The translations under genes and the position numbers were made by a program. From the NCBI GenBank assembly GCA_001799285.1, contig MGTD01000024.1, positions 1 to 61,708 on the forward strand: 61,708 nt of DNA. The letters run 5' to 3'. This document shows, one piece after another, positions 1-61,708 of this stretch; the first letter of the stretch is position 1, and each line of letters starts with the position of its first letter. The notes beneath the pieces were generated by a model, which made no database searches, was not told the DNA's origin, and worked only from the letters and a program-made list of their open reading frames with translations. This DNA is from Deltaproteobacteria bacterium RIFOXYD12_FULL_56_24. GTDB lineage: Bacteria > Desulfobacterota > Desulfobulbia > Desulfobulbales > Desulfurivibrionaceae.

Positions 1-1
1 G

Positions 2-115
2 CAGCAGATGCTGCGATTACTTCAGCTCAATCTCTTTGAACGACGGGATTTACTGGCCTTGCTTAAGCCGCCAGAGCCACAACTTGTTGAATGTAGACAG
101 TTTTCTCTTTTTTAA
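2..115 (+). mobile_element. 3' end of an IS4-type transposase gene (partial)
   Basis: The open frame enters from the left edge and stops with TAA at 113-115. It encodes a 37-residue tail containing LRLLQLNLFERRDLLALL, which resembles the C-terminus of IS4-group transposases that carry an N-terminal DUF4372. Just after the stop, around 119-134, lies GAGACAGCAGTG, which could be the right terminal inverted repeat of the element. The left end is outside the window, so neither integrity nor the repeat can be confirmed. It implies an insertion bordering the TauE/usp operon. Confidence 0.65.
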
Positions 116-154
116 AAACTATGAGACAGCAGTGAAAAAAACTAAAAAATGAGC

Positions 155-949
155 TTAGTGGCTACCGCCACCCTTCTTGAAGATTGCGCCCACACCCAAG
201 CCGGCAAGCAAAGCGACAATAACAGCCATTACCCCATACAATCCTGCCTGATCAAAGGCCATTTTTGACAGTGCCGCAACCAACCCTGTACTCTTGACTT
301 CAATATTGGCCGAAGCCCGCTCTACCACCTTGCCGTTCCTGACGGCAACCACATTTACCGTATATATTCCCGGAGGCGCCTGATACGGCCAGGCAACATC
401 CACCTTATAGGTATTACCTTTTTCCCCGTGCTGGCGGACAATGGCGCCCTCCCGCATATCGTAGACATTCTCCTCCTTCTTGAATTTTAGGTACTCGTCG
501 AACCATTTTCCGTCCGCGGGATTCCCCTTGCTGTCTTCAATCCGGATATGGCCGCGCAGGGCGTCAAAGCCGAGCAGATTCCGGTTGAGTTCTGCCGCGT
601 CCAGAATACGGCTGAGATCGGCGGTACTGCTTAACAGATACACGCGAGGCGCATCCTTGAATTCAAGGGATCCCTTTTTCATCCAGACCAGACCGCCTAC
701 CTTTTCATAGTTTTTCAAGGCAGTATCAACCGGTTCGCTGGTGATGGTGACGACCAGGTCGTCGGTGCTCGCGCTCTGGCCGGTGATTGCCAATTGTGCG
801 CCATGATAGCTGAAGGTTATGGGAATAGTGTCCGGAGTGACCGAGCAGGTAAGCGCTTGGGCCGCGGGAACAGACAAGGTGGCAAGGCCAAACAGCGCCA
901 GAGCCATGGCCATGAAAAATCGGGGAGAATTCATGATGGCACGTTTCAT
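155..949 (-). CDS. TIGR02186 family membrane-anchored protein
   Basis: This 264-residue protein has an N-terminal signal peptide (about residues 1-33, ending near AAQA), a largely beta-rich extracytoplasmic region, and a single C-terminal transmembrane helix (GVMAVIVALLAGLGVGAIF) followed by a short basic tail. The layout and sequence match the TIGR02186/Alph_Pro_TM family, which is repeatedly found beside TauE/SafE exporters; its biochemical role is unknown. I chose the ATG at 949 because it lies one base after the TAA of the upstream exporter gene, which suggests translational coupling. An in-frame ATG six codons upstream would overlap that gene. It is the last gene of the usp-tauE operon. 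Confidence 0.75.
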   Translation of the reverse strand: MKRAIMNSPRFFMAMALALFGLATLSVPAAQALTCSVTPDTIPITFSYHGAQLAITGQSASTDDLVVTITSEPVDTALKNYEKVGGLVWMKKGSLEFKDAPRVYLLSSTADLSRILDAAELNRNLLGFDALRGHIRIEDSKGNPADGKWFDEYLKFKKEENVYDMREGAIVRQHGEKGNTYKVDVAWPYQAPPGIYTVNVVAVRNGKVVERASANIEVKSTGLVAALSKMAFDQAGLYGVMAVIVALLAGLGVGAIFKKGGGSH

Positions 950-950
950 T

Positions 951-1880
951 TTAATGGCCTCCCGCATAGGAAAGAAGAATGGCAGGCTCCATCACCAGTT
1001 CGAGAACAATCTTAACGGTGACGGCAAGGACGATGATGGAAAGGAGGATTTTCAACTGATCGCCATGGAGCTTACGACCCAGCACGGTGCCGATCTGGGC
1101 GCCGAACACGGAACCCACCAGGAGAATAATGGCCAGAATGAAATCAACCGTGTGATTGGAGTAGGCCTGGAGATAGGTAACCTCAATGCAGGTAAAAAGA
1201 ATCTGGAACAAGCTGGTTCCAACCACTACATGCATGGGCATCCGCAGCATGTAGATCATTACCGGCACCATGAGAAAGCCGCCACCGACCCCCATGATCG
1301 CGGCAAGCACCCCGACAAAGGTGCCAAGAAAAAGCGGAACCAGGGCTGAATGGGTGACCCCTGATTTTTCAAAGTAGGTCTGCATGGGCAGGGAGGCAAA
1401 AAATCCGCCCTTCTTTTCCCTCGGGTCAGCCGCCGAAGCAGCTGTCGCAGAAGCCTTCCTGGTTTTCCGCATGGCATTGAGGCTTTCAACGAACATGAAA
1501 CTGCCGACTCCACCCAGCATAACCACATAGGTCATCTTGATGAGAAAATCTGCGCCGCCGGTGGCCCGCAGGATCTTGATCACCTGTACCCCCGCTGCCC
1601 CGCCGACAAACCCACCGATCAGGAGAAAGAGGCCCATCTTGAAATCCACGTTGCCGAGGCGCCAGTGGGAAATGGTTCCGGAAGCGGAAGCAGCCACGAT
1701 CTGGTTAGCGTCCGTTGCCGCCGCAATTGTCGGCGGGATGCCGACCATCATCAAGAGCGGGGTCATGAGAAACCCCCCGCCCACGCCGAAAAGGCCGGAC
1801 AACAACCCGACAGCCAGTCCCAGGCCCATCACCACCAGATAATTTACACTGGTGAGGGCTATTGGCAAATACATATACAT
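951..1880 (-). CDS. TauE/SafE family anion (sulfite/sulfonate) exporter
   Basis: This is a 309-residue polytopic inner-membrane protein of the TauE/SafE (DUF81) family. It shows the internal duplication typical of the family: LLSGLFGVGGGFLMTPLLM near residue 30 and LAAIMGVGGGFLMVPVMIY near residue 195. About eight hydrophobic segments flank a charged cytoplasmic loop at roughly residues 140-165. Family members are proposed to export sulfite, sulfoacetate or related organosulfur anions; the substrate here is not shown by the sequence. The gene lies 16 bp downstream of the usp-like gene and is immediately followed by the TIGR02186 gene, a recurring trio that suggests one complex or pathway. Confidence 0.88.
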   Translation of the reverse strand: MYMYLPIALTSVNYLVVMGLGLAVGLLSGLFGVGGGFLMTPLLMMVGIPPTIAAATDANQIVAASASGTISHWRLGNVDFKMGLFLLIGGFVGGAAGVQVIKILRATGGADFLIKMTYVVMLGGVGSFMFVESLNAMRKTRKASATAASAADPREKKGGFFASLPMQTYFEKSGVTHSALVPLFLGTFVGVLAAIMGVGGGFLMVPVMIYMLRMPMHVVVGTSLFQILFTCIEVTYLQAYSNHTVDFILAIILLVGSVFGAQIGTVLGRKLHGDQLKILLSIIVLAVTVKIVLELVMEPAILLSYAGGH

Positions 1881-1896
1881 CTTCTTCCTCCCTTAC

Positions 1897-2451
1897 TCAT
1901 TTCTTGTTGTGTTGCAATACTGTTGAGAAAATGTCGGCCCTTTCACTATCCACCAGGGAAGATTCCCCCGGCATCACGGTCCGGGACCGTCTGTTAACCT
2001 CGGAAATAGCGTGCTCAAGGGTAGATGCGTCCCATGGAGTCATGACAACAGACCACAGGGCCGGCAAATACCAATTTTTATTGGTTTGAAGCTGTTTACG
2101 GAGCAGGTTGACCCAGGCGGTCTTACACTCAAACTCTTTTTTGTCGTTGACCCCGAGTACAAGGCAAAAGATCCGCTGGGCGCAGAGAAACCGGATCAGA
2201 GGCTCGCCCGTCAACCGTTCCAGGAGGTGTGGATGAATCCCCACCCCTGCCTGGTTACCAAGTCCGGTTGCCAGAGCAACGAATTGTTCCTGCCTCTCCC
2301 GGGCACCCACCCTCTTTCTTTCGCCCTTTCGCTTCGCCTTGCAAACGGCGTGCAGAATTGCATTGGTACGCTGGGCAAGTTCAACGGCATGGACGGTGGC
2401 GGAAAGATCGGCGCTGGAGCCAGTCAGGAGGAGTGCGATACCAGCTTCCAT
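1897..2451 (-). CDS. Universal-stress-protein-like cytoplasmic protein
   Basis: The 184-residue product starts with a hydrophobic strand (GIALLLTGSSADLSATVHAV) and continues with alternating helices and strands. One strand, IRFLCAQRIFCLVLGV, is placed like the 'IVVGS' strand of universal stress proteins. The usual glycine-rich ATP-binding loop is not evident, so it may be a divergent, non-ATP-binding member. The start is supported by GAGGAG five bases upstream. It is the first gene of the usp-tauE-TIGR02186 operon, about 38 bases downstream of the predicted start point of a sigma-54 promoter. The family assignment is moderate; the operon position is clear. Confidence 0.55.
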   Translation of the reverse strand: MEAGIALLLTGSSADLSATVHAVELAQRTNAILHAVCKAKRKGERKRVGARERQEQFVALATGLGNQAGVGIHPHLLERLTGEPLIRFLCAQRIFCLVLGVNDKKEFECKTAWVNLLRKQLQTNKNWYLPALWSVVMTPWDASTLEHAISEVNRRSRTVMPGESSLVDSERADIFSTVLQHNKK

Positions 2452-2500
2452 GGACGCTCCTCGGATACCTGTTCAAGCGGTCGTTACGGCAGCGCAAGCT

Positions 2501-2516
2501 AGCAGGAATCATGCCA
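2501..2516 (-). promoter_or_regulatory. Sigma-54 (-24/-12) promoter of the usp-tauE operon
   Basis: Read on the minus strand the site is TGGCATGATTCCTGCT. The invariant GG and GC dinucleotides are separated by exactly 10 bases, and the site matches the consensus TGGCACG-N4-TTGCA well. Transcription would begin near 2490, about 40 bases upstream of the ATG at 2451. A sigma-54-dependent activator gene lies directly upstream (2695-4059), which supports the call. Confidence 0.7.
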
Positions 2517-2536
2517 CGGACACTATCTTATTGTTA

Positions 2537-2610
2537 TTGCGTATTTTAATTAAATAGGAAGAAAAACAACCGGCTCGCGACTGTTCATAGTTGAAACATA
2601 AAATACGTAA
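2537..2610. promoter_or_regulatory. Inverted repeat, candidate activator-binding sites
   Basis: TTGCGTATTTTA at 2537-2548 is repeated in inverted orientation as TAAAATACGTAA at 2599-2610 (11 of 12 positions match, 50 bp between the arms). The arms lie about 45-60 and 110-120 bases upstream of the predicted sigma-54 start point. The distal arm is in the usual enhancer range for an NtrC-type activator. Which protein binds is inferred only from the neighbouring regulator gene. Confidence 0.4.
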
Positions 2611-2694
2611 CCCATTGTTTTTAGTGATTTTAAGCAAGTGCAACAAGTGTTTCAAAGGGAAACAGCGCGGCAGGAAGAACCATGCGAAACGCGG

Positions 2695-4059
2695 CTATCT
2701 CTCGGAAAACAGGTTGAGTTCCTTGAGACGCCGCCACAAGGTGGTGCGGGAGATGCCGAGCAGGTGGGCGGTTTCGGTCTGGTTGAAGCCGGTGCGACGA
2801 TACACCTCGGTGATATGCTCCTGTTCCAGCGCCTTGAGATGCTGAGCATTTTTTTCCGGAATCGCCGGCTGGTTTTCGGCGAAAAAGATGTCCGGCGGAA
2901 GATCCCTGGCCGTGAGCACCGGCTCCCGGGAAAGGGCAACCGCCCGCTCCACGATGTTCTGCAGCTCCCGGACGTTGCCGGGGAAGGTGTAGGTAGAGAG
3001 CACCCCCAGAAAATCCGCGCCGATTTTCGGTACGGGCTTGCCGAACTGGGTGGCGATGAGAGTGACAAAATGTTCCACCAGCAGCGGAATATCTTCCTGC
3101 CGCTTGCGCAGCGGCGGGATATTGATCATCACCACCTTGAGCCGGTAAAAAAGATCCTGGCGAAACTCACCGGCGGCGATCATCTTCTCGATATCCCGGT
3201 TGGTTGCGGCAATAAGCCGCACATTGATGCTGACCGGAGCGACACCGCCCACCCGCAACAGGGTCCTCTCCTGGATAACACGCAGCAGCTTGACCTGCAT
3301 GGGGATGGGCATCTCGCCGACCTCATCGAGAAAAACCGTGCCACCATTGGCTGCCTCAAGCAACCCCGGCTTGGTGCTCCCCGCCCCGGTAAACGCGCCC
3401 TTTTCATGACCAAAAAGCTCGTTGGCCACCAGCTCTTCGCTGAAAGCCCCGCAGTTGAAAGAGATAAAAAGATGCTGGCCGCGGCCGCTAGTGCTGTGGA
3501 GAGCCCTTGCCACCAGCTCCTTGCCGGTGCCGCTTTCTCCCTGGATAAGCACGTTGCAATTGAGCGGCGCGATCTGGCGGATGGTTTTGAAGATTTCCTG
3601 CATGGCCGAAGCGCGGCCAATGATCCCGGCAAAACGGTCGACCAGCCCCGTGTCCGCAAGAGGCTGGCCGGATTTGCCGGAATGGTGCAAGGCGTCACTG
3701 ATGGTGTTGCGCAATTCCTCAAGCCTGAAGGGCTTGGCCAGATAATGAAAGGCCCCGGCCTTCATGGCCTGCACCGCATGATCAACGGCGGCATAGCCGG
3801 TCATCATGATGACCTTGGTCTGGGGGGCCAGCATGGTGACCCGCTGGAGGATTTCCATGCCGTCCGCATCGGCAAGCCGGACATCGGAGAGCAGCACCTC
3901 GGGCGGCTGCCCGGTAATCCTGGCCAACGCTTCACCCGCGGAAATAAAACCCTCCACCTCGTAGCCGTCCTTACTCAGGGCCTGGACCAGGCGGCGGACC
4001 GTGACGATTTCATCGTCAAGGATATAGATGCGTGGTTTTGGGTGGGCGTTATCTGCCAT
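2695..4059 (-). CDS. Sigma-54-dependent response regulator (NtrC family)
   Basis: The 454-residue protein has three domains in order. A receiver domain (about 8-125) has acidic residues DDE near 15-17 and the likely phosphorylated Asp59 in LLSDVRLAD. An AAA+ domain (about 150-390) has Walker A GESGTGKE, the sigma-54 contact loop GAFTGA and Walker B GGTVFLDEVGE. A C-terminal Fis-type helix-turn-helix (QTETAHLLGISRTTLWRRL) binds DNA. It therefore activates sigma-54 RNA polymerase when phosphorylated. No sensor kinase gene is adjacent, so it is an orphan in this window. The gene reads towards the usp-tauE operon, whose upstream region carries a sigma-54 promoter and an inverted repeat, making that operon the obvious candidate target. 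Confidence 0.93.
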   Translation of the reverse strand: MADNAHPKPRIYILDDEIVTVRRLVQALSKDGYEVEGFISAGEALARITGQPPEVLLSDVRLADADGMEILQRVTMLAPQTKVIMMTGYAAVDHAVQAMKAGAFHYLAKPFRLEELRNTISDALHHSGKSGQPLADTGLVDRFAGIIGRASAMQEIFKTIRQIAPLNCNVLIQGESGTGKELVARALHSTSGRGQHLFISFNCGAFSEELVANELFGHEKGAFTGAGSTKPGLLEAANGGTVFLDEVGEMPIPMQVKLLRVIQERTLLRVGGVAPVSINVRLIAATNRDIEKMIAAGEFRQDLFYRLKVVMINIPPLRKRQEDIPLLVEHFVTLIATQFGKPVPKIGADFLGVLSTYTFPGNVRELQNIVERAVALSREPVLTARDLPPDIFFAENQPAIPEKNAQHLKALEQEHITEVYRRTGFNQTETAHLLGISRTTLWRRLKELNLFSER

Positions 4060-4244
4060 GGAAAAATATATTCCAAAAAAATATTGAGGACGGAAGTTGC
4101 GGGAATTTCATCCTGAGCCGACCACGCCAACCTAGCACGCTCCTCCAAACCTTGCAAATCGATTTTTTTTTTGCAAAGTCAGGACAGCAAACGAATAGCG
4201 ATCCTTTGAATCACGTGACATAAGCTCTAGGCAGACTTTGAGGG

Positions 4245-4273
4245 TTGACGATCTCTCGGGAAAGATTCATATT
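4245..4273 (+). promoter_or_regulatory. Possible sigma-70 promoter of the small zinc-ribbon frame
   Basis: TTGACG (4245-4250) and CATATT (4268-4273) are separated by 17 bases. Transcription would start at about 4280-4282, essentially on the ATG at 4282, so the message would be leaderless. This fits the absence of a Shine-Dalgarno sequence before that ATG. The -10 element is weak (4 of 6). Confidence 0.35.
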
Positions 4274-4281
4274 CCCTCATC

Positions 4282-4485
4282 ATGTCTACCACCACACCAA
4301 CCGCCTCCGATGGCCCGGAACCGCGCCTTATCTGCCTCTTCTGCGGCGGCAAGGCGCTTCTTGCCGGTCGCTGACACAACGCCAGAGTACTCTGCACGGC
4401 GTGCGGAATGGAATCTTCGGCAAAACTCCATCGAGAGCAGATCGAACACTGGCAGGAAGAGGTCAGCCGCAACCTGGGACACTAA
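4282..4485 (+). pseudogene. Small Lar-like zinc-ribbon frame with in-frame TGA
   Basis: From ATG 4282 to TAA 4483-4485 the frame has 67 codons, one of which is TGA (4372-4374, codon 31). Before it is ICLFCGGKALLAGR and after it HNARVLCTACGMESSAK, so two CxxC pairs lie on either side of the TGA with normal zinc-ribbon spacing, followed by a helical tail (LHREQIEHWQEEVSRNLGH). The pattern resembles small Lar-type restriction-alleviation zinc ribbons. Either a CGA arginine codon mutated to TGA, or TGA is read as selenocysteine. A possible stem-loop (ACGCC/GGCGT around 4379-4403) follows the TGA. It lies convergent with the ClC gene. Confidence 0.45.
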
Positions 4486-4515
4486 CCGTCATGCCTGCGA
4501 AGGCGGGAATGACGG
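4486..4515. repeat. Short palindromic repeat at the ClC gene end
   Basis: CCGTCAT and ATGACGG flank a GC-rich inner stem (CCTGC/GGCGGG, loop GAA). This is the widespread bacterial 'CGTCATTCCCGC'-type intergenic palindrome. It provides the stop codon and last residues of the ClC gene on the minus strand and sits between two convergent frames. Confidence 0.7.
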
Positions 4516-6267
4516 GGAAATCCTCTCGCTGATCCCCCGCCGGAGCACCTCTTTGTTATAGGCGGCGATGGCCTCGCGGCGCTTGAGCATTCCCACCACC
4601 CAGCGGTTGTCCTCCGCCTCCACCACCGGAATCTCCTCCAGCCCCTTGGTGTCAAAAAGAGCCATGGCGGTGTAGAGATTATCTTCCGGGGTGAGGACAA
4701 CGACCTTGCGGGTGCAAATATCCCCCACCCTGGCGGAAAGCCGCTGTTTCTCGTCATGCAGGATGCTTTTCACGTCCTGCAGCGAGACAACCCCGGTCAT
4801 CCTGCCGCTCTCATCGACCACCGGGAAATAAAAGCTGTCCTTGGCCAGGCTGAAGATTGTCAGCAACTGATCCACGTTGGCCTGTTCGCTGATAAAATCC
4901 ACTTCCTCGCTGATAACCTTGCCAACCTTGATGGATTTCATCACCGAAATCTCCCGGCCCTCATGGAGATCAATGCCGTCCCGGCTGAAATCCACGGTGT
5001 CGATGGAGTCCGGATTAAGACGGGCGGCAACCACTGTGCCGATGATGCTGGCGAGCATGATGGGGACGATGATGAGATAGTTGCCGGTCATCTCAAAAAG
5101 CAGAAAGATGGCGGTAAGTGGCGCATGGGTGGCGGCGGCGAGAAAAGCGCCGATCCCCACCGCCGCGTAGGCGCCGGGATTGGCGGTATACTGGGGCAAG
5201 AGGCTATGGGCTACGGAGCCAAAAGCTCCGCCGGTAACAGCGCCGATAAAAAGGGCGGGGGCGAACACCCCGCCCGCGCCGCCGGAACCCAAAGTAAGGG
5301 CGGTGGCCGTAATCTTGCAAAAAATCAGCACGGCCATCACCCAGAGTACCCCATGCCCCGCCAGCACCTCCTCCAGGTATTGATAACCGTCGCCCATGAT
5401 CTGGGGAAAACCGATGGCCAGCACGCCGAGAGCCAGGGCGCCGAGCAGAGGCTTAAGCTGCTGCGGCAAGCGAAGCGCGGCAAAACGGTCACGGATTGTA
5501 TAAAATACCTGGATGTGCAGCACCGCCACCAGTCCCATGAGTACGCCCATCAGCGAATAAAGCGGCATCTCTACCAGGGAGTTAACCATTTCGTAAGCCG
5601 GGATGGGAAAGGCCGGCGAGTCGCCATAATAGCCGCGGGAAACAACGGTAGCCATGGCCGAGGAAACCACCAGGGCGGCGAAGGAGCCGATTTCGTAGGT
5701 GCCCAGCAGGACGATCTCGGCGGCGAAAAAGACCCCGGCAATGGGGGCGTTGAACATGGCCGCCACCCCGCCCGCGCAACCGGCGGCGATAAAGACCTTC
5801 ATCCGGCTGCCGGAAACCCGGAAAAACTGACCGATCTGCGAGCCCACTGACCCTCCCACCTGGGCAATGGGCCCCTCGACCCCGGCTGAGCCGCCGGAGC
5901 CGATGGTCAGGGCGCAGGAAAGAATTTTAAGGGGAATGGTCCGCAGCCGGATGATCCCGCCCTCCAGGTTGACCTGGCGCAGGAATTTCGGGAAGCCGTA
6001 GCCGTTGATCTCGCCGGGAAAAAGCAGGGAAAGGGGGATGAGCAGCAGCATGCCGCAGAGGGGAATCAGCGGCAAAAGCAAAAGATACCACCCGCCCTTG
6101 GCCAGCCCCAACAGGGCGGAGCCGCCGACAAAAACAGTCTCATGGACCAGGGCAACGGTGGCGCGAAAGAGAATATTCGCCGCCCCGGCCAGCAGGCCGA
6201 TACCGGCGGCAATGGCTAGTACCCGGAAATTCTCGCCCGGCATGATTCTCCTGATCCTAGTCTTCAT
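4489..6267 (-). CDS. ClC-type chloride channel/antiporter with CBS pair
   Basis: The 592-residue membrane protein has the ClC signatures. GSGGSAGVEGP (about 122-132) corresponds to the GSGIP...GREGP selectivity filter with the gating glutamate retained. GSGGAGGVFAPALFIG (about 328-343) is the GKxFGPxxxxG-like region. The C-terminal third (about 440-580) is a pair of CBS domains that probably bind adenine nucleotides and control gating. It moves chloride or other small anions, by channel or proton-exchange mechanism. The start overlaps the stop of the dGTPase gene by four bases (ATGA). The last few codons come from a palindromic repeat, so the native C-terminus may have been altered. Confidence 0.92.
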   Translation of the reverse strand: MKTRIRRIMPGENFRVLAIAAGIGLLAGAANILFRATVALVHETVFVGGSALLGLAKGGWYLLLLPLIPLCGMLLLIPLSLLFPGEINGYGFPKFLRQVNLEGGIIRLRTIPLKILSCALTIGSGGSAGVEGPIAQVGGSVGSQIGQFFRVSGSRMKVFIAAGCAGGVAAMFNAPIAGVFFAAEIVLLGTYEIGSFAALVVSSAMATVVSRGYYGDSPAFPIPAYEMVNSLVEMPLYSLMGVLMGLVAVLHIQVFYTIRDRFAALRLPQQLKPLLGALALGVLAIGFPQIMGDGYQYLEEVLAGHGVLWVMAVLIFCKITATALTLGSGGAGGVFAPALFIGAVTGGAFGSVAHSLLPQYTANPGAYAAVGIGAFLAAATHAPLTAIFLLFEMTGNYLIIVPIMLASIIGTVVAARLNPDSIDTVDFSRDGIDLHEGREISVMKSIKVGKVISEEVDFISEQANVDQLLTIFSLAKDSFYFPVVDESGRMTGVVSLQDVKSILHDEKQRLSARVGDICTRKVVVLTPEDNLYTAMALFDTKGLEEIPVVEAEDNRWVVGMLKRREAIAAYNKEVLRRGISERISPSFPPSQA

Positions 6268-7427
6268 GCCTTCTCCGGGGTCTCACAGCCCAGTTGTCGT
6301 GCCTGGCGCAGAAAATACGCATCAGTCATCCCGGCGATAAAATCCCGCGTCATGACAACCGGCTGCCTCCCCTTGGGGTATTCCCCGCCCTGTTCCAGGA
6401 GAAAATTCTCATACAGTTCCGCCTGGGGCTGCTGCCTGGCAAACTGTTCAAGACAGGAAGCAAACAACACCCGGTAACAGTTGCTGATCCTGGCCAGCCC
6501 CTTCTTGATGGCCGGGTTCAGGTAGATGCGCTGGTAATTGAATTCCTTCAGCTCCCTCAGCCCCTCGGAAACCTCCTCGCTGAAGGCGATGGCCCCATCC
6601 TCAAGGCCGTTGCCGAGCAGATCAGTCACCAACCGATAGACCATGCTGCCATTGGTTCGGCCAAAGATTTCCTGACAGCGCACAGGGATATCCTCCCTGC
6701 GAATGAGCTTAAGTTCAATGGCATCCTCGATATCCCTGCCGATATAGGCAATGGTGTCGGCGAAACGAACCACGCACCCTTCCATGGTCATGGGGACCAG
6801 TTCCCCGGCAGGGTCAAGACCCTTGGCCGCGCCCTGCAGGTCGAAATCGGCAAAGGTCTTGCCGCGCTGGGGCGCAAGCATGCGGTTGTGGATCTCCCCG
6901 TCGTGGCACATGATGCCGTCCAGGGTTTGCAGGGTCAGGTTCCAGCCCCTCCCCTGCCGTTCGATGCGTTCCAAAAACTCGATGCTTTGCAGGTTGTGCT
7001 GGAACGACGGCAAGCCATGCTCACGGCAGAGGTTGTCGAGAATCTTTTCTCCATCGTGGCCAAACGGAGGATGGCCGATATCGTGGCCCAAGGCGATGGC
7101 CTCGATGAGATCCTCGTTCAGTCGCAGATAGCGGCCAATGGTCCGGCCAATCTTCGAAACCAGCTGCACATGCAAAACCCGGTGGGTGATATGGTCGTTT
7201 TTGACCAGGGAGAAGACCTGGGTTTTGTCGATATAGCGGGTATAGGCCCGGGAATGCAGAACCCGGTCTCCGTCCACGGCAAAGGGTTGGCGGTGGTCCT
7301 GCCCCTCCTCGGGGTGCCGCCTGATGCCTTCCCTGCTTAGGGTGGCAAGCGGCGACAACCGGTCGGCCTCAAGGGCGTCCAGCTGGTTTTTCAAGGCAAG
7401 TAAATGCGGCGTAGTCAGATGACGCAT
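6264..7427 (-). CDS. dgt: dGTPase-like HD-domain dNTP triphosphohydrolase
   Basis: This is a 387-residue HD-superfamily protein. Metal-binding residues are seen in the region VKNDHITHRVLHV and in HDIGHPPFGHDGE (about residue 115-127), the hallmark of dGTP triphosphohydrolase-like enzymes. RAYTRYIDKTQVF just before is also typical (the RRL..KTQV region). These enzymes cut dGTP, or dNTPs generally, to the nucleoside and tripolyphosphate. The length is that of the shorter, type 2 family. It is the first gene of a two-gene operon with the ClC gene and is divergent from the histone-deacetylase-like gene. Confidence 0.88.
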   Translation of the reverse strand: MRHLTTPHLLALKNQLDALEADRLSPLATLSREGIRRHPEEGQDHRQPFAVDGDRVLHSRAYTRYIDKTQVFSLVKNDHITHRVLHVQLVSKIGRTIGRYLRLNEDLIEAIALGHDIGHPPFGHDGEKILDNLCREHGLPSFQHNLQSIEFLERIERQGRGWNLTLQTLDGIMCHDGEIHNRMLAPQRGKTFADFDLQGAAKGLDPAGELVPMTMEGCVVRFADTIAYIGRDIEDAIELKLIRREDIPVRCQEIFGRTNGSMVYRLVTDLLGNGLEDGAIAFSEEVSEGLRELKEFNYQRIYLNPAIKKGLARISNCYRVLFASCLEQFARQQPQAELYENFLLEQGGEYPKGRQPVVMTRDFIAGMTDAYFLRQARQLGCETPEKA

Positions 7428-7568
7428 GGTGTTATGATCCGGTGGTTACGTGGGCAGGAAAAAAAGGTGATGAAGTATATCCCAGCAATCCCATCCGCAC
7501 AATGCCTTGTCGCTTTCAGGCCCCAATAAACCAGGCAATTCCCACCTGATCATTTTCCCCGTGCGATT

Positions 7569-7598
7569 TTCAGATAATTAGGCAACAATACCTATAAA
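7569..7598 (+). promoter_or_regulatory. Possible sigma-70 promoter of the acyl-CoA module
   Basis: TTCAGA (7569-7574) and TATAAA (7593-7598) are separated by 18 bases, about 50 bases upstream of the GTG at 7647, within the 219-bp region between the divergent dgt and hydrolase genes. The -35 is weak. Confidence 0.33.
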
Positions 7599-7646
7599 GA
7601 CAATTTGCAAGTACTACGCAATTTTTCCCCCTGATGAGGATGCCCG

Positions 7647-8609
7647 GTGCCTCTCTCCCGTCCGCTAGCCATTGTCACCCATCCCCTTTATCTTGCCCAC
7701 GACACCGGCGGCAATGAGCATCCGGAGACCCCAGCCCGCCTCACCTCGCTGCTGACCAGACTGCAGGATTCGCCGCTGAAAAACCGGCTTAGTTTTATTG
7801 AACCCCGCAAGGCACAACAACGCTGGCTGACCACCTTTCATGACGAGCATTACCTTTTCCGCCTGGAAGAGTGCGCCCTTTCCGGCAAAACCCATCTCGA
7901 CCACCGGGACAACCAGCTCTGCTTTGCTTCCTACGAGGCGGCCCTGCTTTCAGCCGGCGCGGGGCTCACCGGCATCGACCTGCTGGAAGGCGGAGATAAT
8001 CTGGTGTTCTGCGCGGTGCGGCCGCCTGGGCATCACGCCGAACGCAACCTGGCCTTAGGTTTCTGTTTTTTAAACAACTGCGTGCTGGCCGCCCGTTACT
8101 GGCAGCAGCAGTATGGCCGGAGAAAGATTCTGATCCTCGACTTCGACGCCCACCACGGCAACGGCATCCAGAGTGCCTTTGAGGAAGACCCTGAGGTCTT
8201 TTACCTTAGTCTGCATGAGCATCCCACCTTCAGCTTCCCCGGCAGCGGCTATGCGGAAGAGGCCGGCACCGGCCCAGGGCGCGGGACCACCCTTAATATC
8301 CCCCTGCCCCCCGGCGCGGATGAGCGGCTGGTGCTCGAGGTCTTGCACAACAGAGTAGCGCCGGTCCTTGCCGCCTTTGCCCCGGAACGAATCATCGTCG
8401 CCGCGGGCTTTGACGGCCACCGCGCCGATGACATGTCCGGCCTTGCCTATTCCACCGAACTTTACGGCAGGTTCGGCGAATATCTGGCCGGTTGGGCAAA
8501 CAGATTCTGCCAGGGCAAGCTGTTGTCCATTCTCGAGGGCGGCTACCACCTGGAAAGCCTGGCCGACAGCGCGACCGCCTATCTCACCGCCTTAAGCAAC
8601 CATAAATAG
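7647..8609 (+). CDS. Histone-deacetylase family amidohydrolase
   Basis: The 320-residue protein has the arginase/deacetylase fold motifs in order: RPPGHHAERN with the catalytic His pair (about 128-137), DFDAHHGNGIQ with zinc ligands (about 168-178) and AGFDGHRADDMSGL with the third zinc-ligand Asp (about 254-267). Bacterial members remove acetyl groups from lysines or small acylated amines such as acetylpolyamines; the substrate here is unknown. The start is GTG, chosen because GAGGA lies six bases upstream. It opens a plus-strand operon with a CBS protein, an ADP-forming acyl-CoA synthetase and a CoA-transferase/GNAT fusion, which suggests acetyl-group turnover. Confidence 0.88.
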   Translation: MPLSRPLAIVTHPLYLAHDTGGNEHPETPARLTSLLTRLQDSPLKNRLSFIEPRKAQQRWLTTFHDEHYLFRLEECALSGKTHLDHRDNQLCFASYEAALLSAGAGLTGIDLLEGGDNLVFCAVRPPGHHAERNLALGFCFLNNCVLAARYWQQQYGRRKILILDFDAHHGNGIQSAFEEDPEVFYLSLHEHPTFSFPGSGYAEEAGTGPGRGTTLNIPLPPGADERLVLEVLHNRVAPVLAAFAPERIIVAAGFDGHRADDMSGLAYSTELYGRFGEYLAGWANRFCQGKLLSILEGGYHLESLADSATAYLTALSNHK

Positions 8610-8624
8610 CCTAAAGGAATAGCC

Positions 8625-9290
8625 ATGTTCATCACCAGACACATGACCAGAAACCCGGTAACCGTTTCTCCGGAAACCACCCTCCCCGCCGTGCGGGAAA
8701 TTCTCCAAAAGGGCAAATTCCGCCACCTGCCGGTGGTGAATGAAAAAAAACAGCTTGTCGGCATGGTCACCGACCGGGATCTGCGCTCTGCCTCCCCTTC
8801 CTCAGTGCTTTCACAAGAGCGGCTCAAGGCCTGCCTTGCGGATTTCGACCGGACTCCGGTCAGCGCCATCATGAGCCACGCCCTTTTCAGCCTTACCCCC
8901 ATGTCCACCCTGGATGACGCTCTGATTCTCCTCGATCGGGAAAAGATCGGCGCCCTGCCCGTGGTGGATCAGGAGGAGCGGGTCATCGGCATGTTTTCCA
9001 TGCGCGATCTCATGGCTGCCTACCGCCGGCTTTTCGGCCTGGGCGAACGGGGCAGCGCCATGATCGTGGTGGAGCATGACGGCAAGCGCAAGCCGCTTTC
9101 CCGCATTGCCAAAGTGCTTGAAGAACACAACATCCGCTTCACCCGACTGATCCGCACCGAAGCGGAAAAAGAAGCGCCGGAACGTATCTATCTGCGGGTC
9201 AACACTTACAACATCAGCGCCGTGCATCACGCCCTCGCGGAGGCAGGCTTTGCCGTGGTCCTGCCGGAAATTCCCGAATTTGTCGAGTAG
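8625..9290 (+). CDS. CBS-pair protein with C-terminal ACT-like region
   Basis: The 221-residue cytoplasmic protein carries two CBS motifs: residues about 5-60, with MTRNPVTVSPETTL and FRHLPVVNEKKQLVGMVTDRDL; and about 78-135, with ALPVVDQEERVIGMFSMRDL. A C-terminal region of about 70 residues (ISKVL-like helix, IRFTRLIRT, RIYLRVNTYN) resembles an ACT-type ligand-binding fold. CBS pairs sense AMP, ATP or related nucleotides. Its position 15 bp after the deacetylase gene and 21 bp before the acyl-CoA synthetase suggests an energy-charge sensor for that pathway; this role is inferred. Confidence 0.83.
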   Translation: MFITRHMTRNPVTVSPETTLPAVREILQKGKFRHLPVVNEKKQLVGMVTDRDLRSASPSSVLSQERLKACLADFDRTPVSAIMSHALFSLTPMSTLDDALILLDREKIGALPVVDQEERVIGMFSMRDLMAAYRRLFGLGERGSAMIVVEHDGKRKPLSRIAKVLEEHNIRFTRLIRTEAEKEAPERIYLRVNTYNISAVHHALAEAGFAVVLPEIPEFVE

Positions 9291-9311
9291 CACCCCAGAG
9301 AGGAAGACGCC

Positions 9312-11417
9312 ATGCTCACCCCGCTTTTCTACCCTGAATCCATCGCCGTGCTCGGCGCTTCCCGCACTCCTGGCAAGGTCGGCCACGATATAGTCGCCAA
9401 CCTCCTGGCCGGCGGCTATGCCGGACGGATCATCCCGGTGAACCCGGCGGCCCCGGAGGTCCTGGGTTTGCCCTGTCTGGCCGACCTAAAAAAGGCGAAA
9501 GAAAAAATCGATCTCTGCATCATCGCCCTGCCCAGCGTCCTGGTGCTGGAAGCGGTGCGGGATTGCCTGGAGGCCAAAGCCGGGGCCATCGCCGTGATCA
9601 GCGCCGGCTTCAAGGAAACAGGGCAGGAAGGCGCGGCTCTCGAACACCGGATTGCCGAGCTTTGCCAGAGCCACAAGGTCCCTTTGCTTGGCCCCAACTG
9701 CCTGGGGCTGATCAACACCGAAAACCTCATGAACGGTTCCTTTGCCAGTCGCATGCCGCAACCTGGCTCCATCTCGGTGATCTCCCAGTCCGGGGCCATC
9801 TGTACCGCTCTCCTGGACCTGGCCGCGGCCCGCCGCACCGGGATCGCCAAGATGATAAGCATCGGCAACAAAGCGGATCTCAACGAGGGCGATCTTCTCC
9901 TCGCCCTGGCTGCGGACGCGCAGACCAAGGTGATTATCGCTTATCTGGAAGACATTGCCTGCGGGGACGAATTTGTCAAAGCGGCCACCGAGGCCTCCAC
10001 GAAAAAGCCGGTGATCATCCTCAAGGCCGGCACCACCGTGGCCGGGCAGAAGGCTGCCTCCTCCCACACCGGGGTTTTGGCGGGCGCGGAGATCGCCTAC
10101 GGCGCGGCCTTCATGCGCTCCGGGGTCATCCGGGCCGACAATTTCGAGGCCCTGGCCGATTATGGCGCCCTCTTTGCCATGCAGCCCCTGCCCAAAGGCA
10201 AGCGGGTGCTGATCATCACCAATGCCGGCGGTCCCGGCACCATGGCCGCCGATGCCGTGGAAAAATCCGGGATGCTGGTCGCCACCCTGGACCGCAACAC
10301 CGCCTCGGCCCTGCGCCAGAAACTCCCCTTCGCGGCCGGCATCGGCAATCCCATCGACGTGCTGGGCGATGCCGATCCGGACCGTTATGTGGCCGCCCTG
10401 GAAGCGGCCCAGGAAGACGAGGCCGTGGATGCGGTGGTCATCATCCTCACCCCCCAGGCCATGACCAGGCCAGCGGAAACCGCCCGGGCCATTGCCAAAA
10501 GCCACAAAGGGGACAAGCCGGTGGTGGTCGCCTTCATGGGCGGCACCGATGTCCTGCCGGGGCGCGATGAGCTGGTGGCTGCCGGCCTGCCCGATTATCC
10601 CTCCCCGGAACGGGCCGTGGCCGCGCTCAAGGCCCTGGTGGAGTACGCCGCCTGGCGCCGGCGGCCGCCCCGGATGGTGGCCCGTTTCCCGGTAAACCGG
10701 CGCAGGGTGGAACGGATCATTACCCGACGTCTGCGAACCAATCGGCTGCAGATCGGCGAGGTCAAGGCAAAAAGCATTCTCCAGGCCTACGGCTTCCAGA
10801 TTCCCCAGGGCTACCTGGCCACCAATGTCGGCGAGGCCATGGAGATAGCCGAACGCATCGGCTATCCGGTGGCCATGAAGATCGTCAGCCCGGACATCAT
10901 CCATAAATCCGACCTCGGCGGAGTCCGGCTCAACGTGACCAGCTCCGAGGCGGTGGCGGACGCCTACGACCTCATGATGCTCCGCACCAGCCAGCGAGCG
11001 CCGGAGGCGTGGATTGAGGGGATCTATGTGGAAAAAATGCTCTCTCGCGGCCTGGAGGTGATCATCGGCATGAGCCGCGATCCGCAGTTCGGACCCATGC
11101 TCATGTTCGGCCTGGGCGGCATCTTTGTCGAGGTGATGAAGGACGTCACCTTTTACCTGGCGCCGATCACCAACGACGAGGCCATCCAGATGCTGATGGC
11201 CACCCGTTCCTACGAAATCCTCAAGGGCAAGCGCGGCCACAAGGGTGTCGATCTGGCGGGCATTGCCAACGGCCTGCAGCGAATCAGCCAGTTGACCACC
11301 GATTTCCCCCAGATAGCCGAGCTGGACATCAACCCCTTCATCGTCGGGGAGATGGGCACCGAGCCGGTGGTGGCGGATGCGCGCATGACCTTGCAGCTTA
11401 CGGGGGTGGGGCGATGA
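9312..11417 (+). CDS. ADP-forming acetate/acyl-CoA synthetase
   Basis: This 701-residue fusion has the order CoA-binding Rossmann domain (about 1-130, beginning FYPESIAVLGASRTPGKVG), succinyl-CoA-ligase-like domain (about 150-450) with the phospho-histidine loop SSHTGVLAGAE near residue 257, and a C-terminal ATP-grasp domain (about 480-700). It interconverts acyl-CoA, ADP and phosphate with free acid, CoA and ATP. It is therefore either an energy-conserving step from acetyl-CoA or an acetate activator. The C-terminal GNAT domain seen in PatZ/Pat relatives is missing, but a GNAT domain is fused to the next protein. The next gene overlaps by four bases (ATGA), indicating tight coupling. Confidence 0.92.
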   Translation: MLTPLFYPESIAVLGASRTPGKVGHDIVANLLAGGYAGRIIPVNPAAPEVLGLPCLADLKKAKEKIDLCIIALPSVLVLEAVRDCLEAKAGAIAVISAGFKETGQEGAALEHRIAELCQSHKVPLLGPNCLGLINTENLMNGSFASRMPQPGSISVISQSGAICTALLDLAAARRTGIAKMISIGNKADLNEGDLLLALAADAQTKVIIAYLEDIACGDEFVKAATEASTKKPVIILKAGTTVAGQKAASSHTGVLAGAEIAYGAAFMRSGVIRADNFEALADYGALFAMQPLPKGKRVLIITNAGGPGTMAADAVEKSGMLVATLDRNTASALRQKLPFAAGIGNPIDVLGDADPDRYVAALEAAQEDEAVDAVVIILTPQAMTRPAETARAIAKSHKGDKPVVVAFMGGTDVLPGRDELVAAGLPDYPSPERAVAALKALVEYAAWRRRPPRMVARFPVNRRRVERIITRRLRTNRLQIGEVKAKSILQAYGFQIPQGYLATNVGEAMEIAERIGYPVAMKIVSPDIIHKSDLGGVRLNVTSSEAVADAYDLMMLRTSQRAPEAWIEGIYVEKMLSRGLEVIIGMSRDPQFGPMLMFGLGGIFVEVMKDVTFYLAPITNDEAIQMLMATRSYEILKGKRGHKGVDLAGIANGLQRISQLTTDFPQIAELDINPFIVGEMGTEPVVADARMTLQLTGVGR

Positions 11418-13285
11418 GTAACTCCAAAGATTTTGATCCCGACTGGCAGGAAAAATACAGCGACATGCTCGCCACCCCTTACCAGGCCGCAGCCAGAATC
11501 AAACCGGGCCAGCGGGTCTTCATCGGCACGGCCTGCGCCGAGCCGGTGCTGCTGGTCAAGGCCCTCACCGAACGGGCCTGTGAGCTGGCCGACGTGGAGA
11601 TCATCCAGCTCTTGACCAAGGGCGACGCCCCTTACGCCAGCCGCAGCCTGGCCGACTGCTTCACGGTGAACAGCTTTTTCATCGGGGCCAACATCCGGGA
11701 GCATATCCAGCAGGGGCTGGGCAACTACACCCCCACCCTGCTCTCCGACATCCCCCAGCTCTTCAACTCCGGCCAACTCCCCATAGACGTGGCCCTCATC
11801 CAGGTGACCCCGCCGGATGTGCGCGGCAAGGTGAGCCTGGGGGTGTCGGTGGACATCGTCAAAAGCGCGGCGGAAAACGCCTCGCTGGTGATCGCCCAGG
11901 TGAATCCGCTGATGCCCAAAACCCTGGGTGACAGCTTTCTCGATATCTACGATCTCGATCTTCTGGTGCCGGCGGCAAGCCCCATCCTCGAGCGGGAATC
12001 AACGCCGGTCTCCGAGGATACCCGCCGCATCGGCGAGCATATCGCCGCCCTGATCGAAGACGAATCAACGATCGAATTCGGCATCGGCCGCATCCCCCAC
12101 GCCCTGGTGGAGTTTTTGCACGGCAAGAAGAATCTCGGCATCCATACCGAGATGCTCACCGACAGCATCATCGATCTGGTGGAATCAGGCGCCGTTACCG
12201 GCCAGCGCAAAACCACGGACAAGGGGCGGATCGTGGCCAGCTTTTGCATGGGCACCCAGCGGCTCTACGACTACATCGACAACAACCCGCTCTTCTGTTT
12301 CCGGCCCACGGAATATGTCAACGACGCCCACATCATCGGCCGGCAGCACAAGATGGTGGCCATCAATATGGCGCTGGAAATCGACCTCACCGGCCAGGTC
12401 TGCGCCGACTCCCTGGGCTCCCTGTTTTATTCCGGGATCGGCGGCCAGGTGGATTTCAACCGGGGCGCGGCTCACTCCATCGGGGGCAAACCCATCATCG
12501 CCCTGGAATCAACGGCCAAGGGCAAAACCATCTCCCGCATCGTTACCCGCCTGACTCCGGGGGCCGGAGTGGTCACCACCCGAGGCGAGGTGCATTACGT
12601 GGCCACCGAGTACGGCATCGCCTACCTGCACGGCAAGAGCGTCCAGGAACGGGCCGTTGCCCTGATCAGCATCGCCCATCCCAAGTTCAGGGAACAGCTC
12701 TTCCGGGAGGCCATCGAGGCCAAATATCTCCGCCAGGATCTCGGTGAGGTGGAGGGGCGCTTCATGATCGCCTCCCAGGAGATGAACACCACCATGCTTT
12801 TAGAAGACGGCACCCAGATCAATTTCCGGCCGGTGCATCTCACCGATGAGCCCCGGATGCGGGACATCCTCTACGCCCTTTCCCAGGAAACCCTCTACTA
12901 CCGGTTCATGACCCACAGCCAGCGCTTCGGCCACAAGCAGATCCAGAACTTCGTCTACATCGACCACCGCAAGGACGCGGCCATTGTCGGCACCGTGCCC
13001 GAGGCGCACGGCGAGGAGATCATCGCCATCGGCCGCTACTATCTCGACGAAAAAACCAACCGGGCCGAGGTGGCTTTTATTGTTCGCGACGAATGGCAGA
13101 ATAAGCAGATCGGCACCTTTCTCTTCCGGCATCTGGTCACCATTGCCAAAAGAAACGGGATTGCCGGATTTTCCGCCGAGGTGCTCCGGGAAAACAAACG
13201 AATGCAGGCCATCTTCCTCCATTGCGGCTTCACGGTGAAGAGCAGCCTGGAGGAAGACGTGTACAGCTTTCAGATTGATTTTTGA
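11414..13285 (+). CDS. Acetyl-CoA hydrolase/transferase fused to GNAT domain
   Basis: The 623-residue protein has two parts. Residues about 1-455 are an acetyl-CoA hydrolase/4-hydroxybutyrate CoA-transferase-like enzyme, with the conserved GIGGQVDFNRGA loop near 340-350 and RIVTRLTPGAGVVTTRGEVHYVATEYG. Residues about 470-620 form a GNAT acyltransferase domain (RPVHLTDEPRMRDILYALS at its start, VAFIVRDEWQNKQIG as the acetyl-CoA binding strand and loop). The first half moves CoA between carboxylates; the second may acetylate a lysine or small amine. The gene overlaps the ADP-forming synthetase gene by four bases. Together with the upstream deacetylase, it hints at acetylation control of acyl-CoA enzymes. 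Confidence 0.9.
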   Translation: MSNSKDFDPDWQEKYSDMLATPYQAAARIKPGQRVFIGTACAEPVLLVKALTERACELADVEIIQLLTKGDAPYASRSLADCFTVNSFFIGANIREHIQQGLGNYTPTLLSDIPQLFNSGQLPIDVALIQVTPPDVRGKVSLGVSVDIVKSAAENASLVIAQVNPLMPKTLGDSFLDIYDLDLLVPAASPILERESTPVSEDTRRIGEHIAALIEDESTIEFGIGRIPHALVEFLHGKKNLGIHTEMLTDSIIDLVESGAVTGQRKTTDKGRIVASFCMGTQRLYDYIDNNPLFCFRPTEYVNDAHIIGRQHKMVAINMALEIDLTGQVCADSLGSLFYSGIGGQVDFNRGAAHSIGGKPIIALESTAKGKTISRIVTRLTPGAGVVTTRGEVHYVATEYGIAYLHGKSVQERAVALISIAHPKFREQLFREAIEAKYLRQDLGEVEGRFMIASQEMNTTMLLEDGTQINFRPVHLTDEPRMRDILYALSQETLYYRFMTHSQRFGHKQIQNFVYIDHRKDAAIVGTVPEAHGEEIIAIGRYYLDEKTNRAEVAFIVRDEWQNKQIGTFLFRHLVTIAKRNGIAGFSAEVLRENKRMQAIFLHCGFTVKSSLEEDVYSFQIDF

Positions 13286-13719
13286 GGGGGAAGGGAGGGA
13301 GGAAAAAGGTCGGCAATTTTCTCTTTTATACTAAGTGTTGACCGAAGTGGCATTATTCTGGCCATCCCGGTTTTCCCCTGAAGTGCTCTGTGAATCAACG
13401 TTCCACTGGATTTTGGCACAGACATCAGAGCAGGGAAATGTGGGGGAATGACGGGCAGAAAACTTTCGACATGTGCTGATTTGATTATTAATTTCGGAGT
13501 GTTACAACTGCCGGTGCACCGGCACCCCTGCCTTGACAGCGACTATGTGGATGTTGCTCTCTTGAAAGGCAACTTACAATACCCATTTTGCCTCTAAAAA
13601 AGATGCTTTTAAGCGCTGAAAACACGTATGATTTGGATTTAAATGTTGGATAATCAAATAGATAGCTTGGCCAGACCCCCTACTCATGCAATATGTGAAA
13701 CCGTAATCGTTCAAGTGAG
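13286..13719. other. 434-bp gap with a perfect palindrome
   Basis: No convincing gene was seen. The only structured site found is the perfect 16-bp palindrome TGCCGGTGCACCGGCA at 13509-13524. The stretch is more AT-rich than its neighbours and leads into a possibly truncated membrane-protein gene, so it may be decayed sequence. Confidence 0.5.
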
Positions 13720-14100
13720 GTGTCTGTTGCTGATTGGCGGGGGCGAGCAGAGGCTATGCGCCTTGTCCCTTGGGGCCTTGGGGTGAGCGCTGCCTTTTTC
13801 GGGCTGACCGCACTTCTGGGCGGACCGTTTATCGTCTTCATCGTTTACGCGGCTGCGGTGCTGCTGAGCGCCTTGGCCATCTATACCTTTCTCGCCGCCA
13901 GCCATCGTTTGCAAGGCGCCGCAGTCGTGGCCCTGGCGATCCTTCTCAATCTGGCAGCAGCCGCGGTGCAGGCGAGCAATGTCTCGCTCCACCTGCTTAT
14001 CCCCTTTGATCACAATGGGGTCTTTCACCTTGTCCAGATACTTAGCACCGCGCTGCTTGGGTGGGGATTGCACCTCGGCATGGGGTCTGCGAGAACCTGA
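13720..14100 (+). CDS. Small hydrophobic membrane protein, possibly truncated
   Basis: The 126-residue product starts with GTG and is almost entirely hydrophobic, with four likely transmembrane helices (around 15-35, 37-58, 64-84 and 100-122). Near its end, LHLLIPFDHNGVFHLVQIL resembles the closing motif of a seven-helix family of unknown function, of which this would be only the C-terminal half. No clear ribosome-binding site precedes the GTG, and the gap upstream could be what is left of the first half. It is convergent with the PHP phosphatase gene; the 7-bp hairpin GCCCAGC/GCTGGGC lies between them (14103-14118). No function can be given. Confidence 0.45.
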   Translation: MSVADWRGRAEAMRLVPWGLGVSAAFFGLTALLGGPFIVFIVYAAAVLLSALAIYTFLAASHRLQGAAVVALAILLNLAAAAVQASNVSLHLLIPFDHNGVFHLVQILSTALLGWGLHLGMGSART

Positions 14101-14117
14101 CGGCCCAGCGAGCTGGG

Positions 14118-14873
14118 CTATGGCAACCTCTCAAAATGCCGCCCCACCTCGCTCGGCCGATGCGCATCCGACCCGGCCACCAGCGGCACCCCAAGAGCAA
14201 TAGCCTCCTCAAGAATCTCACGAGCCGGATACTGCTCCCCACGATGGGAAAACCCGGAGGTATTCACCTCCAGAGCCATGCCCTTTTCGAGCATCGCCTG
14301 AAAAATCTCCGTAATTTGGCGTCGATGCGCCCCGGCAAAATGCACCTCTGGGTGGTGGCGCAGCACCGCATCCAAGTGACAAAGCACCGTGCCGGGCAGG
14401 ACCTCCACCGCCTCCAGCAGGGTGGCAAAGTAGTCGGAGATCACCCGCTCCACCCCCTGCTTGCCCAGGGGATCCAGATTAGCCTTGCGGCGGCTCACCA
14501 CGTTGTAGTGGTGCCCGTCTATCTCGTAGTAATGGAAGGAAATACCGACGCGGTCCCATGTGTACCGCTGAAGAAACTCAATAATCTCCGCCGCCTGCCT
14601 GGGGTTGTAACCCACCTCCACCCCGAGGCCGATGCGGAGCCTGTCTCCGTAAACCTGTTGCAGCCTCTGCCCTTCGCAATGGTAGGCGGCAAAATCATCT
14701 TCGGTAAGCCAGGTGGCCTCGCGGTAGCGGATGCCGCATTCCAGGTGTTCGAGAAAAATCAGCTCTTCAAGCTCCTTGGCGATGGCGGCGACCACATACT
14801 CCTCCATCTCGCCGGTGGCATGATGGCAAAGCCGGGTGTGGACATGACCGTCGCTTTTGGGGTTGATCAGCAT
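14118..14873 (-). CDS. PHP-domain histidinol-phosphatase-like phosphoesterase
   Basis: The 251-residue PHP protein has the metal-binding motifs DGHVHTRLCHHATG at residues about 9-22, FLEHLECG, FHYYEIDGHHYN and GSDAHRP near the C-terminus. These are the layout of HisK-type histidinol-phosphate phosphatases (HisJ family), which remove phosphate in histidine synthesis. No other histidine genes are nearby, so another phosphoester substrate is possible. It lies about 30 bp after a small 64-residue gene and probably shares its promoter. Confidence 0.8.
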   Translation of the reverse strand: MLINPKSDGHVHTRLCHHATGEMEEYVVAAIAKELEELIFLEHLECGIRYREATWLTEDDFAAYHCEGQRLQQVYGDRLRIGLGVEVGYNPRQAAEIIEFLQRYTWDRVGISFHYYEIDGHHYNVVSRRKANLDPLGKQGVERVISDYFATLLEAVEVLPGTVLCHLDAVLRHHPEVHFAGAHRRQITEIFQAMLEKGMALEVNTSGFSHRGEQYPAREILEEAIALGVPLVAGSDAHRPSEVGRHFERLP

Positions 14874-14904
14874 CGGTTTGCCGGAGAACGCGGGTTCTTA
14901 AAAA

Positions 14905-15099
14905 CTAGGCGTTGCCGCGGGGGAAGAAATGCAGCACCCCGTCGATCTCCGAGGTGTCGCAAATCCGGCCGGGCCCGAGCTCGACAAACTGCTCCAACCC
15001 TTCCATGTTGAGAAAAAATTTCTGACCATCCGGCATGTGGTAGATAACCGTCCGGACCTTGCTTATATCAATGGGCGATCCAACCATTTTCATATTCAT
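14905..15099 (-). CDS. 64-residue conserved-looking protein of unknown function
   Basis: The frame encodes 64 residues with balanced composition (MKMVGSPIDISKVRTVIYH, then alternating short strands) and no membrane segment, signal or metal motif. The predicted fold is a small beta-rich domain. A good sigma-70 promoter lies just upstream (15113-15142). It probably leads a two-gene unit with the PHP phosphatase. I do not recognise the family. Confidence 0.6.
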   Translation of the reverse strand: MNMKMVGSPIDISKVRTVIYHMPDGQKFFLNMEGLEQFVELGPGRICDTSEIDGVLHFFPRGNA

Positions 15100-15112
15100 T
15101 TATCACCCTCGT

Positions 15113-15142
15113 CTTATATAAAAAACAAAACATCGCTGTCCA
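15113..15142 (-). promoter_or_regulatory. Sigma-70 promoter of the 64-residue protein/PHP unit
   Basis: On the minus strand TGGACA (-35, 15142-15137) and TATAAG (-10, 15118-15113) are 18 bases apart, each 5 of 6 to consensus. The start point falls just upstream of the gene at 15099. Confidence 0.5.
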
Positions 15143-15188
15143 GTAATTTAGTCATTCGTTAAATTATTACAAGATAAGCACAAAAAAA

Positions 15189-17318
15189 TTAATAATTTTT
15201 CCTAGCCAGGACCTCACGCGGCTTGGAGCCGTCCGCAGGGCCAACCACTCCTTCCTTTTCCATGAGCTCGATCATCCGGGCCGCCCGGTTGTAACCCACC
15301 CGCAGTCGCCGTTGCACCATGGAGATGGAGGCCTGCCCCGATTCGCAAACCAGGGCCACGGCCTCGTCATATTTCTCGTCCAAATCCCCGTCCTCATCGC
15401 CCTCGCCCGCCTCGACTTCCTCGGCAAGCTTAAGCACGCTTTCATCGTAGCGCACCGCCCCCTGCTCCTTAAGAAAGGTGACGATCCGCTCGGTCTCTTT
15501 CTCCGAGATATAGGCGCCGTGGATCCGCTGGAGCTTGCTGGTGCCGGGCGGCATGAAGAGCATGTCGCCTGCGCCCAGCAGGTGTTCAGCCCCGCTCCCG
15601 TCCAGGATGGTGCGGGAATCGATCTTGGAGGAAACCTTGAACGACATCCTGGTGGGAAAGTTGGCCTTGATCAGGCCGGTGAGCACATCCACCGAAGGGC
15701 GCTGGGTGGCGAGGATCAGGTGCATGCCCGCAGCTCTCGCCATCTGGGCAAGTCTGGCCACGGAATCCTCGACCTCGCGGGAGGAGACCATCATCAGGTC
15801 GGCCAGCTCGTCGATGATGATGACAATCAGGGGTAATTTTTCCACGGCCTCGGCGTTGTAGCTGGCCAGACTCTTGACCTTGGCCTCTTCCATCAGCTGG
15901 TAGCGGCGCTCCATCTCCCGCACCGCCCACAAGAGAGCCCGGCTGGCCAACTTGGGGTCCACCACCACCGGGTGCAGGAGATGGGGGATATCCTCATAGC
16001 AGGAAAGCTCGATGCGCTTGGGATCCACCAGCAGCAGACGGACCTCCTCGGGGGTGGCCCGGAAAAGAATCGAGCAGATGATGGTGTTGACCGCCACGCT
16101 TTTCCCCGAGCCGGTTGCCCCGGCAATGAGCAGATGCGGCATCCGCGCCAGATCGGCGATCACCGGGTTGCCCACCACATCCATGCCCAGGCCGATGGTG
16201 AGCCGGGAGGCGGCTTTTTGGAATTTCTCATGGGCGAAGATATCGCGGACATAGACGATATTGCGGGTCGGGTTGGGGATCTCGATCCCCAGCGCGGCCT
16301 TGCCGGGAATGGAGCCGACGATGCGCACACTCTCGGCTTTGAGGCACAGGGCCAGATCATCGGCCAGGGCGATGATCTTGTTGATCTTCACCCCCGGAGC
16401 CGGGGCAAATTCATAGGTGGTGATCACCGGACCGGGGGAGATGCCGACTACCTTGCCCACCACCCCGAAATCATTGAGCCTTTCTTCCAGTTCGGCGCTG
16501 ACCGCATAGTAGTACTCACGGTCCACGACCACCTCCGGGTGTTCCGGCTTATCCAGCAAGGACAAGGGCGGCAGCCGGTATTCGCCGCTGGCGGCGGGCA
16601 AGAGGCGAAAAGAGTCGTCCTCCCCTCCGGCCTCAAGCTTTATCGGCGCATGCACCCTGGGCACGATGAGTGCGTCTTCCTCCGGGCTTGCCCCGGCTTC
16701 AATTGCCTTCTGCTTCTTCTCCTTCCCGGCAGGGCTGCTGGTTTCAGCCGTTCGCCTGCCTGCCCAGCGGTCGGCCATAAACGCACGCAGGCGACTGCCG
16801 AGGGAATAGGGGGAAAAACTGCTGATCAGCATCAGGGAGATAAGCAGAATCACGGAAAACAACAGAAAGGAGCCGGGCCCGCCGAAGAGCAGCTCGGCAT
16901 GCCGGGCCAACAAGGTACCTAAGAATCCGGCCACCGGATAGGTGTGCGCAAAGGCGGTGAAAGAAGCAAGGGAGGTGAAACCGCTAAGTCCCGCGCTGGC
17001 CAGAAGAATCCCGGTGCAGCCGAAGACGAGCAGGGGCAAGGTATCCAGGGTGCAGTCCTGGGAAAAAATGCGTATCGCGAAAAAAAGCAGGAGAAAGGGC
17101 AGCCAGAAAGAGGTGATTCCCAGCAGATCCATGAGCAGCTCGGCGACAAATCGTCCCACCTCCCCGCCCCAGTTGGCGGTGATTATCTGGGCGGACGGTT
17201 CAACCGAGCTATAGCTGACCAGGCAGAGAAGCAGAAAAAGGGCGGCAGACACCCCGCATACGGAAAGTATCTCTCGCCCTAGGGTTGGTTTTGCCTGCTT
17301 ATTGTTCCCTGATGCCAT
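15189..17318 (-). CDS. ftsK: DNA translocase FtsK/SpoIIIE
   Basis: This 709-residue protein pumps chromosomal DNA at the division septum. The N-terminal region (about 15-185) has four or five transmembrane helices. A short acidic/basic linker follows. The motor domain carries Walker A GATGSGKS and Walker B LIVIIIDELADLMM. The C-terminal gamma winged helix (about 640-700, with RRLRVGYNRAARMIELMEKEGVVG) reads KOPS-like sites. The reading frame stays open 40 codons upstream, but those codons lie in a hairpin repeat (17347-17451), and the same extra residues appear before lysS. I therefore start at ATG 17318. Confidence 0.93.
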   Translation of the reverse strand: MASGNNKQAKPTLGREILSVCGVSAALFLLLCLVSYSSVEPSAQIITANWGGEVGRFVAELLMDLLGITSFWLPFLLLFFAIRIFSQDCTLDTLPLLVFGCTGILLASAGLSGFTSLASFTAFAHTYPVAGFLGTLLARHAELLFGGPGSFLLFSVILLISLMLISSFSPYSLGSRLRAFMADRWAGRRTAETSSPAGKEKKQKAIEAGASPEEDALIVPRVHAPIKLEAGGEDDSFRLLPAASGEYRLPPLSLLDKPEHPEVVVDREYYYAVSAELEERLNDFGVVGKVVGISPGPVITTYEFAPAPGVKINKIIALADDLALCLKAESVRIVGSIPGKAALGIEIPNPTRNIVYVRDIFAHEKFQKAASRLTIGLGMDVVGNPVIADLARMPHLLIAGATGSGKSVAVNTIICSILFRATPEEVRLLLVDPKRIELSCYEDIPHLLHPVVVDPKLASRALLWAVREMERRYQLMEEAKVKSLASYNAEAVEKLPLIVIIIDELADLMMVSSREVEDSVARLAQMARAAGMHLILATQRPSVDVLTGLIKANFPTRMSFKVSSKIDSRTILDGSGAEHLLGAGDMLFMPPGTSKLQRIHGAYISEKETERIVTFLKEQGAVRYDESVLKLAEEVEAGEGDEDGDLDEKYDEAVALVCESGQASISMVQRRLRVGYNRAARMIELMEKEGVVGPADGSKPREVLARKNY

Positions 17319-17346
17319 TATGCTCGCAGATCGTTTTCGGTAATGT

Positions 17347-17451
17347 AAGCGGCCACAGGACACCGCATCTTGCGGCGATCGGTCCGGCTCACGTACAAAA
17401 GTACGCATCGCCGTCCCGCTTGCCGCAACCTGCGGCACCCTGTGGCCGCTT
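17347..17451. repeat. Structured hairpin repeat, type B copy 1
   Basis: The outer stem AAGCGGCCACAGG / CCTGTGGCCGCTT pairs perfectly over 13 bp. The core contains GCGGCGATCGGTCCGGCTCA, a GTAC-AAAA-GTAC hairpin and TTGCCGCAACCTGCGGCA. It lies between nusB and ftsK. Copies 2 and 3 are at 56286-56395 and 60183-60315. It borders repeat C directly. Confidence 0.85.
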
Positions 17452-17495
17452 TTAGCTGAGTTGAGCAGCTTGTCTGCTCAAAACGAAACTTATAC
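17450..17495. repeat. Repeat C, copy 1
   Basis: A 45-46 bp sequence beginning TTTTAGCTGAG and ending ACTTATAC, containing the hairpin TTGAGCAG-CTTGT-CTGCTCAA. It is nearly identical to 23915-23959. Confidence 0.85.
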
Positions 17496-17528
17496 CCGCA
17501 GGGTGATTCAGCGGCTTCCCCTGTTTTG

Positions 17529-17552
17529 TGGGCTTACCCCGTGATTGATTAC
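17529..17552. repeat. Repeat E, copy 1
   Basis: A 24-bp sequence, GGCTTACCCCGTGATTGATT with short flanks, that recurs at 60338-60361 with one change. In both places it lies close to a type B hairpin and just downstream of, or inside, the end of a minus-strand gene. Confidence 0.75.
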
Positions 17553-17570
17553 CCAGTAAGGGAGCGCAGG

Positions 17571-17984
17571 CTACTTTGCCATGCCGATATTTTTCAGGAT
17601 GGCGTCAAGGATCCCGTTGATAAAGGCCGGAGAATCCTCGCCGCAGTATCGCTTGGCCAACTCGATGGCCTCGTCGATGGCCACCCGGGGCGGCACATCC
17701 TCCTTGAACATCATTTCATAGGCCGCAATCCTGATGATATTGCGGTCCAGCACCGACATCCGGCTGACCCGCCAGTTCTTTGCGCTTTTTTCAATCTTGG
17801 CGTCGATTTCCGCCAACTTGTCGGTGATGCCGTAAACCAGTTCCCGGCCGTAGGGGATGGACTTTTTATTGATCTCGAAATTCTCGCAGAGCAGCGGAAA
17901 TTTCTCCACCGCAGAGATTTCGTTCATCTCCCCCTGAAACAGGGCGTTGAGGGCAAGCTCCCTTGCCTTGCGTCGGTTTCCCAT
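17571..17984 (-). CDS. nusB: Transcription antitermination factor NusB
   Basis: The 137-residue all-helical protein has the NusB pattern: MGNRRKARELALNALFQ at the start (the RNA/BoxA-binding arginine-rich helix), SVLDRNIIRIAAYEMMF in the middle, and VAIDEAIELAKRYCGEDSPAFINGILD towards the end. It binds BoxA RNA with NusE (S10) in rRNA antitermination complexes. It follows ribH, as in many bacteria where nusB closes the riboflavin operon. A hairpin with a T-run precedes it (18010-18035), so part of its expression may depend on readthrough. Confidence 0.94.
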   Translation of the reverse strand: MGNRRKARELALNALFQGEMNEISAVEKFPLLCENFEINKKSIPYGRELVYGITDKLAEIDAKIEKSAKNWRVSRMSVLDRNIIRIAAYEMMFKEDVPPRVAIDEAIELAKRYCGEDSPAFINGILDAILKNIGMAK

Positions 17985-18009
17985 GAATAATAATGGTCTC
18001 GTAAAAAAG

Positions 18010-18035
18010 GAAAAAAGCCGCGGGTCCGCGACACA
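18010..18035 (-). terminator. Possible intrinsic terminator/attenuator between ribH and nusB
   Basis: On the minus strand CGCG-GACC-CGCG is followed by GCTTTTTT. A longer pairing AAAAAGCCGCG / CGCGGCTTTTT spanning about 18011-18082 would compete with it. Strength is modest. Confidence 0.35.
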
Positions 18036-18059
18036 AAATCAACAAGTTACAAAGCAACA

Positions 18060-18094
18060 ACCGTTGTAATCGCGGCTTTTTGCGATTTCAACAA
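18060..18094. repeat. Repeat D, copy 1
   Basis: Read on the minus strand: TTGTTGAAATCGCAA, a few variable bases, then CCGCGATTACAA. The same arrangement appears at 47531-47563 upstream of recO. ATCGC/GCGAT can pair. Confidence 0.6.
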
Positions 18095-18097
18095 TGA

Positions 18098-18565
18098 TCA
18101 GGCGAGCTGCGGCAGCAGGTTGACCATCTCGATGGCAGTGGCCGCGCACTCGGAACCCTTGTTGCCGGCCTTGGAGCCGGCCCGTTCAATGGCCTGCTCG
18201 ATGGAGTCGGTGGTGAGCACGCCGAAGATGATCGGCACCCCGGATTCCATACTGGCCTGGGCAATCCCCTTGGCCGCCTCATTGGCCACGAAATCGAAAT
18301 GGGGGGTCGCGCCGCGGATTACGGCGCCGAGGCAGATTACTGCATCATAGCGGCCGGACTTGACCATCTTCTGGGCGACCAGCGGGATCTCAAAGGCGCC
18401 GGGAACCCTGGCCACTTCGATCTCATTGTCCTTTACCCCGGAACGCAGCAGGGTGTCCAGGGCGCCTTCCAGCAGACGTTCGGCAATGAACGAATTGAAC
18501 CGGGCAATGACAATCCCGAATTTCTTGCCTTCGGCCTGCAGTTTTCCTTCAAAAAATTTCGGCAT
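18098..18565 (-). CDS. ribH: 6,7-dimethyl-8-ribityllumazine synthase
   Basis: The 155-residue enzyme condenses the ribityl pyrimidine made by RibD/RibG with 3,4-dihydroxy-2-butanone 4-phosphate to give lumazine, the precursor of riboflavin. RibH motifs are seen: [42 protein letters not shown] and [15 protein letters not shown] 18565 was chosen because GGAGGAG lies just upstream and it matches the family's N-terminus; an in-frame extension upstream runs into ribBA. It sits 28 bp after ribBA in the riboflavin operon. Confidence 0.95.
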
Positions 18566-18593
18566 CGTTTCTCCTCCAAATGGTGGGCAATCG

Positions 18594-19823
18594 TTAGCTG
18601 TTTTTCGTATCCTTGCTGCCGGGGAACAGATCCAGCAAATGGCCAAGCTTGTCCTTCTTGGCCTTGAGGTAATCGATATTTTCCGGTTCCGCCACCATTT
18701 CGATGGGCAGACGGCCCGTGACCTTCAGGCCATAGCCTTCGAGGCCGATGATTTTCTTGGGGTTGTTGGTAATGAGCCGCATCTTGCGCACCCCCAGATC
18801 CCGGAGGATCTGGGCGCCGATCCCGTAGTCGCGCAGGTCGGCCTTGAAGCCCAGATGCACATTGGCCTCCACCGTATCCATCCCCCCTTCCTGGAGGGCA
18901 TACGCCTTGATCTTGTTGATCAAGCCGATGCCGCGGCCTTCCTGCTGCATGTAAAGAACAATGCCCGCGCCCTCGTGCTCGACCATGCGCATGGCGCTGT
19001 GCAGCTGCCCGCCGCAATCGCAGCGCTTGGAGCCGAAGACGTCGCCGGTCAGGCAGGAGGAATGGACCCGGACCATAATCTCCTTGGTGGGGTCGATCTC
19101 CCCCTTGACCAGGGCAACATGTTCGAGGTCATCCACATCGTTGGTGTAGACAATGGTCCGAAAATCCCCGTAACGAGTGGGAATCTTGGCCTCGGCGGCC
19201 CGATGGACCAGCTTGTCCTCGCGGGTCCGGTACGCGACGAGATCGGCGATGGTGGCGATCTTGAGGTCGTGCTCCCTGGCGAAGATCTCCAAATCCGGCA
19301 TCCGGGCCATGGTGCCGTCTTCCTTCATAATTTCGCATATCACCCCGGAAGGATTCAACCCAGCCAAGCGGGAGAGATCGACCGACCCTTCGGTCTGGCC
19401 GGTGCGGACCAGTACCCCACCCCGTCTGGCGCGCAAGGGAAAGATATGCCCCGGACTTACGATATCGCTGGGCCTGGCCTTGGGATCGGCGGCCACCAGG
19501 ATGGTCCTGGCCCGGTCCGCCGCGGAGATGCCGGTGGTTACCCCGGTGCTCGACTCGATACTCACCGTAAAGGCCGTTTCAAAGGGCGATTTGTTGTTCT
19601 GCACCATCATGGGAATCTGCAGCTGCTCGAGATGATCCGGGGTCAGGGTCAGGCAGATCAGGCCCCGGCCGTGGGTGGCCATAAAATTGATCGCCTCGGG
19701 GGTGACCTTTTCCGCGGCCATGTACAGATCGCCTTCGTTCTCGCGATCCTCGTCATCAACCAGGATGATCATTTTCCCGGCCCGGATCTCGTCAATCACC
19801 TCTTCAATGGAACTTACTGCCAT
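18594..19823 (-). CDS. ribBA: Bifunctional DHBP synthase / GTP cyclohydrolase II
   Basis: The 409-residue fusion makes both early precursors of riboflavin. Residues about 1-205 are 3,4-dihydroxy-2-butanone 4-phosphate synthase, with the acidic loop [11 protein letters not shown] and [20 protein letters not shown]. Residues about 210-400 are GTP cyclohydrolase II, with the zinc-binding [35 protein letters not shown] and the DYGIGAQIL region. Both active sites look complete. It lies between ribE and ribH. Confidence 0.96.
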
Positions 19824-19860
19824 ATCATTTACCTCAAAGCCTTCGCTGCCTGGCGCACGG

Positions 19861-20520
19861 TTATTTTAAGAAGCCGTGCTCAGCCAGAAAAGCGGAATTA
19901 ATTCTTGATTCCGCACCCCCGCCGTCAGCATCCTTGGCGGAGAGCAATTTTTCCACATACTTGCCGATCAGATCCACTTCGATATTCACCACGCTCCCCT
20001 GTCGCAACGCCCCAAGGGTCGTGACCCCGAGGGTGTGGGGAATAATGGAAACACAAAAGGCTTTCTCGTCTATGCTATTGACGGTGAGACTGATACCGTC
20101 AATGGCGATGGAGCCTTTTTCGATGATATACTTGCCGAATCCAGTCGGCACCTGAAAACTGAAGAGGACGAAATCTCCAAGGGGCTGCCGGGTAAGCATG
20201 GAGGTGGTGGCATCCACATGGCCGCTGACCATATGCCCGCCCAGCCGGTCGGCAAGGCGCAGAGCGCGCTCCAGATTAACCGCGCTCCCGACGGCCAGCC
20301 GCCCGAGATTGGTGCGGTTCAGGCTTTCCGGCGAGACATCGACGAGAAAGCGGCGGCCGCTGATCTCCCTGGCGGTGAGACATACCCCGTTGACCGCGAT
20401 GGACTCGCCTTCCGCAGGCTCGGGCAGATCAAAGTCCGCGGTAATGGCAAAGAGCATCCCGCCGCCGACCGGTCTTTTTTCCAGTATTCTTCCCTGCCCC
20501 AGTATGATCCCGGTAAACAT
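19861..20520 (-). CDS. ribE: Riboflavin synthase, alpha subunit
   Basis: This 219-residue enzyme dismutates two lumazine molecules to riboflavin plus pyrimidine. It begins MFTGII and has the tandem lumazine-binding repeats: first half with [14 protein letters not shown] and [13 protein letters not shown], second half with [22 protein letters not shown] and [11 protein letters not shown]. It follows ribD after a 31-bp spacer. No FMN riboswitch was seen before the rib genes, so the cluster appears to be constitutive or controlled further upstream. Confidence 0.95.
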
Positions 20521-20551
20521 ATTTTAGTCCCTAGCTGTCAGCTGCTAGCTA

Positions 20552-21655
20552 TCAGCTATTTTTCATCAGCCCTTCGATCAGCACATCGTTCCCGAGACGC
20601 CGCACCCTGGTGACCGTAAAGCCGGGGGCGACCGCAACATTTTGCAGACCAAGGGAGTCCAAGAGAGGCACCCCGTCACCGCCAATAAAGATCGGAGCCA
20701 CGAAAATATTCACTTCATCCACCAGTCCGGCCCGCAAAAAAGCGCCATGCACCAGGCTACCCCCTTCGACCAGAACGCTGGTGAGCTGTGCCCGACCCAG
20801 TTCACAGAGAACCGCGCCAAGATCAAGCCTGCCTGCGTCATCGAGCCGGACCTCCTTGATAACCGCGCCTGCGGCAATCAGGGCCTCGGCCCGTTGCGGG
20901 TCGGCTTCCGGCCCGCAAAAAATCCAGGTGGGAGCGGAGGAAGTCTGTTGCAACATTTTCGCAGTGGGCGACAGCCTTAGGGCGGTGTCCAGAATAACCC
21001 GCAACGGATCCCTGCCCCTGCGGTTCGGCAACCGGGTAGTAAGCGCGGGATCATCGCCCAAGGCTGTACCGCTGCCGATGAGGATGGCATCCACCCGATC
21101 CCGCAAGCGATGCACCTGACGCCGGGACTGCTCGTTGGTTATCCAGGCGCACTGGCCTGAGGCAAGAGCCAAGCGGCCATCCAAACTCATCCCGGCCTTC
21201 ATGATCACCCAGGGCAGCCCGGTAGTAACATGCTTACTGAAGGGGCGGTTCAGACTCCGGCATTCCTCGGCCAACACCCCTTGAACAACCTCAAGGCCTT
21301 GGGCAGCAAGGGTCTGGCAGCCCCCTCCCGCCACCAAAGGATTGGGGTCAAGCATGCCGACCACCACCCGTTTGATCCCGGCGGCCAGGATGGCCTGGGT
21401 ACAGGGCGGCGTTCGCCCCGTATGGTTGCAGGGTTCCAGAGTCACATAGATCGTGGCGCCTCTGGCCTTTTCCCCGGCAGCCTGGAGGGCATGCACCTCC
21501 GCATGGTGGGTGCCGACCCGATGATGATAACCAGCGACAATGAACCGATTATTTTTAACCACCACCGCGCCGACACAGGGATTGGGCGAGGTGCGACCCA
21601 GCCCTTTTCGCGCCTCCCTGATGGCCAGCTGCATCCAGGCGCGATCATCCTTCAT
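20552..21655 (-). CDS. ribD: Bifunctional pyrimidine deaminase/reductase RibD
   Basis: The 367-residue protein has an N-terminal cytidine-deaminase-like domain (about 1-145) with zinc motifs HAEVHAL and [11 protein letters not shown], and a C-terminal reductase domain (about 150-365) of the RibD/DHFR fold with [16 protein letters not shown] and [13 protein letters not shown]. It deaminates and then reduces the product of GTP cyclohydrolase II. Its start overlaps the stop of nrdR by four bases, a common arrangement. Confidence 0.95.
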
Positions 21656-22122
21656 TTCGGAGTTTCTTCCTGACCGCCCAGCATATCCTTCAACTCGGTC
21701 ATGAATTCGCTTAAATCCTTGAACTGCCGGTACACGGAGGCGAAACGGACATAGGCCACGCCGTCGAGCTTTCTCAAGCCGTCCATGACCCGCTCTCCGA
21801 CGAGCTTCACCGGAATCTCGCGCTCACCCAGATCCTGTAGCTCCCGCTCCAAGGAATCGACAAACTCATCGATCTGCTCCATGCTGACCGGTCGCTTCTC
21901 GCAGGCCTTTTTTAGCCCTTCCACCACCTTGTCCCGGTCCCAGGCCTCGCGTCGCCCATCCTTCTTGATCAGCATGGGCATGGTTACCTCAAGCCGTTCG
22001 TAGGTGGTAAACCTGCGCCCGCAGGCATCGCACATCCGGCGACGGCGGGTGATGGTAAATTCCTTGTTCAGGCGGGAGTCGACAACCCGGTTTTCCAGAT
22101 GACCGCAATACGGACATTTCAT
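21652..22122 (-). CDS. nrdR: Transcriptional repressor NrdR
   Basis: The 156-residue regulator has an N-terminal zinc ribbon (MKCPYCGH...[12 protein letters not shown]) and an ATP-cone domain (about 48-140, beginning [18 protein letters not shown]). It senses ATP/dATP and represses ribonucleotide reductase genes. No ribonucleotide reductase gene or obvious NrdR box pair was found in the window, so targets are elsewhere. It links the dCMP deaminase gene to the riboflavin genes. Confidence 0.95.
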
Positions 22123-22173
22123 AACTTTGCCTTAAGAAGATCTGCGCCGGAGCACAATTGCGGCCTCCTGCCG

Positions 22174-22623
22174 CTACCCCAGCTGGAGAACAGGGACTTG
22201 CGCTTCAGCCAACAGCAAAGAGGAAAGGTTGTCAGCATATCCTTCTTTATAATAGATTTTCTCAATTCTTGCATTGATCAGCATCTTGCTACAGATGGTG
22301 CAGGGCATATTGGTGCAATACAGGGTAGCGCCCTCGATGCTGAAACCGTGCAGGGCCGCCTGGATGATGGCGTTCTGCTCGGCGTGCAGGCCCCGGCACA
22401 GCTCATGCCGCTCCCCGGAGGGAATACCCTGCTGCTCGCGCAGGCAGCCGATATCCAGACAATGACTGACCTTGGCCGGCGCCCCGTTGTAGCCCGTGGC
22501 GATGATGCGCTTGTCCCGCACCAGAATGGCGCCCACCTTGCGACGCAGACAGGTCGAACGCTGGGCCACCATTTCGGTGATCCCCATGAAATATTCGTCC
22601 CAGGACGGGCGGGTATCTGTCAT
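22174..22623 (-). CDS. dCMP deaminase
   Basis: This 149-residue cytidine/deoxycytidylate deaminase has the zinc motifs [10 protein letters not shown] and [13 protein letters not shown] and the family start [11 protein letters not shown]. It converts dCMP to dUMP for thymidylate synthesis (the ComEB-type enzyme). It lies 6 bp after glyA, whose product supplies one-carbon units for the same thymidylate route, and before nrdR, so this is a small nucleotide-precursor block. Confidence 0.92.
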
Positions 22624-22629
22624 GGCCGT

Positions 22630-23901
22630 TTACTCGTCATCCCGAGCCATGTCCGGATACAGAGGAAAGGTATCGCACAGAGCCCGAACCTCGAGCCGGA
22701 TAGCATTAAGGGCCTCCTTGTTCTGCCGGTTTTCGATGGCCCGGTTGATCCAGTCGGCAACCTTGGCCATCTCCGGCTCCTTGAGACCGCGGGTGGTCAC
22801 GGCCGGAGTGCCGATGCGCACCCCGCTGGTGACAAAGCGGCTCTGCTGGTCAAAGGGGATGGCATTTTTGTTGACGGTAAGCCCTGCCTCTTCCAGGGCC
22901 TCCTCCGACTCCTTGCCGGTGGCCCCCTTGTTGGTCAGATCGACCAAAAGCAGATGATTGTCGGTGCCGCCGGAAACGAGGCGGAAACCGTGGCGCACCA
23001 ATCCTTCCCCCAAAGCCTGGGCATTTCTCACCACCTGGGCCTGATCCTGCTTGAATTTCTCCCCCATGGCCTCCTTAAAGGCCACGGCCTTGGCGGCGAT
23101 GACATGCACCAGCGGTCCGCCCTGGATGCCAGGGAAAATCTTGCTGTCCAGCTTCTTGCCATACTCAGCCTTGGCAAGGATCAGGCCACCCCGTGGGCCC
23201 CGCATGGTCTTGTGAGTGGTGGTCGTGACAAAATCGGCAAAGGGCACCGGCGAGGGATGGACTCCGGCCGCCACCAGCCCGGCGATATGGGCCATGTCCA
23301 CCATGAACAGGGCGCCGATCTTATCGGCTATTGATCTGAATCCGGCAAAATCGATCACCCTGGGGTAGGCGCTCGCCCCGGCCACGATCATCTTCGGCCT
23401 CTGCTCAAGAGCAATGCGCTCCACTTCGGCCATATCGATGCGCTCGGTTTCCCGATTCACCCCGTAAGATATAAACTTATAGAGCTGCCCGGAAAAATTC
23501 ACCGCTGCCCCATGGGTGAGATGGCCACCGTGGGCCAGATCCATGCCCAAGACCAGATCTCCAGGCTGCAGCGAGGAAAAATAGACCGCCATGTTGGCCT
23601 GGCTGCCGGAATGAGGCTGAACATTGGCGTATTCAGCGCCAAAGATCTTCAGGGCGCGCTCGATGGCCAGCGATTCAATCTGGTCGGCATATTCGCAGCC
23701 GCCATAGTAGCGGCGGCCTGGGTAGCCCTCGGCGTACTTGTTGGTAAAAATGGAACCCTGGGCCTCAAGCACCGCTTCGCTGACAATATTCTCGGAAGCA
23801 ATAAGTTCAAGCTGATTACTCTGCCTGGCCAACTCATGGCGGATGGAATTGTACACATCCGGATCACTCTCTTTCAAATACGACACTGCAGTATCCTTCA
23901 T
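22630..23901 (-). CDS. glyA: Serine hydroxymethyltransferase
   Basis: The 423-residue PLP enzyme interconverts serine and glycine while charging tetrahydrofolate. Its signatures are [46 protein letters not shown] and the PLP-lysine motif [14 protein letters not shown]. The length matches the bacterial family. The following downstream genes encode dCMP deaminase, NrdR and RibD. Confidence 0.97.
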
Positions 23902-23914
23902 GGTTATTTATAGG

Positions 23915-23959
23915 TTTTAGCTGAGTTGAGCAGCTTGTCTGCTCAAACGAAACTTATAC
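23915..23959. repeat. Repeat C, copy 2
   Basis: Nearly identical to 17450-17495, with the same TTGAGCAG-CTTGT-CTGCTCAA hairpin, placed 14 bp upstream of the glyA start. It lies in the glyA-rpiB spacer; the rest of that spacer (to 24086) shows nothing further. Confidence 0.85.
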
Positions 23960-24086
23960 TCTTTGGGTATAAAAACCGCGCTCACAATATTCAGGTAAAA
24001 TAATCACGGCCGAAAAATTACTCCAGGTAATTCCGGCCGCGCAATGAAAAACGTGTGGGGGCCCACCACAGGGGCAGACCCGTTTT

Positions 24087-24509
24087 CTAGAACATATCAA
24101 TCCGCCGCTGGTGCCTGCCTCCGGCAAATTCGGTACTCACCCAGATCCTGACTATTTCCGCGGCCAGGCCGGGGCCGATTACGCGGGCGCCAAGGCAGAG
24201 CACGTTGGCGTCATTATGCTCCCGGCTCATCTGCGCAGTAAACAGCTCATTGCCTAAAGCCGCACGAATCCCCTCGAAACGGTTGGCTACCATGGACATC
24301 CCGACCCCAGTGCCACAAATCAGAATCCCGCGCTCGCAGTTGTTGTTCTGCAACTGAGTGCAAACAGCCTTGGCAAAATCCGGGTAATCGACGGACTCGG
24401 TGGAAAAACAGCCCTTATCATCCACCGTATGCCCCAGGCTCTGGAGTAGCGTTACAATTTCGTCCTTGAGACTTAGGCCGCCGTGATCACAACCGATGGC
24501 AATCTTCAC
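24087..24509 (-). CDS. rpiB: Ribose-5-phosphate isomerase B
   Basis: The 140-residue RpiB/LacAB-family enzyme interconverts ribose and ribulose 5-phosphate. It begins MKIAIGCDHGGLSLKDEIV and has the active-site loop ICGTGVGMSMVANRFEGIRAA and the helix-forming SREHNDANVLCLGARVIG. Its start overlaps the fabF stop by four bases, coupling it to the fatty-acid operon. Confidence 0.94.
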   Translation of the reverse strand: MKIAIGCDHGGLSLKDEIVTLLQSLGHTVDDKGCFSTESVDYPDFAKAVCTQLQNNNCERGILICGTGVGMSMVANRFEGIRAALGNELFTAQMSREHNDANVLCLGARVIGPGLAAEIVRIWVSTEFAGGRHQRRIDMF

Positions 24510-25753
24510 GGTTTACCCTCGTACTGCTTCATGATCAACACTGCATTGGTCCCGCCGAAGCCAAATGAATTGGACATGGCAGCCCTTATTTTCATCTTGC
24601 GTGCCTGATTGGGAACGTAATCAAGATCGCATTCAGGGCTGGGATTTTCCAGATTCATGGTCGGCGGGGCGATCTGGTGCTTGATGGCCAGAGCAGTAAA
24701 GACCGCTTCGATCCCCCCAGCCCCGCCCAGCATATGGCCGGTCATGGACTTGGTCGAACTGATGGCCAGCTTGTAGGCCTGATCGCCAAAAGCCGTTTTA
24801 ATGGCCCGGGTTTCCACCACATCGTTCAACGGGGTCGAGGTGCCATGGGCATTGATATAGTCGACATCTTCCGGGCGCATGCCCGCATCCTTGAGCGCCA
24901 TCTCCATACAGCGGCTTGCCCCGTTGCCATCCTCAGGAGGAGCGGCCATATGGTAGCCGTCGCTGCTCAGGCCGTAGCCGGCAACCTCGGCATAGATCCT
25001 GGCGCCGCGAGCTTTGGCATGCTCCAATTCTTCGAGAATGAGGACCCCGGCCCCCTCGGAAATAATAAAACCATCCCGGTCCCGGTCAAAGGGGCGGGAT
25101 GCTTTTTCCGGCTGGTCATTACGGGTGGACAAAGCTTTCATCGCATGAAAACCGCCGACCGCCAAAGGACAGATCACCGATTCGCTGCCGCCGGTAATGG
25201 CCACATCGCATTCATCGTTGACGATGGAGCGAAACGCCTCGCCCACCGCATGGGTTCCAGCGGCACAGGCGGTGGTGAGACAGAGATTAGGCCCCCTGGT
25301 CCCGTAAATAATGGAGATCTGCCCGGCCCCCATATTAGGAATAACCATGGGAATAAAAAAGGGGGTGATGCGCTTCGTTCCCTTTTCCATGGCCACCTGA
25401 TGATATTTTTCTATGGTGGGCAGGCCGCCAAGCCCGCAGCCCATGATGCTGGCGATCCGGGGCGCGTTTTCCTCGGTAATCTGCAGATCGGCATTGCGCA
25501 GGGCTTCGCCGGCCGCGGCGACCGCATACTGGACAAAGAGGTCGAGATGTTTGGCGACCTTTTTGTCGATATGGTCTTCAACCTGAAAATCCTTGACCTC
25601 GGCGGCAATGTTAACCCCGACTTCGCTGGCGTCGAACCGGGTAATCGGGCCGATGCCGCTTACCCCTGCGCACAGCGCACTCCAGGTTTTCTCCACGCCC
25701 GTTCCCAGGGGAGTAACCAGTCCAACTCCTGTGACCACGACTCTTCTGCCCAC
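24506..25753 (-). CDS. fabF: 3-oxoacyl-ACP synthase II
   Basis: The 415-residue elongating ketoacyl-ACP synthase has the Cys-His-His triad: TACAAGTHAVGEA (Cys near 162), NAHGTSTPLND (His near 303) and KSMTGHMLGGAGG (His near 340). I begin it at GTG 25753, giving GRRVVVTGVGLVTPLG as in the family, because TGAGGA lies just upstream. An ATG five codons earlier is in frame but places that sequence inside the gene. It follows acpP in the classic acpP-fabF order. Confidence 0.95.
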   Translation of the reverse strand: MGRRVVVTGVGLVTPLGTGVEKTWSALCAGVSGIGPITRFDASEVGVNIAAEVKDFQVEDHIDKKVAKHLDLFVQYAVAAAGEALRNADLQITEENAPRIASIMGCGLGGLPTIEKYHQVAMEKGTKRITPFFIPMVIPNMGAGQISIIYGTRGPNLCLTTACAAGTHAVGEAFRSIVNDECDVAITGGSESVICPLAVGGFHAMKALSTRNDQPEKASRPFDRDRDGFIISEGAGVLILEELEHAKARGARIYAEVAGYGLSSDGYHMAAPPEDGNGASRCMEMALKDAGMRPEDVDYINAHGTSTPLNDVVETRAIKTAFGDQAYKLAISSTKSMTGHMLGGAGGIEAVFTALAIKHQIAPPTMNLENPSPECDLDYVPNQARKMKIRAAMSNSFGFGGTNAVLIMKQYEGKP

Positions 25754-25866
25754 GCTGATCCTCACCATCTGTATGCAGAGAAAGAACAGCCCTGGCTGGT
25801 ACACACCCACCAAGGTCAGTCCTCATTTTTTCCCGCCAGGTACCTGTTGCCGAAAAACTGCTCAGC

Positions 25867-26100
25867 TCAACCGGCAACCTTGTTGACATGGTCGATGGCG
25901 TGCTGGACGGTGGTGATCTTTTCCGCGACGTCATCGGCAATCTCGATATCGAAAGCTTCTTCCATGGCCATGATCAGCTCAACCAAGTCAAGGGAGTCAG
26001 CGCCCAGATCATCAATAAAAGAGGCGCCCGGCACAACCTTCTCTTTATCAACACTCAGCTGATCGGCAATGATATCAATAAGTTTTTCCTGTACAGACAT
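25867..26100 (-). CDS. acpP: Acyl carrier protein
   Basis: The 77-residue acidic helical protein carries the phosphopantetheine attachment motif [16 protein letters not shown] (Ser near 37). It holds the growing chain for the Fab enzymes encoded on either side. A GGAGAACA ribosome-binding site precedes the ATG. The spacer to fabG contains two palindromes (26131-26182). Confidence 0.97.
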
Positions 26101-26130
26101 GTTGTTCTCCTTCCTTTTGGTTATTTCAAA

Positions 26131-26182
26131 ATAGGACCATATGGCCTATATGACTTTATAGTATAGGACTTATAAGTCCTAT
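26131..26182. promoter_or_regulatory. Tandem palindromes in the fabG-acpP spacer
   Basis: ATAGGACTTATAAGTCCTAT (26163-26182) is a perfect 20-bp palindrome. ATAGGACCATATGGCCTAT (26131-26149) is a near-perfect one of the same design, 13 bp away. They may be operator sites for a regulator acting before acpP, or copies of a short repeat. No factor can be named. Confidence 0.4.
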
Positions 26183-26194
26183 GCCTGTCCTCTG

Positions 26195-26938
26195 TTACAT
26201 GTACATCCCGCCATTGACATGGATAAACTGGCCGGTCACATAGCGCGCATCGTCAGACGCCAGATAGGACACTGCCCCGGCAATATCCTCCGCCTCGCCC
26301 AACACCCCCATGGGGATCTCCGCCATAATCTTATTGGTGACCTCATCCGAGAGATCCCGGGTCATATCGGTAACAATGTAGCCGGGGGCCACCCCGTTCA
26401 CTGTAATCCCACGGGAGGCAAGCTCCCTGGCCACGGATTTGGTAAAACCGACAATCCCTGCCTTGGCGGCAGCATAATTGGCCTGGCCGGCGTTGCCGGC
26501 AAAACCGACCACCGAAGTGATGTTGATGATCCGGCCCCAGCGCTGTTTCATCATGGCCCGGCTCACCGCCTTGGTGCAGAGGAACACGCCCTTGAGGTTG
26601 GTATTAAGGACCTCGTCCCACTGCTCATCCTTCATCTTCATGAGCAGGGTGTCCCTGGTGATTCCGGCATTGTTCACCAGGATATCCACCTGACCATGCG
26701 CCTCAAGAATCTTCTTGAAAGCCGCTTCAATCTCCTCCGAGACGGCGACGTTGAACTGGACCGCTTCTCCCTTGCCGCCTGCATTACGGATGCTCTGAAC
26801 CGTCTCGTCTGCGGCAGAAGAATTGCTCACATAATTGACGATAACCAAGGCGCCCAATGCGGCAAGACGTTGAGAAATAGCCCGGCCAATACCTCTGCTG
26901 CCCCCGGTGACTACGGCAATCTTTCCGCTCAGGCTCAT
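26195..26938 (-). CDS. fabG: 3-oxoacyl-ACP reductase
   Basis: The 247-residue short-chain dehydrogenase has the NADPH loop VTGGSRGIGRAI, NNAG, the catalytic Ser-Tyr-Lys set (ITSVVGFAGNAGQANYAAAKAG) and VAPGYIVTDMT. It reduces 3-oxoacyl-ACP in fatty-acid elongation. It overlaps the etfA stop by four bases and precedes acpP. Confidence 0.95.
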   Translation of the reverse strand: MSLSGKIAVVTGGSRGIGRAISQRLAALGALVIVNYVSNSSAADETVQSIRNAGGKGEAVQFNVAVSEEIEAAFKKILEAHGQVDILVNNAGITRDTLLMKMKDEQWDEVLNTNLKGVFLCTKAVSRAMMKQRWGRIINITSVVGFAGNAGQANYAAAKAGIVGFTKSVARELASRGITVNGVAPGYIVTDMTRDLSDEVTNKIMAEIPMGVLGEAEDIAGAVSYLASDDARYVTGQFIHVNGGMYM

Positions 26939-28128
26939 GCGCCCTTCCTTCCCTTGAATTTCTCGATAAGCTTGGGAACGATCTCTAAAACATCCCCGAC
27001 AATACCATAGGTGGCCACATCAAAGATCGGGGCATCGGCGTCACGGTTGATGGCGATAATGGTATCTGCGGACTGCATGCCCACCAGATGCTGAATGGCC
27101 CCGGATATCCCGCAGGCAAAATAGATTTTGGGAGCCACAGTTTTACCGGTCTGGCCAACCTGATGGGGATAGGGAATCCAGCCGCTGTCCACCGCGGCCC
27201 GGGAGGCGGCAACCGCCCCGCCCAGCACATCGGCCAGTTCACGGATCATGGCAAAGCCCTTTTCGCTTTCCAGGCCCCGGCCGCCGGCCACGACGATATC
27301 AGCCTCGGAAAGGTTAACCCGATCAAGATCTTCAACCACAGAATCAAGCACCTTGACGCGGGGCTTGAGCAAGGCCGGATCAAGATTAACTTTAATGATT
27401 TCTCCCTTGCGCCCTGCATCCCTGGCAAGAGGCTTCATCACCAGCGGCCGCACCGTGGAAATCTGCGGACGGGTGTGCGGACAGACGATGGTGGCCATGA
27501 TATTACCGCCAAAGGCCGGACGAGTCTGCAACAGTGCCCCATCCTCCTCCCGGATCGCCAGATTCGTGCAGTCGGCGGTAAGCCCCGTGGCCAGGGTAGT
27601 GGCTACCCGGGGAATAAAGGATCTGCCAATAGCGGTGGCGCCCGCTAGAATAATCTCGGGCCGGTGTTTTTTAGCCAGAGCGCTCAAGGCGTTGCCATAG
27701 GCATCATCGGTGAAGGAAGCCAGTGCCGGATCATCAACGACAAAGACCTTGTCAGCACCGCAAGCGATGAGCTCGTCTGCCAGGCCCTCGATTTTTGACC
27801 CGAGAAGAACCGCAGAGAGGGGCACCCCTCTCTGGTCTGCCAGCTTACGCCCGGCCCCCAGCAGCTCCAAAGCTACGGGAGCCAGCCTGCCATGTCGGCA
27901 TTCCGCATAGACCCAGACCCCGGACCAATCGGCCAGGTCGCCCTGAGTGATCTTTTCCTCTCTCTTGATGGAAAGAGCGACGACTTCGCAGACATCCACG
28001 CAGCTGCCGCACAGGGTACAGGTCTCGCCGACCACGGCATGCCCGCCTTCAACCTTGATCGCCCCGAAGGTACAGGTACTTTCACAAATACCGCAACCAA
28101 TACAGGATTCTATATCAATCTGTAACAT
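26935..28128 (-). CDS. etfA: Electron transfer flavoprotein alpha subunit with ferredoxin domain
   Basis: The 397-residue protein begins with a two-[4Fe-4S] ferredoxin domain (CIGCGICESTC and CTLCGSCVDVC, residues about 9-48). It continues with the EtfA N-terminal domain and the FAD-binding C-terminal domain (VAGGRGLESEKGF, HQVGQTGKTVAPKIYFACGISGAIQH). With EtfB it carries electrons to or from acyl-CoA dehydrogenase. The fused ferredoxin suggests that it can exchange electrons with low-potential carriers. It lies in an operon with etfB and the dehydrogenase, inside the fatty-acid synthesis cluster. Confidence 0.95.
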   Translation of the reverse strand: MLQIDIESCIGCGICESTCTFGAIKVEGGHAVVGETCTLCGSCVDVCEVVALSIKREEKITQGDLADWSGVWVYAECRHGRLAPVALELLGAGRKLADQRGVPLSAVLLGSKIEGLADELIACGADKVFVVDDPALASFTDDAYGNALSALAKKHRPEIILAGATAIGRSFIPRVATTLATGLTADCTNLAIREEDGALLQTRPAFGGNIMATIVCPHTRPQISTVRPLVMKPLARDAGRKGEIIKVNLDPALLKPRVKVLDSVVEDLDRVNLSEADIVVAGGRGLESEKGFAMIRELADVLGGAVAASRAAVDSGWIPYPHQVGQTGKTVAPKIYFACGISGAIQHLVGMQSADTIIAINRDADAPIFDVATYGIVGDVLEIVPKLIEKFKGRKGA

Positions 28129-28151
28129 AGAGGATTCCGTTCGTCTGATTT

Positions 28152-28931
28152 CTACAGGAGAGGCGACAATTTCTCATACAGCTGGGCAACCTGCTCATCG
28201 GCGGTGCCGACAAGCATGGCCCGAGCTCCTTTCAGTTCCGGCGAGAACACCTTGACCACCTGGGTGGTGGAACCTTTAAGGCCCAACTGCTCCGGGTCTG
28301 CCTCGATATCCACGGCTGTCAGCTTGGTGATATCAATCTTTTTCGCCCGCATCTTTCCCTTAAGGGAAGGAATCCTGGGTTCGTTGATTTCCTTGACCAC
28401 GGTGAACAGCGCGGGCAAAGGCACCTCTACCAGATCATAGCCGTCATCCATCAACCGTTCTGCCCGGATGGCGCTGGCGGTACAGTCATTGATCTTGCGC
28501 ACATAGGCGACGAAAGGAATATCAAGACGCTCTGCCAAACCGGGACCAACCTGGGCGGTATCTCCATCAATGGCCTGCTTGCCGCAGAGGATCAGATCAA
28601 AATCATCGATTTTTTTAATGGCCTGGGAGAGGGTATAGGTGGTCGCCCAGGTATCCGCCCCGGCAAAGGCCCGATCCGAGACGAGCACCGCCTCGTCAGC
28701 CCCGCAGGACACGGCCTCGCGCAGCATCTCCTCTGCCTGGGGAGGCCCCATGCTGAGTACGGTTACCGTGCCGCCGTGTTGCTCTTTCAGGCGAACCGCC
28801 TCCTCAAGGGCATGGCGGTCGTACGGGTTCATAATGGCCTGCACCCCTTCCCTTGACAGGGTATTGGTTTTGGGGTCCAGGCGGACATCCTTGGCATCCG
28901 GCACCTGCTTTATGCAAACGATGATCTTCAT
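28152..28931 (-). CDS. etfB: Electron transfer flavoprotein beta subunit
   Basis: This 259-residue protein has the EtfB pattern: MKIIVCIKQVPDAKDVRLD at the start, NPYDRHALEEAVRLKE, CGKQAIDGDTAQVGPGLAERL and the EtfB signature region VEVPLPALFTVVKEINEPRIP. It binds AMP or a second FAD; the GKQAIDGDTAQVGP loop is where bifurcating and non-bifurcating types differ, but this cannot be settled by eye. The gene overlaps the acyl-CoA dehydrogenase stop by four bases and is followed by etfA. Confidence 0.95.
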   Translation of the reverse strand: MKIIVCIKQVPDAKDVRLDPKTNTLSREGVQAIMNPYDRHALEEAVRLKEQHGGTVTVLSMGPPQAEEMLREAVSCGADEAVLVSDRAFAGADTWATTYTLSQAIKKIDDFDLILCGKQAIDGDTAQVGPGLAERLDIPFVAYVRKINDCTASAIRAERLMDDGYDLVEVPLPALFTVVKEINEPRIPSLKGKMRAKKIDITKLTAVDIEADPEQLGLKGSTTQVVKVFSPELKGARAMLVGTADEQVAQLYEKLSPLL

Positions 28932-30085
28932 GAGGACCTCGTGTACTCCTTGTTCAATTCCTGCCCGATAACATTACGCTGGATCTGGTTGGTACCCTCG
29001 TAGATCTGGAGGATCTTGGCGTCCCGCATCATCTTCTCCACCGGGTAATCGCGCATATAGCCATAGCCGGCGAGAACCTGGACTGCATCAACGGTAACCT
29101 TCATCGCCATGTCGGTGGCGAAAACCTTGCACATGGAGGAGGCCTTGGACATATCGTTTTTGTGGGCGTCGATATGCTTGGCCGCCGAATAAACCAGGGC
29201 GCGGCCCGCCTCGACCTGGATGGCCATATCGGCCAGAATATGCTGTACCGCCTGGAAGGAGATGATGGGTTTGCCGAATTGAACCCGCTGCTTGGCATAA
29301 TTGACCGCCTCGTCCAGGGCGCCCTGCCCCAGGCCAACGCCAAGGATAGCAATGCCCGGCCGGGACTGATCCAGGGTCTTCATCACGGTGATAAAGCCCA
29401 TGCCGATCCGGCCGATCACCCTATCCTTGGGGATGCGGCAGTCCTTGAAAATCAGCTCCCTAGTGGAAGAGCAACGGATGCCCAGCTTCTTTTCCTTGAC
29501 CCCGTATGAAAAACCAGGGTCGGTATCCTCAACCACGAACATGGTGGCGCCGCGAGGGCCCTTGCTTTTGTCGGTGATGGCGATAACCGTGTAGATCTGA
29601 GCCTCGCCGGCATTGGTTATCCACTGCTTGGTGCCGTTTAAAACCCATTCGTCGCCATCGAGTACCGCAGTGGTCTGGATGCCGGAGGCATCACTGCCGG
29701 CATTGGCCTCGGTAAGGGCAAAAGCCGCCAGTTTCTCGCCGCTGGCAATAAGAGGCATATATTTCTGTTTCAGCTCATCGCTGCCGGAGATCAAAATCGG
29801 GTAGGCGCCCAAGGCGCTGGCGGCAAAGGCGGTGGCCACCCCGGTGCATCCCCTGGCGAACTGCTCCAGAGCCAGGACAATATCAAAACACCCCCCGCCC
29901 AGGCCGCCATATTCCTCGGGGATATAAAGGCCATACAAATCGGCCTTGGCTATGGCGGTCAGGATATCACGGGGATATTCTTCGGTTTCATCCAATTCCG
30001 ACCTTTGCGGAATAATCATTTCATCGGTGATCTGCCGAGCAACATCGACAATCATCTGCTGCTCTTCGCTCAAGAAATAATCCAC
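28928..30085 (-). CDS. Acyl-CoA dehydrogenase
   Basis: The 385-residue flavoprotein has the family signatures ALTEANAGSDASGIQT, QWITNAGEA and, near the C-terminus, YEGTNQIQRNVIG with the catalytic-base glutamate as in short-chain (butyryl-CoA-like) dehydrogenases. It introduces or, in reverse, reduces a 2,3 double bond in acyl-CoA with EtfAB as electron partner. Its position between fabH and etfB/fabG, and the absence of any fabI/fabK/fabV in the window, raise the idea of a role in the enoyl-reduction step; beta-oxidation or fermentation remain alternatives. Confidence 0.93.
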   Translation of the reverse strand: MDYFLSEEQQMIVDVARQITDEMIIPQRSELDETEEYPRDILTAIAKADLYGLYIPEEYGGLGGGCFDIVLALEQFARGCTGVATAFAASALGAYPILISGSDELKQKYMPLIASGEKLAAFALTEANAGSDASGIQTTAVLDGDEWVLNGTKQWITNAGEAQIYTVIAITDKSKGPRGATMFVVEDTDPGFSYGVKEKKLGIRCSSTRELIFKDCRIPKDRVIGRIGMGFITVMKTLDQSRPGIAILGVGLGQGALDEAVNYAKQRVQFGKPIISFQAVQHILADMAIQVEAGRALVYSAAKHIDAHKNDMSKASSMCKVFATDMAMKVTVDAVQVLAGYGYMRDYPVEKMMRDAKILQIYEGTNQIQRNVIGQELNKEYTRSS

Positions 30086-30143
30086 TCTGCCCCCTTGTCT
30101 CTCGATTACTTAGATCTGCGATTGGTAATGAAGCATTCTGTGC

Positions 30144-31121
30144 CTACCATCGGACCAGAGCCGCGCCCCAGGTGAAGCCGCCGCCAAAAGTACAGATAAG
30201 AAGCAGATCTCCCTGCTGCAATCGGCCTTCCCGGTTTGCCTCATCCATGGCAATTGGCACGGTCGCCGCCGATGTATTACCATATTTGTGTACATTAATA
30301 TAGATTTTTTCAAGCGGGACATTTAGGTAATCAGCCAGGTTTTTCAGGATACGAATATTTGCCTGATGAGGCACTACGATGGAGATGTCAGCAATGGCAA
30401 GACCTTCTTTTTCAAGGACAGCAGTAATGGCTTCCGCCATGGCCCGGACCGCGTAACGAAAAACATCCTTCCCCACCATCTTGATGAAAGGCCCGTCACT
30501 TGGCAAGGTACAGAGGTCGGGGTTCAGGCTGGGGGCACTGTCCATATGAAGCAGTTCCCACAACCGGCCATCCGCATAAAGTTTACTCGCCAGGATGCCC
30601 CGGCCCTGATCGTTGCCCGTCATTAGACAAGCCCCGGCTCCATCACCAAAAAGCACACAGGTATTGCGATCCTGCCAGTTGGTTCGGGAAGAAAGATTTT
30701 CCGCGCCGATCACTAGAATTTTCATGTCCGGGTTGCTGTGGATATATTTATCGGCAAGATCCAGGCCGTAAAGAAAGCCGGAACAGGCGGCGTTGATGTC
30801 GAAGGCAAAGGCGTTGACCGCCTCCAGGTCCTTTTGCACCAGACAGGCGCAGGATGGCATGGCCTTTTCACAGGAAATCGTCCCGACGACGATCATGTCA
30901 ACCTCCGCCGGGGTCACACCGGCCATCGCCAAAGCGCGGCGGGCTGCCTCGCTGGCCAGTTTAGAAGTCTCCTCCCCTGCCCTGGCAATATGCCTGGTCT
31001 TGATCCCCGTTCTGGTGGTAATCCACTCATCGGAGGTATCAACCATCTTAGCCAGATCCTCGTTGGTGAGGATCCTTTCCGGCAAACAAGAACCAGTGCC
31101 GATAATAACTGCGCGGCTCAT
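30144..31121 (-). CDS. fabH: 3-oxoacyl-ACP synthase III
   Basis: The 325-residue initiating condensing enzyme has the Cys-His-Asn triad: DINAACSGFLYGLD (Cys near 112), VVPHQANIRIL (His near 250) and KYGNTSAATVPIA (Asn near 280). It joins acetyl-CoA to malonyl-ACP. It overlaps plsX by four bases, the common plsX-fabH arrangement. Confidence 0.96.
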   Translation of the reverse strand: MSRAVIIGTGSCLPERILTNEDLAKMVDTSDEWITTRTGIKTRHIARAGEETSKLASEAARRALAMAGVTPAEVDMIVVGTISCEKAMPSCACLVQKDLEAVNAFAFDINAACSGFLYGLDLADKYIHSNPDMKILVIGAENLSSRTNWQDRNTCVLFGDGAGACLMTGNDQGRGILASKLYADGRLWELLHMDSAPSLNPDLCTLPSDGPFIKMVGKDVFRYAVRAMAEAITAVLEKEGLAIADISIVVPHQANIRILKNLADYLNVPLEKIYINVHKYGNTSAATVPIAMDEANREGRLQQGDLLLICTFGGGFTWGAALVRW

Positions 31122-32176
31122 GGGTCTACTCCGGAGGCAGCGGTTAGCGTAGACGGGGAATCATCCGGTTGCCCCAGAAGATGATCAAGGGCAAGAAGCT
31201 GGAGGATTCTGTCATTAACTTTATTGCGGGCCATTTCGGAGGCAACCCGGAGGGCATTTTTAATGGCCACACCACTTGAACGCCCATGGCAGATAATGGC
31301 ATTGCCTTGGATACCGAGCAAGGGAGCCCCGCCATACTCGGCATAATCAACCCGTTTTTTGAAGGAAACAAAGGCGTCCCTGGCCAGCAGATAGCCAAGT
31401 TTCGCCTTAAAGCTTTTGGAAATCTCCTCCCCCAGCATGCCCATGACCGCCTCGGCCAGTCCTTCACTGAGTTTCAGACAGACATTGCCGACAAATCCAT
31501 CACAGACCATGACGTCAACATCGCCCTGAAAAGTGTCCCTGCCCTCGACATTGCCGATGTAATTCAAGGAACTCTGCTGAAACAGCTCGTGGGATTTTTT
31601 TACCAGAATATTGCCCTTCCCCCCCTCTTCGCCGATACTGAGCAGGCCGATTCTGGGTCGGTTCAGACCAAAGAGCACCTGCGAAAAAGCGGAGGCCATG
31701 ACCCCGAATTGCAACAGATGCTCGGGGCGACAATCAACGTTTGCCCCAACATCCATCATCACCACCGGGCCTTTCAAGGTGGGGAAGATGCCGGCAATTC
31801 CCGGCCGGGATACATGCTCCAGCCGCCCAAGCAGCTTAAGGGCTGCGGCCATGGTAGCCCCGGAATTGCCAGCGCTGACAACCGCGTCAACCATGCCCTC
31901 TTTATGGAGGGAAAAGGCCTTCATGATAGAGGAATCTTTTTTCTTGCGGATGGCGTCAAAGGGGGACTCATCCATACCAACAACCTGGGCGGCATGTACC
32001 AGATGAATCCGGGATGAAGGATGGTCATGTGTTGCCAGAATGGCTTTGAGCCGACCCTGATCACCAATCAGGCTGATCTCCAGGGCAGATTCGCGCACAG
32101 CCATAACTGCCCCAGAAACCAGTACTTCAGGGCCTCGGTCCCCGCCCATGGCATCCAGGGCAATATGCAATGCCAT
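31118..32176 (-). CDS. plsX: Phosphate acyltransferase PlsX
   Basis: The 352-residue enzyme converts acyl-ACP to acyl-phosphate for phospholipid synthesis. It begins MALHIALDAMGGDRGPEV and has FDAIRKKKDSSIMKAFSLHKEG, VSAGNSGATMAAALKLLGRL and the family's YAEYGGAPLLGIQGNAIICHG. It follows rpmF after 13 bp, the standard rpmF-plsX-fabH order. Confidence 0.96.
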   Translation of the reverse strand: MALHIALDAMGGDRGPEVLVSGAVMAVRESALEISLIGDQGRLKAILATHDHPSSRIHLVHAAQVVGMDESPFDAIRKKKDSSIMKAFSLHKEGMVDAVVSAGNSGATMAAALKLLGRLEHVSRPGIAGIFPTLKGPVVMMDVGANVDCRPEHLLQFGVMASAFSQVLFGLNRPRIGLLSIGEEGGKGNILVKKSHELFQQSSLNYIGNVEGRDTFQGDVDVMVCDGFVGNVCLKLSEGLAEAVMGMLGEEISKSFKAKLGYLLARDAFVSFKKRVDYAEYGGAPLLGIQGNAIICHGRSSGVAIKNALRVASEMARNKVNDRILQLLALDHLLGQPDDSPSTLTAASGVDP

Positions 32177-32189
32177 GGTGAACTCTCTA

Positions 32190-32372
32190 TTACTCTGCGG
32201 TCAACTTGACAACAGTACGACCCTTGTATGCCCCACAGCCAGGACAAAGACGGTGCGGAAGTTTCGGCTCGCCACATTCGGAGCAGGTGGCAATGGTTAC
32301 GCCACACAGCGCATCATGGGAGCGACGTATTCTGGTACGAGCATGGGAATGTCTTCTTTTCGGTAAGGCCAT
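32190..32372 (-). CDS. rpmF: Ribosomal protein L32
   Basis: The 60-residue basic protein of the large ribosomal subunit has MALPKRRHSHARTRIRRSHD at its start and two zinc-binding pairs, CSECG and CPGCG. ATG 32372 fits the family start; an in-frame upstream extension has no family support. The DUF177/YceD gene often found just upstream is not present. Confidence 0.96.
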   Translation of the reverse strand: MALPKRRHSHARTRIRRSHDALCGVTIATCSECGEPKLPHRLCPGCGAYKGRTVVKLTAE

Positions 32373-32913
32373 TACTTTTCCTCCAATTGGAAAGATCTCG
32401 GTTACAGTTTGTTGTGCCTGTAACGGGTTTCTCAAAAAAGATCAACAAGTTCGGCAAAAAGTGCCACATTTTCTGCTCCGTGACGCCAACAGGGAAGACC
32501 CATTCCTCTGCTGAAAGGAAGATCCTTGGCAATCACCAGCGTCAGTCCACGCATCACCTGTTGACAATGCAAAAAACAGAACAGATCAATATAAATAAAC
32601 ACGGCGCATTGTCAAGGTAATTCACAGGCATGGCCTTTTTTCTCATGGGAGCCAATGCCCGACAAGATCCTCGGCGAGCAAGCAATAATCCGAGCCATTG
32701 TTAATAAATATCCTGGCATTTAGGTGGCGCAAGAAGCGTAAAGGAAAGGCCGTAACCGGACAAAATATTTCCCAACAGCGCCTAAGCCATTGTCAAAAAA
32801 TAACATGGCCGTTTTAGGCAGCCAGATGGCATAAGGAGCCGTACAGTAAGGCAACATAAATGGCCATGTTATTTTTGAACGGCTCCTAAACAAAAAAAGG
32901 GGATCATCAAAAC
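32373..32913. other. 541-bp spacer upstream of rpmF
   Basis: No gene was seen. The stretch must hold the promoter of the rpmF-plsX-fab operon, but no clear -35/-10 pair was picked out. Its only structured part is the nested inverted repeat at 32793-32886. Confidence 0.5.
32793..32886. repeat. Nested inverted repeat downstream of the cyclic-nucleotide-binding gene
   Basis: TCAAAAAATAACATGGCC (32793-32810) pairs with GGCCATGTTATTTTTGA (32862-32878). A second overlapping pair GGAGCCGT / ACGGCTCC occurs at 32836-32843 and 32879-32886, so two alternative folds are possible. It lies about 30 bp after the stop of the minus-strand gene at 32914 and could act as its transcript end. Confidence 0.6.
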
Positions 32914-33387
32914 TTACAACAATCGTGCGAGACGGACACTTGCTTCGCCCAGACGATGGCCAAGCACATATATAATCCGCCGAAAAATTTTCAGGCCAAG
33001 AGCAGGCACCTGCTCCAGCAGCAGCTCGAGTTTTTTTTGAGAAAGAATCAAGAGATGACTATTTTTCGTGGCGACAACGGTGGCATGCCGACAGCCACCT
33101 TCAACAACGGAAACCTCACCGACAAGACTTCCACGCTCAAGCATGGCAACCAAAATGAATTTACCAGGGAATATCGCCTCCATCTTGACGGCAAGTTTCC
33201 CCTCGACCAGAAACCCCATAAAATCGCCGGGGTCCCCACTTTTGAGTACAATTTCCCCCTGCTGCCACTCTCGGAACTCAAGATAGGCAAACAGCACGCC
33301 CATCTCTTCGGCAGATAAAAAAGAAAATATATCATGTAGCTCTTCGGGGCGGTATCTCCCTAAAAGCATTCCTTCCACATTATTCAT
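32914..33387 (-). CDS. Cyclic-nucleotide-binding domain protein without DNA-binding domain
   Basis: The 157-residue protein consists of one cNMP-binding beta-roll of the Crp/Eal type (about 15-140: FLSAEEMGVLFAYLEFREWQQGEIVLKSGDPGDFMGFLVEGKL and RGSLVGEVSVVEGGCRHATVVA), followed by a short helix. No helix-turn-helix is present, so it is not a transcription factor by itself. The phosphate-binding arginine position has a variant GEVSVVEGGCRHA. It lies 6 bp after mlaC at the end of the Mla operon, suggesting that a nucleotide signal or a structural role is connected with lipid transport; that link is inferred. Confidence 0.82.
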   Translation of the reverse strand: MNNVEGMLLGRYRPEELHDIFSFLSAEEMGVLFAYLEFREWQQGEIVLKSGDPGDFMGFLVEGKLAVKMEAIFPGKFILVAMLERGSLVGEVSVVEGGCRHATVVATKNSHLLILSQKKLELLLEQVPALGLKIFRRIIYVLGHRLGEASVRLARLL

Positions 33388-33393
33388 TTGCTT

Positions 33394-34026
33394 TTACTCA
33401 ACCGCTTCCTTGCCGACTTTATCTTCAAGCTTGGCAATAAGCCCGGCAAACATCTCCTTACTCAGAATACTGGCAAACTGGGTCCGATAATTATTCACCA
33501 GACTCACTCCTTCCACTTCCACATCATAAACCATCCAGTGATCATCATTGCTTTTGAGCTTGTAATTAACCGGAGTTTCCAAAGTCTTCCGGACCAGAAC
33601 ACTATAAACAATGGTCTTATTCCCCTGCATCGCGGTTTTCTTAAAAACAACTTTTTCCCCGGAGTATGTTTCTATTTTGGCTATGTATGTATTCTCCAAG
33701 AGTTTCTTAAACAAGAAAACGAAACGGTCCTGCTCCTCAGGGGTCCTTTCCCGCCAGTGCTTTGCCAGCGCACGCATGGACATCTCGCGAAAATCGAATT
33801 TCTTTTCGACAATAGTCACCACCCGTTTTTTCCTCTCCGCCCGACGAGACGGCGCTGCGAGTTTTTCATCCTGAAGGATCAAAATAATCTCGTCCACTGC
33901 CTCCTTTATGAAAACAACAGGGTCAGGTGGAGCGGCGCAGGAAATCCCCCGCGACATCAAGGGGATAGCAATTGTCAGAATAATTATTGCAAGAAGCTTC
34001 AGGTACCACCTGTTACTGTTTTTCAT
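33394..34026 (-). CDS. mlaC: Mla phospholipid-transport periplasmic protein MlaC
   Basis: The 210-residue precursor has an N-terminal signal segment (WYLKLLAIIILTIAIPLMSRG) and the MlaC/Ttg2D pattern: VDEIILILQD early, KKFDFREMSMRALAKHWRERTPEEQDRFVFLFKKLLENTY in the middle, and DDHWMVYDVEVEGVSLVNNYRTQFASIL at the end. It ferries phospholipid between the outer-membrane MlaA and the inner-membrane MlaFED complex. ATG 34026 puts the basic residues directly before the hydrophobic core; an ATG six codons earlier is also in frame. Confidence 0.92.
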   Translation of the reverse strand: MKNSNRWYLKLLAIIILTIAIPLMSRGISCAAPPDPVVFIKEAVDEIILILQDEKLAAPSRRAERKKRVVTIVEKKFDFREMSMRALAKHWRERTPEEQDRFVFLFKKLLENTYIAKIETYSGEKVVFKKTAMQGNKTIVYSVLVRKTLETPVNYKLKSNDDHWMVYDVEVEGVSLVNNYRTQFASILSKEMFAGLIAKLEDKVGKEAVE

Positions 34027-34226
34027 TTTTGCCTCTAACATCATTCACATGGCGCACGAAAATTATTACACAAACCTATTTTGCTTAATCCAGCGGCACG
34101 GAGTTACTGACTAGCCAAAACCAGCCCTGTGTCAATCGAAGTTCCCGCCGCGCCAAAAAAAATCATCAATAATAACTGGCGGGGAGTCCAATTTTAAGGA
34201 AATCTACCATTTTGGGTATATGTTTC

Positions 34227-35030
34227 TTAATTCTTGCCGACAGAATGATTGTACATGGACTCGCTGCCCACGGCAACATCAAGAATTTTCTTTTGCCGAT
34301 ACTGCCGGTATGCATCGCGTAAGGCTACATACGGATCAATGGCAGCCTCTTTGAAATCTTCGTAATCACCCAAGGTAAGGGAGGTATCATTTACCTCCCT
34401 GCCGGCCTGCACCGCAACACCTGCGCCCTGATCAGACCAGGTAAGATATGACACCGGACTCAGAAAAAAATCCCCTGCCATGCCAAGGCTATCGCGTACA
34501 TTCGATGGGCCAAAAAAAGGCCAGCAGATATAAATTCCTTCGCCGAGACCATATACCCCCAGAGTTTGCCCCAGGTCTTCATCCTTGGGAAACAGACCTA
34601 ATTCATCTTTGGCGGGATCAGCCAGACCGATAATACCAATAGTGGAGTTGACAACAAAACGGGAGGCTTCGACTCCACCATTTACAACTTTTCCCTGGAG
34701 AAGATTATTGACAATACGCACCGGAGCCAGAAGGTTCTTCACAAAGCTCCGCACGCATATGCGCACCTCTTCGGGAATGACATAAGCATATCCCTGAGAT
34801 ACCGGCTTAAGCACCCAAAAATAAACCTTATCGTTAAAATGATAAAAAACACGATTGATCGGCTCCAGAGGATCGGAGGCCAGGCCAATGTCCGGTTCTT
34901 CTCCGAAAGCCGAATCATCTTCAGGCGTAACATCCTGTCCAAAAACCGTGGTCATTGATCCCAACCAGAGCGCCAAGCAACAAAAACATATTCTGCCCAG
35001 GCGTGGCAAAAAACTATCCTGATTTTTCAT
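34227..35030 (-). CDS. mlaA: Mla outer-membrane lipid-asymmetry protein MlaA
   Basis: The 267-residue protein is of the MlaA/VacJ family: DPLEPINRVFYHFNDKVYFWVLKPVSQGYAYVIPEEVR, VVNGGVEASRFVVNSTIGIIGLADPA and DLGQTLGVYGLGEGIYICWPFFGPSNVRDSLG. It removes stray phospholipid from the outer leaflet of the outer membrane. The signal peptide (about 1-30) has no standard lipobox at its cleavage site, so it may not be a lipoprotein as in E. coli. It lies between mlaD and mlaC. Confidence 0.92.
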   Translation of the reverse strand: MKNQDSFLPRLGRICFCCLALWLGSMTTVFGQDVTPEDDSAFGEEPDIGLASDPLEPINRVFYHFNDKVYFWVLKPVSQGYAYVIPEEVRICVRSFVKNLLAPVRIVNNLLQGKVVNGGVEASRFVVNSTIGIIGLADPAKDELGLFPKDEDLGQTLGVYGLGEGIYICWPFFGPSNVRDSLGMAGDFFLSPVSYLTWSDQGAGVAVQAGREVNDTSLTLGDYEDFKEAAIDPYVALRDAYRQYRQKKILDVAVGSESMYNHSVGKN

Positions 35031-35126
35031 GGTTGCCCTCTGGCCTTTTGCAAAAGTCTTGTTTCTAATTAAATGCTACTACGCCAGCCCTGAGCTTACT
35101 GGTGGTATTTCTTAAGTTTAGCAAGA

Positions 35127-35573
35127 TCAGACATTACCAAAAATATATTTACTCACCAGTTCCTCAAGATCAACTGCGGATTCTGTTTCCGTTATGAACC
35201 CGCCATCAGCCAGCAATTCATCCGAGCCACCCTGGGAAACCTTGATATATTTATCCCCGATAATCCCTTGGGTTTTAATCGAGGCAATTGCATCATCGGT
35301 AATCTTTACCCCGTTATTGATCTGAAGCCGCACTTGGGCCTGATCATTCTCACCCAAAGAGATACCGCTTACCTTGCCCACATTAACCCCGGCCATTTCC
35401 ACAAGGGCTCCGCGCTTAAGGCCGGAAACATTGCTAAAATTTGCCCGCACAGAATAGGTCTTTTCCATGGAAAATACGGAAAATTCACCAAATTGCAGGG
35501 ACATATAAACAAAAGCCAGAAAACCTGCCAGAACAAAGATCCCGACAATCGCATCAAAATTTATCTTCTTCAT
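35127..35573 (-). CDS. mlaD: Mla lipid-transport MCE protein MlaD
   Basis: The 148-residue protein has one N-terminal transmembrane helix (AIVGIFVLAGFLAFVYMSL) and one MCE domain (about 38-120, with YSVRANFSNVSGLKRGALVEMAGVNVGKVSGISL). It forms the hexameric lipid channel of the MlaFED complex. It lies 5 bp after mlaF. Confidence 0.94.
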   Translation of the reverse strand: MKKINFDAIVGIFVLAGFLAFVYMSLQFGEFSVFSMEKTYSVRANFSNVSGLKRGALVEMAGVNVGKVSGISLGENDQAQVRLQINNGVKITDDAIASIKTQGIIGDKYIKVSQGGSDELLADGGFITETESAVDLEELVSKYIFGNV

Positions 35574-35578
35574 ACTTT

Positions 35579-36346
35579 TTATTCCATCTCCCTGCTTAAA
35601 TAAACCTTCCCCATAGTGTACTGCACAAAGGCCTGAATCTCGGGAAGTTTACTCAGTTGAATATCTTCAGGACTGGCAAAGGTGCTGAACTTTCCCTTAT
35701 TGACCAGAATGACCTGATCAGCCAGATTAAATATTTTAGGGATATCATGACTGACTATAATTGAGGTATATCCGAATTTTTTCTGGGTCTCTAGAAATAG
35801 TTTGTAAATTTCCAGAGAGTTTTCAGGATCAAGACCTGTGGTCGGCTCATCAAAAAGCATTATTTCCGGTTGCAACATCAAGGCTCTGGCAAGCCCCACC
35901 CTTTTTTTCATCCCACCGCTCAACTGGGCCGGATATTTTTCCTCATGTCCGGTGAGACCAAGTTGCGCCAAGGTGGCAAGCACCCGCGCTCGGATCTCCT
36001 CTCCCCCTAATTTTGTTCGTTCTTCAAGTGGCAAGGCCACATTGGCAAAGACGTTCAGTGAATCGAGAAGCGCCGCCCCTTGGAAAAGGACGCCAAATTT
36101 TGTCCGAACCTCGTTCAATGCCTTGGCGCGCATTACGGTGATATCCTGGCCATCCACCAGAATGCGCCCGGAATCAGGGCGCAAAAGCCCCAAGATGAGC
36201 TTCATGGTCACACTTTTTCCCTGGCCACTCGGTCCGGCAATAACCGTGGTCTTGCCTGAACTGATAGTCAAATCCACATGGTCAAGAATGGTCTGCTGAC
36301 CAAAGGCTTTTACAACATTTTTGAACTGGATTACTACCTGACTCAT
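35579..36346 (-). CDS. mlaF: Mla transporter ATP-binding protein MlaF
   Basis: The 255-residue ABC ATPase has Walker A GPSGQGKS, the signature LSGGMKKRVGLARAL and Walker B IMLFDEPTTGLDP. It powers the MlaFED phospholipid transporter. ATG 36346 overlaps the mlaE stop by four bases; an in-frame extension upstream would lie wholly within mlaE and has no family support. No mlaB gene (STAS subunit) is seen in the operon. Confidence 0.95.
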   Translation of the reverse strand: MSQVVIQFKNVVKAFGQQTILDHVDLTISSGKTTVIAGPSGQGKSVTMKLILGLLRPDSGRILVDGQDITVMRAKALNEVRTKFGVLFQGAALLDSLNVFANVALPLEERTKLGGEEIRARVLATLAQLGLTGHEEKYPAQLSGGMKKRVGLARALMLQPEIMLFDEPTTGLDPENSLEIYKLFLETQKKFGYTSIIVSHDIPKIFNLADQVILVNKGKFSTFASPEDIQLSKLPEIQAFVQYTMGKVYLSREME

Positions 36347-37131
36347 AACAGTATCGCCGTAAGCAGATAATCCCAAACAAGAATCGCGACAGAAGAAAGG
36401 ACAACAGCCTGCGTGGTGACCTTGCTTACGCCTTCGGCGCCAAAACCCGCCCCCCGGATAACGTGGACAAAATACCCCCTGCCCGTACATATCCAAACGA
36501 TCAACAGGGCAAAGACAAAAGATTTTATGATGCCCATGTTTATATCCTGATTCACCACACTTTGCTCCATGCCGGCCCAATACGCGCCGGGATTGACTCC
36601 CAACAAGCCGCATCCGGCGAGGTACCCGCCGAAGATGCCAACAACATTAAAAAAAAGAGTGAGAATCGGGACAGAAATGAGCGTGGCAAGAAACTTTGGC
36701 GTGATCAGATAACGGAAAGGGTCGATAGCCATACATTCTAGGGCGTCAAGCTGTTCGCTATTGCGCATGATCCCGATCTCGGCGCACATCGCCGACCCAG
36801 CCCGCCCGGTAACCATCAAGGCCGTCAAAACCGGGCCAAGCTCACGTAGCAAAGAAAGGGAAACCGCCGAACCCAAGGCACCTTCCGAGCCGAATTTACG
36901 CAAGGTATAATACCCCTGTAATCCAAGGACCATCCCGGTGAACCCGGCGACAAAAAATATAACCCAGAAGGAATCGGCGCCGATCAAACGAACCTGTCTG
37001 ATCATGGCAGAGAATCGAAACGGTCTTTTGAAAACGCCACCCAGCCCCAAAGCGAGAAAAGAGCCCATGCGACCCAGATCTTCCAAGATCATTATGATAT
37101 TGCTGCCAATTTTTTCCAAATAACGAATCAT
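36343..37131 (-). CDS. mlaE: Mla transporter permease MlaE
   Basis: The 262-residue inner-membrane permease (five helices) carries the family's central motif RELGPVLTALMVTGRAGSAMCAEIGIMRNSEQLDALECM, in which the conserved 'E(L)GP...GR.GSA..AE.G.M...EQ.DAL' is intact. It is the first gene of mlaE-F-D-A-C, the reverse of the common order for mlaC and mlaA. Confidence 0.95.
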   Translation of the reverse strand: MIRYLEKIGSNIIMILEDLGRMGSFLALGLGGVFKRPFRFSAMIRQVRLIGADSFWVIFFVAGFTGMVLGLQGYYTLRKFGSEGALGSAVSLSLLRELGPVLTALMVTGRAGSAMCAEIGIMRNSEQLDALECMAIDPFRYLITPKFLATLISVPILTLFFNVVGIFGGYLAGCGLLGVNPGAYWAGMEQSVVNQDINMGIIKSFVFALLIVWICTGRGYFVHVIRGAGFGAEGVSKVTTQAVVLSSVAILVWDYLLTAILL

Positions 37132-37312
37132 AGGCTCATCTTGTCTGCGTTTGCAGAGCAGTACGCTTCATAACAAACCATTACGACAAACTCCAAGCAC
37201 TACTCGATTATTCAGCCTACCCAATCCCATAAAATGGTTATGTTACTCACGGGACACAGGCTATGTCAAGCGCTTGCTCCAGAGAAAGCAGGGGAATAGG
37301 AAACAACAGATT

Positions 37313-37350
37313 AAAAAAAAAGGGATTAGCTGTAATTGCTAATCCCTTTA
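37313..37350 (-). terminator. Intrinsic terminator after the tRNA-Val/tRNA-Asp unit
   Basis: On the minus strand AAGGGATTAGC, loop AATTACA, GCTAATCCC, followed by nine T residues. The stem is also flanked by A/T runs on the other strand, so it may work in both directions (mlaE lies downstream on the same strand). Confidence 0.8.
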
Positions 37351-37359
37351 TTTTTATTG

Positions 37360-37436
37360 TGGCGGAGTGGACGGGGCTCGAACCCGCGACCCCCGGCGTG
37401 ACAGGCCGGTATTCTAACCAACTGAACTACCACTCC
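37360..37436 (-). tRNA. tRNA-Asp (GTC)
   Basis: The 77-nt cloverleaf has acceptor stem GGAGTGG/CCACTCC, D-loop TTCAGTTGGTTAGAAT, anticodon loop CTGTCAC with anticodon GTC, T-arm CGGGTTCGAGCCCCG, discriminator G and an encoded CCA. It lies 6 bp after tRNA-Val. Confidence 0.97.
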
Positions 37437-37442
37437 TCTTTA

Positions 37443-37518
37443 TGGTGGGCGAAACAGGGATCGAACCTGTGACCCTCGGCTTGTAAGGCCGATGCTCTCC
37501 CAGCTGAGCTATTCGCCC
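37443..37518 (-). tRNA. tRNA-Val (TAC)
   Basis: The 76-nt cloverleaf has acceptor stem GGGCGAA/TTCGCCC, D-arm GCTCAGCTGGGAGAGC, anticodon loop CTTACAA with anticodon TAC, T-arm ACAGGTTCGATCCCTGT and encoded ACCA. It is the first gene of the two-tRNA unit. Confidence 0.97.
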
Positions 37519-37535
37519 CACATGAAGTGTGGCAA

Positions 37536-37564
37536 GATATACTCTTGGACCCCTAATCCGTCAA
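37536..37564 (-). promoter_or_regulatory. Promoter of the tRNA-Val/tRNA-Asp unit
   Basis: On the minus strand TTGACG (37564-37559) and TATATC (37541-37536) are 17 bases apart, ending about 17 bases upstream of tRNA-Val. Confidence 0.55.
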
Positions 37565-37646
37565 GCAAAAAACTTATCAAACTTCAAAAATGATGCCCGC
37601 AGAACATATCGCATCTTCTCCCGTCTACGGGGAAAAAAACCCACAG

Positions 37647-40058
37647 CTAATGAGCCACATTATTCGAAGGAAGCACACCTTCAACGCCAAAGTCGCCAAA
37701 GGGAACATCCTTGAAAAGGATCTCCCCTTCCGTGAGCACCAAAGCCTTAACCAGCACTTCGTCTACATGCTCAACCAATTCCACGGTAAGACCTTTAAGA
37801 ATCTTTGCCGGTATTTCATTAAGATCAGCTTCGTTCTCACGAGGAATCAAAACATGCTTGATATTACCCCGTCGTGCGGCAAGAAGTTTTTCGGTTAGCC
37901 CCCCAATGGGCAAAATTCTGCCACGCAGGGTAATCTCACCGGTCATGGCGATATCCCGCCGGACCGGAAGTTTGAGCAAGGCGGAAACCATCGAGGTCGC
38001 CATGGTAATTCCGGCAGACGGTCCATCCTTGGGGATGGCCCCTTCCGGCACATGAATATGAATATCAAGTTTCTGATAAAAATCCGGCAGCAAGCCCAAC
38101 TGCAAGGCTCTGGTCCTCACATAGCTCAAGGCTGCCTGGGCTGATTCCTGCATGACATCGCCGAGTTTTCCGGTCACGGTCAGATTTCCTTTCCCCGGCA
38201 TCAGGGCCGTCTCGATCTGCAGCAACTCGCCTCCTACCTCGGTCCAGGCCAGACCGGTGGTGAGGCCAATCTTATCCCGCTCCTCGGCCAAACCAAAACG
38301 GTACCTGACCCCGCCCAGATACTTGGCGATGGCTGCATCATTCAATCGATAGCGCTTGTCGGTCTTTTTCTTTTGCCGGTCCCGAGCCACTTTGCGGCAA
38401 ACTGAGGCAATGCTGCGCTCAAGATTTCGGACTCCTGCCTCTCGTGTGTATCTCCGAATAATCTCAAGAATCGCGCCATCGTTAAAGGTAATATCCTCCG
38501 GCCCGAAACCGTTGGCCGTAAGTTGCTTCGGCACAAGGAAACCTTGAGCAATGTTCAGCTTATCCTCTTCCGTATAGCCATTGAGCTTGATCACCTCCAT
38601 CCGGTCCTGAAGCGGAGCAGGGATTGCATGCAGATTATTGGCGGTGGTCACGAAAAAAACACCGGACAAATCATAGTCGAGATCAAGATAATGATCGTTG
38701 AAAGCTACATTCTGCTCCGGGTCCAGCACCTCCAGCAGGGCGGAAGAAGGATCCCCCCGAAAATCCATGCTCATCTTGTCCACCTCGTCTAGGCAGATAA
38801 CCGGATTCACGACCTTCGCCTTCTGCATGGACTGGATAATCTTGCCAGGCAAGGCCCCGATGTAGGTCCGCCGGTGGCCACGGATCTCGGCCTCGTCACG
38901 AACCCCGCCGAGAGAGAGACGGACGAACTTGCGCCCCATGGCCCGGGCCAGAGACTTGCACAACGAGGTCTTCCCCACTCCGGGCGGGCCGACCAAGCAG
39001 AGAATCGGCCCCTTGATTTTCTCAACCTGAGCCTGCACGGCAAGATACTCAAGAATCCGCTCTTTGGGCTTTAAAAGGCCATGATGGTCCTGGGCCAAGA
39101 CTTCCTCCGCCGCCAGGATGTCAATCTTCTCTTCGGTTTTTTCCCGCCAGGGCAGACTAAGGATACAATCGATATAATTCCGAACCACCGTGGCCTCAGC
39201 CGACATGGCCGGCATCATCTTCAGCTTCTTGAATTCCTGTTCAAGCTTGACGCGAGCCGCCTCGGGCAGCTCTTTCTCCTGAATCGCCTTGGACAGCGCC
39301 TCAAGCTCGGAAGAGGAGTCCCCGACGCTACCCATCTCTTTCTGAATGGCGCGAAGTTGCTCCGCCAGAAAATAATCCTTCTGGGTCTTATCCATTTTTT
39401 TCTTGACCCTGGTCCGGATAACCTCCTCAAGCTCGGCGATCTCAATTTCCTTATGGATAAGGGCCAAGACCTGTTCCAGCCGCCCAACCACCGAAAAATC
39501 AGCAAGGATTTCCTGTTTTTCCTGGACATTAAGGGGCAGATGCGCAGCCAGGACATCGACAAATTTTGCCGGTCGATCAATGCGGGCCAAGGATTTGACA
39601 ATCTCCGCCGGCACCTTTTTGTTATATTTGACATACTCCTTGAAGACTGCCTGAATCTCCCGCACATAGGCAGTTGCCTCAAGGCCACCCTCGTCCTCTG
39701 CCTCTTCGCCTTCAAGCTGGACCATGAAATAATCGGAATTGGGCAGGTGCTTTATGATTCTGCCCCTTCTTTTGCCCTCGACCAGGGCCTTTATCGTGCC
39801 ATCTGGCAGTCGAAGCAACTGCATGACCGTAGCAATGGTTCCCACCACATGCACGCTTTCTTCGGTTGGATCATCCTCGGCAGCGTCTTTCTGGGTTGCC
39901 AGAAAAATCTCGGAACGCTTGGCCATCGCCTCTTCAAGGGCTTTTATGGAACGCTCTCTGCCAACCACCAGCGGCGCCACCATATAGGGGAAGATCACGA
40001 TATCCCGCAAGGGCATCATCGGATAGGCAATTTCCTGTTCACTAGCAGACTCAGCCAT
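37647..40058 (-). CDS. lon: ATP-dependent protease Lon
   Basis: The 803-residue protease has the Lon substrate-binding N domain (from [24 protein letters not shown]), a coiled-coil region (about 190-290), the AAA+ domain with Walker [11 protein letters not shown], and the C-terminal peptidase domain with the catalytic Ser in [14 protein letters not shown] and the Lys about 43 residues later. It degrades damaged and regulatory proteins. ATG 40058 is used; an in-frame TTG at 40067 has a better-spaced AAGG and may be the true start. It is next to clpX-clpP-tig, so four protein quality-control genes are grouped. Confidence 0.96.
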
Positions 40059-40103
40059 AATGTTCAATACAACCTTGATGTAATTAAAAAGCTTCTCGCC
40101 TGA

Positions 40104-41369
40104 TCAAGCGCTTTTCTTTGTTTCCGCATCGTTATCGTACAAAATCACCGGATAATCGCCATTCAGCACCACCTGCTCGCTAATTACGCATTCCCGCACG
40201 TTTTCCTTGGAGGGCAGTTCATACATGATATCAAGCATTGCCTGCTCCATTACCGTTCTCAAGCCTCGTGCCCCGGACTTTCTTTTGATCGCCTCCTGGG
40301 CAATGGCCTTGAGCGCACCCTCGGTAAAACGCAACCTAATATTATCAAAGGCAAAAAGACGCTCATACTGTTTGGTCAGGGCGTTCTTTGGCGTACGGAG
40401 AACGCGGATCATATCCTCCTCATCCAACTCCTCCATGGTCGCCACCACCGGCAAACGGCCGACCAATTCCGGAATCAGGCCAAAACGCAGCAGATCTTCA
40501 GCCTGCACCTGGGCAAGAATATCTCCCACCGTCTTCTTCGGCTTGCCGACAACCTTGGCCCCAAACCCCATGGACTTGGTGCCGCTCCGCTGCTTAATCA
40601 CGCCGTCAAGCCCGACAAAGGCCCCGCCGCAGATAAAGAGGATATTAGTGGTGTCGATCTTGATATATTCCTGCTGCGGATGTTTACGCCCGCCCTTGGG
40701 GGGAATACTGGCCACGGTCCCCTCGATTATCTTCAGCAGGGCCTGTTGCACCCCTTCGCCGGAAACATCGCGGGTGATGGAAGCACTGTCTGATTTACGG
40801 GCGATCTTGTCTATTTCATCGATATAGATAATGCCGCGGCTAGCCCGCTGGAGATCGTGATCCGCGGCCTGGAGAAGATTGACCAGGATATTCTCCACAT
40901 CTTCACCAACATAACCAGCTTCGGTCAGGGTAGTGGCATCGGCCATGGCAAAAGGCACATTGAGGATCTTCGCCAAGGTCTGGGCCAGAAGCGTCTTGCC
41001 ACAGCCGGTAGGGCCGATCAGCAGGATATTGCTTTTCTGCAGTTCGACCTCACTGCCGTCGCCGCTTGTCTGAGCCTCTATGCGCTTATAATGATTGTGC
41101 ACCGCGACCGCGAGGACCTTCTTGGCCTTTTCCTGACCAATCACATACTCATCCAGGTGAGCCTTGATATCATAGGGCTTGAGGGTCGAAGCCTCCAGGT
41201 GCGATTCCAGCGCCGGCGTCTTGTCCTCGGTGACGATCTCATTGCACAGATCAATGCACTCGTTGCAGATATATACCGTAGGCCCGGCAATCAGTTTCCT
41301 GACTTCATCCTGGCTTTTGCCGCAAAAGGAACAGGTGACTTCACCTTCGCTATTATGATCTTTTGCCAT
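40104..41369 (-). CDS. clpX: ClpXP protease ATPase subunit ClpX
   Basis: The 421-residue unfoldase has the N-terminal zinc-binding domain ([18 protein letters not shown]...CNECIDLC), Walker A GPTGCGKT, Walker [11 protein letters not shown] and the ClpP-contact loop region near [12 protein letters not shown]. It feeds tagged proteins to ClpP. Its start overlaps the end of clpP by 17 bp. Confidence 0.97.
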
Positions 41370-41973
41370 GAGCTTTCTCCTCGTCAGGATTCGTCCGCTT
41401 CACCAGTACCTTGTCAATTACCCCATAGGCCTTGGCTTCTTCGGCTCCCATAAAAAAATCCCGGTCCGTGTCAACTTGAATCTTCTTGAGTTTTTGCTTG
41501 GTATGATGCGCCAGAATGGTATTCAAAGACTGTCGCATCCGCAGAATCTCCTTGGCGTGGATATCAATATCGCTGGCCTGTCCCTGAAAACCGCCCATGG
41601 GTTGGTGCAGCATGATCCGGGAGTTCGGCAGCGCATACCTTTTTCCTTCCGTGCCGGCAGCGAGGAGTACCGCGCCCATGCTGGCCGCCTGCCCCATGCA
41701 CAGGGTGACGATATCACACTTCACATAGTGCATCGTATCATAAATGGCCATGCCGGCCGTCACAACTCCCCCGGGAGAGTTGATATAAAAGGTGATATCC
41801 TTGTCCGGATCATCGGCTTCCAAAAAAAGAATCTGGGCGATAACTATGTTGGCTATATCGTCATTTATGGCCGAACCTAAAAAAATAATCCGTTCTTTCA
41901 GCAGCCGGGAATAGATATCATAGGCCCGCTCACCGCGGGGACTCTGCTCAACAACCATGGGAACGAGATTCAT
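41353..41973 (-). CDS. clpP: ATP-dependent Clp protease proteolytic subunit
   Basis: The 206-residue serine protease has the catalytic Ser in [15 protein letters not shown] (near 101), His in [10 protein letters not shown] (near 126) and Asp further on (DTDRDFFM). It forms the tetradecameric chamber used with ClpX. It follows tig after 20 bp, in the standard tig-clpP-clpX-lon order. Confidence 0.97.
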
Positions 41974-41993
41974 AATAATGCTCCTTCAAAAAA

Positions 41994-43313
41994 TTACTGG
42001 GGATCACTCACACCCTGGGCAGCAGCAGCCGGCACGATTTTCATTTTGGCTGCGTCAAGCAGAAAACTTAAGATTTTTTCGTTCAACAACTCTGCCATAA
42101 ACGGCAGCAGATCATCCCGGCTGGAAAAATATTTTTTCACTTCGCTGATCGGCATGTTGTACTGTTCGGAGATACGCTTAAAGCCTTTGTCGATGTCTTC
42201 ATTTTCCAGCTTGAGCCCTTCCTTTTCCGCGACCTTCTTCAAAAGGAAATCACCCTTGACCCGTGCCTGCGCAGCAAGCTTATATTGTTCGACCAGGGCG
42301 TCCCGGTTGAACCCGGCAGCTTCCATGGTCACGCCCTGCCGCTCCAGATTACTTTCCAGTTCCTTGATCATAGCCTCTATTTCATAAGCCACCAACCGAG
42401 GAGGAATCTCAAAATCATGGCCATCAATCAGCGCCTTCATCAACTTGTCGGTGAGATCACCCCGTTGAGCATCCTTCTTGGCCTGCAACTTTTTTTCACG
42501 GATATGGCTTTTGAGCGCCTCAAGATCGGCAAACTCTTCGCCTACCTCCTTGGCGAATTCGTCATCAATAGTCGGCAACAACCGTTCTTTGACATCCTTG
42601 ACATTAATCTTGAACTCCACCTTCTTGCCGGCCAGGATCGGATTGGCAAAACTTGCCGGAAAATCTATTTCCTGGGAAGCCTCCTCGCCTTTTTTCAAGC
42701 CAAGAAGTTTTTCTTCGAACTCGTTTCCATACTTGCCGGACCCCACCTCGACCGAATAATTTTCCCCAACCACCTGCTTGATGGGGTTGCCGTCATGATA
42801 CCCCTGAAAATCAACCACAGCCAGGTGTCCCTTATCAATGGCGCAATCTTCAACACTTTGCAGGGGAGCCATCTGCCTGCGCAGCGCCTCAAGCTCCTGG
42901 GAAATTTCCTCGTCTGTCACCTCAAGCGCAGTCTGTTCGATCTCAAGGCCCTTATACTCAGCCAGCTCAAACTGAGGACGAACATCAACCTCCGCAGTGT
43001 AGACAAAGGTGCCATCCTCGACAAACTTCTGCGCCCTAATGTCCGGGTGCACAACCGCATCGATTTTGCTTTTCTCAAGGGCGTCAAAATAGGTGCCCTG
43101 AATCAATTTTTCCGCCACCTCATACTCAACCTTAGGCCGATAATTCTTCTCAAGAATCTGCCGAGGCACCCTGCCCTTGCGAAACCCTTTCAGAAAAACT
43201 TCCGAATTCAATTTCTTGTAGGCGGAATCAAGTTCCTGGGCGACCTGCGCTTCCGGAAGGGTTATGGTCATCTTTCTGGTGAGCGGACTTACATCTTCGA
43301 TATTGATCTGCAT
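41994..43313 (-). CDS. tig: Trigger factor
   Basis: The 439-residue ribosome-bound chaperone has the N-terminal ribosome-binding domain with FRKGRVPRQILEKNYR (the GFRxGKxP signature), an FKBP-like peptidyl-prolyl isomerase domain (about 155-240) and a helical C-terminal domain. It meets nascent chains leaving the ribosome. First gene of the tig-clpP-clpX-lon group. Confidence 0.95.
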   Translation of the reverse strand: MQINIEDVSPLTRKMTITLPEAQVAQELDSAYKKLNSEVFLKGFRKGRVPRQILEKNYRPKVEYEVAEKLIQGTYFDALEKSKIDAVVHPDIRAQKFVEDGTFVYTAEVDVRPQFELAEYKGLEIEQTALEVTDEEISQELEALRRQMAPLQSVEDCAIDKGHLAVVDFQGYHDGNPIKQVVGENYSVEVGSGKYGNEFEEKLLGLKKGEEASQEIDFPASFANPILAGKKVEFKINVKDVKERLLPTIDDEFAKEVGEEFADLEALKSHIREKKLQAKKDAQRGDLTDKLMKALIDGHDFEIPPRLVAYEIEAMIKELESNLERQGVTMEAAGFNRDALVEQYKLAAQARVKGDFLLKKVAEKEGLKLENEDIDKGFKRISEQYNMPISEVKKYFSSRDDLLPFMAELLNEKILSFLLDAAKMKIVPAAAAQGVSDPQ

Positions 43314-43452
43314 GCAACACCTTCCTTATCTCAAACATTTTCAACAACACAGCCATACCAGGGAAAGACGCTTTTAAAAAACGCTTCTCGCTGTTACGGA
43401 TGAGATGTCTGCCTGTACCCCGGCATTCGAACCGGGGAGCTGTTTTTTGTAC

Positions 43453-43536
43453 TGGTGCGAGAGGGGGGAGTCGAACCCCCATACCAAAGGCGCTGGTTCC
43501 TAAGACCAGTGCGTCTACCAATTCCGCCACTCTCGC
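43453..43536 (-). tRNA. tRNA-Leu (TAG)
   Basis: The 84-nt class II tRNA has acceptor stem GCGAGAG/CTCTCGC, anticodon loop CTTAGGA with anticodon TAG, a long variable arm, T-arm GGGGGTTCGACTCCCCC and encoded ACCA. It stands alone between tig and the cobalamin-riboswitch cassette. Confidence 0.97.
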
Positions 43537-43804
43537 TTGAACAAAGAAAAATAACCAACTTTCGGATCACAGTCAAGGACAGCTTGCAATCCTGCCCCGT
43601 TTTACGGAGCCTTTAAAAAATAAGTTACCCAAATACTGTATGTTTCCTGGCAGCGCTTTATACAGATTCAGCCAACTGAAAGACACAAGGCATTTAGCGG
43701 CAACGCCAACGCCAATTGCTCCCTGACCGGAGAGACTGACGGTCCGCCTCCCCTTATGGGCATAGGCCATTAATCGTTTTAGCAATACCTGCTGAGAGTC
43801 GAAT
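43537..43804. other. Spacer between tRNA-Leu and the cobalamin cassette
   Basis: Apart from the tRNA-Leu promoter (43548-43576) I see no gene or clear structured element here. Confidence 0.5.
43548..43576 (-). promoter_or_regulatory. Promoter of tRNA-Leu
   Basis: On the minus strand TTGACT (43576-43571) and TATTTT (43553-43548) are 17 bases apart, 11 bases upstream of the tRNA. Confidence 0.6.
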
Positions 43805-43853
43805 TTTTATCCCACAAATTCTGTACAGCCCCACTTGACATGACGGGATAAAA
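43805..43853. repeat. Inverted repeat around the cassette promoter; direct repeat with 45677-45690
   Basis: TTTTATCCC (43805-43813) and GGGATAAAA (43845-43853) form an inverted repeat that flanks and overlaps the -35/-10 region. The longer form TTTTATCCCACAAA (43805-43818) recurs exactly at 45677-45690, right after the radical SAM gene. It could be an operator, or a boundary of an inserted cassette. Confidence 0.55.
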
Positions 43854-43863
43854 AGAGTTTATA
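43835..43863 (+). promoter_or_regulatory. Sigma-70 promoter of the riboswitch-peptide-radical SAM operon
   Basis: TTGACA (43835-43840, perfect) and TTTATA (43858-43863) are 17 bases apart; the start point would be near 43870, just before the riboswitch. Confidence 0.55.
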
Positions 43864-43876
43864 GAAAAAAAGAGCA

Positions 43877-44046
43877 AACATTTCATCATCCCGGAACACG
43901 GTGTAAATCCGTGGCGGTCCCGCCGCTGTAATCGGGGATGCTGGTCAGCACAGGGAATTTTCCCGGTCACTCCCAGAGCACACCACGGGGGGAAGGCCGC
44001 AGGCCAGCAGACGATCCGAAAGCCAGAAGACCTGGTGATAATGTTT
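43877..44046 (+). ncRNA. Cobalamin riboswitch
   Basis: The conserved blocks of the B12 aptamer appear in order: GTAAATCCGTGGCGGTCCC, CGCCGCTGTAA, GGTCACT, GGGGGGAAGGCC and the B12 box AAGCCAGAAGACCTGG. The ends (CATTTCATCA / TGGTGATAATG) pair to form P1. It responds to adenosyl- or methylcobalamin. Downstream is an intrinsic terminator (44086-44126), so it probably switches off transcription of the peptide and radical SAM genes when cobalamin is plentiful. Confidence 0.95.
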
Positions 44047-44085
44047 TCAAGCAGTGGTATCCGCTGGGTATTCTTATGGAAACCG

Positions 44086-44126
44086 AACCCGGAGCGCCCC
44101 CGAGGGGATTGCTCCGGGTTTTTTTA
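44086..44126 (+). terminator. Riboswitch-controlled intrinsic terminator
   Basis: AACCCGGAGC and GCTCCGGGTT pair perfectly, with an inner CCCC/GGGG stem, followed by a T-run. It lies between the aptamer and the peptide gene, the standard expression platform for transcriptional control. Confidence 0.85.
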
Positions 44127-44158
44127 TGCGCGCAGATCAACAATAAGAGGAGAACATC

Positions 44159-44287
44159 ATGAAAGCACAAAAACAGATCATTTCGTACCGTCGCCGCTGC
44201 AACCTGATCGGTCAGGGAACCGGCCTTTCCCACTACATTCTGCTCACCCCCAGCGCTGAGACTACCCCAGAGGACAAAAGCAAGTGA
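44159..44287 (+). CDS. cbpA: Putative modified-peptide precursor (CbpA type)
   Basis: This 42-residue frame has a strong ribosome-binding site (AGAGGAGA, five bases before ATG). Its sequence is a basic leader-like start (MKAQKQIISYRRR), a single Cys at 14, the Gly-rich segment LIGQGTGLSHYILL, and a polar acidic tail. Size, position directly before a radical SAM/SPASM enzyme and control by a cobalamin riboswitch match the peptide family named CbpA in protein-family collections, proposed to be a substrate of CbpB. The mature product and function are unknown. The next gene overlaps its end (GTGA), so both are made together. My assignment to CbpA rests on memory of the family, not on a search. 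Confidence 0.75.
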   Translation: MKAQKQIISYRRRCNLIGQGTGLSHYILLTPSAETTPEDKSK

Positions 44288-45675
44288 TGGAACAGACTCA
44301 AAAAAAAGCAGCGGCAATGTTCGCCAATACCGGGCAAGGCCCGAATTTTTCCGTGCTGGAGATCGGTGATCCCGACCGAGTTGCGGTTATCGAAGCGAAC
44401 ACGGCCTACTGGGCCCTGGTCGATCGTCATGATCTGCCCCAGGCTCTGGGGGGCGCCATGGTCGAAGACTTCCTGACCCGGGCTCCGGAATTTGCCACGG
44501 AAATGGCTCACCTGCGTTCCGGCCTGCAACTTTCCGCCGTCTATGTGAACCCCACCGAACGCTGCAACCTGAACTGCAGTTACTGCTACCTCCCCGAAGA
44601 AATGCGCAAAAACGGCATCGATATGGGAGAGGAAAAACTGATCCTCGCCCTTGAGCGGTTGCTGCAGCACTTCCGGAAGATCTTGCCGGAGGGGGTAAAA
44701 CCGCAGCTTATCTTCCACGGCAGCGAACCCATGGTTGCCCGGGAGGCAGTCTTTGCCGCAATTGCCCGTTTTAAGGACGACTTCCATTTCGGCATCCAGA
44801 CCAACGCCACCCTGCTCGACGACACGGCAATCAGTTTTTTAAGAGAACACCATGTCGGCATCGGCCTGTCCCTGGATGCCCCTACGGCTGAGGTCGCCAA
44901 CCGCACCAGGAAAAACTGGCAGGGCAACGGCTATTACGACACCGTGGTTTCGGTGATCAAAAAGCTCGTTGATTATCCGGCCCTCAATGTCATAACCACC
45001 GTAACCCAGGCCAACGTGCACACCCTGACCGAGATGGTAGATTTTTACCACGGACTGGGAGTGCGGGTGGTCATGCTCAATCCGGTACGCTGCACCCGTC
45101 AGGGGGGAATGGATCTAAAACCGGACAACCAGGTTCTCGCCGTTGCTTTCTTCAAGGCACTGGACCGGTCTTTTGCGCTTTTTGCACAAACCGGCAGAAA
45201 GCTGGTCATCGCCAATTTTGCCAATGTCCTGGCCGGAGTTATCGGCCCCACCGGTCGCAGGCTGATGTGCGACATCTCTCCTTGCGGCGGCGGCCGTTGT
45301 TTCTTCGCCGTTTCCGCAGACGGCGAGGTCGTGCCGTGCAGTGAGTTCATCGGCATGAACGAGTTTTCCGGCGGCAACATCTTTCGGGATAATCCTGCCG
45401 ATATTCTTGCCAGCAAACCCTTTCAGGAAGTGACAGACCGGAAGGTGGAAAAAATCCTGCCCTGCGCAGGCTGCGCCATCCGGCATTTCTGCGGGGCACC
45501 TTGCCCGGCCGAGATCTACAAGGTCTCAGGTGACATTAATGCGCCAAGCCCTTATTGTAGCTTTTTTGAGGAGCAGGTGCGTTATGCTTTCAGGACCATC
45601 GCCCAGCAACGGGAGGAGGCCTATCTTTGGGATAGCTGGCGGACCGAGACGGAAATGTCCTACTGCTGGAAATAA
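44284..45675 (+). CDS. cbpB: Peptide-modifying radical SAM/SPASM enzyme (CbpB type)
   Basis: The 463-residue enzyme has three parts. The N-terminal region (about 1-85) may act as a peptide-recognition region. The radical SAM core has PTERCNLNCSYCYLP (CX3CX2C at Cys94, 98 and 101) binding the SAM [4Fe-4S] cluster. A C-terminal SPASM region (about 340-440: CDISPCGGGRCFF, VVPCSEF, ILPCAGCAIRHFCGAPC, PYCSFF) is rich enough in cysteines for two further clusters. Enzymes of this plan make radical-based crosslinks or epimerisations in small peptides; the adjacent 42-residue peptide is the obvious substrate. Start: GTG at 44284 overlapping cbpA by four bases (GTGA), or ATG at 44287. It ends before a terminator. 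Confidence 0.9.
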   Translation: MMEQTQKKAAAMFANTGQGPNFSVLEIGDPDRVAVIEANTAYWALVDRHDLPQALGGAMVEDFLTRAPEFATEMAHLRSGLQLSAVYVNPTERCNLNCSYCYLPEEMRKNGIDMGEEKLILALERLLQHFRKILPEGVKPQLIFHGSEPMVAREAVFAAIARFKDDFHFGIQTNATLLDDTAISFLREHHVGIGLSLDAPTAEVANRTRKNWQGNGYYDTVVSVIKKLVDYPALNVITTVTQANVHTLTEMVDFYHGLGVRVVMLNPVRCTRQGGMDLKPDNQVLAVAFFKALDRSFALFAQTGRKLVIANFANVLAGVIGPTGRRLMCDISPCGGGRCFFAVSADGEVVPCSEFIGMNEFSGGNIFRDNPADILASKPFQEVTDRKVEKILPCAGCAIRHFCGAPCPAEIYKVSGDINAPSPYCSFFEEQVRYAFRTIAQQREEAYLWDSWRTETEMSYCWK

Positions 45676-45690
45676 CTTTTATCCCACAAA

Positions 45691-45723
45691 AACCAGCCGG
45701 GGCTAATCCCCGGCTGGTTTTTT
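45691..45723 (+). terminator. Intrinsic terminator of the cbpAB operon
   Basis: AACCAGCCGGGG, loop CTAAT, CCCCGGCTGGTT, then T-run. It closes the operon, so the FMN reductase further on is transcribed separately. Confidence 0.92.
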
Positions 45724-45838
45724 CTTGAAATCCTTCCTGTCCCTGCCAATCTCGATTACAATATCATGGCACACCTGACTGCGACATAACTGGTAAGCGT
45801 TCACCAGGAACGAAAAAACGCGGCTCAGCCCCTGAACT

Positions 45839-45945
45839 GTAAACATTCAGCAGTGCCGCAGATGCTAGGAAGAGGCCTGCAATGTGTGCAAGTCGCACAT
45901 GAGCAGGCCGATGACACCGCAGATGCGGTGCTGCTGAACGTTTAC
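45839..45945. repeat. Structured hairpin repeat, type A copy 1
   Basis: Outer stem GTAAACATTCAGCAG / CTGCTGAACGTTTAC (14 of 15 pairs). Inside: CCGCAGATGC, an arm GGCCTGC (45874-45880) / GCAGGCC (45903-45909) with inner GTGTGC/GCACAT, then GATGAC and GCAGATGC. It lies in the 303-bp gap between cbpB and the FMN reductase gene, most of which is accounted for by this element and the terminator. Other copies: 46614-46763 and 58515-58622. Confidence 0.85.
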
Positions 45946-45978
45946 CATAGCTGAATAAAATCACCTGAGGAGGATACC

Positions 45979-46557
45979 ATGAAGGTTGTTGCTTTTAACG
46001 GGAGCGCCCGCAAGGGAGGGAATACCGCCAAATTATTGAATACCGCCCTGGCAGAGCTCTCCCTGCAAGGAATCGACACGGAGTTGGTCGAATTGTCAGG
46101 CCAGCCGATCTCCGGCTGCATCGCCTGCTATCAATGCTTCAAGAACAAAGACAGCCGTTGCGCCGTGGAAAAGGACATCATCAACGATTGTCTTGCCAAG
46201 ATGATCGCGGCGGACGGCATCCTCCTTGGTTCCCCCACCTACTTCGCCGATGTCTCCGCCGGGATGAAGGCACTGATCGAGCGGTGTGGCATGGTTTCCC
46301 GGGCCAACGGCGATCTGTTCAAACGCAAAGCCGGGGCCGGAGTGGTCGCAGTCCGCCGGGCCGGCGCCATTCAAGTGTTCAACTCCCTCAACGCCTTTTT
46401 CCTGATCGGCCAGATGATCGTGGTGGGTTCCTCATACTGGAACATCGGCATCGGCAGAGAACCGGGCGAGGTAGCCAACGACGAGGAAGGCATGAAAACC
46501 ATGCGCGACCTGGGAAGCAACATGGCCTGGCTCCTCCGGAAAATCAAAGCCGAATAA
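45979..46557 (+). CDS. Flavodoxin-fold NAD(P)H-dependent FMN reductase
   Basis: This 192-residue protein begins MKVVAFNGSARKGGNTAKLL, the FMN phosphate loop of the NADPH-dependent FMN reductase/iron-sulfur flavoprotein family. A cysteine cluster, GCIACYQCFKNKDSRC (about 47-62), could hold a [4Fe-4S] cluster as in archaeal and anaerobe iron-sulfur flavoproteins. It probably passes electrons to a small carrier or metal. It has a good GAGGAGG ribosome-binding site and lies 300 bp after the cbpAB operon behind a terminator; it may or may not be connected with it. Confidence 0.88.
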   Translation: MKVVAFNGSARKGGNTAKLLNTALAELSLQGIDTELVELSGQPISGCIACYQCFKNKDSRCAVEKDIINDCLAKMIAADGILLGSPTYFADVSAGMKALIERCGMVSRANGDLFKRKAGAGVVAVRRAGAIQVFNSLNAFFLIGQMIVVGSSYWNIGIGREPGEVANDEEGMKTMRDLGSNMAWLLRKIKAE

Positions 46558-46613
46558 GCAAGTAGTCAAGAAACTATCCAACTCAAGGGAAAAAACTAAA
46601 GCTACCCCCGAAC

Positions 46614-46763
46614 GGGAGCTGCTCTGCAGCGCCGCTTCGCTGCTGCCACAGATGCGTATTTCTGAAGGGGCATAAACTCCAGAGGTCTGCGATCTGAGCT
46701 GTTGCACACGAACAGGCCGAGGACAAAGCAGATGTGGTGCTGTAGAGCAGTAGAGCAGCTACC
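46614..46763. repeat. Structured hairpin repeat, type A copy 2 (diverged)
   Basis: Outer stem GGGAGCTGCTCT / AGAGCAGCTACC (11 of 12). Inside are GCCACAGATGC, ACAGGCCGAGGACAAAGCAG and GATGTGGTGC, shared with the other type A copies; the first arm is changed and longer. It lies between the convergent FMN reductase and recO genes, ending one base before the recO stop. Confidence 0.7.
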
Positions 46764-46764
46764 T

Positions 46765-47514
46765 TCAGGCCAAAAAATTCCAGGACTGCACCTCCCTCTG
46801 CAATAGATGATGGTCGTAACGTTTGAGCAGGGCAATGGCCTCCCTTGTGGCCGCCAGGGAAAAATGCAGCCGTTCCAGTTTGCTTTGCCCCATGTCCTGA
46901 ACCCTGCGCAGCAATTGGATGGTCTGGATGGAAAGAGGCTGGGAATTTACCGTGGCCTGGGATTCACAGCGGCTGCAAACCAGTCCGTTGCGCAGGGGAC
47001 TGAAACGGTACAAAACCCCGGGCGCGCCAAGAACGCGGCAATCCAGGCAGCCGGTCAAATCGGGGCGATAGCCGATGATGTCCAGCATCTTGACGTGAAA
47101 AAAAATGATCGTGCGGTTGACAGACCCCCGCTCCATGGACACCCCCTCCAACGCCCAGACAAGCAACCGAAAAAGCTCTTCATCGCTGTCATGCTCCCTG
47201 GTCCAGTGCAGGACAAGTTCGCAGAGGAGTGAGGCGGCGATGTACAGTTCGTAGTTTTCCCGTAGCCTGGGGAAGGCGTCCAGCAAATCGGCCTGATCCA
47301 GGCGCATGAGCGAACTATGACGACTTGGGGCAAAATGGATGGTGAGAAGAGAAAACAGCTCCAGCTTGTTGACAAAACGTTTTTTGCTGCGCTTGGCGCC
47401 CTTGGCGATAAGCGAGATTTTACCGTGCTCCAAGGTGAACAAGGTGACAATCTTATCAGAATCACCGTGATCTCTAACCTGAAGCACAATGGCCAGGCTT
47501 TCCTGCAAAGACAT
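46765..47514 (-). CDS. recO: DNA repair protein RecO
   Basis: The 249-residue protein has an N-terminal OB fold (ESLAIVLQVRDHGDSDKIVTLFTLEHGKISLIAKGAKRSKKRF) and a zinc-finger region CLDCRVLG...CSRC (about 150-175). It helps load RecA in gap repair with RecR. Family residues match throughout. It follows the rodZ-like gene after about 120 bp that contain repeat D. Confidence 0.93.
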   Translation of the reverse strand: MSLQESLAIVLQVRDHGDSDKIVTLFTLEHGKISLIAKGAKRSKKRFVNKLELFSLLTIHFAPSRHSSLMRLDQADLLDAFPRLRENYELYIAASLLCELVLHWTREHDSDEELFRLLVWALEGVSMERGSVNRTIIFFHVKMLDIIGYRPDLTGCLDCRVLGAPGVLYRFSPLRNGLVCSRCESQATVNSQPLSIQTIQLLRRVQDMGQSKLERLHFSLAATREAIALLKRYDHHLLQREVQSWNFLA

Positions 47515-47530
47515 CTGCTCTCGCTGGGCT

Positions 47531-47563
47531 ATTGTTGAAATCGCAATTAACCGCGATTACAAA
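47531..47563. repeat. Repeat D, copy 2
   Basis: TTGTTGAAATCGCAA followed by CCGCGATTACAA, matching the minus strand at 18060-18094. It lies immediately upstream of the recO start. Confidence 0.6.
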
Positions 47564-47634
47564 GATTATGGTATGGCGGCTCTTTGCTTTTGGGTTAAGG
47601 ACCTGTGGCCTTTTCCCTGTTTGCGGATCCAACC

Positions 47635-48720
47635 CTATTGAGCAGGGAAGGAAATCCGAACGCTTTTCATTGACTCGCCCAAGGACGGCACCGGTTTGCC
47701 GTTAAGCGTCAGGACTATGCCTCCGGCGTTCCCGACAAAAAGGGAAATTTTTTCTCCCGCCTGCCAGACCGCATAATCCCCTGGTTGGTAAATAAACGAC
47801 TTCTGCTTTTCCTGGTCTATCTGCACCGAGAGCCAAGTCTTCTCGGTGAATTTCGCCGCCAGGACATAATTCATCCCCGGAGCTTTTGCCACGGAAGACT
47901 CTGATGAAGCATTCGAGGCAGGGGCTGGCGTGACCACCGCCTGAGACACCTGATTCTCCTTCAAGGTCGGCGAGATAATTACGAGCTTATGCTCCTCTGC
48001 TTTATTTTTAACTTCGCGGCCCCGCTCCCCCTCAATATTCTGGGGCTCCACTAACTGTCCGACTTTCCCTGGCAAGGACAAAGCCGAATCATGGGTTCCA
48101 CTCTGCGCCACCGGCGGCCCCTGTTCCGCCCCCTTGTTCCCAGCGCCTGATTCCGTCCCCGGTTCGCCAGTCTCCGGAGCGGTCTGCGGGGGTGGCTGGC
48201 CAACCAAGGTCTGGGGCTGCGCGTCTGAGGTGAACGTCTCTATTGAAGGGAGAAACGAGTTCGAAAAGCCGAAAATAAAGTATCCGGCAAGAAAAAGAAG
48301 GGCGGCGACAAGAAAAAAGGCGATGAAACGCCAGAACGGAAAAGTCCGGGCCTCGGCCATAACCTCGCCGGCCAGAACCTCCCGGACATTGATTTTTTCC
48401 GTAGGCCTGGCTTCTCCTTTATTCTCCTTGATGTACCAGACCATGGCCTCGTCTGGATCAAGGCCAAGATACCGAGCATAATTTCTTATAAAACCCCGAG
48501 TGAAAACCTCAGCCGGCAGAGCCTTGGGATTTCCCTCTTCAATGGCCCGAAGAGTTGAGGCATGAATGCGCGTCTTTTCCGCGACTTCATCAAGATCTTT
48601 CCCCTGGCTTTGCCGATGCCTTTTCAGAAAGCTGCCGATGGTTTCCTCTGGTCGTGATAAAGCTGCGGGTTGGCCAGTTGCATCATCGGCAGATGGTGAG
48701 TCCTTAGTCATAAGAGACAT
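47635..48720 (-). CDS. RodZ-like HTH membrane protein (DUF4115)
   Basis: The 361-residue protein has an N-terminal Cro/C1-type helix-turn-helix (about 25-95: SFLKRHRQSQGKDLDEVAEKTRIHASTLRAIEEGN), one transmembrane helix (about 132-152, RFIAFFLVAALLFLAGYFIF), a long Pro/Thr/Ser-rich periplasmic linker, and a C-terminal DUF4115 domain (EKTWLSVQIDQEKQKSFIYQPGDYAVWQAGEKISLFVGNAGGI). This is the layout of the cell-shape protein RodZ that links MreB to the wall machinery, though mreB is not in the window. Binding of DNA is also possible. Confidence 0.85.
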   Translation of the reverse strand: MSLMTKDSPSADDATGQPAALSRPEETIGSFLKRHRQSQGKDLDEVAEKTRIHASTLRAIEEGNPKALPAEVFTRGFIRNYARYLGLDPDEAMVWYIKENKGEARPTEKINVREVLAGEVMAEARTFPFWRFIAFFLVAALLFLAGYFIFGFSNSFLPSIETFTSDAQPQTLVGQPPPQTAPETGEPGTESGAGNKGAEQGPPVAQSGTHDSALSLPGKVGQLVEPQNIEGERGREVKNKAEEHKLVIISPTLKENQVSQAVVTPAPASNASSESSVAKAPGMNYVLAAKFTEKTWLSVQIDQEKQKSFIYQPGDYAVWQAGEKISLFVGNAGGIVLTLNGKPVPSLGESMKSVRISFPAQ

Positions 48721-48820
48721 CCCTTATCCAGAGGTTATAGGGTTACAGGGACAGACTATACTAGTGCCCATCCGCAAAGGACCCTTTCGCCCGATTGCTC
48801 GTTTCCGGACAGATACCAGA

Positions 48821-49810
48821 TTACAATATTTTCTTGATATACGCCTGATCACGAAGCTCTTTTACCCACTTATGAAACTGACTGTTCATGGCCTCCTCAT
48901 ACAACCGTTGTCTGATTTGTTCTTTCACGCTCTCATATGTTGCCTGAAGACCGACCTCTCCCCGGTCGGAAAGAAGCTTGAAAAACTGGTACCCGGCCGG
49001 CATCTCCTGAATAGCGCTGATCTGCCCCGCCTGCAGGCCGGACAGGCCTGCTTTCATATGAGCCGCCATTTCCGATTTTTTGAAGACCCCGATGTCTCCT
49101 CCATCCTTGGCCGAAGGCAGATCGGAAGACTGCTGCGCCAAGCTGCGAAAATCCTGGCCGGCAAGCGCCTGCTGATGCGTCTCTTCAGCCCGCCGCCGGG
49201 CATCATCCTTTGCGGCCTGGGTATTTTCCTTCCAGACAAACCCCATCTGCAAAATGTGATAGGCCTCTTCCTGCATTTTCTGGGCATAATTTTTTTCGTA
49301 AAACTCGCGTATCCGCTCCTCAGTCACCACCACCCGAGAACGAATTTCATAATCGATCAGTTTTTCCTGCAAAATCTGGCTTCTGATGATTTCCCGATAA
49401 TCTTGCTCGTTCGAACCCATGAGCGTCATCTGCTGCCAAAACTTTTCCGGGGTGGTCTTGTTACGCTCGATGATTATGCGAATCGCATTGTCCACCTCTG
49501 GGTTTTCCACCGAAATCCCAAGCTTTTTGGCCCGCTGGGCCACGATGAGCTTGTCAATAAGGTTGGAAAGTATCTCCTCTCTAGCCTTAAGCAGGGTCCG
49601 CTCAACCTGTTCCGGCGGAGCCTCCTGGGTGATTCGGCGAAACAGCGCATCCCCCTCCCGATTAAGGTCGGTAAAGGTGATAACATCATCATTGACAATG
49701 GCAACGATCCTATCCACCATTTCCGCCCGAACAAGGGCAGCGGGGGAAAACATGAGAAGAGACAGGACCGCACCTAAAAGATAAATGAAAAATTTCACTG
49801 GCACACTCAT
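48821..49810 (-). CDS. SurA-like periplasmic peptidyl-prolyl isomerase
   Basis: The 329-residue precursor has a signal peptide (VKFFIYLLGAVLSLLMFSPAALVRA), the SurA N-terminal region (MVDRIVAIVNDDVITFTDLNREGDALF), a helical chaperone core, and one parvulin domain (about 180-290, with EEAYHILQMGF, DFRSLAQQSSDLPSAKDGGDIGVF). E. coli SurA has two parvulin domains; this has one. It aids folding of outer-membrane proteins, fitting the bamA gene nearby (53435-56161). It lies 69 bp after mfd. Confidence 0.87.
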   Translation of the reverse strand: MSVPVKFFIYLLGAVLSLLMFSPAALVRAEMVDRIVAIVNDDVITFTDLNREGDALFRRITQEAPPEQVERTLLKAREEILSNLIDKLIVAQRAKKLGISVENPEVDNAIRIIIERNKTTPEKFWQQMTLMGSNEQDYREIIRSQILQEKLIDYEIRSRVVVTEERIREFYEKNYAQKMQEEAYHILQMGFVWKENTQAAKDDARRRAEETHQQALAGQDFRSLAQQSSDLPSAKDGGDIGVFKKSEMAAHMKAGLSGLQAGQISAIQEMPAGYQFFKLLSDRGEVGLQATYESVKEQIRQRLYEEAMNSQFHKWVKELRDQAYIKKIL

Positions 49811-49879
49811 AACAATTTGAAAATATTATTATTAATCTTATTTAACTTCATGGTCCGGCAAATTCTACCACAGACATTT

Positions 49880-52800
49880 TTAATTGTCATCTTCCGCGAG
49901 CAAAGCAAGAATATTTTGCGCATTCAGAATGGTTTGTTCCGGCAGAGTCACAGGTTCGCTTGTAACAATCAACCTCGACTCCGGGGTAAAACGCGCCTGA
50001 TTTTTATATTTCCGGAGCAAACGCATGATCTGCTCCGGAGTCACCGGAGTTTTTTCATGAAAGGAGAAAACCAGATTGTCCGGACCCTGCTCCAACTTAC
50101 TGATCCACAGACGCCTGAGTAAGGTTTTCAGAGCCAATACCTCGAAGAGATTTAGCGCCTCCTGAGGAAGCTGGCCGTACCGGTCGGTGAATTCATCCTT
50201 GAGATCCATCAGTTCCTCAACCTGCTCCGCGTTGCTCAAACGGCGATAGGCGATATAACGCTGTTCCGTCACAGGAATATAACGCTCCGGAAGAAAAGCC
50301 GAGATTTTGAGATTGATTTCCGGCTCTATCTGCTCAGGGGATTGCTCCACCGCAGCGCCTTTCCGCTTCAAATCGAGAACTGTCTGCTGCAGCAACTCAA
50401 GGTAGAGGTCATAGCCCACCGCGGCGATGTTGCCGCTTTGCGAGATCCCCAGAATATTGCCGCCCCCCCGGATCTGCAGGTCGCTCATCGCCAGCTTGAA
50501 GCCGCCGCCAAGCTCATTGTAATCCATGAGCGCCCGCAGCCGCTGCTGGGCATCCTTGGACAGACCGTCGAGGGAAGGGACCAGCAGATAGGCATAGGCC
50601 TGCTCTTTGCTTCGCCCCACCCTGCCGCGAAGCTGATATATTTCCGCCAAGCCGAGGCGGTCGGCTCTGGTGATGACAATGGTGTTGGCGTTGGGAATAT
50701 CAAGGCCTGATTCAATAATGGTGGTGCAGACCAGGACATCGATCTCCCCCTTGATAAAACGGACCATGATCTCCTCCAGGGCTTTTCCCGGCATCTGACC
50801 GTGGGCCACGGCCAGCCGTGCCTCCGGAACCAGCTTCTGCACCCGGCTTGCCATTTCCTGAATGGAGTGAACCCGGTTGTGGACGAGAAAAACCTGGCCG
50901 CCCCGCTGCAGCTCCTTGACCACGGCCTCCTTGATCACCAGCTCGTCATCGCGGGCGACAAAGGTTTTCACCGGTCGCCTAAATTCGGGCGGCGAACTGA
51001 TCACGGAAAGGTCGCGGATACTGAGCAGGGAAAGCTGCAGGGTACGGGGAATCGGGGTGGCGGTAAGGGTCAGGACATCAACCTGGCTTTTAAGCTTTTT
51101 GAGCTTTTCCTTGTGAGAAACGCCGAAACGGTGCTCCTCGTCGATAATCAACAGCCCGAGCCGCTTGAAGACCACATCCTGGGAGAGGAGCCGATGGGTG
51201 CCGACCACGATATCCACTCTCCCCTCGCGCACCTCCCGGATAATTTGCTTTTGCTCTGTCGGACTGCGAAAGCGGGTCAGACTCTCCACCCGGACCGGGA
51301 AGCCCTGCAACCGTTCGCGGAAGGTGGCGGCATGCTGCTCGGCCAACACCGTGGTCGGCACCAGAATAGCGACCTGGAAATTGTCGGCCACCACCTTGAA
51401 AGCCGCCCGGATGGCAACCTCGGTCTTGCCGTAGCCCACATCCCCGCAGATCAGCCGGTCCATGGGCTTAGGCGAGCTCAGATCGTCAAGAACCTCGTTG
51501 ATCGCCTTGAGCTGGCCTGCAGTCTCATCGTAGGGAAAGGACTCCTCCATCTCATGGAACAACTCGTCCGGCGGCGAAAAGGCATGCCCCTCCACCATGG
51601 CTCGCCGGGCATAGAGGCCAAGCAGATCCTGAGCCACCTTCCAGACCTCCTCCTTGACCTTTTCCCGCCTGGTCTGCCAGAGCTTGCCGCCCAGTTTGTC
51701 GAGTTTAGGTTCAGTGTCGGATAGCCCCTGATACTTGCTGATTACCTTAAGCTGATCCACCGGCACGTAGAGCTTGTCACCATCGCGGTAAACCAGCTGA
51801 AAGAAATCGTTGGCAATACCGCTCAGCACGATATTGACCAGCCCTTCGTACCGACCGAGGCCATGGGCGGTATGGACCACAATATCGCCGATCTTAAGCT
51901 CGGCAAAGCTCACCGCCGGCCTGTTTCGCCGGCCATCCTTCTTTTTCCCAGCACCCAGGCGGAGCTGGCCGAAAAGCTCACTTTCCGAGACCCAGTGCAG
52001 CCGGGCACCAGGCAGGTCAAAGCCCGCGATCAGCGGCGAATCCACCAGGACAATCTCCCTCCGGGCAGAAGTATCATCCCCCACCGGGGCTCCGGTGATG
52101 GCAACCGACAGATCGTATTGGCGGAACAGTCCCTCCATGTGCTCCGCATGTCGTCTGGTCCGGCAGGCAAAAAAGACCCCATCCCCGGACTCAAGCCAGA
52201 CACGCAACTGCCGGGAAAGTTCAGGCATCATCCCCTGACTTTTGCGTTGCAGCTCAAGCTGCTGCCTGAGAAGGACATGATTGCCGCAGGGTATCTCCAG
52301 GACTTCGCCCTCCTCCATGTCCGGATGGGCAAAATCATAAAATCTCCCCTGCTGAAAGCGAGATAGTCGCGCCAGCCATTCATCTTCCGGAAGAAAGATC
52401 TGTTCCGGCGGCAAGACAGGCAGACGAGCCTCGGATGCTTCGGCGAAATTAGCCTGAATCCTTTCCCGACAGAGGCCAAGGCTCTCCGCAATCAAGAGTG
52501 GCGAGGAGAAAAAGACGATAGGCTCGTCCGTCAGATAATCAAGCACAGTCGAAGTTTTTTCGTAAAAGAGGGGGAGCAGAAATTCGATCCCTGGGAAGCG
52601 CTGGCGATTCTGCAGACAGCCCTCCATGACCTTGACCCGCTCGCTGTCCCAGGCAAAATCCTCGGCTGCGCCCCGGAAACGATCAAGAAGCTGCCGCAGC
52701 TCCTGCTCCCCGGCAGGATAGAGGATATCGTCCACCGGCAGGAGGACAATCTCCTCAAGATCCTCAACCGAGCGCTGGCTGATGGGATCAAACTTGCGAA

Positions 52801-53371
52801 TGGACTCAACGGTATCGCCACAGAAATCAAGACGCACCGGCATCTCGAAGCCGGCTGGAAAGATATCCAGGATACCGCCCCGCAGGCTGAATTCGCCGAC
52901 GGATTGCACCAAAGCCGCCGCATCGTAGCCACAGGCGACAAGAGAGGCGACCAGCCCATCAAGTTCGGTTTCTTCGCCACGCATGACCAACTCGGCCAGC
53001 TTTGCCAGGGAAGCACGGGGCAGAACCCTTCTCAGCATAGCCTCAATAGACATGACCAGAATAAACGGCTTCTCGGCGCTGTGGGCCTGAAACAGGGTGG
53101 CAAGGCGTTCGGCAACGGTCCGGCTGTCTGGCGAAAGCGGGGTATAGGGAGGAATTTCATGGCCGGGAAAATACAGGACCTGGGTATCGCTGAACAGAGC
53201 AAGATCCTGAACGAATTGCTGGGCCGCTGTCTCACTGGGCGTAAGGCAGAGGATGGGGCGATGCCCGAGCCGGGCGGTGCGGCCAAGATAGAAGGCGGCC
53301 GCGCTTCCTCGCAGGCCGATGATATTAACGGATCGGCCCTCGGTGAAGAGGGCCGTAAGCCTTTTGTCCAT
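49880..53371 (-). CDS. mfd: Transcription-repair coupling factor Mfd
   Basis: The 1163-residue protein removes stalled RNA polymerase and recruits UvrA. It has the UvrB-homology region (about 20-340), RNA-polymerase-interacting domain (about 480-545, KIGDIVVHTAHGLGRYEGL), translocase domain with Walker A CGDVGYGKTEVA, DEEHRFG box and the RecG-like motif TATPIPRTLQLSL, and the C-terminal UvrA-masking domain. The length is normal for the family. Confidence 0.97.
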   Translation of the reverse strand: MDKRLTALFTEGRSVNIIGLRGSAAAFYLGRTARLGHRPILCLTPSETAAQQFVQDLALFSDTQVLYFPGHEIPPYTPLSPDSRTVAERLATLFQAHSAEKPFILVMSIEAMLRRVLPRASLAKLAELVMRGEETELDGLVASLVACGYDAAALVQSVGEFSLRGGILDIFPAGFEMPVRLDFCGDTVESIRKFDPISQRSVEDLEEIVLLPVDDILYPAGEQELRQLLDRFRGAAEDFAWDSERVKVMEGCLQNRQRFPGIEFLLPLFYEKTSTVLDYLTDEPIVFFSSPLLIAESLGLCRERIQANFAEASEARLPVLPPEQIFLPEDEWLARLSRFQQGRFYDFAHPDMEEGEVLEIPCGNHVLLRQQLELQRKSQGMMPELSRQLRVWLESGDGVFFACRTRRHAEHMEGLFRQYDLSVAITGAPVGDDTSARREIVLVDSPLIAGFDLPGARLHWVSESELFGQLRLGAGKKKDGRRNRPAVSFAELKIGDIVVHTAHGLGRYEGLVNIVLSGIANDFFQLVYRDGDKLYVPVDQLKVISKYQGLSDTEPKLDKLGGKLWQTRREKVKEEVWKVAQDLLGLYARRAMVEGHAFSPPDELFHEMEESFPYDETAGQLKAINEVLDDLSSPKPMDRLICGDVGYGKTEVAIRAAFKVVADNFQVAILVPTTVLAEQHAATFRERLQGFPVRVESLTRFRSPTEQKQIIREVREGRVDIVVGTHRLLSQDVVFKRLGLLIIDEEHRFGVSHKEKLKKLKSQVDVLTLTATPIPRTLQLSLLSIRDLSVISSPPEFRRPVKTFVARDDELVIKEAVVKELQRGGQVFLVHNRVHSIQEMASRVQKLVPEARLAVAHGQMPGKALEEIMVRFIKGEIDVLVCTTIIESGLDIPNANTIVITRADRLGLAEIYQLRGRVGRSKEQAYAYLLVPSLDGLSKDAQQRLRALMDYNELGGGFKLAMSDLQIRGGGNILGISQSGNIAAVGYDLYLELLQQTVLDLKRKGAAVEQSPEQIEPEINLKISAFLPERYIPVTEQRYIAYRRLSNAEQVEELMDLKDEFTDRYGQLPQEALNLFEVLALKTLLRRLWISKLEQGPDNLVFSFHEKTPVTPEQIMRLLRKYKNQARFTPESRLIVTSEPVTLPEQTILNAQNILALLAEDDN

Positions 53372-53434
53372 TTATCGTCTTAAGAATGGCGGAACGCCGA
53401 GAAAAGGCGCATCGATCCAAAGATTGGCCATTTC

Positions 53435-56161
53435 CTAAAAACTCCCGCCAATGCTGAAGTCCCAGACGCCCTGGTCCTCGCCTTCTTTCGGGTCGAGATT
53501 CCAGCCCCATTCAAGACGCAGGGGACCCATGGGTGACAGCCAGCGGAAGCCAACGCCGGTGCTATAGCGAAGATCCGCGATATCCCAGGTTTGCGAATCA
53601 GTATAGACGTTGCCCACATCAAAGAACACCAGCCCCTTCAGGCCGATGTCCTTGGCAATGGGAAATATCCATTCCAAGTTGGCATACCACATCTTTTCTC
53701 CGCCTATCCTGGAATAGGTAACCCCATCGCTGTTTAACTCCAGGGGACTGACCTTGCCGCTGTCGAAGCCCCGCATGGTGTTAAGCCCACCCAGGTAGAA
53801 TTTTTCATAAACCGGCAGCTTATTCTCTTCGTTTTCCACCACATAGCCGATGGAGCCCTTGACATGAAAGATTGTGTCCCACTTCAACGGATAGTACCAG
53901 CCGGAACTGGCCTCACATTTGGTAAAGGAGCTGTCGCCGCCCAAAACCCCGCCGGCATGCTTGACGGAATAGTTGGTAATCCAGCCTTTCGAGGCATCGG
54001 TAAGCTTGTTTCTGGTGTCCTTGTGAACCCCGAGCCGCACAAAACTGGTTTTTTCGATAAGCATGGATTCCAAGATAGTTGGCGAGGTATTGGTCAACGT
54101 CACATCGGTCATATTGGTGTCATCATAACCATAGCCCCAGCCGAGATTCCACTTGTTCCAGACCGGATAGGCAAAACGCAGGGCACCCCCGGTGGAATCC
54201 TTGGTGTAATCGTCATATTCCCGTGACCAGTTATAAAGATCGTAGCCGAACAACAGCTTGGTATCGTTAAGATGGGGCTCGGTAAAGTTGAAATTATACC
54301 GGTTACTGGTGGCACTCACATCGGCCTGCAAGGCAAGACGCTGGCCCTTACCAAGAAAGTTATTTTCACTGATCTCGCCCATAAACATGAGACTGTCCAC
54401 CGAGCTGTATCCGGCGCCAATACTGAAGGTGCCGGTGGCCTTTTCCTTGACTTCGACCACCACATCCATGATATCCGGCTGCACAGTCGGCTCCGGGGTG
54501 ACGTGCACCTCCTCAAAAAAACCAAGCCGTTGCAGTCTTTCGTTGCTCTTTCTGACCGCGCTTGCATCAAGCAGGCCGCCCTCCTTGACCTGCATCTCCC
54601 GGCGGATTACCTTGTCCCTGGTTCGGGTGTTGCCCTTGATGTTGATCCGATTTATGTGGACCAGGTTCCCCTTGGTAATCTTGAGCGACAAATCCATCCG
54701 TTTGTCTTCTTCATTCCTGCTGAGCTTCGGCTCCACCTCGGCAAAGGCATAACCGCTTTCCGCGTAGCGGTCGGTAAGGCGCAGGACATCATCCCGCAAG
54801 ATCTTGCGGCTGAAAAACTTCTCCTTACTTAACTCAAGCCGGCTGAAGAGTTCGTTTTTGTCGCCAACGATATCCCCCACAATCTCAATGGTGCCGACCA
54901 TGTAGCGCTCGCCTTCCTGAATATCAAAGGTAACATAGAGCCAATCGCCCTCATCGGTTATAACCGGCTCGCTGATCCTGGCCTCGATATAGCCATTGTT
55001 GTGATACAAAGCGCCGAGCCGAGAACGATCCTGCTCAAGCAGATCTCGCTTCAACTTTCCAGAATCGGTAAACCAGGAGAGCAGCCCTTTTTCCGAGGTG
55101 GTCATCTCCTTGCGCAATTCCTTGGCGGTAAAGGCCTTGTTGCCAACAAAACGGATATCCTTGATATACATCTTGATGCCTTCTTCGATGTCAAAAGTGA
55201 CATTCACCTTGTCAGGCGTGGCATAGTTGAGCTTGGCGGCGACGTTGGTCCGATAGAACCCCTTATCCTTATAGAGTTTGCGGATATTTTCAACCGAGGT
55301 CTGCACTTCATTGGTGTTGATGATGGTGTTGGGCGAGATGCTCACCACCTCCTTCACTTCTTTCTCCTCAAGATCCTTTGCTCCACTGATAAGAACCTGG
55401 CCGATTACTGCTTTTTCCGTGAGTCGGAAGATAATATCCTTGCCTTTTTCCGTGTCGGTAACCAGGATTTGCACATCATCAAAGTAGCCCATCTGAAAGA
55501 TATTTTTCAGGTCCGTCCGCAGAAGTTGCGGCGAATAGCGATCCCCGACCTGGCTTTTCACCTGCCGCATGATGGCCCCGGAATCCGTGCGGGTATTTCC
55601 GGCAACCCCAAGAGAATTAATGAGAAAATATTGACCGGTGTGCGAGAGAATATCGTTGACCATCTGGGCCAGGGCTTTCTGCAACCCGGCTTCGTTGTTG
55701 CTGACCTGATAATAAAATTTGGGGGGGTTATTGCCGAAAATGTCATGGACGACAAAATCAAGACTTAGTTGCTCGCCAAGCTTGGTTATGCTGCCGACCA
55801 CCACATAGTTTACCGCCGGAGAGGTGACCAGGGGCCTCAAGGCCTCTGGCGCGGGGGGCCACGCAGCATAACCGAGCTTCTGCTGCATTTCCTCCCTGGG
55901 CAGCATCACCAGACCTTTGCTCTGTGCAACCTCCACCAGGGTCTTGTCGCTTAAGGCAAGAAGCTGGTCAACCCCGGACGGGGCGTTGATCCGGGGAGGA
56001 ACGATGACGGTGTTCGCCTCCAGCGCCGCGCCAAAGGCCTCTCCTGCCAGAGGCAGGATGCCCGGCGTCACAAAAAGGACAAGGGCTGCCATTACAATCC
56101 TGATGAACCCTGAAAACCCACGGGAACATAACATGTGTCGGGCTGAATTGTCTTGTCTCAT
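53435..56161 (-). CDS. bamA: Outer-membrane protein assembly factor BamA with extra N-terminal domain
   Basis: The 908-residue protein has a signal peptide (about 1-45), then about 130 residues resembling TolB/FlgO-type N-terminal domains (LLALSDKTLVEVAQSK...YVVVGSITKLGEQLSLDFVVHDIFG). POTRA domains follow (five, about 175-560, e.g. DVQILVTDTEKGKDIIFRLTEKA), then the 16-strand barrel with the C-terminal GVWDFSIGGSF ending in Phe. It inserts beta-barrel proteins into the outer membrane. E. coli BamA has about 810 residues; the excess is the N-terminal part. Neighbours surA-like and lolCD fit an envelope-assembly cluster. Confidence 0.94.
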   Translation of the reverse strand: MRQDNSARHMLCSRGFSGFIRIVMAALVLFVTPGILPLAGEAFGAALEANTVIVPPRINAPSGVDQLLALSDKTLVEVAQSKGLVMLPREEMQQKLGYAAWPPAPEALRPLVTSPAVNYVVVGSITKLGEQLSLDFVVHDIFGNNPPKFYYQVSNNEAGLQKALAQMVNDILSHTGQYFLINSLGVAGNTRTDSGAIMRQVKSQVGDRYSPQLLRTDLKNIFQMGYFDDVQILVTDTEKGKDIIFRLTEKAVIGQVLISGAKDLEEKEVKEVVSISPNTIINTNEVQTSVENIRKLYKDKGFYRTNVAAKLNYATPDKVNVTFDIEEGIKMYIKDIRFVGNKAFTAKELRKEMTTSEKGLLSWFTDSGKLKRDLLEQDRSRLGALYHNNGYIEARISEPVITDEGDWLYVTFDIQEGERYMVGTIEIVGDIVGDKNELFSRLELSKEKFFSRKILRDDVLRLTDRYAESGYAFAEVEPKLSRNEEDKRMDLSLKITKGNLVHINRINIKGNTRTRDKVIRREMQVKEGGLLDASAVRKSNERLQRLGFFEEVHVTPEPTVQPDIMDVVVEVKEKATGTFSIGAGYSSVDSLMFMGEISENNFLGKGQRLALQADVSATSNRYNFNFTEPHLNDTKLLFGYDLYNWSREYDDYTKDSTGGALRFAYPVWNKWNLGWGYGYDDTNMTDVTLTNTSPTILESMLIEKTSFVRLGVHKDTRNKLTDASKGWITNYSVKHAGGVLGGDSSFTKCEASSGWYYPLKWDTIFHVKGSIGYVVENEENKLPVYEKFYLGGLNTMRGFDSGKVSPLELNSDGVTYSRIGGEKMWYANLEWIFPIAKDIGLKGLVFFDVGNVYTDSQTWDIADLRYSTGVGFRWLSPMGPLRLEWGWNLDPKEGEDQGVWDFSIGGSF

Positions 56162-56285
56162 ACTCTCGCTTTCGCTGTTAAAGTGGACTTGAGTAACCGC
56201 TCAAAAATATGCGGCCGAGCTTCCGAGTTGATGGCCATCAGGATTATCAGGCCTTGACTCTACTGTCAAGAATCTTTGCTTTCAT

Positions 56286-56395
56286 GTAACTATCCAGCAG
56301 CACCCCATCTTGCGGCGATCAGGCCGGCTCACGTACTTTTGATGTACGCTTCGCCGTACCGCTTACCGCAACCTGGGGCACTGCTGAATAGTTAC
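56286..56395. repeat. Structured hairpin repeat, type B copy 2
   Basis: Outer stem GTAACTATCCAGCAG / CTGCTGAATAGTTAC (14 of 15), almost the type A outer stem, but the core is type B (TTGCGGCGATC, CCGGCTCACGTAC, ACCGCTTACCGCAACC). Its right end supplies the stop codon of lolD (56392-56394). It occupies much of the bamA-lolD gap; the rest (56162-56285) shows only a short CTTGAC/GTCAAG inverted repeat near 56254. Confidence 0.85.
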
Positions 56396-57177
56396 GGTTT
56401 GGTGGTTCGAGTCATTTCCGGCATTGAGCTGGAAGTTACCTTGCCGCTGCTTTCCGGCGCCAAGCTGAGCAGCCGCTCATCCCCGGTTTCGTGCAAGCCC
56501 CCGTCCAGCAAGGTTAGACAACGGCTCATTCGCCGGGACAGCTCAAGGTTATGCGTCACCATGACCGTTGCCAGGGAAAGGGTTTCACTCAACTCCCGAA
56601 TAAGCTCAAAAACCTTGAATCCGGTTTTAGGATCAAGATTCCCGGTGGGCTCATCCGCCAGAAGAACCTCCGGCTTCATGATCAGGGCCCGGGCCAGGGC
56701 GACCCGCTGCTGCTCGCCGCCGGATAACTCGCCCACCTTGTGGGTGGCGCGATTAATGACCCCAACCCGCTCCAGAAGATATTCCGCATATCCGACCAGC
56801 CCGGAGCGTTTCTGGCCGGCAATCAACCCTGGCAGGAGAACGTTTTCCAGGGCGTTAAATTCCGGGAGCAAATGATGGGACTGAAAAACAAAGCCGATAA
56901 CCTGGTTGCGAAACCGAGCCAGCTGGTCTGCGGTTTTCTCAAAAACATTTTCACCCCGATAAAAAACCTGCCCCTGACTGGGCTGATCAAGAGCGCCCAG
57001 AATATGGAGCAAGGTTGTTTTTCCGGTGCCGGACGCGCCGACCACGGCGACCATTTCCCCGGCTGCCAGTCGCAGATGTACCCCGGCAAGCACCTGCAGG
57101 CTGCCATGGTCGCAATATTCCTTATAAATATCCCGCGCTTCAAAAAAGAAGACCTGTTCTGGTGCGACATTGGGCAT
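56392..57177 (-). CDS. lolD: Lipoprotein-releasing system ATP-binding protein
   Basis: The 261-residue ABC ATPase has Walker A GASGTGKTTL, signature LSGGEQQRVALARAL and Walker B VLLADEPTGNLDP. It powers release of lipoproteins from the inner membrane by LolCE. ATG 57177 is preceded by a GGAGA site and fits the family; the open frame further upstream overlaps lolC. The last residues may come from the hairpin repeat that holds its stop codon; the protein is about 30 residues longer than E. coli LolD. Confidence 0.92.
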   Translation of the reverse strand: MPNVAPEQVFFFEARDIYKEYCDHGSLQVLAGVHLRLAAGEMVAVVGASGTGKTTLLHILGALDQPSQGQVFYRGENVFEKTADQLARFRNQVIGFVFQSHHLLPEFNALENVLLPGLIAGQKRSGLVGYAEYLLERVGVINRATHKVGELSGGEQQRVALARALIMKPEVLLADEPTGNLDPKTGFKVFELIRELSETLSLATVMVTHNLELSRRMSRCLTLLDGGLHETGDERLLSLAPESSGKVTSSSMPEMTRTTKP

Positions 57178-57190
57178 TGGGCAGTCTCCT

Positions 57191-58423
57191 TTACTCGTAA
57201 CGCAGGGCCACGGCCGGATCGACCTTGGCCGCCTGCCAGGAAGGATACAGGGTGGCGGCCAGGGTAATAATCGTTGCCGACAGGGCAATGAGAATAACAT
57301 CAGAGGGCAGGACCAGCACCGGCAGGGTGGAAATCGGGTAGACTTCGGGCAGCTTGATGAACTGGTAGCGGCTTAAGATGGCGCAAAGGCTTAAGCCCCC
57401 GAGCACCCCAAGGACAGTACCGGCAAGACCGATAACCAAACCCTCGTAGATGAAAATCCGCATGATGCTGGCGGAGGTGGCGCCCATGGATTTCAGAATG
57501 GCGATATCCTTATTCTTTTCCATGACCACCATGATCAGGGTGCTGACGATATTAAAAGCGGCGACCATCACCACCAGGGCCATGATCACGGAAAGAGCGG
57601 TCTTTTCCAGTTGGAGGGCGGAAAAGATGTTCCGGTTCATCCGCATCCAGTCCTTGGCGAAATAAGAAGGCCCCAGAGCCTGTTCGATCCGCCTGGCTAT
57701 CCGGTCCGCCTGGTTGAGATCCCTGGTTTTCACCTCCAGGCCATGCACCAGACCGGGCAGATCAAAGAAGCGCTGCGCCGTTGCCAGGGAAACATAAGCC
57801 AGGGCGGAATCATACTCGTACATGCCGGTTTCAAAAATCCCCACCACCTGACAGGTGGAGACCTTGGGCAGCACTCCCATGGGGGTAAGAGGCCCGGAAG
57901 CCGAAATCAGCCGCACCCGGTCGTGCAGCGAGACATGCAGTTGAGCAGCAAGCTCCTTTCCCAGGATAATGCCCGGCAGCCTTCTCCCGTCAGGCTGCCC
58001 GGACGACAAGGCGGCGATTGAACCGGTGCGCAGGTTCTTTTCCAGGTTGAGCACTCCCTGGGCCGAGGCAGGATCAAGACCGCGCAGTACGGCGCCGGTG
58101 CCGCCTTCGCCGCTGGTGATCATGGCCTGGCTGTACAGATAGGGCGTTACCCCGCTTACCCCCTCAACCGCGCGAACTTTCGCGGCAATCTCTTCATAGC
58201 CGCTGATATTGCCGGTATAATCCTGAACCACCACATGGGAGTTGATGCCGAGAATCTTGTCCCTGAATTCGGAGGTAAAGCCGGTCATCACCGCAAGAAC
58301 CACAATCAGGGCCATGACCCCGACCATGACTCCGGCAATGGAGATCAGCGAAATAATCGAGATAAAACCATGCTTGCGCTTGGCCTTCAAATATCGCAGA
58401 CATACAAACCATTCAAAATTCAC
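57191..58423 (-). CDS. lolC: Lipoprotein-releasing system permease (LolC/LolE type)
   Basis: The 410-residue inner-membrane protein has the MacB-like plan: one N-terminal helix (HGFISIISLISIAGVMVGVMALIVVLAV), a large periplasmic domain (about 50-265), and three C-terminal helices (ALVVMVAAFNIVSTLIMVVMEKNKDIAILKSMGA ...). One gene probably serves as both LolC and LolE. GTG 58423 was chosen because AGAGGGA precedes it and it gives NFEWFVCLRYLKAKRKHGF, typical of the family. It is 13 bp upstream of lolD. Confidence 0.93.
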   Translation of the reverse strand: MNFEWFVCLRYLKAKRKHGFISIISLISIAGVMVGVMALIVVLAVMTGFTSEFRDKILGINSHVVVQDYTGNISGYEEIAAKVRAVEGVSGVTPYLYSQAMITSGEGGTGAVLRGLDPASAQGVLNLEKNLRTGSIAALSSGQPDGRRLPGIILGKELAAQLHVSLHDRVRLISASGPLTPMGVLPKVSTCQVVGIFETGMYEYDSALAYVSLATAQRFFDLPGLVHGLEVKTRDLNQADRIARRIEQALGPSYFAKDWMRMNRNIFSALQLEKTALSVIMALVVMVAAFNIVSTLIMVVMEKNKDIAILKSMGATSASIMRIFIYEGLVIGLAGTVLGVLGGLSLCAILSRYQFIKLPEVYPISTLPVLVLPSDVILIALSATIITLAATLYPSWQAAKVDPAVALRYE

Positions 58424-58514
58424 AATTTCCCTCTCTTTCAGAAACAATCCCCTGGCGGATGGAAGCGGACTCACTGGTTGCCTGGCCATCTAAATCAACA
58501 ACCTCTCCCTAAAC

Positions 58515-58622
58515 TGTAACCGTTCAGGAGCGCCGCAGATGCGCGGAAGAGGCCGGCGAAGTGTGCTGGTGCACATAAGCCGGCCGATGACAAAGCAGAT
58601 GCCGTGCTCCTGGACGGTTACA
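58515..58622. repeat. Structured hairpin repeat, type A copy 3
   Basis: Outer stem TGTAACCGTTCAGGAGC / GCTCCTGGACGGTTACA (16 of 17, the exception a G-T pair). Inner arm GGCCGGC (58551-58557) / GCCGGCC (58579-58585) and GTGTGC/GCACAT. Compared with copy 1 the middle pair of the arm changes on both sides. It lies between lysS and lolC, 5 bp after the lysS stop. Confidence 0.87.
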
Positions 58623-58627
58623 GGGGT

Positions 58628-60103
58628 CTACTTGCTTTCCGGGCGCAGATGCGGGAAAAGGATGACATCCCGGATCGAAGCGGAGTCGGTCAGCAGCATA
58701 ACCAAACGGTCGATGCCGATGCCTTCCCCTGCCGCCGGAGGCATGCCGTACTCCAGAGCCCGGACGAAGTCCTCATCCAGCTCGGGAAAAATCTCCTCAT
58801 CGCTGCCCCGTTCGGCAATCTGCTTGGCAAGCCGCTCTTTCTGATCTATGGGATCATTAAGTTCGCTGAAGGCATTGGCTATTTCCCGACCGGTCACGAA
58901 AAGCTCGAAACGGTCGGTAACCTCGGGATTCTTCTCGTTGCGGCGGGCCAGCGGCGAAACCTCGGTGGGGTACTGAGTCACGAAGGTGGGATTGATCAGC
59001 TTTTCTTCCACCAGCAGTTCAAAAAGCTCGGTCTTGGCCTTGCCGTGCCCGGCCATGGGCGCAAGAGCGATACCCTTATCCAGGGCCAACTGCCGGGTGA
59101 GTTCTGGGTCGGCGAGAACCTCCCGGTCAATCCCGCCCACCTCGACCAGGGCCTCGTCCATGGTATAGCGCTTCCAGGGCGGGGAAAGATCAACCTCCTG
59201 CCCCTGATAGCTCACCCGCATGGAGCCGGTGACCTCGGCGGCAACGTAGGAAACCATCTCCTCGGTGAGATCCATGAGATCCTCGTACGTGGCAAAGGCC
59301 TGATAGAACTCGAGCATGGTGAATTCGGGATTGTGCCGGGTGGAAAGGCCTTCGTTCCGGAAATTGCGGTTGATTTCGAAGACCTTTTCAAAGCCCCCCA
59401 CCAGCAGCCGCTTCAGATACAGTTCCGGGGCGATCCGCAAATAAAGATCCATACCCAGGGCATTATGATGGGTCTTGAAGGGCTTGGCCGTGGCCCCGCC
59501 GGCAATGGCCTGCATCATCGGGGTTTCCACCTCCATGAAGCCCCGGTTTACCAGGAAATCGCGGATCAGCCGGATGATCTCCACCCGTTTGCGAAAGGTA
59601 TCGCGCACCTCCGGGTTCATGATCAGATCGACATAGCGCTGGCGATAACGGGTTTCCACATCGGTCAGGCCGTGGAATTTCTCCGGCAGAGGCCGCAAGG
59701 ATTTAGTGATCGGCTTCAGGGTTGCCGCCTCGATGGTGAGCTCACCGGTCTGGGTGCGGAACAGAGTGCCGCCAAAACCGACGATGTCGCCGAGATCAAG
59801 TTTTTTGAAGATCTGGTAGACCTCCTCACCAACCCCATCGCGCTTGACATACACCTGAATGCGGCCGGTCTCGTCCTGGATCTGGACAAAGGCCGCCTTG
59901 CCGAACTTGCGCAGCGCCATGATCCTGCCGGCCACTGACTTGCTTCCCTCCTCCAGCGGTGCGTCCGGATTGTCGTTTTTCGCCAGGATATCGCTGATCC
60001 GGTGGGCCGGCTTGAAATCGTTGGCATAGAGATTAACACCCAGCTCCGCCAGCTCCTGGGCTTTTTGACGGCGTTGCTTCAAGACCTGATTAAGTTCTTC
60101 CAT
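58628..60103 (-). CDS. lysS: Lysyl-tRNA synthetase (class II)
   Basis: The 491-residue enzyme has the anticodon-binding OB fold (about 50-150, VAGRIMALRKFGKAAFVQIQDETGRIQVY) and class II motifs: motif 2 near FEINRNFRNEGLSTRHNPEFT and motif 3 GIGIDRLVMLLT at the end. It charges tRNA-Lys. The frame remains open 66 codons upstream but those codons lie in a hairpin repeat (60183-60315), with the same extra residues that precede ftsK, so ATG 60103 (MEELNQVLKQRRQKAQEL) is used. Confidence 0.96.
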   Translation of the reverse strand: MEELNQVLKQRRQKAQELAELGVNLYANDFKPAHRISDILAKNDNPDAPLEEGSKSVAGRIMALRKFGKAAFVQIQDETGRIQVYVKRDGVGEEVYQIFKKLDLGDIVGFGGTLFRTQTGELTIEAATLKPITKSLRPLPEKFHGLTDVETRYRQRYVDLIMNPEVRDTFRKRVEIIRLIRDFLVNRGFMEVETPMMQAIAGGATAKPFKTHHNALGMDLYLRIAPELYLKRLLVGGFEKVFEINRNFRNEGLSTRHNPEFTMLEFYQAFATYEDLMDLTEEMVSYVAAEVTGSMRVSYQGQEVDLSPPWKRYTMDEALVEVGGIDREVLADPELTRQLALDKGIALAPMAGHGKAKTELFELLVEEKLINPTFVTQYPTEVSPLARRNEKNPEVTDRFELFVTGREIANAFSELNDPIDQKERLAKQIAERGSDEEIFPELDEDFVRALEYGMPPAAGEGIGIDRLVMLLTDSASIRDVILFPHLRPESK

Positions 60104-60182
60104 TGCTCGACACTCAAACTTTTTTTGTAGTGATTGAATAATAAGGATAGCCGGCCGGCGCCTGCACCTATAGATATTTGTG

Positions 60183-60315
60183 CAAGCGATCACAGGGCAC
60201 CACATGTTGTCGGCACTTCTGCCGACGATTGACAGCGACGATCGGTCCGGCTCACGGACAAAAGTACGCATCGCCGTCCCGCTTGCCGCAACCTGCGGCA
60301 CCCTGTGACCGCTTG
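60183..60315. repeat. Structured hairpin repeat, type B copy 3 (with internal insert)
   Basis: Outer stem CAAGCGATCACAGGG / CCCTGTGACCGCTTG (14 of 15). The core matches copy 1 (GCGACGATCGGTCCGGCTCA, AAAAGTACGCATCGCCGTCC) but has about 25 extra bases forming another hairpin (GTCGGCACTTCTGCCGAC). It lies between lysS and the methionine synthase gene, followed after 22 bp by repeat E. Confidence 0.85.
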
Positions 60316-60334
60316 TTCCGTGGTTATTTGACCT

Positions 60335-61438
60335 TTATGGGCTTACCCCGTGATTGGTTACATATTTGTCCCGCAACAACTTGGAAAGATCCCTGGTCAA
60401 GGCCAGTACCTTTTTGGCGTGGGCCAGAGGCAACGAACCGGTTCCGCAGCTGGGGGTGATCAGGGTCTGCCGCAACAGGGCTTGATAATCCCAGGCTCCG
60501 CCGACAAGCTGGGCGGCCTGCGCCTCCCAGCGCGCCAGAAGAGACTCAGCCGTTTCCTGTTCGATATATTCCTTCTCCCCGGTAGGCACAATCCCCCAGG
60601 CAATGATGCCGCCCCTCCCCAAAAAGCCAAACACCGCCTCCTTGCAGGCGGCCAGCTTATCGAAAAACCCGTAGGCGTCAAAGCTGACAATATCAAGGGA
60701 GGTGGAGAGAAGAAATTCCCAGTCCGTATTGGCGCAGACATGAACGCCCACCAGCCCGCCGGCTGCCTGGGCCGCACCGATAACCTCATTGAGTTCCTGG
60801 CCAAGCTCCTCAAGGGAAACGCCGAGAAAAGCCGAGGAACCAAGACCAGCCAGGGCCGGTTCGTCGATAAAGAGAATGACCGGAGCCTGCGCCTGGGCAA
60901 GAAGCCGCACCTGCCAGACGGCTTTAAGGGAAAGACCCTTCACCACCATTTCCCGGATGGTCGGCTCATAATAGGCCGCCCTCCCCTCCCGGTCGTGAAG
61001 CCCGGTAAGCAGGGTGAACGGCCCGGTCATCTGGCCCTTGACTGCGGCCACCGTCTTGCCGGCAACCGCCTCTTGCAAAGCAAAAAGGCCCTGAGCCCTC
61101 TCCCGGCTCACGGCAAAAGGCGAATCAGACAAAAGGTTCGGGTCTTCGAGGGCGGCAAGATACTGCTCAAAATAGGCCAGCATCTCCTCGGCAAAGGTTT
61201 CGGTCTGAATATCGAAATAAGTGCGCCCAGCCTCTTCGACAAAGCCGGGAATCCCTTCGCTGAACTGATTAAGCATCCCTTCCTTCGGGTTGCCCGGCAA
61301 TTGCGGCCACAAGGGGATATCGGGGGTGTGGTCAAAGATCAGGGAAAAAGCTTCGCGTTGGTCGGAAACCGGCAGGCTGCCGATGAGGGTCGCCAGGCCG
61401 TTTGCCTGGAAGCGGGCGGATGAATTGTCTTTAGGCAT
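60335..61438 (-). CDS. Core MetE-type methionine synthase
   Basis: The 367-residue protein corresponds to the catalytic C-terminal half of MetE: TLIGSLPVSD near the start, KGQMTGPFTLLTG, FIDEPALAGLGS, GVHVCANTDW (His/Cys zinc ligands) and ITPSCGTGSLP (last zinc Cys). The folate-binding N-terminal half of MetE is absent. Such 'core' enzymes of anaerobes are thought to take the methyl group from a methylated corrinoid protein. The final residues VTNHGVSP are encoded by repeat E, so the native end may have been replaced. ATG 61438 fits the family; an ATG 36 codons upstream is in frame but adds an unrelated hydrophobic stretch. Confidence 0.87.
   Translation of the reverse strand: MPKDNSSARFQANGLATLIGSLPVSDQREAFSLIFDHTPDIPLWPQLPGNPKEGMLNQFSEGIPGFVEEAGRTYFDIQTETFAEEMLAYFEQYLAALEDPNLLSDSPFAVSRERAQGLFALQEAVAGKTVAAVKGQMTGPFTLLTGLHDREGRAAYYEPTIREMVVKGLSLKAVWQVRLLAQAQAPVILFIDEPALAGLGSSAFLGVSLEELGQELNEVIGAAQAAGGLVGVHVCANTDWEFLLSTSLDIVSFDAYGFFDKLAACKEAVFGFLGRGGIIAWGIVPTGEKEYIEQETAESLLARWEAQAAQLVGGAWDYQALLRQTLITPSCGTGSLPLAHAKKVLALTRDLSKLLRDKYVTNHGVSP
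60338..60361. repeat. Repeat E, copy 2
   Basis: GGCTTACCCCGTGATTGGTT with short flanks, as at 17529-17552. It encodes the last eight residues of the methionine synthase on the minus strand. Confidence 0.75.
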
Positions 61439-61585
61439 GGCTTTTTCCAGTGTCGGGGATGGCGCGGCTGTTAAACGCCCGATAACAAAACAGGATGCCA
61501 AAAAAGCGAAATGCAGCATTTTTAGCATCCTGTTAGCTATCAGCAATAGGCTGAAAAGTCAATGCATTTTGGGGAGAGCGCGGAG

Positions 61586-61638
61586 CAGGGCCGACACCTT
61601 GTCCCTCTTAAGAAGAGGGAAATATTTAGTCGGCCCTG
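61586..61638. promoter_or_regulatory. Nested hairpin upstream of the methionine synthase gene
   Basis: CAGGGCCGAC (61586-61595) / GTCGGCCCTG (61629-61638) is a perfect 10-bp stem enclosing a second hairpin CCCTCTT-AAG-AAGAGGG. No T-run follows on either strand, so it is not a plain terminator. It lies about 150 bp upstream of the gene start and could be part of its leader, or end structure of a gene beyond the window. It does not match the S-box or cobalamin aptamer patterns. Confidence 0.5.
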
Positions 61639-61708
61639 AAAAAGCCAATTTTATCCCCTGACAGGCAGGATAATGCCGTCGGCATGCCAAGACACAGACC
61701 GTCGGAAC

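Follow-up and report, generated by a model that had tools for sequence, protein, structure and literature searches.

Why should the genes for a 42-residue peptide and a radical SAM enzyme share a private cobalamin riboswitch? The question is raised by a single cassette in the window (the whole 61,708-nucleotide stretch of DNA that was analyzed), in which the riboswitch is followed by a terminator, the peptide gene and, overlapping it, a radical SAM/SPASM gene. We consider it reasonably likely, if well short of settled, that the cassette as a whole is best explained as a cobamide-responsive ribosomal-peptide system serving cobamide acquisition and assembly. The CbpA/CbpB pair to which these genes belong has already been named in NCBI models, and we found no paper on it in the open literature, a scope outside which subscription journals mostly fall. 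What is new here is the conserved core of the peptide across phyla and archaea, the private riboswitches, and the cobamide-gene neighborhoods of the pair. The parts of the cassette are as follows.

43835..43865, + strand: probable sigma-70 promoter (TTGACA at 43835-43840, weak -10 at about 43858-43865; read from the sequence)
43893..44031, + strand: cobalamin riboswitch aptamer with B12 box (RF00174, 66.5 bits, E 3.2e-14)
44085..44125, + strand: regulatory terminator hairpin and U-run between aptamer and cbpA (-27.3 kcal/mol, z -4.0)
44159..44287, + strand: cbpA-like precursor peptide, 42 amino acids, core YRRRC-NLIGQGT-GLSHY (TIGR04164, 25.8 bits, E 5.2e-6)
44287..45675, + strand: cbpB, 462 amino acids, predicted peptide maturase of the radical SAM/SPASM type with a putative RRE-like domain at its N-terminus (TIGR04163, 666 bits; Radical_SAM and SPASM domains)
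45688..45722, + strand: closing intrinsic terminator (-27.2 kcal/mol)

The initial annotation had described a self-contained cassette, and its riboswitch, terminator, peptide gene and overlapping maturase gene were all located, as was the closing hairpin that it had placed at the end. The sigma-70 promoter it had proposed is probable. An exact TTGACA is the top-scoring -35 hexamer 5' of the aptamer in 32/39 related loci, a count somewhat inflated because the script takes the best hexamer pair within about 130 bases. However, the -10 element is weak, and a consensus promoter scan lists nothing at 43835..43865.

The aptamer exceeds the RF00174 gathering score of 31.5 and its B12 box was found; other, low-score Rfam matches, such as mir-2070, were taken as chance. 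In the expression platform, a hairpin at 44085-44121 runs into seven U's at 44119-44125, the first of which are paired. A strict terminator occurs at the matching position in 38 of 39 related riboswitch-bearing loci, compared with 2 of 390 shuffles, which supports the earlier proposal that control is exerted through a terminator. Cobalamin binding and transcription switching by this element are predicted from the aptamer-plus-terminator layout, which would place expression under cobalamin scarcity. The riboswitch is a common companion of the pair, but not a universal one. Within the window's phylum, 40 of 43 loci score above the gathering threshold; one of the other three (L018) is interrupted by a run of N, and two lie directly behind cbiC (confirmed by PF02570) in a cob operon. 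More widely, 44 of 57 named bacterial loci, taken from the best 80 matches listed and excluding the incomplete L103, have a private cobalamin riboswitch, and an Rfam search of the remaining 13 found none.

What do the two genes encode? The enzyme can be named with confidence, since it scores 666 bits against TIGR04163, for which the curated cut-off is 375. TIGR04164 is the sole model matched by the peptide, but the score lies below the cut-off (25.8 versus 35), so the CbpA/CbpB name given earlier stands for the enzyme and is softened to "CbpA-like" for the peptide. The shared core, a Cys followed by GL[STA]H[YF] immediately ahead of cbpB, is present in the window. Of 121 loci among the matches listed, 117 have this core, C-x(4-7)-GL-[STA]-H-[YF], intact on the 5' side of cbpB (at most 117 distinct loci, at least four being in both sets: L052 = L019, L053 = L015, L061 = L046, L107 = L047), and these loci span many bacterial phyla and archaea; cultured carriers of the pair include Rhodoblastus acidophilus, Magnetospirillum fulvum and a Dechloromonas strain. 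The search expression fixes C, G, L or I, H, and Y or F, making those letters invariant by construction; it skipped the long open frames of L014, L072, L080, L098 and L104, whose peptides were listed separately. Such conservation bears out the predicted peptide frame and rules out chance similarity, although at one locus with cbpB (L056) no CbpA was found nearby. In a sample of 42 peptides, each one matched TIGR04164, and at E up to 0.01 none matched a further NCBIfam model; three archaeal peptides tested singly likewise fall below the TIGR04164 cut-off. The conserved part is the Cys and GL[STA]H[YF], rather than the GQGTG segment singled out at first. Archaeal peptides (read in 20 of 37 loci, start codons assigned by hand) are as short as 25-27 amino acids, and one has 19, leaving almost no room for a separate leader; this makes it doubtful that processing and export are carried out by distant genes, as had been suggested.

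The ATG of cbpB at 44287 shares one base with the peptide's TGA (TGATG), and its stop ends at 45675. The radical SAM motif is C93-x3-C97-x2-C100, and these three cysteines, together with the SPASM cysteines C351, C393, C396, C402, C406 and C424, are conserved without exception in sets of 24 and 48 sequences. An AlphaFold2 model (pLDDT 89) has CteB as its closest structural match (Z 34.7 over 378 residues, 22% identity), with the alignment starting at residue 19. In the whole-chain model the N-terminal elements run E22-24, E31-36, E41-46, H47-55 and H57-78, the candidate for an RRE-like beta-beta-beta-alpha-alpha domain. No solved CbpB structure is among the nearest PDB chains listed, an absence that excludes nothing. 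The predicted fold of CbpB resembles that of CteB, a thioether maturase, and the enzyme is predicted to modify CbpA.

If the switch points to cobamides, do the neighboring genes? We compared 58 named loci (46-91% identity), taken as CbpB from the best 80 matches listed as a set rather than by individual TIGR04163 scores, with the other 22 radical SAM loci of those 80. At least one core cobamide gene lies near 20/58 named loci versus 1/22 controls, where the 20 comprise 19 from the neighbor search plus L069 (its CobT was first missed, the CobT query being partial) and the search queries were drawn partly from the very loci tested. The lone positive control, L110, itself encodes a CbpA-like peptide, with CbiZ and CobS as neighbors. 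Within the same best 80 matches, cobamide genes are near 10/13 switchless loci versus 10/44 riboswitch-bearing named loci (p 6e-4). Five salvage clusters form one clade in a tree that excluded rows with stops or too short; with this clade counted once, the switchless figure is 6/9 and p is 0.016. Among these matches, no core cobamide gene was found near 38/58 named loci (25/58 have less than 5 kb on one side), so the cobamide link there rests on the riboswitch, and at two loci, L077 and L084, neither riboswitch nor cobamide genes were found nearby.

The window's own genome bears on the choice of step. Neither it nor its sister G052 yielded CbiC, or CbiL above cut-off; both have CobS, to which the window's genome adds CobT, CbiZ, CbiA, and BtuB-like and BtuF-like genes. 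With CbiC and CbiL not found above cut-off while CobS, CobT and CbiZ are present, the organism looks like a cobamide salvager, read from a draft of 67 contigs, 95% complete, in which a gene scored missing may lie in a gap. This salvager-like genome and the cobamide-gene context make a role in acquiring or assembling cobamides more likely than one in making the corrin ring or inserting cobalt. Across the phylum, CbiC occurs in 32/33 CbpB genomes (32/34 with G000 added) versus 25/47 CbpB-negative genomes, and CobS in 32/33 versus 37/47 (p 0.02); these are raw counts that ignore kinship. The 33 are drawn from 36 CbpB genomes (without G150 and G186; G000 was tested apart), and the 47 were picked by list number plus six relatives rather than by a formal draw. 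For CbiC in the named set, 50/58 loci were used, leaving out L052, L053, L103, L107, L063, L071, L078 and L108. On its own, the strong CbiC enrichment would point to de novo synthesis. We rejected a strict tie between the pair and de novo corrin synthesis, as all four combinations occur inside the window's genus: CbpB and CbiC in G045 and G064, CbpB only in G000 and G052, CbiC only in G095, and neither in G059. The last two, sister species, have lost the cassette and kept CobS, so the cassette is dispensable.

It is tempting to read the mature peptide as a cobalt chaperone or a cobalt-capturing metallophore for corrin synthesis, as the initial annotation did in part. The invariant Cys and His are well suited as cobalt ligands, and the CbiC enrichment fits. 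Two operons of the window's phylum have cbpAB placed behind cbiC and ahead of genes labeled cbiX and cbiM, which we take to be a cobaltochelatase and a cobalt transport gene. However, the pair is kept where CbiC and above-cut-off CbiL were not found, the window's genome included, and no exporter has a constant position beside it at the named loci among the best 80 matches listed; we therefore regard cobalt capture as rather unlikely. A lower-ligand role, in which CobT would use a base or alpha-ribazole that the product delivers, regulates or itself constitutes, draws on different neighbors. In 4/20 archaeal loci the order is cbpA-cbpB-cobT (CobT confirmed for L169), six archaeal loci have a divergent RHH plus a weakly AIRS-like protein, and cbpB is followed directly by cobT in L069 and by bluB in L080. 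(Single-linkage clusters had put cobT at L080 and L089; Pfam and NCBIfam give BluB, probably joined via the longer L072 protein.) But neither cobT nor bluB was found near most loci among the best 80 matches listed, and a base route is already known where bluB, or at L136 what is presumably a ThiC/BzaF-like gene, adjoins cbpAB, so this role too is unlikely.

Cobalamin riboswitches also regulate B12-independent isozymes, and SPASM enzymes take part in making the peptide-derived cofactors PQQ and mycofactocin, so the product could be a peptide-derived cofactor or regulator of a bypass that needs no B12 and runs when cobamide is lacking. The recurring neighbors that were named among the best 80 matches are mainly cobamide synthesis or uptake genes, not bypass enzymes, and we give this little credence. 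The faintest prospect is that the peptide is secreted, as a signal or an antimicrobial, and regulated by B12. Many SPASM maturases do serve secreted peptides, and RND-pump genes lie near 4/58 and ABC ATPases near 13/58 named loci (best 80 matches listed). Yet their placement is inconstant, at least four of the ABC ATPases adjoin btuC-like genes, and no protease or immunity gene is among the named recurring neighbors of those matches; the core is strongly conserved over phyla and archaea, unlike that of typical antimicrobial peptides. The signaling role once suggested is accordingly disfavored.

We return to cobamide acquisition and assembly: when B12 is scarce, the peptide probably assists the cell in obtaining or assembling it. 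With the switch layout, pair identity, core conservation and genomic link to cobamide genes established at the level of sequence, a mechanism may be proposed. When cobamide is plentiful, the aptamer would permit the terminator and keep the genes off; in shortage, CbpA and CbpB would be made. CbpB would grip CbpA through its putative RRE-like domain and the residues flanking the Cys, and install a radical SAM modification, most likely a thioether or other cross-link from the invariant Cys to the GL[STA]H[YF] segment. The mature product would remain intracellular, losing little or no leader, and may act at a step common to salvagers and producers: uptake, side-chain remodeling, lower-ligand attachment or corrinoid transfer. 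At our most specific, we guess that the product is a small peptide that handles corrinoids and that its invariant His could meet the cobalt. More tentatively, CbpA might found a B12-dedicated ribosomal-peptide class of bacteria and archaea, nearly leaderless in the latter, that binds or transfers corrinoids by His on cobalt during salvage or assembly. If true, B12 metabolism would gain a new component, a peptide linked to the supply of cobamide in bacteria and archaea alike. Because its short conserved core has a single Cys and a single His, both its chemistry and its binding can be tested directly.

How does the pair compare with known systems? QhpD and DynA are maturases with thioether or cross-link chemistry, and with PapB they are the next-best NCBIfam relatives of CbpB (133-137 bits); CbpB falls far below all their cut-offs, and the peptides and contexts differ. 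For PapB, such chemistry is described in the abstract of PMC9413430. The likeness to CteB, the SCIFF thioether maturase (PDB 5why, 5wgg), runs through the radical SAM and SPASM parts. The window peptide has a single Cys in its 42 residues and hence is not SCIFF, and the enzyme scores 107.1 bits against TIGR03974 (cut-off 425) and 133.3 against NF047865 (cut-off 340); scores so far under cut-off rule out the SCIFF/ranthipeptide and PapB classes. The closest relatives are the NCBIfam pair itself, TIGR04163 'rSAM_cobopep' and TIGR04164 'cobo_pep': the enzyme is far over the cut-off and the peptide is alike in core and position, differing in its sub-cut-off score and in a Cys-to-GLSHY spacing of seven residues rather than the commonest five. 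In contrast to other RF00174 riboswitches, the target here is a peptide and its maturase, not a cob, btu or B12-independent enzyme gene.

The cassette is a member of the already named CbpA/CbpB system, as the initial annotation proposed. Its enzyme matches TIGR04163 (CbpB) at 666 bits, with a cut-off of 375, and carries Radical_SAM and SPASM domains by domain search. TIGR04164 (CbpA) is the only NCBIfam match of the peptide, at 25.8 bits and below the cut-off of 35, so we term the peptide CbpA-like. The proposed layout of a switch, a small peptide gene and a radical SAM enzyme also stood, with the aptamer, the ORFs and both terminators all found.

43835-45722, + strand: whole cassette (promoter, aptamer, terminator, peptide ORF, enzyme ORF, terminator)
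5' of the aptamer, cassette start 43835, + strand: probable promoter
43893-44031, + strand: cobalamin aptamer (RF00174, 66.5 bits)
Between aptamer and 42-codon ORF, + strand: terminator hairpin with U-run
44159-44287, + strand: peptide ORF, 42 codons
Following the peptide ORF, + strand: enzyme ORF, 462 codons, its ATG overlapping the peptide-ORF stop by one base
3' of the enzyme ORF, + strand: second terminator, closing the cassette
43456-43536: tRNA gene, neighbor on one side together with trigger factor

By family searches, the other flank holds an FMN-reductase-family gene, RecO and a RodZ-like gene; in the window the cassette stands on its own. A strongly folded intergenic repeat (z -6.5) lies at 45835-45950 and recurs at 46681-46741 and 58536-58608, giving at least three related copies across the window. 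L013, L016 and L191 match it too, and we read it as a dispersed structured element.

The peptide frame is conserved in related loci. We inspected the regions upstream of 121 cbpB loci (43 from the window's phylum, 58 named loci among the best 80 matches listed, and 20 archaeal loci), and 117 have an intact CbpA core. Two of the four exceptions (L068 and L103) start at a contig end. In archaeal L173 the core is divided between two reading frames, either through a sequencing error or because the gene is decaying, and no CbpA-like ORF was found near the Thermodesulfobacteriaceae CbpB of L056. For each of the 42 homologous peptides sampled, TIGR04164 is the one model matched (E up to 0.01). When ten were scored singly, six, all bacterial, passed its cut-off, while one bacterial and three archaeal peptides fell below it like the window's. 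Across the 42-sequence alignment the Cys, Gly, Leu and His are invariant, and an R three positions before the Cys and a Y after the His are nearly so. The Cys-to-GL spacing is 4 to 7 residues (7 in the window's peptide), and 102 of 112 peptides have a single Cys. In archaea the peptide can be only 25-27 amino acids long, and one reads as 19 (start codons assigned by us), which leaves little space for a separate leader.

No paper on the CbpA/CbpB pair was found in the open literature. The new evidence places the system in cobamide acquisition or assembly, and its exact role we infer. Neighbor clustering, with family scans of representatives, identified CobD, CobT, CbiB, CobB/CbiA, BtuR, CobS and CbiL beside cbpAB, and BtuF-, BtuC- and BtuB-like genes were also among the clustered neighbors. 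Of the 58 named loci, at least 20 have one or more core cobamide genes within ~6 kb, versus 1 of 22 other radical SAM loci (p 0.009). The 20 (19 by query search plus L069, with cobT after cbpB by family scan) are a lower bound, as 25 of the 58 have a flank shorter than 5 kb; some of the queries derived from the 58 loci themselves. The sole control with such genes (CbiB, CobD, CobS and CbiZ), Methanomicrobia contig L110, is not a true negative control, because it carries an intact CbpA-like peptide beside a decayed CbpB (~5859-6558), close to CbiZ and CobS. The C-terminal half of this CbpB is missing, as is an internal segment. In L080, bluB is directly 3' of cbpB (7314-8033; TIGR02476, 243.8 bits); another bluB lies at the start of L089.

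In five bacterial loci (L057, L067, L068, L081 and L105), cbpB sits inside salvage clusters with btuF-, btuC-like and Dph6-like genes, and with cbpA where contig extent allows. Their CbpBs form one clade in the tree, spanning at least three phyla, and thus count as one event. An Asn-synthase-like gene occurs in four of these clusters (L057, L067, L081 and L105) and a MoaA-like radical SAM enzyme in those of L067 and L081; together with the Dph6-like genes, they are possibly unrecognised salvage enzymes.

Is the riboswitch always part of the system? In the window's phylum, RF00174 exceeds the gathering score in 40 of 43 cbpB loci, and in L018 the aptamer region is interrupted by a run of N. In L026 and L027 no cobalamin riboswitch was found, and cbpA lies directly behind cbiC (supported by PF02570) inside a cob operon. 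We take one of these operons to read cobU, cobT, cobS, cobD/cbiB, cbiA, cbiC, cbpA, cbpB, cbiX, cbiM, cbiQ, cbiD, cbiE, and the other to have a similar order plus btuR and a btuB-like gene; labels other than CbiC are putative and come in part from similarity to other loci analysed. Among the matches listed, an aptamer is just upstream in 44 of 57 named loci (R1 model, built from loci of the window's phylum); Rfam found no cobalamin riboswitch in the remaining 13, and R1 had no match in 42 control and archaeal loci. Cobamide genes are near 10 of the 13 switch-less versus 10 of the 44 switch-bearing loci (p 6e-4), or 6 of 9 switch-less loci with the salvage clade counted once (p 0.016), both among the matches listed, so in most cases the pair comes with a cobalamin switch of its own or is embedded among cobamide genes; at L056, L077 and L084 we found neither. 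In 38 of 39 loci, versus 2 of 390 shuffles, a strict terminator separates the aptamer from the peptide gene, so the switch most probably works through termination of transcription; by this layout, and by analogy with known cobalamin riboswitches, cobamide would turn it off.

Which step might the system serve? Within the window's phylum, CbiC, a marker of corrin-ring synthesis, occurs in 32/33 CbpB genomes versus 25/47 without CbpB (p 1e-5), or 32/34 with the window's genome added (p 5e-5); CobS occurs in 32/33 versus 37/47 (p 0.02). CobS is present in the window's genome (95% complete) and in its sister G052 (99% complete), and neither genome shows CbiC or a CbiL above cut-off. In the former, CobT adjoins CobS, and the only other cobalamin riboswitch, in L134, precedes a BtuB-like receptor, a BtuF-CbiZ fusion (13416-15422, - strand), TonB, CbiA, and BtuF- and BtuC-like genes. 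CobS was found, and CbiC was not, in all five salvage-clade genomes. Among the matches listed, CbiC was not found in 16 of 50 CbpB genomes of the named set, mostly metagenome assemblies by their record titles and perhaps incomplete. The better fit is therefore a step common to producers and salvagers, lying somewhere after uptake and before the cobamide is complete, rather than ring synthesis or cobalt insertion.

The system extends to archaea, with CbpB matches at E 1e-90 or better in 37 of 246 genomes of L110's phylum; all seven archaeal CbpBs checked score above cut-off against TIGR04163, at 467 to 556 bits. The 20 archaeal loci read form one clade in the tree (support 100/100), and the peptide is intact in 19. 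As the R1 model found no cobalamin riboswitch in these 20, the cobamide link here comes from neighbors, namely cobT directly behind cbpB in four loci and cbi-like genes near L171; our queries found no cobamide genes near the other 15. By clustering, six loci (L168-L172 and L176) have a divergent gene upstream of cbpA. The one scanned has an RHH part and a weak AIRS match, below cut-off, and such a DNA-binding RHH, AIR-synthase-like protein could sense a cobamide precursor and act as a regulator.

CbpB is present in 11 of the 17 genomes of the window's genus. We inspected the place between the tRNA and FMN-reductase genes in the six negative sisters. Decayed cbpB pieces remain there in three (G132, G110 and G059; loci L188, L189 and L191), and no cassette match was found there in G095, G135 or G126 (the last over two contigs). 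The cassette was probably ancestral in the genus and repeatedly lost, which suggests that it is useful but dispensable.

An AlphaFold2 model of the window's CbpB (mean pLDDT 89, pTM 0.89) indicates what the enzyme may do. In this whole-protein model the N-terminal part has a predicted strand and helix order like that of an RRE. The closest structure to the model is CteB (Z 34.7; 378 residues aligned, starting at residue 19), which is also the best solved relative by sequence (E 8.7e-22). CteB is a thioether-forming maturase, and given the CteB-like predicted fold and the invariant Cys of the peptide, the modification of CbpA by CbpB would most likely be a thioether, as in CteB.
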